DNA from: an uncultured Algibacter sp.
GTDB taxonomy: Bacteria > Bacteroidota > Bacteroidia > Flavobacteriales > Flavobacteriaceae
Length of the DNA stretch: 36,187 nt
Direction of reading: 5' to 3'
NCBI GenBank assembly: GCA_937936645.1
Contig: CALHCQ010000145.1
Coordinates: forward strand, 1-36,187
In this document: positions 1 through 36,187 of the stretch, in pieces
Numbering within the stretch: position 1 is the first letter of the stretch
Layout of the letters: each line of letters starts with the position of its first letter
Program-made: the position numbers and the translations under genes
The notes under the pieces: model-generated
What the model saw: only the letters and a program-made list of their open reading frames with translations
Told to the model about the DNA's origin: nothing
The model's database searches: none

Positions 1-40
1 TTAAGTTTTACATTGAATCAAGTCTTTTTTTAAACAAAAA

Positions 41-66
41 AAGCTTCAAATATAAATTTGAAGCTT
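41..66 (-). terminator. Rho-independent terminator downstream of first tRNA-Asp
   Basis: Perfect 11-bp stem AAGCTTCAAAT/ATTTGAAGCTT with ATAA loop; + strand A-run to the left gives a U-tract in the minus-strand transcript. Confidence 0.8.
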
Positions 67-79
67 TTAGCAATATTTG

Positions 80-153
80 CGGTCTGGACGGGACTCGAAC
101 CCGCGACCTTCGCCGTGACAGGGCGACATTCTAACCAACTGAACTACCAGACC
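80..153 (-). tRNA. tRNA-Asp(GTC), copy 1
   Basis: Reverse complement GGTCTGGTAGTTCAGTTGGTTAGAATGTCGCCCTGTCACGGCGAAGGTCGCGGGTTCGAGTCCCGTCCAGACCG folds as a cloverleaf; anticodon loop CTGTCAC; CCA not encoded. Confidence 0.95.
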
Positions 154-171
154 GTTGCGTTATTGCGTGTG

Positions 172-202
172 CAAAGATACACGTATTTATTACTTATACA
201 AA
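172..202 (-). promoter_or_regulatory. Bacteroidota-type promoter of tRNA-Asp copy 1
   Basis: On the minus strand TTTG-N19-TATCTTTG, matching TTTG / TAnnTTTG, just upstream of the tRNA. Confidence 0.75.
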
Positions 203-322
203 CTTTATTTGCAAATCATTTAAAGAACTTTAAGCTTGTTATCTCAACAAACTACTAACCAACCTTTTAAAAAATAAAACTTTTATAAAAAAATTAGAAA
301 CCTTTATAAAATAAAAAAGCAT

Positions 323-363
323 CCCAATTTTCTTTACAGAAAAAAGGAAAGCTTCTCATTGGG
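323..363 (-). terminator. Possible terminator-like hairpin between the two tRNA genes
   Basis: CCCAAT...ATTGGG outer stem with inner TTTTCT/AGAAAA stem; A-run on the left. Confidence 0.35.
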
Positions 364-449
364 TTACGCGCTAAACAATTTTAGCTACACTACCATATTT
401 TGATAGACTACTACACCTATCAAAACAACACAACTACGTTTTATTGCAA

Positions 450-477
450 AAAAAAAGCTCTAATTTCTCAGAGCTTT
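450..477 (-). terminator. Rho-independent terminator downstream of second tRNA-Asp
   Basis: AAAGCTCT...AGAGCTTT stem with U-tract in minus orientation. Confidence 0.7.
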
Positions 478-487
478 AGCAATATTG

Positions 488-561
488 CGGTCTGGACGGG
501 ACTCGAACCCGCGACCTTCGCCGTGACAGGGCGACATTCTAACCAACTGAACTACCAGACC
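488..561 (-). tRNA. tRNA-Asp(GTC), copy 2
   Basis: Sequence identical to copy 1; anticodon GTC. Confidence 0.95.
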
Positions 562-579
562 GTTGCGTTATTGCGTGTG

Positions 580-610
580 CAAAGATACACGTATTTATTA
601 CTTATACAAA
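580..610 (-). promoter_or_regulatory. Bacteroidota-type promoter of tRNA-Asp copy 2
   Basis: TTTG-N19-TATCTTTG on minus strand, identical to copy 1. Confidence 0.75.
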
Positions 611-625
611 CTTTTTTATATCTTT

Positions 626-1555
626 TTAAACAAATTTTCTTCGTTCCAAAATATAGGTTGTTAGTATCTTATTAAAATCCTTGTTAACGTCTGCCTCTAC
701 ATAGTTTATTTTGTACTGCGCACATTTAAGTTTTATTTGATTGAAATAATTTTTTACAGCCGCTGTGTAATTCGTTTTCACCGTATCTGCATATAAATTT
801 ATATGTGCTCCCGTCTCAATATCTATAAATTGTTTTGGCGTATTGCTAAAATCGAAAGCAAGCTCTTTTGCCGCATCAAAAACATGAAATAGCACAACTT
901 CATGTTTATTGTGCTTTAAATGCCTTAGTGCCTCAAATAATTTCTCTTGACTTGTCGTTGTTTGAAACATATCTGTAAATAAAAACACCATGGAACGCCT
1001 GTGTATTTTTTCGGCTATTTGATGCAAATAAGTATACGTATTTGTTGTTTTATTTACTGGCTTAGTTTTTATAGTATTAGATAAAGCATTTAACAACATA
1101 TGATGATGTCTATCACTCCCCTTTTCTGGAGCATAAAAATCGTACGTATTACTATATAGGCTTAACCCTACAGCATCTCTTTGTTTTTTTAACAAATTCA
1201 TTAAAGCCGCAGCCGATAAAGCTGAAAAAGAAATTTTATTTAAAGCATCAATGCGTGGTTCTTTTAGCTCTGGGTAATACATAGAGCTACTGGCATCTAT
1301 TATAATATGGCACCTTAAGTTTGTTTCATCATCAAAACGTTTTGTGTAGAGCTTATCTGTTTTAGCAAACAACTTCCAATCTATGTGCCTAGTACTTTCG
1401 CCTTGATTGTATATTTTATGCTCTGCAAATTCTGCCGAAAAACCGTGAAACGGACTTTTATGCATACCAGATATAAAACCTTCTACAACTTGTTTTGCTA
1501 ATAGCTCTAAATTTTTAAACCCTTCGGTTTTATTTAATTCATCTTGTAAGTTCAT
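626..1555 (-). CDS. DUF58 domain-containing protein (vWA-like)
   Basis: 309 aa; motifs QGESTRHIDWKLFAKTDKLYTKRFDDETNLRCHIIIDASSSM typical of DUF58. Confidence 0.88.
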   Translation of the reverse strand: MNLQDELNKTEGFKNLELLAKQVVEGFISGMHKSPFHGFSAEFAEHKIYNQGESTRHIDWKLFAKTDKLYTKRFDDETNLRCHIIIDASSSMYYPELKEPRIDALNKISFSALSAAALMNLLKKQRDAVGLSLYSNTYDFYAPEKGSDRHHHMLLNALSNTIKTKPVNKTTNTYTYLHQIAEKIHRRSMVFLFTDMFQTTTSQEKLFEALRHLKHNKHEVVLFHVFDAAKELAFDFSNTPKQFIDIETGAHINLYADTVKTNYTAAVKNYFNQIKLKCAQYKINYVEADVNKDFNKILTTYILERRKFV

Positions 1556-1614
1556 ATGGTTTTACTAAAACAGTTAAAAAGCAGTAGTTAACATGTAACC
1601 ACTGCTTTTATTAT

Positions 1615-2160
1615 TTATTGTATTGTTGCATCTACTATTCCGTAAGCAACAGACTCTTCTGCCCCCATCCAATGGTCACGGTTAAAATCTTTCATTATTT
1701 TTTCTACGGTTTGCCCACAGTTTTCTGCTAATATTTCGGCACTTAATGTTCTTGTTTTAACAATTTCTTGAGCCGTTATCTGTATGTCGCTTGCTTGCCC
1801 TCTTGCACCACCGCTTGGTTGATGTATCATTACTCTAGCGTGAGGCTGAATAAAACGTTTTCCTTTAGCTCCTGCCGATAAAATAATAGACCCCATAGAG
1901 GCAGCAAACCCTGTGCATATTGTAGACACATCGCTTTTTAAAGATTTTATACAATCGTACATCGCAAAACCTGATGTTACATAGCCACCCGGACTATTTA
2001 TATACAGGTGAATATCTTTAGTCTCTACACTGTCTAAATACATTAATCGGTCTATAACGTGCTTTGCAGAGTGGTCGTCTACTTGCCCCCACAAAAACAC
2101 TTTACGCTCGGTTAATAATTTATTATCTATAATATCTTGTACTTTTTTATTTTCGCTCAT
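1615..2160 (-). CDS. clpP: ATP-dependent Clp protease proteolytic subunit-family serine protease
   Basis: 181 aa; YINSPGG, GFAASMGS (Ser), MIHQPSGGARGQASDI (His), DFNRDHWMGAEESVAYGIVD (Asp). Confidence 0.9.
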   Translation of the reverse strand: MSENKKVQDIIDNKLLTERKVFLWGQVDDHSAKHVIDRLMYLDSVETKDIHLYINSPGGYVTSGFAMYDCIKSLKSDVSTICTGFAASMGSIILSAGAKGKRFIQPHARVMIHQPSGGARGQASDIQITAQEIVKTRTLSAEILAENCGQTVEKIMKDFNRDHWMGAEESVAYGIVDATIQ

Positions 2161-2188
2161 AATTTTTTATAATTTCATCTAAAATAAA

Positions 2189-2216
2189 AAAAGGTTTACC
2201 ATTACGGCAAACCTTT
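2189..2216 (-). terminator. Terminator downstream of trxA
   Basis: AAAGGTTT...AAACCTTT stem with A-run on the left (U-tract on minus transcript). Confidence 0.65.
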
Positions 2217-2240
2217 TCATTTTTTATTTACTAATGGTTT

Positions 2241-2558
2241 TTACAAAAGACCATCTATAGCGTCTGTGTATGCGTTTTTTGGTGCAACACCAACTTGTCT
2301 ACCTACAACTTCTCCGTTTTGAAATACTAATACTGTTGGAATATTACGTACACCGTATTTTGCAGCAAATTCTTGATTTGCATCTACGTCTACTTTACCA
2401 ACAATAGCTTTACCATTATACTCGTCACTAATTTGCTCGATAATTGGTCCAACCATTCTACATGGTCCACACCAAGCTGCCCAAAAGTCAACTAATACAG
2501 GTTTATCACTTTTTAATACTGTTTCTTCAAATGTTGCATCTGTTATCTCTAATGCCAT
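2241..2558 (-). CDS. trxA: Thioredoxin
   Basis: 105 aa; VDFWAAWCGPCRMVGPIIEQ, active site WCGPC, NIPTVLVF. Confidence 0.95.
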   Translation of the reverse strand: MALEITDATFEETVLKSDKPVLVDFWAAWCGPCRMVGPIIEQISDEYNGKAIVGKVDVDANQEFAAKYGVRNIPTVLVFQNGEVVGRQVGVAPKNAYTDAIDGLL

Positions 2559-2600
2559 AATATTTGTGTTTTAATAAATTTTTAAATTCTATTTAGGATA

Positions 2601-2608
2601 CAAAATTA
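2601..2608 (-). promoter_or_regulatory. Putative -7 box of trxA (TAATTTTG)
   Basis: Matches TAnnTTTG about 43 nt upstream of the trxA start; -33 TTTG not clear. Confidence 0.4.
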
Positions 2609-2807
2609 GTCAAAAAAAAAGCGAAAGCTTACAAGCTTACATCTTGTTTTTTTGCATCCATACTTGTCAACATTTCCTTTTAAAGAAAAAAAACAACCTT
2701 AAATACATGATAATAAGCACATATAGATGTGTTTACTCTAACTTTAAAATAAATGTAATATTTATTTCTTCAATTTAATAAAAATGTTTTAAAAATACAC
2801 CTAACTA

Positions 2808-5800
2808 TTAATTTATCTTGTATAAAATATTCGTACTATCAAGCTCATTTAATAATTCTTGAGATACTTGTACTTTTTGCCTTCTACTCGCCATTTGCAG
2901 TTTTATTCTTTCTTTAACATCGTAAACTATAAAATTTAACATGTGATTACCTGGATGCATTTCGAGTAAACCTTTAAGATTAGAAACTGTTTTTTCTTCT
3001 AACTCTTTTAAATTTATATTGATTGTTAGTTTTTTTGTATAATGTTCTAAAACGTCATGCAGTAATTGAAACCCATTAAATTGCAATCTTGGGTCGCTTT
3101 TTTTACCTGTGTCTTTATTTACCCAACCATCACGAATAAAACTTTTTACATAAACAAAATTATTTTGCATTAAAAAGTGCCTGTATTTTAAATACTCTTC
3201 TCCAAAAATTCTAAATTCGTAAGAATCTGTATAATCTTCTATAGTAAACATAGCCCAACCTTTGCCCTGTTTACTTACCCTGTGTTGTACGCCTGTAACA
3301 ACACCTCCAAAGGTAATTTCTCTATTTACATATGGAGTCATGTCGTGAAAAAATGCAATAGTACCACTGCAAAATGTTTTCATTTCAACTCTAAAATCAT
3401 CTAATGGATGGCCTGATATATAAACACCAACAACTTCTCGTTCTTGTGCTAGTTTTTCCATAGTACCCCAAGATTCGCATGGCGGTACTTCGGGTTCAGG
3501 TATTTGCACATCGCTTGATGCCCCAAAAAGACTAACTTGTGCCGAGTTTTCGTTTTCTTTAAAACGCTGCGCATATTTTATGACCTTTTCTAAAAATGTA
3601 ATTTCGTCGCCTTCTTTATGAAAATATTGAGCTCTATGCGTATCACTAAAACAGTCGAAACCTCCTGCTAAGGCTAAATTTTCTAAAGCTCTTTTATTGG
3701 CTGCTCGTAAATCGATACGCTTAGCAAAATCGAAAACAGATTTGTAATGGCCATCTTTTTCACGATGTTCTACAATGGTTATTACAGCGCCATGACCAAC
3801 ACCTTTTATAGCACCCATACCAAAACGCACAGCATTGTCTTTATTTACAGAAAACTTGTAATACGACTCGTTAATGTCTGGCCCCAAAACAGGCAACTTC
3901 ATTCGCTTACACTCTTCCATAAAAAAAGTAACCTGCTTAATATCGTTCATATTATTAGACAAAACAGCGGCCATATATTCTGCTGGATAATGCGCTTTTA
4001 AATATGCTGTTTGGTATGCAATCCATGCGTAACATGTAGAGTGCGATTTATTAAAGGCATAACTTGCAAAAGCTTCCCAGTCTTTCCAAATTTTTTCGAG
4101 TTTCTTGGCATCATGTCCATTACCACTTGCCTGCTCTATAAATTTAGGTTTCATTTTGTCTAGTACAGCAATTTGTTTTTTACCCATGGCTTTACGCAGT
4201 ACATCGGCTTCACCTTTTGTAAAACCTGCCAACTTTTGAGACAGCAACATTACTTGCTCTTGGTAAACAGTAATACCATAGGTTTCTTTTAAATACTCCT
4301 CCATGGCAGGAAGGTCGTATTCTATATCTTCGTCACCATGTTTTCTACGAACAAAACTAGGTATGTACTCCATAGGGCCTGGACGATACAAGGCATTCAT
4401 GGCTATAAGATCATCAAAAACGGTTGGTTTTAAATCACGCAAGTGCTTTTGCATACCTGGAGATTCGTATTGAAATACACCGACTGTTTCGCCACGCTGA
4501 AAGAGCGCATAGGTTTCCTCATCATCTAAAGGAAAACTTTCTGGATCTAGTAAAATATCGTGTTTTGCTTTTACTATTTTAACGGTGTCTTTAATTAAGG
4601 TTAACGTTTTTAATCCTAAAAAATCCATTTTTAACAACCCGGCATCCTCTACAACAGAGTTATCGAATTGTGTAACGTATAAATCGGAATCTTTTGCAAC
4701 AGATACGGGTACAAATTTTGTAATATCGTCTGGGGTAATAATGACACCACAGGCATGTATCCCTGTATTTCTTACAGAGCCCTCTAAAGACCTAGCTAAA
4801 TTTAAGGTCTCGGCCTGTAAATCAGATCCATCTGCTATATTTAATAATTCGTTTATTTTTTCTAGCTCTTCAGATCTAAATTTTGATGCCAGTTCTTTTT
4901 CGCTTAAACCAAAAATCTTTTTAAGCTTAGACATGTTTGGTATAAGCTTGGCAATTCTATCGGCATCGAATAAGGGTAAGTCTAGCACACGTGCGGTATC
5001 TCTAATAGAAGACTTTGCAGCCATTGTACCATAGGTAATTATTTGAGCTACTTGATTGGACCCGTATTTTTCTATAACATAATCCATAACACGGCTTCGA
5101 CCTTCATCATCAAAATCAATGTCGATATCGGGCATACTTACACGATCTGGATTTAAGAAACGCTCGAAAAGTAGGTTATACTTCATCGGGTCTATATTGG
5201 TAATCCACAAACAATATGCTGCCACAGATCCTGCTGCCGACCCACGCCCTGGCCCAACCGATACATCCATGTTTCTGGCCTCTCTAATAAAATCTTCTAC
5301 AATTAAAAAGTAACCAGGATATCCTGTTTTTTCTATAACATCAAGCTCAAAATCTAAACGCTCTATTACCTCATCGGATAACGGATCGCCGTAACGCTTC
5401 TTTGCACCCTCGTAAACCAAATGTTTTAAAAAAGCGTTCTCGCCACGCTTACCGCCATCTATTTTATCTTCTTCATGTACAAAACGCTCAGGAATATCGA
5501 AGGCTGGTAATAGTACATCTCTTGCAAGTTGGTAAGCTTCTACTTTACCAATAATCTCTTCGACATTAATTATCGCTTCGGGAATGTCGCTAAAAGCGCT
5601 TTTCATCTCTGCAGAAGACTTAAAATAATAATCTTGGTTAGGTAAACCGTAACGATACCCCCTACCTCTACCTATGGGCGTACCTTGCTTTTCACCCTCT
5701 TTTACACATAATAAAATATCGTGCGCATTAGCATCGCCTTGTTTGGCGTAATATGTATTATTGGTTGCGACCAACTTAACCTGGTGTTTTTTTGCTAAGT

Positions 5801-7196
5801 TTATTAGTGTTGGGTTTACCCTGTTTTCGTCTTCTTGATTATGACGCATTAATTCGACATAAAGATCGTCGCCAAAGGCATCTTTCCACCAAAGCAAAGC
5901 TTCTTCGGCTTGTTTTTCTCCTATATTTAAAACTTTACTAGGTACTTCTCCGTAAAGGTTTCCTGTTAAAACTATAAGATCTTCTTTATATTCTAGTATT
6001 AACTTTTTATCTATTCTTGGTACGTAATAAAACCCGTTAACATAAGCATGAGACGATAGTTTGGCTAAATTATGATAGCCATTTTTATTCTTAGCTATTA
6101 TAACTATTTGATAGCCGTTGTCTTTTCTAGTTTTGTCTAAATGGTCTTCGCAAACAAAAAACTCGCAACCTATAATGGGTTTTATTTCTTTAGCTTGTGT
6201 TGTTTCTCCTTTTTCTTTAGCTTCTTCTATTTTAGCTTTAACAGATTTATTATGCTTATTTACTGCATTTACAAAATGAAATGCCCCCATCATGTTGGCA
6301 TGATCTGTTAATGCAACGGCTGGCATGTTATTGGATGCAGCCACAGCAACCAGATCGGACACACTCATGGTAGATTGCAATACCGAAAATTGTGAATGGT
6401 TGTGTAAATGTGCAAAATCGACCTGAGCTAAAGCAGTTTCGTTTTCTTTTATAACATCGCTAGAAACACTTTGATTCTGAGATTTTTGTAATCTAGCATT
6501 AATTTTAGCACTTTCCTTTTTTAGGTTAATATGCTTTAAACCAATAAGCGCTATAGGCTGCGGGTTAGCTTCTGTAAATTGTTCAAAATAACTTTCGTCT
6601 ACATCTAGCTGCTCTTTAGTATACTGGCCTAAACGCAACAGCTCGAAAAAACATCGTGTGGTTGCCTCTACATCGGCAGTAGCATTATGGGCTTCGGCGA
6701 AACCGGTTCCAAATAAATGTGCATGTAACTCAGACAGCGTAGGTAGTTTAAATTTACCGTATCTACCCCCTGCTATTTTACACAAATTTGCAGTATGCTC
6801 TGTACAGGTGTCCAATACAGGAAGCTCTTGTAGTTTATTATCTAAACTCGCACGAACAAACTCGGCACCCATAATGTTTAAATCGAACTTTACATTTTGA
6901 CCAACTACAAATTTAGTTTTACTTAAAGCAATATTAAACTTCTCTAAAACGTCTTGTAAATTTGCGCCTTGCTCATCGGCCAATTCTGTAGATATACCGT
7001 GAATTTTTTCTGCATCGTAAGGTATATTAAAACCTTCTGGTTTTACCAAATAATCTTGACTTTCAATACAATTACCCATAGCATCGTGTAATTGCCATGC
7101 TATTTGAATACATCTTGGCCAATTATCTGTGTCTGTAATAGGCGCATCCCAGCGTTTAGGCAAACCTGTAGTTTCTGTATCGAATATTAAGTACAT
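2808..7196 (-). CDS. dnaE: DNA polymerase III alpha subunit (DnaE type) with N-terminal DEDDh exonuclease domain and PHP domain
   Basis: 1462 aa; N-term DTETTGLP / NVKFDLN / HNATADVEA (DEDDh); PHP HLHNHSQFSVL, LTDHANM; polymerase GPGRGSAAGSVAAYCLWITNIDP, MPDIDIDFDD; C-terminal OB-like segment ITFGGVVTGVQHR. Confidence 0.95.
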   Translation of the reverse strand: MYLIFDTETTGLPKRWDAPITDTDNWPRCIQIAWQLHDAMGNCIESQDYLVKPEGFNIPYDAEKIHGISTELADEQGANLQDVLEKFNIALSKTKFVVGQNVKFDLNIMGAEFVRASLDNKLQELPVLDTCTEHTANLCKIAGGRYGKFKLPTLSELHAHLFGTGFAEAHNATADVEATTRCFFELLRLGQYTKEQLDVDESYFEQFTEANPQPIALIGLKHINLKKESAKINARLQKSQNQSVSSDVIKENETALAQVDFAHLHNHSQFSVLQSTMSVSDLVAVAASNNMPAVALTDHANMMGAFHFVNAVNKHNKSVKAKIEEAKEKGETTQAKEIKPIIGCEFFVCEDHLDKTRKDNGYQIVIIAKNKNGYHNLAKLSSHAYVNGFYYVPRIDKKLILEYKEDLIVLTGNLYGEVPSKVLNIGEKQAEEALLWWKDAFGDDLYVELMRHNQEDENRVNPTLINLAKKHQVKLVATNNTYYAKQGDANAHDILLCVKEGEKQGTPIGRGRGYRYGLPNQDYYFKSSAEMKSAFSDIPEAIINVEEIIGKVEAYQLARDVLLPAFDIPERFVHEEDKIDGGKRGENAFLKHLVYEGAKKRYGDPLSDEVIERLDFELDVIEKTGYPGYFLIVEDFIREARNMDVSVGPGRGSAAGSVAAYCLWITNIDPMKYNLLFERFLNPDRVSMPDIDIDFDDEGRSRVMDYVIEKYGSNQVAQIITYGTMAAKSSIRDTARVLDLPLFDADRIAKLIPNMSKLKKIFGLSEKELASKFRSEELEKINELLNIADGSDLQAETLNLARSLEGSVRNTGIHACGVIITPDDITKFVPVSVAKDSDLYVTQFDNSVVEDAGLLKMDFLGLKTLTLIKDTVKIVKAKHDILLDPESFPLDDEETYALFQRGETVGVFQYESPGMQKHLRDLKPTVFDDLIAMNALYRPGPMEYIPSFVRRKHGDEDIEYDLPAMEEYLKETYGITVYQEQVMLLSQKLAGFTKGEADVLRKAMGKKQIAVLDKMKPKFIEQASGNGHDAKKLEKIWKDWEAFASYAFNKSHSTCYAWIAYQTAYLKAHYPAEYMAAVLSNNMNDIKQVTFFMEECKRMKLPVLGPDINESYYKFSVNKDNAVRFGMGAIKGVGHGAVITIVEHREKDGHYKSVFDFAKRIDLRAANKRALENLALAGGFDCFSDTHRAQYFHKEGDEITFLEKVIKYAQRFKENENSAQVSLFGASSDVQIPEPEVPPCESWGTMEKLAQEREVVGVYISGHPLDDFRVEMKTFCSGTIAFFHDMTPYVNREITFGGVVTGVQHRVSKQGKGWAMFTIEDYTDSYEFRIFGEEYLKYRHFLMQNNFVYVKSFIRDGWVNKDTGKKSDPRLQFNGFQLLHDVLEHYTKKLTININLKELEEKTVSNLKGLLEMHPGNHMLNFIVYDVKERIKLQMASRRQKVQVSQELLNELDSTNILYKIN

Positions 7197-7367
7197 TTTT
7201 AAACTTTAAGTAATTGTTATTTAACCTTTTAAAAAAGAGAGAAGGCGTTTATAAAAATACATAGAAAATGTTTTTTTATGAAATGAAGTTATGAACATTT
7301 ACAAAACAGGACTTAGCAGGACTATTTTACTTATTATTTTAATACCTTTAATGACAAAAATCGAAAA

Positions 7368-8432
7368 ATGAAATTACAACTTATAAGCCTTCTAACTATT
7401 TTTAGCTTACAAAATGCCATTGCACAAACAAAAACACTTTATATAGGCAGCTATACTAAAGGTGATAGCGAGGGCATTTACAAAGTAGACTTTAATACCA
7501 AAACGGGCGCTTTTAGCAACAAGTCACTTGTAGCTAAAATTGAAAACTCATCTTTTATAGCTTTATCTAAAAACAAAAAACACCTTTATGCTGCCGCTCG
7601 CGAAAAAGAGCATAATGTTTCTGCTTTTAAAGTAAAGAAAGACGGGTCGTTAGATTTTTTAAATAAACTAACTAGCAATGGCCGTGGCCCATGCCATGTA
7701 ACTATTAACAAAAAAGGCGATCGTGTCGTTGTGTCTAACTATGGTGGTGGTACCGTTGCTATTTACAGCACAGAAAAAGATGGAAAATTAAAAGAGACCG
7801 ATCAAGTTTTTAACCATAATATAAAGGGACAAAAATCTCACGTGCATTCTGCTCAATTTTTTAAAAATGATTTATTTGTTGCAGATCTTGGTCGGAATGC
7901 CATTTACAACTACAATTTAAACAACAACAATAAATACGAACTTAAATTTAATACCTTGGTTAAAACAACGGGCAATCCTGGACCAAGACATTTTAAATTA
8001 ACAAAAAATGGTAAGTATGTCTACGTTATAAACGAATACGCAGGATCTATTACATCCATAAAAAAAACAAAAAACGGCTTTACACAAATAGATTACGATA
8101 GTACTTTACGTAAGGATTTTAAAGGTAAAAATACCTGTGCAGACATACACATATCGAAAGACGAACGTTTTATATACGGGTCTAATAGAGGCGAAAACAC
8201 TATTGCAGTATTTAAACGAAATACCAAAGATGGTACCATAGAAAAAATACAAAACATATCTACACATGGTATTTGGCCAAGAAATTTTACATTAGACCCC
8301 ACAGGTCGTTTTTTACTAGTTGCTAATCAAAAAAGCAACAATATTTCGCTGTATCGTATTAACAAAAATACAGGAAAACTCACCTATTTAAATAGCACAG
8401 CCATGGCGTCGCCAACATGTTTAATATTTTAA
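7368..8432 (+). CDS. Secreted lactonase-family beta-propeller protein (6-phosphogluconolactonase-like)
   Basis: 354 aa; signal peptide MKLQLISLLTIFSLQNAIAQ; NGRGPCHVTINKKGDRVVVSNYGGGTVAIY, GNPGPRHF, GIWPRNFTLDPTGRFLLVANQKSNNI. Confidence 0.88.
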   Translation: MKLQLISLLTIFSLQNAIAQTKTLYIGSYTKGDSEGIYKVDFNTKTGAFSNKSLVAKIENSSFIALSKNKKHLYAAAREKEHNVSAFKVKKDGSLDFLNKLTSNGRGPCHVTINKKGDRVVVSNYGGGTVAIYSTEKDGKLKETDQVFNHNIKGQKSHVHSAQFFKNDLFVADLGRNAIYNYNLNNNNKYELKFNTLVKTTGNPGPRHFKLTKNGKYVYVINEYAGSITSIKKTKNGFTQIDYDSTLRKDFKGKNTCADIHISKDERFIYGSNRGENTIAVFKRNTKDGTIEKIQNISTHGIWPRNFTLDPTGRFLLVANQKSNNISLYRINKNTGKLTYLNSTAMASPTCLIF

Positions 8433-8499
8433 CACCTAACCCCCTAAAAACAAACCTATAACAAATAAAAAAAATACTATATTATAAATAAAAATATAG

Positions 8500-8507
8500 T
8501 ATCTTTG
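8500..8507 (+). promoter_or_regulatory. Putative -7 box upstream of rpsP (TATCTTTG)
   Basis: TATCTTTG matches TAnnTTTG; 47 nt before the rpsP ATG. Confidence 0.6.
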
Positions 8508-8524
8508 CACACTTATTAATAACA

Positions 8525-8540
8525 GAGGTCGAGAACCTCG
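8525..8540 (+). promoter_or_regulatory. Small hairpin in the rpsP 5' leader
   Basis: GAGGTcgagaACCTC (5-bp stem), with overlapping alternative CGAGaacCTCG stem. Confidence 0.35.
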
Positions 8541-8554
8541 CTTAATTAATTATT

Positions 8555-9055
8555 ATGCCAGTAAAAATTAGATTACAAAGACATGGTAAAAAGGGAAAAC
8601 CTTTTTACTGGATCGTAGCAGCAGATGCACGAGCAAAAAGAGACGGTAAATACCTAGAAAAATTAGGTGTTTATAACCCAAACACAAACCCTGCAACTGT
8701 AGAGTTAAATGTTGACGGTACTGTAACATGGTTACAAAACGGTGCACAACCTACAGATACAGCAAAAACGTTGTTATCTTACAAAGGGGCATTATTAAAA
8801 AATCACCTTGTAGGTGGTGTTAGAAAAGGTGCTTTAACAGAAGAGCAAGCAGAAGCTAAATTTAGCGCTTGGTTAGAAGAAAAAAGTGCTAAAATTCAAG
8901 CTAAAGCTGATGGCTTAACAGAAGCTCAAGCTAAAGTTAAAGCTGAAGCATTAGCAGCAGAAAAAGCAGTTAACGAAGCAAGAATCGCTGCAGCTCAACC
9001 TGTAGTAGAAGAAGCTCCTGCTGAAGAAGCAGCAGCATCTAACGAAGAAGAATAA
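8555..9055 (+). CDS. rpsP: 30S ribosomal protein bS16 with long Ala/Glu/Lys-rich C-terminal extension
   Basis: 166 aa; MPVKIRLQRHGKKGKPFYWIVAADARAKRDGKYLEKLGVYNP. Confidence 0.97.
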   Translation: MPVKIRLQRHGKKGKPFYWIVAADARAKRDGKYLEKLGVYNPNTNPATVELNVDGTVTWLQNGAQPTDTAKTLLSYKGALLKNHLVGGVRKGALTEEQAEAKFSAWLEEKSAKIQAKADGLTEAQAKVKAEALAAEKAVNEARIAAAQPVVEEAPAEEAAASNEEE

Positions 9056-9080
9056 AAAAACATTATTTTTTATACTTTTA

Positions 9081-9108
9081 AACTCCGATATTTATATCGG
9101 AGTTTTTT
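9081..9108 (+). terminator. Rho-independent terminator/attenuator between rpsP and rimM
   Basis: AACTCCGATA-ttta-TATCGGAGTT followed by TTTT. Confidence 0.85.
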
Positions 9109-9152
9109 ATTTTAAAAAAAGAAAATTACACATCTTAGAAACACTGTTTTAA

Positions 9153-9680
9153 ATGAAAAAGGAAAACTGTTTTTACCTTGGTAAAATTGTTAGAAAATAT
9201 AGCTTTAAGGGCGAGTTACTCATAAAATTAGACACCGACGAACCTCAGCTTTACGAAAATCTAGACGCCATGTTTATAAACGTGCGTAATACTTTACTTC
9301 CCTTTTTTATAGAGAGTTCTCAACTTCATAAATCGGACTTATTACGTGTGCAATTTGAGGATGTAACCTCTGAAGAAGATGCTGATGCTTTAATGAAAAG
9401 TGAGGTGTATTTACCTTTGGAATTATTACCTAAATTAGATGGAAATAAATTTTATTTCCATGAAGTTATAGGTTTTAAAATGGAAGATATCAAGTACGGT
9501 TATGTAGGAGAGATTACAAGTATAAATGACAGTACAGCCCAAGCACTTTTTGAAGTAGAGAACAACGGACAAGAGCTTTTAATACCAATGAACGATGAAT
9601 TTATTGTAAAAATAGATCGCGAAAATAAAACGGTTGTTGTAGAAACTCCCGATGGACTCATTGATCTTTATTTAGAATAA
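9153..9680 (+). CDS. rimM: Ribosome maturation factor RimM
   Basis: 175 aa; YLGKIVRKYSFKGELLIKLDTDEP and C-terminal PRC-barrel-like LLIPMNDEFIVKID...TPDGLIDLYLE; follows rpsP. Confidence 0.93.
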   Translation: MKKENCFYLGKIVRKYSFKGELLIKLDTDEPQLYENLDAMFINVRNTLLPFFIESSQLHKSDLLRVQFEDVTSEEDADALMKSEVYLPLELLPKLDGNKFYFHEVIGFKMEDIKYGYVGEITSINDSTAQALFEVENNGQELLIPMNDEFIVKIDRENKTVVVETPDGLIDLYLE

Positions 9681-9709
9681 ATTTTTTAATTTTTTATTAC
9701 AAAACAAGC

Positions 9710-10426
9710 ATGTCTACAAAACCTTTTGCATTTAAAAAATTTAGCGTATCACAAGACCAATGTGCCATGAAAATAGGCACAGATGGTGTACTTCTAGGTG
9801 CATGGGCCTCTACAAAAAACAATCCATTTGCTGTATTAGACATTGGAGCCGGAACAGGGATTGTTGCATTAATGCTTGCCCAACGTAGCCATGCAGAAGT
9901 TATAGATGCTATAGAAATAGATGACAATGCATACGAGCAATGTGTAGATAATTTTGAAACTTCGCCATGGGGCGATAGACTCTTTTGTTATCATGCTGGC
10001 TTAGATGAGTTTGTTGACGAAGTTGAAGACACTTACGACCTTATTGTTTCTAATCCACCATTTTACGCAGAAGACTATAAAACAGAAAACTTACAACGCG
10101 ATAAAGCTAGATTTCAAGATGCACTACCTTTTAATCATTTAATAGAAAGCGTTTCTAAACTTTTAGAACCCAAAGGTGTTTTTGCAGTTATTATACCTTA
10201 TAAAGAAAAAGAAAAATTTATAAACATGGCGCTAAACTACAAATTACACCCTAACAAAATACTTGACGTAAAAGGCACACCAACTTCTGGGTTTAAAAGG
10301 AGTCTTCTAGAGTTCTCTTTCAGCGAAAGCGAAATACAAACAAACACTTTAACTATAGAAATAGAGCGCCATAAATACACAAAAGATTATATAGCACTTA
10401 CAAAAGATTTTTACTTAAAAATGTAA
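9710..10426 (+). CDS. trmN6: tRNA1(Val) (adenine(37)-N6)-methyltransferase family protein
   Basis: 238 aa; FSVSQDQCAMKIGTDGVLLGAWA, LDIGAGTGIVALMLAQR, VSNPPFYAEDYKTENLQRDKAR. Confidence 0.9.
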   Translation: MSTKPFAFKKFSVSQDQCAMKIGTDGVLLGAWASTKNNPFAVLDIGAGTGIVALMLAQRSHAEVIDAIEIDDNAYEQCVDNFETSPWGDRLFCYHAGLDEFVDEVEDTYDLIVSNPPFYAEDYKTENLQRDKARFQDALPFNHLIESVSKLLEPKGVFAVIIPYKEKEKFINMALNYKLHPNKILDVKGTPTSGFKRSLLEFSFSESEIQTNTLTIEIERHKYTKDYIALTKDFYLKM

Positions 10427-10584
10427 TACATCGCAAAATAAAAAGACCTATATTAAAATGTTAAATAATTAATATAATACTTTCAAGTTTTATCAGTTAA
10501 TTAATTATAATATTAAAGTAAACACCAGTTATACGTATAGAATTATGTTTAACACGCCATTACTTATTATTAAGCAAAATTTGT

Positions 10585-11832
10585 ATGTCTAAAAAAAATA
10601 TAATTTTAATTATTACCTCTATTGTTGTTATTATTACTGCGTACCTACTTTGGAGTAAAAAAACCGACAATAATTCTCCTGTTACAACAACAGTTATAAA
10701 AGGTGATTTTAAAGACGAAGTCATTATATCTGGAGAAGCACAATCTACAAGCTCGAAAAAAATTAATGGTCCTAGAGGATCTAGGCAATTCGATATTTAT
10801 CAATTAAAAATACAAGACCTTGTAGAAGAAGGCACTATTGTTAAACCTGGAGACTACATTGGTAAATTAGACGCATCCGAGGTTAATACTAAAATTAATG
10901 ATGCCTTTTTAAGTTTAGAAAGTGCACAATCTAGGTATACGCAACAAAAGCTAGACACAACCCTTATACTTAAACAAGAACGTAATATTATAAAAGATTT
11001 ACTTTTTGTTATAGAGCACGATAGATTAGAGTTAAAACGGTCTATTTACGAAGCTCCTAGTATTATAAGACAGCTTGAAATTAATATTAGAAAAAATGAA
11101 CGTGACTTAAAAGAAAGACGCGAAGACTATAACATAAAAAAAAGAAAAGCTACTGCCAGCATGGTAGAAGTTGGTACCGAGGTCTCTAAAATACGTAAAC
11201 GTATTGAGGCCTTAAATGATTTAGAAGAGTCTCTTACTATATACTCTACAGATTCGGGCATGGTAACTTATGTAAAAGACCATAGTGGTAACAAGAAAAA
11301 TATTGGATCTACTGTTTCGCCATGGGAACCCGCGTTAGCTAGCTTACCAGATCTTAATAAAATGGAATCTAAAACATACAGTAACGAGGTAGACATTAGA
11401 AAAATTAAAGTTGGTCTACCTGTAACTGTAGGTTTTGATGCTTTTCCAGATATTGAATTAGATGGCACTGTTACAAACGTTGCAAACATAGGCGAAAGCA
11501 AAAAAGGCTCCGACATTCGTGTTTTTCAAGTACTTATAAAGCTTAATCAAACTAATAATAGTATTAGACCAGGTATGACAACGTCTAATAAAATTTTAAC
11601 TCACAGCGAGTCTAATGTTTTAATGATACCATTGGAGGCTGTTTTTATTCAAGATGATATAAAATATGCTTTTATAAAGAAAGGGTACTCTATCAAGAAA
11701 AAACAAATAGAATTAGGTCTTGCCAATAACGACGTTGTTATTGTTAATAAAGGTCTTGAAGAAGGTGATGAAGTATATCTTAGTAAACCTGAAGACCAAG
11801 AAGAGAAACAAATAATTTTATTAGAAAACTAA
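10585..11832 (+). CDS. HlyD/MacA-type efflux periplasmic adaptor subunit
   Basis: 415 aa; N-terminal TM, coiled-coil hairpin flanked by biotinyl-lipoyl-like halves, NSIRPGMTTSNKI, EGDEVYL. Confidence 0.88.
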   Translation: MSKKNIILIITSIVVIITAYLLWSKKTDNNSPVTTTVIKGDFKDEVIISGEAQSTSSKKINGPRGSRQFDIYQLKIQDLVEEGTIVKPGDYIGKLDASEVNTKINDAFLSLESAQSRYTQQKLDTTLILKQERNIIKDLLFVIEHDRLELKRSIYEAPSIIRQLEINIRKNERDLKERREDYNIKKRKATASMVEVGTEVSKIRKRIEALNDLEESLTIYSTDSGMVTYVKDHSGNKKNIGSTVSPWEPALASLPDLNKMESKTYSNEVDIRKIKVGLPVTVGFDAFPDIELDGTVTNVANIGESKKGSDIRVFQVLIKLNQTNNSIRPGMTTSNKILTHSESNVLMIPLEAVFIQDDIKYAFIKKGYSIKKKQIELGLANNDVVIVNKGLEEGDEVYLSKPEDQEEKQIILLEN

Positions 11833-13142
11833 TGTTTAACAAGGCCCTTTTAGAGAAAGTTAAATCTAGTTTTACAGAAGCTTTACGCACTATAAAAACA
11901 AACAAGTTCCGTTCGTTTTTAACGGCCTTAGGTGTTATTTTTGGTGTTGCAGCTGTTATTACTATGCTAGCCATTGGTAAAGGTGCCGAAAAAGAAATTT
12001 TATCTCAACTCGAGCTCATTGGTGTTAACAACATTATAATAAAGCCTATTAAGACCTCAAAAAAATCTCAAAATAATAACCAAAACCAAAGTAAGCGCTT
12101 TTCTAAAGGCCTAGATTTATTAGACGCCCAAAGTATAAAAAAACATATCCCGTCTATAAAAAACATAAGCACCGAAATTATATTAAATACTTATGTTATT
12201 AAAAATGGAAAACAAAAAAAAGTTAAACTAATAGGCACAACTCCTTCTTTTTTTAAATTATCTAACATTAATTTAGAAAAAGGAAAACTGTTTACTTTGC
12301 AACAGCAAAACAATGCATCGCCAGTATGTATTATTGGTAGCAGTATAGAAAAGAAAATTTTTACAGGCGAAAATTCTATTGGTAAAAAAATTAAAGTTAA
12401 AGATGTTTGGTTAGAAGTTGTTGGGGTACTAGAAGAAAAATTTATTTCTAATAAAGCTCAAGAAAACCTGGGTATAAGAGACCTTAACAAAGATATTTAT
12501 ATACCTACTAAAACTTTTTTAATTCGTTTTAGCGACAGAAAAAAAATAGGAAACATTAAATCTAAAAACAAAGAGTTAGCAAACGGAAATTATCATCAAA
12601 TAGACAAACTTACCGCACAGGTTAAAGGTTCTGTAATGTTAAAAAGCACCGCTAACATTTTAAGTAGAATGTTAAAAAGAAGGCATAATGGTGTTTTAGA
12701 TTTTGAAATAAGCATTCCCATACAACTATTAAAGCAGCAACAAAAAACAAAACGAATATTTAATATTGTTTTAAGTATTATAGCTGGTATTTCTTTGCTT
12801 ATTGGAGGCATTGGCATAATGAATATTATGCTTGCATCTGTTTTAGAACGCACCAAAGAAATTGGCATCATGCGTGCTATTGGCGCCACGAAAGACGATG
12901 TTATTTTGCAATTCCTATCAGAATCTGTACTAATAAGCGTAGGTGGCGGTATACTTGGTATTATATTAGGAATACTAGGTGCATATACCATAGAACTAAC
13001 ATCTGGTATAGAAACTATTTTATCGTTTAGCTCTATAATAATTTCTTTTGGTATTGCTGTAATAATAGGACTTGTTTTTGGTATACTTCCTGCAAAATCT
13101 GCAGCAAACAAAAGACCCATTGAAGCCTTAAGAGCCGAATAA
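11832..13142 (+). CDS. ABC transporter permease, MacB/FtsX type (no nucleotide-binding domain)
   Basis: 436 aa; ALRTIKTNKFRSFLTALGVIFGVAAVITMLAIGKGAE, NIMLASVLERTKEIGIMRAIGATKDDVILQFLSESVLIS; no Walker A; start overlaps previous stop (TAATG). Confidence 0.92.
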   Translation: MFNKALLEKVKSSFTEALRTIKTNKFRSFLTALGVIFGVAAVITMLAIGKGAEKEILSQLELIGVNNIIIKPIKTSKKSQNNNQNQSKRFSKGLDLLDAQSIKKHIPSIKNISTEIILNTYVIKNGKQKKVKLIGTTPSFFKLSNINLEKGKLFTLQQQNNASPVCIIGSSIEKKIFTGENSIGKKIKVKDVWLEVVGVLEEKFISNKAQENLGIRDLNKDIYIPTKTFLIRFSDRKKIGNIKSKNKELANGNYHQIDKLTAQVKGSVMLKSTANILSRMLKRRHNGVLDFEISIPIQLLKQQQKTKRIFNIVLSIIAGISLLIGGIGIMNIMLASVLERTKEIGIMRAIGATKDDVILQFLSESVLISVGGGILGIILGILGAYTIELTSGIETILSFSSIIISFGIAVIIGLVFGILPAKSAANKRPIEALRAE

Positions 13143-13162
13143 AATTTAAAATCATATCTGTT

Positions 13163-14620
13163 TTGAAAAAAATATTTTTTTTAGTGTTTGTTATTTCTCA
13201 GAGTATTGCTTTTTCTCAATCTCAAAAAATAACACTAAGTAAAGCTATTGATATAGCTAAAAAAAAATCTCCCGATTATAAAAGAAACGTTAACACGAAC
13301 CAACGTAACTATTGGCGTTATAAAAACTACAAAGCCAGCTTTTTACCAGAGCTTCGTTTAAATGCTACCTTACCAGATTACTCGAACTCTATAAGAAGAA
13401 TTACAAACGATGCAGGACAAGATATTTTTGTTAATCAAAACCAATTACTTGTAGAAGGTGGCTTATCGTTATCGCAAAGTGTGGCTTATACAGGTGGTGT
13501 ATTATCTGTTAACACCAATCTAGAACGTATAGAACTGTTTGGATTAGATGACAATATTAGATACTCTGTAATACCTTTTACAATTAGGTATACACAAAAC
13601 TCTCTATTATACAACCCTTTTAAATGGGATAAAAAAATAGAACCACTAGCTTACGAAGAATCAAAAAGAGATTTTATAGAAAACATGGAGCAAATATCTG
13701 TTACAACCTCCAGACTGTATTTTCGTTTACTTAAAGCACAAAAACAATTAGATATTGCAAAAATAAATTTATCTAACCAAGACACGTTATTAAAAATAAC
13801 AAAAGGACGTTTTAAAGTGGGTAGAATTGCAGAAAACGATGTTTTACAAGTAGAGCTAACCTTATTAAACTCTAAAAACAGTGTAACAAATAACACTATA
13901 GAATTAAAACGTACATCTCAAGACTTAGCTAGATACCTAGAACTTGATACCGAAAATTTAGAGCTAGATATACCAGAAGCTTTACCTCTATTTGAAGTGA
14001 AATTTGAAAAAGCTTTAGCTGAAGCTGAACAAAACAGAAAAGCCGTTATAGAGTTTAGGCGCAGACGCTTAGAAGCCGAGCGTGAAGTTGCTGCACAAAG
14101 AAATAATAGAATAAACATAGGTTTACAAGCTAACTTTGGAGTGTCTAACAATGGTGATGATATAAACACATTGTTCGATAACTTTAACCAACAACAGAGT
14201 GTTTCTCTAAGATTAGGAATTCCTATTTTCGACTGGGGCGTATCTAAATCCAGAAGACGAATAGCTAAAGCAAATTTAGATCTTACAAACAACGATATTA
14301 ACCAAGACAGACAAGAATTTGAACAAGAAATTTATTTACATGTTCTTAACTGGTCTAACCAAAGAGACTTTTTATTAACAGCTGAAAAAGCTAAAGAAAT
14401 AGCAAAAAGAAGATACGATATATCTAGAAAGCGTTACAAACTGGGTAAAATTACAATTACAGATTTAAACATTGCTTTACAAGAAAAAGATCGTGCTGTT
14501 TTTGACTATTTAAACTCTTTAGAACGTTTTTGGTTAGACTATTATACTTTAAGACAACTAACTCTTTACGATTTTATTAACGACAGAAAAATTACAGCAG
14601 TAGATAATACATATAATTAA
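13163..14620 (+). CDS. TolC family outer membrane efflux protein
   Basis: 485 aa; signal peptide; repeated TolC helical pattern (GRIAENDVLQVELTLLNSKN, GIPIFDWG, RYKLGKITITDLNIALQEK). Confidence 0.9.
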   Translation: MKKIFFLVFVISQSIAFSQSQKITLSKAIDIAKKKSPDYKRNVNTNQRNYWRYKNYKASFLPELRLNATLPDYSNSIRRITNDAGQDIFVNQNQLLVEGGLSLSQSVAYTGGVLSVNTNLERIELFGLDDNIRYSVIPFTIRYTQNSLLYNPFKWDKKIEPLAYEESKRDFIENMEQISVTTSRLYFRLLKAQKQLDIAKINLSNQDTLLKITKGRFKVGRIAENDVLQVELTLLNSKNSVTNNTIELKRTSQDLARYLELDTENLELDIPEALPLFEVKFEKALAEAEQNRKAVIEFRRRRLEAEREVAAQRNNRINIGLQANFGVSNNGDDINTLFDNFNQQQSVSLRLGIPIFDWGVSKSRRRIAKANLDLTNNDINQDRQEFEQEIYLHVLNWSNQRDFLLTAEKAKEIAKRRYDISRKRYKLGKITITDLNIALQEKDRAVFDYLNSLERFWLDYYTLRQLTLYDFINDRKITAVDNTYN

Positions 14621-14963
14621 AAATTAAACAGTCTAATCCTAATTTAAATAAGTCCTTAACTTATAAAACCAACTGTTTTAACTTATATAAAAGATTTTTT
14701 TCAACATTTTATATCAACAATATACAGGTATAAAACAAGTAGAGTAGTTCTATAATTAAACTTCACTTAAGCGCAATTAAATTTACGTCTCAATACGTTA
14801 ATGCAATCTTATTTAAAAGGACAACACTTTACAGAACTAAACTTAGGCTAAAACACACCATTAACACAAATAAAGGCATACCTGTCTATAGACTGTTATT
14901 TAGCGCAATAAACGGAACATATTGTCTCTATAATTATCGTAAACTCAAAATAATAAACAAATA

Positions 14964-14991
14964 AAAAGGCTACTAAAATTAGTAGCCTTTT
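14964..14991. terminator. Terminator downstream of secreted paralogue A (potentially bidirectional)
   Basis: AAAAGGCTACT-aaaatt-AGTAGCCTTTT. Confidence 0.8.
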
Positions 14992-15058
14992 CTATTTACT
15001 ATAAATCTATAGTAGTATAAACAGTTTTCTCTTTTTCAAAAAACGTTATTTCAAATAT

Positions 15059-15541
15059 TTAATTTGGTAAACCAAATGTTGCAGTTGGAGCAAAACCTCT
15101 TCTAGTATTAGTAGTAGTGGTATTCTCTATTACTTCTGGCTCTGTAGCAGTTCTAGTAACCACTGGATCACCACCTGTAGATCTAACATTAATACTCCCT
15201 GTAGAACGACGTATGTTTGTTGTTCTCGTTCTTCTTACTTCATTTTCAGGAACGTTATTTAATTCTGGAATATTAAATGATCTTCTTATGGCTCCAGATC
15301 CGTTTACACCACATTGTGCTATAAAACGATCTCCGTTAAAATCTACATTGTCTAAAATCTCCCCAGATCTACGATCTACAATATTAGCAGATGCACCTCC
15401 GTCTATATAAACAACGCGTACAAAACCATCATAATTTCTTGTAAAAGAATCTTGAGAAGATGTAAATGTACATTCAGATTGTTGTGCATTAACTGCAGAT
15501 GTGATTGCTAAAGCTGCAATCATGGTCATTAAAATTTTCAT
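15059..15541 (-). CDS. Small secreted protein, paralogue A (unknown function)
   Basis: 160 aa; signal peptide MKILMTMIAALAITSAVNAQQ; body NIVDRRSGEILDNVDFNGDRF; C-terminal tail RRGFAPTATFGLPN shared with paralogue B. Confidence 0.8.
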   Translation of the reverse strand: MKILMTMIAALAITSAVNAQQSECTFTSSQDSFTRNYDGFVRVVYIDGGASANIVDRRSGEILDNVDFNGDRFIAQCGVNGSGAIRRSFNIPELNNVPENEVRRTRTTNIRRSTGSINVRSTGGDPVVTRTATEPEVIENTTTTNTRRGFAPTATFGLPN

Positions 15542-15561
15542 AGTAATATAATTTTTTTCTT

Positions 15562-15586
15562 CCTACTCTATTTAAGGCTTTTCGGA
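15562..15586 (-). promoter_or_regulatory. Conserved 5' leader element of paralogue A
   Basis: cctactctatttaaggcttttcgga repeated upstream of paralogue B at 16280-16305 with one mismatch. Confidence 0.55.
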
Positions 15587-15685
15587 TAACACCCTGCAGA
15601 TCTACATAAACATTTACGGAACAAAAACAATTTTAGACTTCTAAATGTTATTTAATTGTTTTAAATAGGAAATAACAAACAAAAA

Positions 15686-15713
15686 AAGAGGTTACTATAA
15701 CTAGTAACCTCTT
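15686..15713. terminator. Terminator downstream of secreted paralogue B
   Basis: AAGAGGTTACTA-taac-TAGTAACCTCTT, preceded on + by A-run (U-tract on minus transcript). Confidence 0.8.
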
Positions 15714-15787
15714 CATTTTAATTCCTAAAATTTAGTAATTAAAATATGCTATTCTTTTTCAAAAAATCTATAATCTATACTAGTAGA

Positions 15788-16258
15788 TTAGTTTGGTAAA
15801 CCAAACGTTGCTGTTGGAGAAAAACCACGTCTTGGAGAACTTACTGTTACTCTTCCTCCTGTATCTGTAGTATTTGTAGTAATTTCAGATCCTGGAGCAG
15901 ATTCAGAAACATCTACACTTACTGTACTAACATTAGGAGCTGCAGGTGCAGTTACCTCTGGAGTTGGTGCTGGTGCTATTGGAGCTGGTGCTGGTGCTGC
16001 TGGACGAGCGCTTCTTCCTGCTATACGACAACGTACACCAAATCTAGTTCCTTCAATTTCAACTGTATCAAGAATTTCTCCTGTTCTACGGTTTACTACA
16101 TTTACTGCATCTTGTCCTGGTAGGTTAACAATTCTTGCTAAACCATCAAAAGTACGTACTACAGACTCTCCGTCAGTTGTAAAAGTACATTCTGTTTGTT
16201 GTGCGCTTGCCGCAGATGTGATTGCTAAAGCCGCAACCATTGTCATTAAAATTTTCAT
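15788..16258 (-). CDS. Small secreted protein, paralogue B (unknown function)
   Basis: 156 aa; signal peptide MKILMTMVAALAITSAASAQQ; NVVNRRTGEILDTVEIEGTRF; Ala/Pro-rich linker; tail RRGFSPTATFGLPN. Confidence 0.8.
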   Translation of the reverse strand: MKILMTMVAALAITSAASAQQTECTFTTDGESVVRTFDGLARIVNLPGQDAVNVVNRRTGEILDTVEIEGTRFGVRCRIAGRSARPAAPAPAPIAPAPTPEVTAPAAPNVSTVSVDVSESAPGSEITTNTTDTGGRVTVSSPRRGFSPTATFGLPN

Positions 16259-16279
16259 AGTAATATGTTTTTTTTGTTT

Positions 16280-16305
16280 CCTACTCTATTTAAGGCTTTT
16301 CAGAT
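16280..16305 (-). promoter_or_regulatory. Conserved 5' leader element of paralogue B
   Basis: cctactctatttaaggcttttcagat; see 15562-15586. Confidence 0.55.
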
Positions 16306-16543
16306 TCCGCCACAAATTGAGTCGACAAAGCTTTTAAAACTTACGCTCATATATTTAAAGACAAAAACAGAATGTATTAAAAACATTTTAAACCAATAAA
16401 AAACAGACATTTAACTACTTTCCTTAAAAAAAATTAGTATATTTTTAACTTTTACATAGCTAAAAAGACATATGAAATGCATGAAAACAATTATGTCTAA
16501 TAGTTAATAACTATAATCATTTTTTAATTACATTTACTAAACT

Positions 16544-17440
16544 ATGTTTTCTACAAAAAAAAGATTAGATCGTGCCTATCAAAATGCTAAAACAATAGAT
16601 TTTGATAACTCAAGTAAATTTATATTATTGAGTGATTGCCACAGAGGTGATAATAGCTTTGCTGATGATTTTGCAAATAATAGAAATATTTATTTTCATG
16701 CATTAAAATATTATTACAATGAAGGTTTTACATATTGCGAACTAGGAGATGGCGATGAATTATGGGAAAACATGTCTTTTAAAACTATTTTTAACGCACA
16801 TAAAAACATCTATTTACTTATGAAAAAATTTCATAAAGAAAATAGATTGAATTTAATATGGGGAAATCATGATATGGTATATAGAGACGCTAGTTATGTA
16901 AAAAAACACCTGTCGACATATCTTGATGCTAAAACAGGAAAAAACAAAGAGCTGTTTAAAAACTTAAATTACCACGAAGCTATTGTATTAAAACATAAAG
17001 ACACCAAACAAGAACTTTTTTTAACCCATGGGCATCAAGCAGACTGGTGGAACTATATTTTCTGGAAATGGAGTCGTTTTATGGTGCGTATACTCTGGAA
17101 ACCACTAAATATTATGGGAATTGCAGATCCTACGAGTCCTGCAAAAAACCACAAAGAGCTAATTAAGGTAGAACAACGAATTAAAAAATGGATTGTTAAA
17201 AACAATAATTTATTTACAATTACAGGGCATACACACAGGCCAAGATTTCCTTCGCCTAAAGAAATTCCATTTTTTAATGATGGAAGTTGTGTTCACCCAC
17301 GCAGCATTACTGGTATGGAAATAGAGAATGGTACTATTACTCTAATAAAATGGTATATTGACACCAAAGAAAATGGCACTTTACAGATTGTTAAAAATCG
17401 TCTAGAAGGGCCTAATAAATTAAGTTATTATGACGTATAA
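16544..17440 (+). CDS. Metallophosphoesterase (calcineurin-like)
   Basis: 298 aa; LLSDCHRGD, GDGDELWE, WGNHDMVY, THGHQADWW, TGHTHRPRFP. Confidence 0.88.
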   Translation: MFSTKKRLDRAYQNAKTIDFDNSSKFILLSDCHRGDNSFADDFANNRNIYFHALKYYYNEGFTYCELGDGDELWENMSFKTIFNAHKNIYLLMKKFHKENRLNLIWGNHDMVYRDASYVKKHLSTYLDAKTGKNKELFKNLNYHEAIVLKHKDTKQELFLTHGHQADWWNYIFWKWSRFMVRILWKPLNIMGIADPTSPAKNHKELIKVEQRIKKWIVKNNNLFTITGHTHRPRFPSPKEIPFFNDGSCVHPRSITGMEIENGTITLIKWYIDTKENGTLQIVKNRLEGPNKLSYYDV

Positions 17441-17769
17441 ATACAAGTGTCTATTACAGCGTCTTTAGCATTTTTTTTAATCAGAGTAATTTGTCGTTCC
17501 ATAAAAGATCTATTTAAAAACAATTCGCTAACACCTATGGTTTGGTTTGAATTTATATTTTTAAAATTATAATAAGACCTACCACAATGCGCTACCAAAC
17601 GTTTAAATGCACTGTCTGTTACTGCAGAAGCCTTGAAAACCTCTAAACTTTTACGACATAATAAACTTGTTTTAAACCCCAAGCTTATAAAAATAATATC
17701 TCGAGTGTTTAATTTTAAAAGAAACCGGTATAAACCGTCTCTATCTATATATATTTTAAAAAGAGCCAT
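17428..17769 (-). CDS. Hypothetical protein (tentative)
   Basis: About 113 aa from ATG at 17769 (the track's longer start at 17799 is TTG); overlaps the convergent phosphoesterase by 13 nt; no recognised domain. Confidence 0.3.
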   Translation of the reverse strand: MALFKIYIDRDGLYRFLLKLNTRDIIFISLGFKTSLLCRKSLEVFKASAVTDSAFKRLVAHCGRSYYNFKNINSNQTIGVSELFLNRSFMERQITLIKKNAKDAVIDTCIYTS

Positions 17770-17903
17770 AGATATAAGACTGTATATAGTTAGACGCAAA
17801 AGGCTTAAAAAGTCACTATTGTCTTTAAATATAAATACTTTTATCTAAAAAACAGTTAATATATCGTTAACTTACCTATAATTAGGTACATATGCATACA
17901 AAA

Positions 17904-17936
17904 AGCTCGCCATGTAAAAAAAGTACATGGCGAGCT
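17904..17936. terminator. Strong hairpin terminator downstream of the ferredoxin gene
   Basis: 13-bp perfect stem AGCTCGCCATGTA/TACATGGCGAGCT, 7-nt loop. Confidence 0.75.
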
Positions 17937-17962
17937 CGTTTTATAGTGTTTTTTTTGGATTT

Positions 17963-18295
17963 TTAACTTTCTGGAGCTAACTCAACCTCTAAGCCTTCCA
18001 TTTCTGGTGTCATTTGTATTTGGCACCCTAAACGACTATTGTCTTTTACATCAAAAGCTTCAGACAACATGGCTTCTTCATCGTCGCCCATTTCTGGTAA
18101 TTGCGTATCGCTTAACACATAACATTGGCAAGAAGCACACATAGCCATACCGCCACAAACTCCAATTGTTCCCTCTGGGGCAAGCTCGTAAGAACGTACA
18201 ACCTCCATAAGATTCATTGCCATATCGGTTGGTGCTACAATATCGTGTGTTACACCATCGCGATCTGTTATTTTAATATTTATATCTTGTTCCAT
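17963..18295 (-). CDS. [2Fe-2S] ferredoxin (adrenodoxin/ISC type)
   Basis: 110 aa; VCGGMAMCASCQCYV and downstream LGCQIQMTPEMEGLEVELAPES. Confidence 0.9.
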   Translation of the reverse strand: MEQDINIKITDRDGVTHDIVAPTDMAMNLMEVVRSYELAPEGTIGVCGGMAMCASCQCYVLSDTQLPEMGDDEEAMLSEAFDVKDNSRLGCQIQMTPEMEGLEVELAPES

Positions 18296-18342
18296 GACTT
18301 GTATTTTGTACTCTAGTATTTAGCACTTTATAATTTGTGCCG

Positions 18343-18350
18343 CAAATTTA
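18343..18350 (-). promoter_or_regulatory. Putative -7 box upstream of ferredoxin (TAAATTTG)
   Basis: Matches TAnnTTTG, about 48 nt upstream of the start. Confidence 0.45.
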
Positions 18351-18391
18351 ATAGTTTTTAAACGATTTAAAAAGTGTGTGTCCCGCTTATT

Positions 18392-18634
18392 TTAAGCTTC
18401 TACATTAACCACTTTTTCTATTTGTGGTGCGTATTTTTTAATAGTCATTTCTACACCCGATTTTAAAGTCATTTGGTTTACACTACACCCTACACAAGCT
18501 CCTAATAGTTGTACGTTTACAATTTTATCATCTTCTATAGATAATAATTTTATATCACCACCGTCACTTTGTAAAAATGGTCTAATTTCATCTAGAGCTT
18601 TCTCTACGTTTGTTTTTAGTTCTTCTGCGGTCAT
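18392..18634 (-). CDS. NifU-like (Nfu) Fe-S scaffold protein
   Basis: 80 aa; EIRPFLQSDGGDIKLL, GACVGCSVNQMTLKSGVE (CxxC). Confidence 0.92.
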   Translation of the reverse strand: MTAEELKTNVEKALDEIRPFLQSDGGDIKLLSIEDDKIVNVQLLGACVGCSVNQMTLKSGVEMTIKKYAPQIEKVVNVEA

Positions 18635-18638
18635 TATT

Positions 18639-19778
18639 TTATTTTTTTACTGCTGAACATCCAGCCATAGTCGTAATTTTTATTGCTTCGGTAGCAGGTA
18701 AATCGTCGTTACGCTGTACAACTTCTTGCACGACATTTTTTGTAATAACATCAAAAGCTTCCTCTAATGGTGTGCCTTCTTGCAAAGCAGCTGGTCTACC
18801 CACATCTCCTGCTTCGCGTATACTTTGCACGAGTGGTAATGCGCCTAAAAAAGGAACTTCTAAATCTTCTGACAGATTTTTAGCACCGTCTTGTCCAAAA
18901 ATATAATATTTGTTATTTGGTAATTCGGCAGGCGTAAAGTAAGCCATATTTTCTATAATACCTAAAACAGGTACATTAATACTTTCTTGCTGAAACATGG
19001 CTACTCCTTTTTTAGCATCGGCTAAAGCAACATTTTGAGGAGTACTTACTACAACAGCTCCTGTTATTGGTAACGATTGCATAAGACTTAAATGAATATC
19101 TCCAGTACCAGGAGGCAAGTCTAATAACAAGAAATCTAGAGTATCCCAATGGGCGTCAAAAATCATTTGATTTAATGCTTTTGCTGCCATTGGCCCACGC
19201 CAAACGACTGCTTGATCTGGTTTTGTAAAGAAACCGATAGATAATACTTTAACTCCGTAATTTTCTATAGGTCGCATTTTAGATTTACCACCAACGTCGA
19301 CAGCTAAGGGGCGCTCGTTAGCAACATCGAACATTATAGGAATAGATGGCCCGTAAATATCGGCATCTAGAACACCTACTTTAAAGCCCATTTTAGCTAA
19401 AGTTACAGCTAAATTTGCTGTTACTGTAGATTTACCAACACCTCCTTTTCCTGACGCTACGGCTATAATGTTTTTAATTCCAGGAATAGCTTTTCCCTTT
19501 ATAACGTTAGGCTGCTCTGGTTTTGCAGGCGCTTCTACTTTTAAATTTACAGTTATTTTAGCTTTTTGATAAACCTGATCGTGTATCGTTTTTAGAATAT
19601 CTACTTCGGTACGTTTTTTTGCTTGTAAACTTGGATTTGCTATAACAATATCTACAATAACCTCATCTCCAAAGGTAACTACATTTTTTACTGCGCCGCT
19701 ATCTACCATGTTTTGCCCTTCTCCTGGAACGGTAATAGATTTTAATGCGTTTAATATATCTTGTTTATTAAGCTTCAT
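18639..19778 (-). CDS. Mrp/NBP35 (ApbC)-family Fe-S carrier P-loop ATPase
   Basis: 379 aa; IIAVASGKGGVGKSTVTANLAV, LDADIYGPSIP, LLLDLPPGTGDIHLSLMQ. Confidence 0.94.
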   Translation of the reverse strand: MKLNKQDILNALKSITVPGEGQNMVDSGAVKNVVTFGDEVIVDIVIANPSLQAKKRTEVDILKTIHDQVYQKAKITVNLKVEAPAKPEQPNVIKGKAIPGIKNIIAVASGKGGVGKSTVTANLAVTLAKMGFKVGVLDADIYGPSIPIMFDVANERPLAVDVGGKSKMRPIENYGVKVLSIGFFTKPDQAVVWRGPMAAKALNQMIFDAHWDTLDFLLLDLPPGTGDIHLSLMQSLPITGAVVVSTPQNVALADAKKGVAMFQQESINVPVLGIIENMAYFTPAELPNNKYYIFGQDGAKNLSEDLEVPFLGALPLVQSIREAGDVGRPAALQEGTPLEEAFDVITKNVVQEVVQRNDDLPATEAIKITTMAGCSAVKK

Positions 19779-19804
19779 ACGTTAATTTAGATTAATTCTG
19801 AGTG

Positions 19805-19812
19805 CAAATATA
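19805..19812 (-). promoter_or_regulatory. Putative -7 box upstream of mrp (TATATTTG)
   Basis: Matches TAnnTTTG, 27 nt upstream of the start. Confidence 0.5.
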
Positions 19813-19948
19813 AATAATTAAAAAAGGATTTTACCACACTAAGGGTGTTTTCAATTTAATTTACATAGTCTATTTTATGGGCATATTTAAACAACACACC
19901 TATTTAAGAAGTGCTTTGTTTTAAACAAACCTTACAACTGTATTCTAT

Positions 19949-20278
19949 TTATAATTCTTGAGAAGGATCCCAGTAAATAGATTTTAAATTTTGAATTTGA
20001 TTATTTACAACCTTAACACCTTCGCTCTCTAAAAGTTGCTGCATTAAATTTGTACCATCGAAATGATGTTTACCGGTTAGTAAACCTTTTTTATTTACAA
20101 CACGATGCGCAGGTACATCTTTATTATGCGAAGCATTCATGGCGTAACCTACCATGCGGGCGCTTTTTGCTGCACCTAAATATGTAGCAATAGCACCATA
20201 ACTTGTTACTTTACCATAAGGAATTTGGCGCGCTACTTGATAAACTTTGTCAAAAAAACTTAAGGTTTCGGGCTTCAT
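19949..20278 (-). CDS. MGMT-family protein, alkyltransferase-like (ATL)
   Basis: 109 aa; QIPYGKVTSYGAIATYLG, RMVGYAMNAS, PAHRVVNKKG with Ala at the MGMT catalytic Cys position. Confidence 0.88.
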   Translation of the reverse strand: MKPETLSFFDKVYQVARQIPYGKVTSYGAIATYLGAAKSARMVGYAMNASHNKDVPAHRVVNKKGLLTGKHHFDGTNLMQQLLESEGVKVVNNQIQNLKSIYWDPSQEL

Positions 20279-20279
20279 A

Positions 20280-20909
20280 CTACAGGTTTTTTACAATTTT
20301 AAAAAATGTTACTAACGCAATAACACCTGTAATAGACCCAATAATAAGGTTCATGTTTTTTTGAGACGTAAGCGTTTTTCCTTTTATTTTATTAAAAAAA
20401 ACAATATACATGTAGAGCATTATAAAGGTTCCTATAGACGCCCCTAAAACATATAACAGAATATTTATTTGACTAAAATTTAACCAACCAAACGAAGCAA
20501 AGGTTATGGTTAAATATGCTTGATACGGTATGGGAAACACATTAAGGCTAGACAACAATACCCCTTGAAAAAAGCGACTGTGTTTACTACGTATTTGAGG
20601 TACTTCTTGTGCTTTGGGTTCGCTTTTTGCTATAAATAAAAAGTAAATTGTTATAAGTACAAATAGCGCTAAAGCCACACGTTGTAAAACAGTTACAACA
20701 TCTTTATTATTACTTAAATAGCGCGCAAACATAGTTGCTATATAGGTTTGAGCAAAAACAACAACACAAACACCAATACAGAACATAATACCTCGTGTTC
20801 GCCCTTCTTTTAAACTTATTTTTGCTGCCGTCATATTAAGTAAACCCGGTGGTATGACACCTAATAAAGCACAAATTAATCCTAAAAAAAAGACAAAGAC
20901 TACAAACAC
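20280..20909 (-). CDS. LysE-family transporter
   Basis: 209 aa; GVIPPGLLNMTAAKISLKEGRTRG and about 6 TM segments; GTG start overlapping the trmB stop (TAGTG). Confidence 0.8.
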   Translation of the reverse strand: MFVVFVFFLGLICALLGVIPPGLLNMTAAKISLKEGRTRGIMFCIGVCVVVFAQTYIATMFARYLSNNKDVVTVLQRVALALFVLITIYFLFIAKSEPKAQEVPQIRSKHSRFFQGVLLSSLNVFPIPYQAYLTITFASFGWLNFSQINILLYVLGASIGTFIMLYMYIVFFNKIKGKTLTSQKNMNLIIGSITGVIALVTFFKIVKNL

Positions 20910-21586
20910 TACGCTTTAATTTTAAACCTAATGTAGGTTATTGGTTTATTTACTTCTAGATACTGCGATTCGTAAAAGGTTTGTACGCTTGTTACATCTT
21001 CTGGGCTTCCCTCTTGTTTGTATACATTGTGGTTGGCGTAAAGGACTTCGTGTCCTGCACCATGTAACAAACCTAATGTATAACCATGCATAAACTCGCT
21101 ATCGGTTTTTAAATTTACAACACCATCTGGTTTTAATATATGCTTGTAGCGTTTTAAAAAGGTAGCATTGGTCATTCTATGCTTTGTGCGCTTGTATTTT
21201 ATTTGTGGGTCTGGAAAGGTTATCCAAATTTCGTCTACCTCTCCTTCTTCAAAAGCATGGTCTATAAGTTCTATTTGCGCTCTTAGAAAAGCAACATTTG
21301 GTATGTTTTCTTCTACTGCTGTTTTAGCGCCTCTCCAAAAACGAGCTCCTTTTATATCTACGCCTATAAAATTTTTGTTGGGGTATTTTTTTGCTAACGC
21401 AACAGAGTACTCGCCTTTACCGCAACCTAACTCTAGTATTAACGGGTTGTTATTTTTAAAAAAAGTTTTGTTCCATTGTCCTTTTAAAGCGTATTCTTGG
21501 TTAACTAAGTCGTCGCGACTTGGTTGAAATACATTGGCAAAGGTTTCGTTTTCTTTAAATCTTCTTAGTTTATTTTTGCTTCCCAC
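20909..21586 (-). CDS. trmB: tRNA (guanine-N7)-methyltransferase TrmB (start revised to GTG at 21586)
   Basis: LELGCGKGEYSVALAKKYPNKNFIGVDIKG, ITFPDPQIKYKRTKHRMTN; homologous part begins (V/M)GSKNKLRRF, so the ORF-track extension to 21703 is probably not coding. Confidence 0.9.
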   Translation of the reverse strand: MGSKNKLRRFKENETFANVFQPSRDDLVNQEYALKGQWNKTFFKNNNPLILELGCGKGEYSVALAKKYPNKNFIGVDIKGARFWRGAKTAVEENIPNVAFLRAQIELIDHAFEEGEVDEIWITFPDPQIKYKRTKHRMTNATFLKRYKHILKPDGVVNLKTDSEFMHGYTLGLLHGAGHEVLYANHNVYKQEGSPEDVTSVQTFYESQYLEVNKPITYIRFKIKA

Positions 21587-21785
21587 GATTTGTAAACGGT
21601 TTCGTTTTTTTAAATTTTTGGTAAAATTACGGAAATATAATCTAGCGTTTACATGCTTTGCTTTTGTTTTTGTTGTAAAGTGCGTTAGGGATAGCAGCGG
21701 CATCCTTTTTACAGATAAAAACGATACATTGGTATAGTACTAGCAGTTAACTTATTTAACTACCATTTACTTGCAAAAACGGAAC

Positions 21786-21829
21786 TGTAAAAAGATATAG
21801 CGTATAGCCCGACCCTTGTGGTAACGCCC
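21786..21829 (-). repeat. Intergenic GC-rich repeat element, partial copy
   Basis: Minus strand GGGCGTTACCACAAGGGTCGGGCTATACGCTATATCTTTTTAC matches the 5' part of 34141-34226. Confidence 0.6.
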
Positions 21830-21844
21830 AAATAATGTGCTTTT

Positions 21845-22897
21845 TTATTCTTGGTTATTCGCTTTTTCTAGGGTGAAAGAGAATTCGCTTCCTACGTCGT
21901 ATTCGCTTTCTACGTAAATTTTTTCGTTATGTGCTTCTATGATATGTTTTACAATGGATAAGCCTAAACCAGAGCCTCCTTCTTGACGTGAGCCACTTTT
22001 GTCTACACGATAGAAACGCTCGAATAGTCGTGGTAGGTTGTCTTCTTCTAAGCCCTCGCCATTGTCGGTTACACGTACGATAACTTTGTTTTTTATTAGG
22101 TTTTCTACGCTTACCTCTGTAGTGCCTTTTTCGCGGCCGTATTTTATGGAATTAATAATTAGATTGGCTAGGACTTGTTGTATGCGTTCTATGTCGGCTT
22201 TTACAAATATTGGGGTGCTGTACTCGGTATCTAGGGTTAGTGTTATTTTTTTCTTGTTGGCACGCATTTCTACGGTTTCGAACACGTTTTTTACAAGTTT
22301 TACGATATCGAATGTTTCTATATTTAGGCTTAAATCGCCTACTTCTAGTTTGGTAATCATATCTAAATCGTTTACTATAAAGCTTAAGCGCTCTACGCCT
22401 TCGCTGGCACGTTTTAAATATTTTTCGCGTATGTTTTTATCGTTCATAGCGCCATCTAGAAGGGTTAAAATGTAACCTTGTATGGTAAATAAGGGGGTTT
22501 TTAACTCGTGAGATACGTTACCTAAAAACTCTTTACGGTATTGTTCACGCACTTTTAATGTTTCTATTTCTAGCTTTTTATTTCTGGCAAATTTATCGAT
22601 CTCTTCGGTTAGCGTTGCCATATCGGTGGTTACGGGCTTACTTACTAAACTGGTGTTTTCGAGCAGTGTTATGTCGTCGTATATTTTTTTTACTTGTTTG
22701 TAAATGTATCGTTCTGCCCGGTATTGTATAACTATAAAACAGAAACTGTAAAAACAAACAATGAATAATAGAATTGGTAATATTTTAAAACTGTAAAATA
22801 CAGTTAAAAAAACACTCATAAATAGTGTTGTAAATAGGGTGATATAAAATGATGTTTTTACAGCAAATTTATAGGTCTTCTTTAACTCTACCTCCAT
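21845..22897 (-). CDS. Sensor histidine kinase (PhoR-like)
   Basis: 350 aa; two TM segments; GNVSHELKTPLFTIQGY (H-box), NLIINSIKYG (N), VRVTDNGEGLEEDNLPRLFERFYRVDKS, GGSGLGLSIVKHI. Confidence 0.95.
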   Translation of the reverse strand: MEVELKKTYKFAVKTSFYITLFTTLFMSVFLTVFYSFKILPILLFIVCFYSFCFIVIQYRAERYIYKQVKKIYDDITLLENTSLVSKPVTTDMATLTEEIDKFARNKKLEIETLKVREQYRKEFLGNVSHELKTPLFTIQGYILTLLDGAMNDKNIREKYLKRASEGVERLSFIVNDLDMITKLEVGDLSLNIETFDIVKLVKNVFETVEMRANKKKITLTLDTEYSTPIFVKADIERIQQVLANLIINSIKYGREKGTTEVSVENLIKNKVIVRVTDNGEGLEEDNLPRLFERFYRVDKSGSRQEGGSGLGLSIVKHIIEAHNEKIYVESEYDVGSEFSFTLEKANNQE

Positions 22898-23574
22898 TAG
22901 TCTACAAATTTATAACCTACACCTTTTACGGTTTTAAAACTTTTATCGCCTATTTTCTCTCTTAGTTTACGTATGTGTACATCTATGGTTCTACCGCCTA
23001 CTACAACCTCGTTACCCCATACTTTGTCTAGTATTTCGTCTCGCTTAAATACTTTTCCTGGCTTAGAGGTTAGTAAGGATAATAGTTCGAATTCTTTACG
23101 TGGTAAAATAATTTCGTTACCTTCTAGTATAATTTTATACTCGTCTCGGTTTATTATAAGGTTTCCTACTTTTACGGTATCGCTCTCTTCTTCTTTAAAG
23201 CGTCTTAAAAGTGCTTTCACTTTACTTACTAAAACTTTAGGTTTTATGGGTTTTGTTATGTAATCGTCGGCACCTGCATCGAACCCTGCTACTTGCGAAT
23301 AATCTTCGCCACGAGCTGTTAAAAATGTAATTACAACATCGCTTAATTCTGGTGTTTTTCTAATAAGTTCGCAGGCTTCTATACCATCCATTTCTGGCAT
23401 CATAACATCTAATATAATGAGCTGCGGTAATTCTTTTTTCGCCTTTTTTACAGCTTCCAAACCATTTTGTGCTGTAACAACTTGATACCCTGCTTGTGTT
23501 AAATTATAACCTACTATTTCTAAAATATCTGGCTCGTCATCAACTAAAAGGATTTTTATGTCTTTTTTATTCAT
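22897..23574 (-). CDS. OmpR/PhoB-family response regulator (start revised to ATG at 23574)
   Basis: MNKKDIKILLVDDEPDILEIV, LDVMMPEMDG, winged-helix VVGGRTIDVHIRKLREKIG; ORF-track extension to 23664 lies in low-complexity upstream sequence. Confidence 0.95.
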   Translation of the reverse strand: MNKKDIKILLVDDEPDILEIVGYNLTQAGYQVVTAQNGLEAVKKAKKELPQLIILDVMMPEMDGIEACELIRKTPELSDVVITFLTARGEDYSQVAGFDAGADDYITKPIKPKVLVSKVKALLRRFKEEESDTVKVGNLIINRDEYKIILEGNEIILPRKEFELLSLLTSKPGKVFKRDEILDKVWGNEVVVGGRTIDVHIRKLREKIGDKSFKTVKGVGYKFVD

Positions 23575-23730
23575 TATCAAATTGGTTTGGTTATTTTGAT
23601 AAATATAAAGCTTCTTATATAATTTTATTAAATAATAATAACATATAACATTATAATAACACACAAATTACAACAGGGTAACGTTATGCTAAATCTAATT
23701 TAACTTAAAAAGAATTTTGGTATAAACTTT

Positions 23731-23744
23731 GTTGTTATAACAAC
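23731..23744. promoter_or_regulatory. 14-bp perfect palindrome GTTGTTATAACAAC
   Basis: Self-complementary; between the response regulator start and the T9SS mini-gene. Confidence 0.4.
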
Positions 23745-23763
23745 CTAATTAAAAACATTTTAC

Positions 23764-24106
23764 ATGCTAAAAAAATACGCCATAGGGAGTTTTTGTGCTT
23801 TGTTGTTTTTATTATCTGTAAATACCAGCGCTCAAAACAAGTTTTACAAACACCCCTAAACATAAGGATTCTAAAGATTTACTTATTTATCCTAACCCTG
23901 TTAATATTACAAACCCTTACTTATACATAACTTCTGCAAGTAATGAAGATAAACATGTCGTGATTTATAATGTTTTGGGCAACAAAGAGCTCGAAATAAT
24001 TTTAAGAAATAATAAGTTAAACATATCGCGACTTGTAAAAGGTGTTTATATTTTAAAAGTTGAAGAATCTGATCGTTTTGAAACTCGAAAATTAATTGTT
24101 AAATAA
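23764..24106 (+). pseudogene. Frameshifted small T9SS type A sorting-domain protein (signal peptide plus CTD only)
   Basis: Frame 1: MLKKYAIGSFCALLFLLSVNTSAQNKFYKHP* (23764-23859). +1 frame: HKDSKDLLIYPNPVNITNPYLYITSASNEDKHVVIYNVLGNKELEIILRNNKLNISRLVKGVYILKVEESDRFETRKLIVK* (23861-24106). The second part has type A CTD motifs; deleting one T of 23842-23845 restores one frame. Confidence 0.8.
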
Positions 24107-24204
24107 AACATTTAACCTTACAGAATTGACACTTATACAGTAGTAATGCTTTTTTATTTTACATATTTTTGCTATTCGTTAATAATTTAACTTATAGCTT
24201 TTAA

Positions 24205-25185
24205 ATGATTGATACTAACCGTATTTTTAATATTAGAAACCAAGACCAGTTTAATACATTAGCGCTACAGGTATTTAATTATCAGTTTAAACATAATAGC
24301 ACATATCGTTCGTTTTGCGATTTACTTTACAAGCATCCTAGCGATGTAAAAACCATTAAGGACATTCCTTTTTTACCTATTCAATTTTTTAAAAGCCATA
24401 CTGTTTTAAGCGATACAAAAGCTGTAGAAACTATTTTCTCAAGTTCTGGAACTACCGGAACAACAACCAGTAAGCACCATGTTACTAATTTAAATATTTA
24501 CAAAGACAGCTTTAGGCTAGGGTTTAAACAATTTTATGGTGACATAGAAGACTACACCATACTTGCCTTATTACCTGCTTATCTAGAACGCAAAGGCTCG
24601 TCTTTAGTTTATATGGTTAATGATATGATTTCGCAATCTAAACATAAGGAAAGTGGCTTTTATCTTGACAACTTAACAGAGTTAGTAAACAAACTTATTA
24701 CACTTGATAAACAAGATAAAAAAGTCCTACTTATTGGAGTCTCCTTTGCACTTTTAGACCTTATTGATTTACATCAATTTAATTTAAAAAACACCATAAT
24801 AATGGAAACTGGTGGCATGAAAGGTCGAAGAAAAGAACTTATAAGAACAGATCTTCATGAGCAACTAAAACAGGGGTTTGGTGTAAACACAATACACAGC
24901 GAGTATGGTATGACAGAGCTTTTAAGCCAGGGTTACTCTAACGGTAATGGTGTTTTTAAATGCCCAAGTTGGATGCAGGTTTTAACACGAGACACTCAAG
25001 ACCCGCTAACAATACTAGAGCAAGAAAAATCTGGAGGTGTTAATATTATTGATCTAGCCAATATTAACTCTTGTTCTTTTATTGCCACTCAAGACTTAGG
25101 ACGTGTTTATAAAGATGGTACTTTTGAAATTATAGGGCGCTTCGACAACTCGGATATTCGCGGCTGCAATCTTATGGTTTTTTAG
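24205..25185 (+). CDS. LuxE/PaaK-like acyl-protein synthetase / acyl transferase
   Basis: 326 aa; IFSSSGTTGTTTSKHHV, YLERKGSSLVYMVNDMI, HSEYGMTELLSQGYS. Confidence 0.8.
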   Translation: MIDTNRIFNIRNQDQFNTLALQVFNYQFKHNSTYRSFCDLLYKHPSDVKTIKDIPFLPIQFFKSHTVLSDTKAVETIFSSSGTTGTTTSKHHVTNLNIYKDSFRLGFKQFYGDIEDYTILALLPAYLERKGSSLVYMVNDMISQSKHKESGFYLDNLTELVNKLITLDKQDKKVLLIGVSFALLDLIDLHQFNLKNTIIMETGGMKGRRKELIRTDLHEQLKQGFGVNTIHSEYGMTELLSQGYSNGNGVFKCPSWMQVLTRDTQDPLTILEQEKSGGVNIIDLANINSCSFIATQDLGRVYKDGTFEIIGRFDNSDIRGCNLMVF

Positions 25186-25226
25186 TTTTTATGTAAAGAA
25201 AACATTTCTATTACGACTCTAATTCC

Positions 25227-25673
25227 ATGAAGAAAGCAATACAAATATTATCATTTTTTCTAGCTGGAGGGCTTTACGCTCAAAAGATAGATTACAATAC
25301 AAAAAAAGGTTTTGTAGCCCATGGCTACGATGTTGTCGCTTATTTTAGTAACACAGCAATACCTGGAAAAGCAAAGTATATAGCAACACACAAAGGCGCT
25401 AAATTTAAATTTTCTAATAAAAAAAACCTAGAATTATTTAACAACAATCCCGACAAATATACGCCTCAATACGGTGGTTATTGCGCCTATGCTATTGCTA
25501 GTAAAGCTAAAGTAAAGATTAATCCTGAAACGTTTTTAATTAAAAATGACAAGTTATACTTGTTTTACAAAAAATGGGGTGTAAACACATTAAAAAAATG
25601 GAAAAAAGAACAGCCTGAAAAACTAGAGCAATTAGCCAATAAAAATTGGGAAACCATGAAATATAAAAAATAA
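25227..25673 (+). CDS. Secreted YHS domain-containing protein
   Basis: 148 aa; signal peptide; GYDVVAYFSNTAIPGKAKY, YGGYCAYAIASKAKVKINPETF. Confidence 0.88.
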   Translation: MKKAIQILSFFLAGGLYAQKIDYNTKKGFVAHGYDVVAYFSNTAIPGKAKYIATHKGAKFKFSNKKNLELFNNNPDKYTPQYGGYCAYAIASKAKVKINPETFLIKNDKLYLFYKKWGVNTLKKWKKEQPEKLEQLANKNWETMKYKK

Positions 25674-25726
25674 TGTAAACTCTAGTTAAATAAAACGACA
25701 CAATAAAAACTATGGAAAAGTAAAAA

Positions 25727-25756
25727 TTAATTTTCCTGTTATTATTGGAAAATTAA
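25727..25756. terminator. Hairpin adjacent to the 25757 terminator
   Basis: TTAATTTTCC-tgttattatt-GGAAAATTAA. Confidence 0.5.
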
Positions 25757-25786
25757 AAAGCCTGATTTTGTTTAAAATCAGGCTTT
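25757..25786. terminator. Bidirectional terminator between the YHS gene and tyrS
   Basis: AAAGCCTGATTTT-gttt-AAAATCAGGCTTT, A-run and T-run on either side. Confidence 0.85.
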
Positions 25787-25792
25787 ATTTTT

Positions 25793-27088
25793 TTATACAA
25801 TGCGTAGTACAAAATAATTTTTCTTGCCGCGCTGCAGTAAAATAAATTTATTATTTATTAGGTCGTTACTTGTTAGTTTATAACCTTCTTTAACTTTTTC
25901 CTTATTCACGGATATGGAGTTTTCCTTAAGTGCACGCCTTGCTTCTCCATTAGATTTTAAAAAACCGCCTTGCTCTGCCAATGCAGCTATAATATCTAAA
26001 CCTTCTTCTATTTGAGACCCGTCAATATCTTTTTGTGGCACGCCATCAAAAACATCTAAAAAAGTTTGCTCGTTTAAAGCCTTTAAATCATTACTTGTAG
26101 ATTTTCCAAAAAGAATAGCACTTGCTTTTATGGCATTATCTAAGTCTTCTTTAGAGTGCACCATGGTTGTTATTTCTTCAGCTAAACGTTTTTGTAAAGC
26201 ACGCTGATGTGGCGCTTCTTTATGCTCTAAAATTAAAGCTTCTATAGTATCCTTATCTAAAAAAGTAAATATTTTAATATATTTTTCGGCATCTTCATCG
26301 CTAGAATTTAACCAGTATTGGTAAAATTTATAAGGCGATGTTCTGTTTGGGTCTAACCAAACGTTACCTCCTTCTGATTTTCCAAATTTAGACCCATCGG
26401 ATTTTGTTATTAACGGACAAGTAATGGCATAGCCTTTACCCCCACCAACACGTCTAATAAGTTCTGTTCCTGTGGTAATGTTACCCCACTGGTCGCTACC
26501 TCCCATTTGCAAGGAACAATGATTGGATTTATATAAATGTAAAAAATCGTAACCTTGTACTAATTGGTATGTAAACTCTGTAAAACTCATACCTTCTGAC
26601 GACTCTGATGATATTCTATTTTTCACAGAATCTTTTGCCATCATGTAGTTTACAGTAATGTGCTTACCTACATCGCGTATAAATTCTAAAAACGAAAAGT
26701 CTTTCATCCAATCGTAATTATTAACCAATAGCGCTGCATTATTGGCATCACTTTCAAAATCTAAAAAATGAGATAACTGAGTTTTTATTGCTTCTTGGTT
26801 GTGACGTAATGTTTTTTCGTCTAACAAATTACGCTCGTTAGATTTTCCAGAAGGATCTCCAATCATACCCGTAGCACCACCTACCAAAGCAACAGGTTTG
26901 TGTCCACAGCGCTGGTAATGAGCTAATAACATAATAGGCACTAAATTACCAATATGTAAAGAATCGGCCGTAGGATCGAAGCCAACATAAGCGCTACGCA
27001 TACTTTCCATTAAATGCTCTTCTGCACCTGGCATTACAGTATGTATCATACCTCGCCACGTTAATTCTTCAATAAAGTTATTTATCAT
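25793..27088 (-). CDS. tyrS: Tyrosine--tRNA ligase
   Basis: 431 aa; [32 protein letters not shown]-type [29 protein letters not shown]-terminal S4-like domain. Confidence 0.97.
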
Positions 27089-27114
27089 GTTATTATGTTT
27101 TTGTTAATCTTTGG

Positions 27115-27122
27115 CAAATATA
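27115..27122 (-). promoter_or_regulatory. Putative -7 box of tyrS (TATATTTG)
   Basis: Matches TAnnTTTG, 27 nt upstream of the start. Confidence 0.5.
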
Positions 27123-27222
27123 AAAATACATGTATAATTAGTAATGTATTCTTAAATAATTCTTTAACATAAACTAAAGCACATAGTTTATGTTATGATA
27201 AATTATTTATTACCTTAGTTTT

Positions 27223-28233
27223 ATGATATTAGTTACAGGAGGCACAGGCCTAGTAGGGGCGCACTTACTTTACAAATTAGTTAGCGACAATAAACATGTA
27301 AAGGCAACCTACCGAGATGAAAAAAGTTTAGAAAAAACAAAACGTATTTTTTCCTATTACTCAAGCAATTACAAAAACTTAATAGACAAAATAACATGGG
27401 TAAAAGCCGATATTACAAATATACCCGAACTTACTTTAGCTTTTAATAAAATAACGTATGTGTACCACTGTGCTGCTTTTATTTCTTTTGATGAAAAACA
27501 TTTTCAAGCATTAAGAAAAATAAATATAGAAGGTACTGCTAATATTGTAAATCTATGCTTAGCGTATAATATTAAAAAATTATGCTACGTTAGCTCGGTT
27601 GCCACTTTAGGGACTCCCTTAAAAGACACTCCTGCCACAGAAAACACGATATGGAACCCAGAAAGCGATAATAATGTTTATGCTATTTCTAAATATGGAG
27701 CCGAAATGGAGGTTTGGCGTGCCACACAAGAAGGTTTAGATGTTGTTATGGTAAACCCTGGTGTTATTATTGGACCTGGTATTTGGGATGCTGGTACTGG
27801 TGTATTATTTAAAAAAGCTCGCAAAGGCTTAGCGTATTACACCACAGGAAATGTACCGCTTGTTGCTGTAAACGATGTTGTACTAACCATGGTAAACCTA
27901 CTAAACAGCCCTATAAAAAATAAACGTTTTATAATTGTAGCAAAAAACTACAGCTATAAAGTATTTTTAGAGATGTTGGCTAAAGCTGTAAGCAGTAAAC
28001 CACCTAAAAAAATTGCTGGACCTTGGTTATTAAGCTTAGCTTGGAAACTTGACTGGATAAAAAGCACTCTAAGCAGTAAACCTAGAGCATTAACAAAGCA
28101 TATCGCAGAGGCTTTACAAAACAAAACAACATACAGTAATGCGAATATTATAACAGCCATAAACTACAAGTTTACAGCTATTGAAACCTGCATAGAAGAG
28201 ACCGGAAGTTTATATCTCAAAGAAAAAGTATAA
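27223..28233 (+). CDS. NAD-dependent epimerase/dehydratase (extended SDR)
   Basis: 336 aa; MILVTGGTGLVGAHLLYKLV, YVSSVATLG, YAISKYGAEMEVWR (YxxxK). Confidence 0.9.
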   Translation: MILVTGGTGLVGAHLLYKLVSDNKHVKATYRDEKSLEKTKRIFSYYSSNYKNLIDKITWVKADITNIPELTLAFNKITYVYHCAAFISFDEKHFQALRKINIEGTANIVNLCLAYNIKKLCYVSSVATLGTPLKDTPATENTIWNPESDNNVYAISKYGAEMEVWRATQEGLDVVMVNPGVIIGPGIWDAGTGVLFKKARKGLAYYTTGNVPLVAVNDVVLTMVNLLNSPIKNKRFIIVAKNYSYKVFLEMLAKAVSSKPPKKIAGPWLLSLAWKLDWIKSTLSSKPRALTKHIAEALQNKTTYSNANIITAINYKFTAIETCIEETGSLYLKEKV

Positions 28234-28235
28234 TA

Positions 28236-28631
28236 CTATTTTTTTTCTTTTTTAGATTTTCTTTTAGCCTGAATTTCTTCGTCTAGCTTTGTTTTATACT
28301 GTTCTTTTAAAACCTCTAAACTATCTTTTATTTTTATATAGATATCTTCGTATTCTTCTACATAAAACGCATAATAATTATTGCTTAAAGCAAATTGAAG
28401 ACTATCTATATTATATTTTTTGTAAACATATTGCGCAGCTAAAACATTGTTTTCAACCAACTTTTCCTTTTCGTCGCCATTAGGAAATGCACTAATAATA
28501 TTAAGATCTAAAAGCACATTAACCATTGTACTTTTAGGTATTAAATTCTTTGGTTTTTTAGGTGCATCATATCCATAGCAAGCCGTTAATAACAAGCTTG
28601 CTATGCATAATATGGTAAATTGCTTAAGCAT
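28236..28631 (-). CDS. DUF4296 domain-containing lipoprotein
   Basis: 131 aa; lipobox LLLTAC; KNLIPKSTMVNVLLDLNIISA...YKKYNIDSLQFALSNNYYA. Confidence 0.85.
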   Translation of the reverse strand: MLKQFTILCIASLLLTACYGYDAPKKPKNLIPKSTMVNVLLDLNIISAFPNGDEKEKLVENNVLAAQYVYKKYNIDSLQFALSNNYYAFYVEEYEDIYIKIKDSLEVLKEQYKTKLDEEIQAKRKSKKEKK

Positions 28632-29978
28632 TTATCTGTTAAATGTTAATCGTTTAGCAGCTTTAATATCGTAAAATTTAAAGTTTTTATATGCTAAACT
28701 TCCGTTTATAAATGTATGTGTTATTCTAGATTTAAATGTTGTTCCCTCGAAAGGCGACCAACCACATTTATATAAAATATTATCTTTATTTACCGTCCAT
28801 GGGTTATTTAAATCTACCATAACCAAATCGGCAAAATAACCTTCTTTAATATACCCTCTTTTTTCTACTTGAAATAAAATAGCTGGGTTGTGGCACATTT
28901 TTTCGACTACTTTTTCTATAGAAATTTTACCTCGGTGATGCATTTCTAACATGGCAGGTAAGGCATGCTGTACTAATGGCCCTCCTGATGGCGCACTTGT
29001 GTAAACGTTTTTCTTTTCTTCTAAAGTATGTGGCGCGTGGTCTGTGGCAATAACATCTATTCTGCCATCTAACAAAGCCTCCCATAAACCATCTTGGTCT
29101 TTTTGAGTTTTTACTGCAGGATTCCACTTTATAAAGGTACCTTTATCTTTATAATCTTTATCAGAAAACCATAGGTGATGCACACACACCTCGGCTGTTA
29201 TTTTTTTATCTTTTAAAGGTATCTTATTGGTAAACAAACTTGTTTCTTTTGCTGTAGACAAGTGAAAAACATGTAAACGCGCTCCTGTTTTCTTGGCCAG
29301 CGCAATAGCTTTAGATGACGACAAATAACAAGCTTCCTCATTTCTAATAATGGGATGACACGCTACAGGAATATCGTCGCCATAAGTATCTAAATGTTCT
29401 TGAAAATTTTTCTTTATAGTTGCTTCGTCTTCACAGTGTACAGAAATAACCATGTTGGTGCTTTTAAATATTTCTTCTAACACCTCTGGATCGTCTACCA
29501 ACATATTACCCGTTGATGAACCTAAAAATAATTTTAAACCCGCAACAGCATTTTCGTCTACCTTTAAAATTTCTTCTAAATTATCGTTAGTACCCCCAAA
29601 CATAAAAGAGTAGTTTGCATAAGATGTTTTCTCTGCAATACTAAATTTCTCCTCCAGCTTTTCTATAGTTGTTGCTTGTGGTTTTGTGTTTGGCATTTCT
29701 ATAAACGAGGTAATACCTCCTGCAACAGCCGCTCTAGATTCGGTCTCGATGTTAGCTTTATGTGTTAGGCCAGGTTCTCTAAAATGTACTTGATCATCAA
29801 TAGCGCCAGGTAAAACATATTTACCTTCTGCATCGTAAATATGCACATCTGCAGATTTAGCACTTATAGAACTACTAATTTCTTTAATATACTCGCCTTC
29901 TATTAAAATATCGCCGTTAAAAATAACGCCTTCGTTAACAATATTAGCATTCTTTATAAGTATTGTTTTTTGATTCAT
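28632..29978 (-). CDS. pyrC: Dihydroorotase
   Basis: 448 aa; VLPGAIDDQVHFREPGLTHKANIETESRAAVAGGITSFIEMPNT, VHCEDE, HVFHLSTA, DVIATDHAPHT. Confidence 0.92.
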   Translation of the reverse strand: MNQKTILIKNANIVNEGVIFNGDILIEGEYIKEISSSISAKSADVHIYDAEGKYVLPGAIDDQVHFREPGLTHKANIETESRAAVAGGITSFIEMPNTKPQATTIEKLEEKFSIAEKTSYANYSFMFGGTNDNLEEILKVDENAVAGLKLFLGSSTGNMLVDDPEVLEEIFKSTNMVISVHCEDEATIKKNFQEHLDTYGDDIPVACHPIIRNEEACYLSSSKAIALAKKTGARLHVFHLSTAKETSLFTNKIPLKDKKITAEVCVHHLWFSDKDYKDKGTFIKWNPAVKTQKDQDGLWEALLDGRIDVIATDHAPHTLEEKKNVYTSAPSGGPLVQHALPAMLEMHHRGKISIEKVVEKMCHNPAILFQVEKRGYIKEGYFADLVMVDLNNPWTVNKDNILYKCGWSPFEGTTFKSRITHTFINGSLAYKNFKFYDIKAAKRLTFNR

Positions 29979-29986
29979 CTTGCACT

Positions 29987-30709
29987 TTATTTTTTGAATA
30001 TACTATTTATTTTCATGGAAACAACTCCCAATATGGCTTCGGATATAATACCTGAGCTTAACTTAGACTCTCCCTTTGTTCGGTCTGTAAAAATAACAGG
30101 AACCTCTATAATATTTAACTTTTTTAAATAGGTTTTAAATTTCATTTCTATTTGAAAAGCATACCCTATAAATTTTATCTTATTTAAGTTTAATGCTTCT
30201 AACGTACTACGCTTGTAGCAAACAAAACCAGCTGTGGTATCGTGTATTTTCATACCCGTTATTAAACGCACATATTTAGAGGCTAAGTAAGACATAAGCA
30301 CTCTATTCATGGGCCAATTAACAACATTAACACCTGTTACATATCGCGATCCTATAGATAAATCGGCTTGTTTTAAACTACAAGCTTCATATAATTTTAT
30401 AAGATCTTTTGGATTATGAGAAAAATCTGCATCCATCTCAAATATATATTGATATGTTTTACTTAAACACCATTTAAAACCATGTATGTAGGCTGTACCT
30501 AAACCAGATTTAGAATTTCTAACTTCTAAAAACAATCTGTTTTTATATTTTTCTTGCAACACCCTTACTTGGTTAGCTGTTAAATCTGGAGAATTATCAT
30601 CGACCACTAAAACATGAATATCACGCGATTGCTCAAAAACAGCTTCTATAATAGATACTATATTTTCTATCTCGTTATATGTCGGTATAATTACAACAGC
30701 ATCTTTCAT
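29987..30709 (-). CDS. Polyprenol monophosphomannose synthase-like GT2 glycosyltransferase
   Basis: 240 aa; VIIPTYNEIENI, VLVVDDNSPD, MDADFSHNP, SIGSRYV, TTAGFVCYKR. Confidence 0.9.
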   Translation of the reverse strand: MKDAVVIIPTYNEIENIVSIIEAVFEQSRDIHVLVVDDNSPDLTANQVRVLQEKYKNRLFLEVRNSKSGLGTAYIHGFKWCLSKTYQYIFEMDADFSHNPKDLIKLYEACSLKQADLSIGSRYVTGVNVVNWPMNRVLMSYLASKYVRLITGMKIHDTTAGFVCYKRSTLEALNLNKIKFIGYAFQIEMKFKTYLKKLNIIEVPVIFTDRTKGESKLSSGIISEAILGVVSMKINSIFKK

Positions 30710-30781
30710 GATAACAGTATTAGAGTTTGGTTATATCTTACAATAAAAACTCCTTTTTTTGATATTTAATCTATTATCTAG

Positions 30782-30789
30782 CAAATGTA
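30782..30789 (-). promoter_or_regulatory. Putative -7 box of the glycosyltransferase operon (TACATTTG)
   Basis: Matches TAnnTTTG on the minus strand. Confidence 0.4.
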
Positions 30790-30868
30790 CATTATTTAAA
30801 AGATTCTTTTTTTTAAATATTACTTAATAATTACAACCTATTTATTAAAATTATAATAATTTTATGCC

Positions 30869-31513
30869 ATGCTACGCAACACAAATCCAAACGAATTAAT
30901 TACCATACTCTTAGTCATCGGTCTTATTTTTATAAGCGTAGCAAAACTTATTGCTCCTAAGCGATTTAACGAATTTATTATTGTTTTAGGTAACTCGAAA
31001 TATCTTAAAATATATTCTAGAGAACAAAAATTGTTTAATGTTTTCGATTTTCTATTATTTATAAATCTTATAATATCGCTATCGGTTTTTATTATAATAA
31101 CTATACAAAATTACACTAGCACAAAAGTAATAAACACCAATATGGTATTAAAATTTATTGCAGGTATTGGTGTATTTATTCTTTTTAAAACAGGAATCGA
31201 GTATTTTATTAGCAAATTACTAGATAATAATAAGATATCTCATAATTATTTATTTCAAAAAATAAGCTACAAGAATTACATAGGCATTTTCTTGCTTCCC
31301 ACCAACGCCTTGTTAGTTTACGCGTTTCCAAACAACTTAATATTAAGCTATATTTTTTTAAGTATTGCCTTAGTAATTAATAGTGTTGGCGGTGTTTTAT
31401 CTTATAAAAACCATCAAGAAATAATAAAACAAAACTTGTTTTATTTTATTTTGTATCTTTGCACACTTGAAATTGCACCTTACATTATTTTATGTAAAGT
31501 GTTTATTGCGTAA
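30869..31513 (+). CDS. DUF4271 domain-containing membrane protein
   Basis: 214 aa; multiple TM segments, located directly upstream of hemD-like gene; family call from overall pattern. Confidence 0.75.
   Translation: MLRNTNPNELITILLVIGLIFISVAKLIAPKRFNEFIIVLGNSKYLKIYSREQKLFNVFDFLLFINLIISLSVFIIITIQNYTSTKVINTNMVLKFIAGIGVFILFKTGIEYFISKLLDNNKISHNYLFQKISYKNYIGIFLLPTNALLVYAFPNNLILSYIFLSIALVINSVGGVLSYKNHQEIIKQNLFYFILYLCTLEIAPYIILCKVFIA
31454..31461 (+). promoter_or_regulatory. Putative internal -7 box (TATCTTTG) for hemD within the DUF4271 ORF
   Basis: TATCTTTGCACACTT, same box and downstream bases as the rpsP promoter; 70 nt before the hemD start. Confidence 0.45.
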
Positions 31514-31530
31514 TCCAAACAGCTTGACCT

Positions 31531-32280
31531 ATGAAAGTGAAAACAATTTTAGTATCTCAACCAGAACCTAAAGTAGAAAACTCCCCATACTTTGATCTTG
31601 AAGAGAAACAAAAAGTAAAAATAGATTTTCGATCTTTTATCCATGTTGAAGGTATATCTGCCAAAGAAATAAGACATCAAAAAATAGATTTAAGCCACTA
31701 TACGGCTATTATTTTAACCAGTAGAAATGCTGTAGATCATTTTTTTAGAGTTGCAGAAGAAATGCGTTTTAAAGTTCCAGACACTTTAAAATACTTTTGC
31801 CAATCTGAAGCAGTTGCTTACTACCTTCAAAAATACGTAGTTTACAGAAAACGTAAAATTTATGTTGGTAAACGTACCTTTGCCGAATTGTCTCCGCTTA
31901 TTAAAAAATACAAAAACGAAAAGTTTTTATTACCAAACACAGATAAAGTTAAAGACGCTGTACCAAAAATATTAAACGATCTTGGTGTCGAGTGGAAACA
32001 AGCTACGTTTTATAAAACAGTGGTTAGTGACTTATCCGACTTAGCCAATGTATCTTACGACGTACTTGTATTTTTTAGTCCATCGGGTATAGAATCTTTA
32101 TTTAAAAACTTTCCAGATTTTAAACAAAACGACACCCGTATTGCCGTATTTGGAAACACAACTATAAAAGCCGTAGAAGAAAAAGGACTGCGTGTAGATA
32201 TTGCTGCACCAACACCAGAAACCCCTTCTATGACCATGGCATTGCAAAAATATATAGACAAAGCTAACAAGGGAAAATAA
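31531..32280 (+). CDS. hemD: Uroporphyrinogen-III synthase family protein
   Basis: 249 aa; IILTSRNAVDHFFRVAEE, VGKRTFAEL, FFSPSGIESLFKNFP, IAVFGNTTIKAVEEKGLRVDIAAPTPETPSM. Confidence 0.88.
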   Translation: MKVKTILVSQPEPKVENSPYFDLEEKQKVKIDFRSFIHVEGISAKEIRHQKIDLSHYTAIILTSRNAVDHFFRVAEEMRFKVPDTLKYFCQSEAVAYYLQKYVVYRKRKIYVGKRTFAELSPLIKKYKNEKFLLPNTDKVKDAVPKILNDLGVEWKQATFYKTVVSDLSDLANVSYDVLVFFSPSGIESLFKNFPDFKQNDTRIAVFGNTTIKAVEEKGLRVDIAAPTPETPSMTMALQKYIDKANKGK

Positions 32281-32297
32281 ACCCAAAAATAAACTAT

Positions 32298-32337
32298 AAA
32301 AAAAAGCGATTTCCAATTAACGAAATCGCTTTTTTTT
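32298..32337. terminator. Bidirectional terminator between hemD and DUF423
   Basis: A-run + AGCGATTT...AAATCGCT + T-run. Confidence 0.85.
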
Positions 32338-32342
32338 GTAGC

Positions 32343-32732
32343 TTAATTTTCCTTTAATTTCAAGAAACTAACAAACAATAAAGCCCAAGCACCAATAAGC
32401 AATAAACCACCAATAGGTGTTATAAAACCTATTGTTTTAAAATTAAATGATGTTAAAACATTGGTTGCTAAAGCATAAATTGATCCAGAAAACAACACAA
32501 GCCCCGTTAAAACCAAATAAAAAACATAACGTTTTATTTTATTAGAAATAAGACTTGTACTACCTAAAAACAATAACAAAAAGGCATGATACATGTGGTA
32601 ACGCACACCAGTTTCAAACACTTTTAAAGCATCTGCAGTTATAAGTGCTTTTAAACCATGTGCTGCAAAAGCACCAATAATTACACCTGTTAAACCTAGT
32701 AAACACGCTACAATCAATATTTTTTTATTCAT
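32343..32732 (-). CDS. DUF423 domain-containing membrane protein (start revised to ATG at 32732)
   Basis: MNKKILIVACLLGLTGVIIGAFAAHGLKALI...FETGVRYHMYHAFLLL...TPIGGLLLIGAWALL. Confidence 0.9.
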   Translation of the reverse strand: MNKKILIVACLLGLTGVIIGAFAAHGLKALITADALKVFETGVRYHMYHAFLLLFLGSTSLISNKIKRYVFYLVLTGLVLFSGSIYALATNVLTSFNFKTIGFITPIGGLLLIGAWALLFVSFLKLKEN

Positions 32733-32806
32733 AATAAAAGCTTTAAACACAAGGTATTTGTAAATTCGCACCTGTTTATTTGCAAAATTACTCAACAAAT
32801 CTCAGT

Positions 32807-34135
32807 ATGCGAAAAATTTTAATTATTGGTTCTGGAAAATCGACCCCCTATCTTATAAAATTTTTATTAGACAAAGCACCTGTAGAACAGTTAGAGCTTA
32901 CCGTAGCCGATATAAACACTAACCACATAAAACAACACGCCAAACATTTAAAAACAGTACCCCTAGATGTTTTTAAAATAAATGCAAGGCAGAGTGCCAT
33001 AAAAAACAGCGACCTTGTTATATCTATGCTACCTGCTAGCAAACATATGCTTGTTGCAAAAGACTGTTTGCAGCTTAAAAAACACCTATTAACAGCATCT
33101 TATGTAAGTCCAGAAATGAAAGCTCTAAATAAAGAAGTAAAAGAAAAAGGACTTGTTTTTTTAAATGAAATGGGCTTAGATCCAGGTATAGACCACATGA
33201 GTGCCATGCAGCATATAGACCAAATAAAAAAAGCTGGCGGAAAAATTAACCTATTCAAATCTTACACCGGTGGTTTGGTAGCTCCAGAAACAAAAACAGG
33301 TTTATGGAATTATAAATTTACATGGAACCCAAGGAACGTTGTAATTGCTGGGCAAGGTGGCGCTGCAAAATTTTTACAAGACGCGCAATACAAATACATA
33401 CCCTACCAACAACTTTTTAAACGCACCGAAAATATTAACATTCAAAACCTTAACAATCTCGAGGCCTATGCCAATAGAGACGCACTAAAATACCAAGACG
33501 CCTATGGCTTAAACACCATTAAAACACTGTTTCGTGGCACACTTAGGCACCAAGGCTTTTGCGAAGCTTGGCACGCCTTTGTTTACTTAGGCATGACCGA
33601 CGACAGTTATACCATAGACTGCAAAAACATGAGCTATCAAAGTTTCACCAACCTGTTTCTACCTCAGCAAGACCAACTAAACACATCAAAAAAGCTACAA
33701 ATACTATTAAATATAAGTCAAGAGCACCCTATATGGCAAAAACTAAACGCTCTTAACCTTTTTAGCAACACTAAAAAAATAACATTAGCACAAGCAACAC
33801 CCGCACAAATTCTAGAACATATATTAAAACAAAGCTGGTCGTTAAAACCCACCGATAAAGACATGATTATTATGCACCATGTTTTTGGCTACACCATAAA
33901 CCAAAAAGAGCATCTAAAAACAGCAACCCTTATAACCTATGGCCAAGACAACATCTATACCGCTATGGCAAAAACAGTAGGATTACCACTTGGTATGGCC
34001 GCCCTAGCCATTTTAAATAAAAAAATAACAACAGCAGGTGTGCAAATACCAACCAGCAAACAAATATATATGCCCGTATTAGAAGCCTTAAAAAGCTACG
34101 GCATTACATTTACCGAAAACACAAAATTAATATAA
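32807..34135 (+). CDS. Saccharopine dehydrogenase-like (LYS9-type) oxidoreductase (start revised to ATG at 32807)
   Basis: MRKILIIGSGKSTPYLIKFLLDKA; NEMGLDPGIDHMSAMQHIDQIK; SYTGGLVAPE; TLRHQGFCEAW. Confidence 0.9.
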   Translation: MRKILIIGSGKSTPYLIKFLLDKAPVEQLELTVADINTNHIKQHAKHLKTVPLDVFKINARQSAIKNSDLVISMLPASKHMLVAKDCLQLKKHLLTASYVSPEMKALNKEVKEKGLVFLNEMGLDPGIDHMSAMQHIDQIKKAGGKINLFKSYTGGLVAPETKTGLWNYKFTWNPRNVVIAGQGGAAKFLQDAQYKYIPYQQLFKRTENINIQNLNNLEAYANRDALKYQDAYGLNTIKTLFRGTLRHQGFCEAWHAFVYLGMTDDSYTIDCKNMSYQSFTNLFLPQQDQLNTSKKLQILLNISQEHPIWQKLNALNLFSNTKKITLAQATPAQILEHILKQSWSLKPTDKDMIIMHHVFGYTINQKEHLKTATLITYGQDNIYTAMAKTVGLPLGMAALAILNKKITTAGVQIPTSKQIYMPVLEALKSYGITFTENTKLI

Positions 34136-34140
34136 AAATT

Positions 34141-34226
34141 AGGGCATTACCCGAAAAGGGTCGGGCTTTACATTACAAGTCCGCGCTCGTGCCTCGCTGT
34201 GGGCTTTTCATTGCAATCCCTAATGC
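34141..34226 (+). repeat. GC-rich intergenic repeat element (about 86 bp), apparently complete copy
   Basis: AGGGCATTACCCGAAAAGGGTCGGGCTTTACATTACAAGTCCGCGCTCGTGCCTCGCTGTGGGCTTTTCATTGCAATCCCTAATGC; related partial copy at 21786-21829. Confidence 0.65.
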
Positions 34227-34233
34227 AAAAAAC

Positions 34234-34272
34234 AAAAAAGGGTCATGTGTTAAAACACATGACCCTTTTTTT
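34234..34272. terminator. Bidirectional terminator downstream of glyS
   Basis: AAAAAAGGGTCATGTGTT-aa-AACACATGACCCTTTTTT. Confidence 0.85.
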
Positions 34273-34289
34273 ATGTTGTAATGTAAAAA

Positions 34290-35834
34290 TTATTTCATTT
34301 TCATTAACCAAGTACGCACATCAACATCTTGTTTAATAATTGCTTTTAAATCGTCAATATTAACACGTTCTTGTTTCATAGAATCTCTATGTCTAATAGT
34401 TACCGTATTATCGTTTAAAGTATCATGATCTACAGTAATACAAAACGGGGTTCCATTAGCATCTTGTCTTCTATAGCGTCTACCAACAGCATCTTTCTCA
34501 TCATAAGCCACATTAAAATCCCATTTTAAATCATCTACAATTTTACGTGCAACCTCTGGCAAACCATCTTTCTTTACCAATGGTAAAACAGCGGCTTTTG
34601 TAGGTGCTAAAACCGATGGTAATTTTAAAACCGTACGGGTTTTACCATCGCCTAAATCTTCTTCTTGTAATGCGTTAGAGAATACGGCCAAAAACATTCT
34701 ATCTAAACCAATAGAGGTTTCTAGCACGTAAGGTACATAGCTTTTATTTTCCTCATGATCGAAATACTGTAATTTCTTTCCAGAAAATTCTTCGTGTGCC
34801 TTTAAATCAAAATCGGTTCTAGAGTGTATCCCTTCTAATTCTTTAAAACCAAACGGAAACTTAAATTCTATATCTGCTGCAGCATCAGCATAGTGTGCTA
34901 ATTTCTCATGGTCATGAAAACGGTAATTATCGGCTCCCATGCCTAAAGACAAGTGCCACTTTAATCGTGTTTCTTTCCAGTGCTTGTACCACTCTTGTTG
35001 TGTGCCAGGCTTAATAAAAAATTGCATTTCCATTTGCTCAAACTCACGCATTCTAAAAATAAATTGTCGTGCTACAATTTCATTTCTAAAAGCTTTACCT
35101 GTTTGTGCAATACCAAAAGGTATTTTCATACGTCCTGTTTTCTGCACATTTAAAAAGTTAACAAATATACCTTGTGCCGTTTCTGGACGTAAATACAAAT
35201 CCATAGCTGTATCTGCAGATGCCCCTAGCTTGGTACCAAACATTAAATTAAACTGTTTAACATCGGTCCAGTTTTTACTACCAGTTAATGGGTCGGCGAT
35301 ATCTAACTCTTCTATAAGCGCTTTAACATCGGCTAAATCTTCTTTTTCAAGAGACTGCCCCATTCTAGCCAGAATACTGTTAATTTTCTCTTGGTAAGCA
35401 ACGACACGCCCATTGGTAGATACAAATTCTTCTTTGTTAAATGAATCTCCAAAACGTTTGGCTGCCTTTTTTACTTCTTTTTCTATTTTAGCTTCTATTT
35501 TAGCACAATAATCCTCGATTAAAACATCGGCTCTATAGCGTTTTTTAGAGTCTTTGTTATCTATTAAAGGATCGTTAAAAGCATCTACATGCCCCGAAGC
35601 TTTCCATGTCGTGGGGTGCATAAATATTGCAGCATCTATACCCACAATATTCTCGTTCATTTGTACCATGGCTTTCCACCAATAGTCTCGTATATTCTTT
35701 TTTAACTCTGCACCATTTTGTGCATAGTCATAAACCGCACTTAAACCGTCGTATATTTCACTACTTTGAAAAACATAACCGTACTCTTTTGCGTGCGATA
35801 TTACCTTTTTAAATTTATCATCTTGATTTGCCAT
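34290..35834 (-). CDS. glyS: Glycine--tRNA ligase (class II, eukaryotic/archaeal-like single-chain type)
   Basis: 514 aa; FVNFLNVQKTGRMKIPFGIAQTGKAFRNEIVARQFIFRMREFEQMEMQFF; YVLETSIGLDRMFLAV; C-terminal anticodon-binding region. Confidence 0.95.
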   Translation of the reverse strand: MANQDDKFKKVISHAKEYGYVFQSSEIYDGLSAVYDYAQNGAELKKNIRDYWWKAMVQMNENIVGIDAAIFMHPTTWKASGHVDAFNDPLIDNKDSKKRYRADVLIEDYCAKIEAKIEKEVKKAAKRFGDSFNKEEFVSTNGRVVAYQEKINSILARMGQSLEKEDLADVKALIEELDIADPLTGSKNWTDVKQFNLMFGTKLGASADTAMDLYLRPETAQGIFVNFLNVQKTGRMKIPFGIAQTGKAFRNEIVARQFIFRMREFEQMEMQFFIKPGTQQEWYKHWKETRLKWHLSLGMGADNYRFHDHEKLAHYADAAADIEFKFPFGFKELEGIHSRTDFDLKAHEEFSGKKLQYFDHEENKSYVPYVLETSIGLDRMFLAVFSNALQEEDLGDGKTRTVLKLPSVLAPTKAAVLPLVKKDGLPEVARKIVDDLKWDFNVAYDEKDAVGRRYRRQDANGTPFCITVDHDTLNDNTVTIRHRDSMKQERVNIDDLKAIIKQDVDVRTWLMKMK

Positions 35835-35838
35835 GCTG

Positions 35839-35846
35839 CAAAAATA
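35839..35846 (-). promoter_or_regulatory. Putative -7 box of glyS (TATTTTTG) 4 nt from the start codon
   Basis: Minus strand TATTTTTGCAGCATGG. Confidence 0.4.
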
Positions 35847-35950
35847 AAAAAGCGATTTTAAACTACAGGAGTTGTTTATTAAAAATCTATAGTAATTTCT
35901 ATCTTTTTTATTTAAGTTTACCTATGCACGGTTAAAAAACAGGAATAGTT

Positions 35951-36187
35951 ATGCTTAAACTATTAATTAATTTATTCTTTCCAGAGGTTTGTTATGCATG
36001 CCTTCGGTTTTTAAGCGATAACGAAAACTTTATTTGTACGCATTGTAGGCATCATTTACCGGTTACTAATTTTCATTTTAACAATAGCAACGCTATAAAA
36101 AAAGTACTTTATGGCAGGGCTATTATAGAAAACGGTACAGCGTTATTTCGTTTCGAAAAACAAGGCTTAGTACAACAATTAATTCAT
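35951..36187 (+). CDS. ComF family protein, 5' part (truncated by window end)
   Basis: 79 codons open to the edge: MLKLLINLFFPEVCYACLRFLSDNENFICTHCRHHLPVTNFHFNNSNAIKKVLYGRAIIENGTALFRFEKQGLVQQLIH; CxxC pairs typical of ComF N-terminus; not in the ORF track. Confidence 0.85.
   Translation, partial: MLKLLINLFFPEVCYACLRFLSDNENFICTHCRHHLPVTNFHFNNSNAIKKVLYGRAIIENGTALFRFEKQGLVQQLIH

Follow-up and report, generated by a model that had tools for sequence, protein, structure and literature searches.

A split copy of a passenger-less T9SS sorting-domain gene in an uncultured Algibacter, and its intact relatives in the Flavobacteriaceae

The window, by which we mean the whole stretch of 36,187 nucleotides of contig CALHCQ010000145.1 that was analysed, contains a broken copy of a gene for a small exported protein of the Fjoh_0547 type, which as assembled is not a working member of its family. 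The copy lies in the slot that is usual for these genes, has the size of a gene without passenger and keeps the upstream elements of its relatives, but it is not read in a single open frame. Hundreds of related bacteria have the same mini-protein in unbroken form. We think that the frameshift is in itself an ordinary event, and that the conserved passenger-less protein behind the broken copy matters more. The features of the locus are given below, in window coordinates.

21845..22897 (-): sensor histidine kinase, PhoR/PnpS-like (PF00512 and PF02518), a conserved neighbour
22897..23577 (-): divergent response regulator of the OmpR/PhoB type (PF00072 and PF00486), a conserved neighbour
23646..23660 (no strand assigned): TAAC-N7-TAAC, an 11-bp direct repeat at -118, possible site of the divergent PhoB-like regulator
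23717..23731 (+): TTGG-N8-TTG, a sigma-54-type -24/-12 element 47 bases 5' of the ATG, shared with orthologues
23764..23859 (+): frame 1, with ATG 23764, a signal peptide ending SVNTSAQ, seven more residues and TAA (by translation)
23834..23859 (+): junction interval, with a one-base frame change somewhere inside and three four-base runs (by translation)
23860..24106 (+): frame 2, T9SS type A sorting domain (PF18962, TIGR04183), then a stop
24205..25185 (+): LuxE-like acyl-protein synthetase family gene, the conserved downstream neighbour (PF04443, 53.7 bits; synteny)

Reading frames and junction in the window

Translation from ATG 23764 yields 31 codons, MLKKYAIGSFCALLFLLSVNTSAQNKFYKHP, closed by the TAA at 23857-23859; the signal peptide was compared by eye with those of 30 intact orthologues. 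The +1 frame is open until the TAA at 24104-24106 and contains ...DLLIYPNPVNITNPYLYITSASNEDKHVVIYNVLGNKELEIILRNNKLNISRLVKGVYILKVEESDRFETRKLIVK, and the sorting domain in it has neither stops nor indels. This domain matches the profiles PF18962 (44.8 bits, cut-off 27) and TIGR04183 (49.2 bits, cut-off 23) over their full length, and because both scores are well above the cut-offs the match is not due to chance. In a search of the whole window genome it extended over 23885-24100. No ATG, GTG or TTG was found ahead of the domain in frame 2, so this frame is unable to start independently, and its separate translation was ruled out. As assembled, the sorting domain is out of frame with the signal peptide, so it is not the C-terminus of an exported protein. 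The gene measures 343 nt, which is the modal length of the orthologues (113 codons and a stop) plus one base.

A preliminary description of this DNA had recognized a signal-peptide frame followed by a sorting domain one base out of frame, a reading that translation and the two profile matches bear out. It had also proposed a passenger-less protein composed of signal peptide, linker and type A domain, the very make-up of the intact orthologues, and its estimate of about 113 residues for the restored protein fits the length of the gene. Its placing of the indel in the TTTT run cannot be kept. The interval contains three runs of four bases (AAAA 23834-23837, TTTT 23842-23845 and CCCC 23853-23856) and none longer, and the linker between signal peptide and domain is not conserved in the alignment of the 30 intact copies; for these two reasons the inserted base is not assignable to a position.

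The assembly to which the window belongs (G000) is 2.0 Mb long and 76.9% complete, and the window is one of its 187 contigs. This genome contains an intact SprA and 17 sorting domains over the Pfam cut-off, by which loss of the T9SS was ruled out as the cause of the lesion. No further mini-protein was found in this assembly, and a genus search, which gave 2 genomes, returned no second genome of the species. Homologous ORFs cover 12.3 kb of the window, and within this part there are no other split genes, the one multi-piece match (29794-30122) being an antisense ORF that spans a gene boundary. Elsewhere in the window, positions 77-209 and 485-617 are the two copies of a direct repeat, 133 nt long and 99% identical, and in each lies a minus-strand tRNA-Asp gene (79-153 and 487-561). 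Antisense over these run the ORFs 58-258 and 400-675 (WTGLEPATFAVTGRHSNQLNYQT...) of the plus strand, which are probably spurious. Moreover, two adjacent paralogous genes at 15059-15541 and 15788-16258 (-) encode small exported proteins beginning MKILMTM.AALAITSA..AQQ... and sharing the ending RRGF.PTATFGLPN.

The intact family, its promoter elements and its neighbours

Intact orthologues at the same locus, which the preliminary description had thought worth looking for, were found by protein search in many genera and with nearly the same length. The search of 60 relatives gave ORFs about 110-130 residues long, at 40-50% identity. When named genomes were scanned with the LuxE-like protein, 80 loci were obtained, and 30 of these have an intact mini-gene of 108-115 residues (mode 113); the alignment of these 30 copies has 11 invariant columns, all within the sorting domain. 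This is also the sole domain that Pfam finds in two intact orthologues. Intact proteins of 102-117 residues, formed by signal peptide, short linker and sorting domain alone, are widespread in the Flavobacteriaceae and usually occupy the same slot. In a survey of 400 Flavobacteriaceae genomes, more than 140 mini-type proteins stand among the matches listed, with an internal stop in the window copy alone, and in a survey of 300 Flavobacterium genomes a match was obtained in 295, with no internal stop among the approximately 150 mini-genes listed; both surveys list the best-scoring matches, and a decayed copy that scored weakly may have escaped them. Since intact passenger-less orthologues are so widespread, and mostly in the same slot, the Fjoh_0547-type protein is, to judge from these genomes, a real, conserved, passenger-less protein and not a deletion remnant. 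Tandem pairs of differing mini-proteins, of about 102-103 and 107-111 residues, were observed beside the LuxE-like gene in several genera, at loci L009, L011, L016, L019 and L175.

The mini-gene has promoter elements of its own. The TTGG-N8-TTG element is present in 29 of the 31 mini-gene upstream regions, when 0.8% would be expected under the null, and in none of 79 LuxE upstream regions or of the 31 reverse strands. The TAAC-N7-TAAC repeat also appears in 29 of the 31 (1.8% expected under the null) and in one of the 79 LuxE upstream regions. Both are retained in the window, where they stand at -47 and -118. The search for TTGG-N8-TTG had a positive control in dnaK, which is preceded by this element in 6 of the 7 genomes looked at, that of the window among them. 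The sigma-54 regulon of Flavobacterium psychrophilum (motif SM4) includes dnaK, other chaperones, Skp and a gliding operon, and the -24/-12 pattern of the mini-gene matches that upstream of the regulon gene dnaK in relatives; the mini-gene itself is not named in the printed table of this regulon (PMC9723704). We infer from the sequence that sigma-54 acts at the TTGG-N8-TTG element of the mini-gene. The repeat, which has the spacing of a PhoB box, is a possible target of the adjacent regulator.

RpoN is present in genomes G001 and G556 and was not found in that of the window. As this assembly is 77% complete and the sigma-54-type element of its dnaK is retained, rpoN is probably just missing from the assembly. 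Loss of RpoN was set aside as the cause of the lesion, given that dnaK of this genome keeps its element.

The order of genes in relatives is a divergent response regulator with its histidine kinase, the mini-gene and the LuxE-like gene, often with a tyrosyl-tRNA synthetase beyond. In the window, the response regulator scores 220.6 bits against the PhoB model, under the cut-off of 296.2, and the histidine kinase stays under every NCBIfam equivalog cut-off shown. The mini-gene is adjoined or replaced, in some genera, by a separate gene for a large sorting-domain protein of 250-900 residues with LTD, DUF5689 or CBM_4_9-like domains. Such cargo genes, of varying domain content, come and go between the mini-gene and the LuxE-like gene (L048, L057, L058, L086, L092, L119 and others), as if this slot were a site of cargo exchange. 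Searches with the LuxE-like gene found no relatives in viral contigs and spurious short matches alone in plasmids, that is, no trace of a mobile origin of the locus.

Origin of the split frame

The sorting domain in the window is the most diverged of the 31, with a leave-one-out score of 92 bits versus 108-137 for the others. In branch tests over about 74 codons, with third positions saturated, the protein branch of the window copy is 5.25 times its LuxE plus response regulator branch (0.13-3.0 in the 30 intact copies), and its change at first and second positions relative to third positions, 0.22, is exceeded by one copy alone, which has a very short third-position branch. Forty-two one-step mutations would create a stop in the domain, and the probability of its being stop-free is about 0.06 at 0.2 neutral substitutions per site and 0.004 at 0.4. 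A long decay is excluded on account of the open domain and the first of these values, and therefore either most of the excess change predates the frameshift or the frame is not truly lost. This agrees with the earlier view that any decay would be recent, the domain still being free of stops and indels. We consider it probable that a real and recent frameshift took place in the window lineage after constraint on the gene had loosened, and that the copy is a young pseudogene. The main rival is an error of assembly or consensus, in which case the organism would have an unbroken gene and the additional base would be a fault of the draft MAG. This is a tenable but less likely explanation. The assembly is incomplete and fragmented into 187 contigs, the domain and the promoter are preserved, and the total length is exactly one base away from the family mode, all of which would suit an artefact. 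Against it, short-read chemistry, if the assembly rests on it, seldom misreads runs of only four bases, no second split gene appeared in the homologue-covered parts of the window, and the unusually fast evolution of the copy is unexpected in an intact constrained gene. In addition, at another locus (L184, G033:C1 ~2010000-2011000) the second of two tandem mini-genes has a one-base frameshift within its sorting domain, next to an intact copy, in a genome that is one contig; real decay therefore occurs in this family. Both pseudogene and assembly error, which the preliminary description had placed side by side, are still standing, and the evidence leans towards a real lesion.

The other mechanisms put forward for the split fare worse. 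Programmed +1 frameshifting, in which the ribosome would slip before the stop (CAC CCC TAA) and make the full-length protein at a set rate, is very improbable in our opinion. Slippage of this kind is known at a proline CCC codon immediately preceding a stop, the slip would yield exactly the modal 113 residues and the second frame has no stop, but all listed relatives, including the genus neighbour, are read in a single frame, and the site is unconserved in a family of which the window copy is the most diverged member. Phase variation, in which a surface protein would be turned on and off by slipped-strand mispairing at a homopolymer, deserves slightly less credence still. The gene does encode an exported protein and has short runs at the junction, but tracts of four bases at most are too short for known contingency loci and the orthologues have no comparable tract. 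We give just as little weight to the idea that the locus is what a deletion left of a larger T9SS cargo gene. It draws on the sorting-domain proteins of 250-900 residues that occupy the same slot in some genera, and is contradicted by the intact mini-proteins that many genera have in this slot, with a signal peptide and little variation in length, by the mini and the large protein standing side by side at many loci, and by the promoter elements of the mini-gene, which are missing from 15 of 16 start regions of large cargo genes.

Possible role and comparison with known systems

Genome G556 can be identified as F. johnsoniae UW101, because its SprA is identical to PDB 6h3i over the 1000 residues compared. 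Its mini-gene has 112 codons, lies at 583 kb with the same neighbours as the window locus, and is the sole sorting-domain ORF of such size in the region expected for locus 0547; the reference point for placing this locus was gldH, at 1006 kb, which we take to be Fjoh_0890. Length and map position thus argue strongly, if indirectly, that this gene is Fjoh_0547. In the same genome, at C1:2808494-2810474 (-), three more short ORFs, of 119-138 residues and weakly matching the sorting domain, form a cluster. Where it is mentioned in PMC7712824, citing Lauber et al., Fjoh_0547 appears as a 'small CTD-containing protein' of 112 residues that is reportedly secreted in sprA and porV mutants. Our literature search on passenger-less sorting domains found nothing beyond that article.

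In the window lineage, the proposed course of events would begin with the net gain of one base between signal peptide and domain, by which translation would end after 31 codons and the domain would not be made; the product would be a signal peptide with seven residues and nothing more. In the intact relatives, the mini-gene would be transcribed from a sigma-54-type promoter, of a kind common to chaperone and envelope genes, beside a PhoR/PhoB-like pair. The mini-protein would be exported by Sec, fold as a lone sorting domain and reach the surface or the medium, with release either through the T9SS or, in the way that PMC7712824 reports for Fjoh_0547, without SprA and PorV. Such a lone domain could occupy PorV or the translocon, or could signal at the cell surface as PorA does in Porphyromonas gingivalis. 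We infer that the intact protein acts at the T9SS/PorV binding site, as its free occupant, its sensor or its decoy, and so reports or tunes the state of secretion and envelope, and the stress-type promoter together with the adjacent sensor pair makes a sensor or decoy of that state the most likely role. The fuller proposal, that the passenger-less domain of the Flavobacteriaceae is a dedicated reporter of or competitor for the T9SS, with sigma-54 control by envelope stress, SprA/PorV-independent exit and PhoR/PhoB-like coupling that signals secretion capacity, and that the window lineage is a natural loss of it, is speculative and, we think, rather unlikely as a whole.

What the comparison offers is a Flavobacteriaceae-wide sorting domain without passenger, of near-constant length, with its own conserved promoter and constant neighbours. 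Fjoh_0547, otherwise uncharacterised apart from the SprA/PorV-independent release reported in PMC7712824, gains a genomic context and testable regulators. If the mini-protein reports on T9SS capacity or competes for it, it would be a PorA-like signal outside Porphyromonas.

PorA (PGN_0123) of P. gingivalis, which acts on PorXY-SigP, carries at its N-terminus a FimH-like domain of about 135 residues. The mini-protein differs from it in having no FimH-like domain, according to Pfam on two orthologues, with only a low-confidence linker in the structural model, and in having PhoR/PhoB-like neighbours. That model, calculated with AlphaFold2 for the orthologue at L060 from a 31-row alignment, has a mean pLDDT of 87; the sorting domain is well predicted, and the signal peptide and linker poorly. 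Its best solved match is the translocon-bound NucA sorting domain 8glk_D, with a TM-score of 0.84 by target length and 1.8 Å. Together with FspA (8glj) and RemA (8gl6), NucA (8glk) is one of the F. johnsoniae translocon sorting domains (PMC10994853), with which the mini-protein shares the fold, by model comparison, and the Pfam/NCBIfam family; those domains are the tails of large passengers, whereas the mini-protein has none. With Fjoh_0547 the likeness extends to the whole make-up of signal peptide, linker and type A sorting domain alone, from which the window copy differs by its frameshift.
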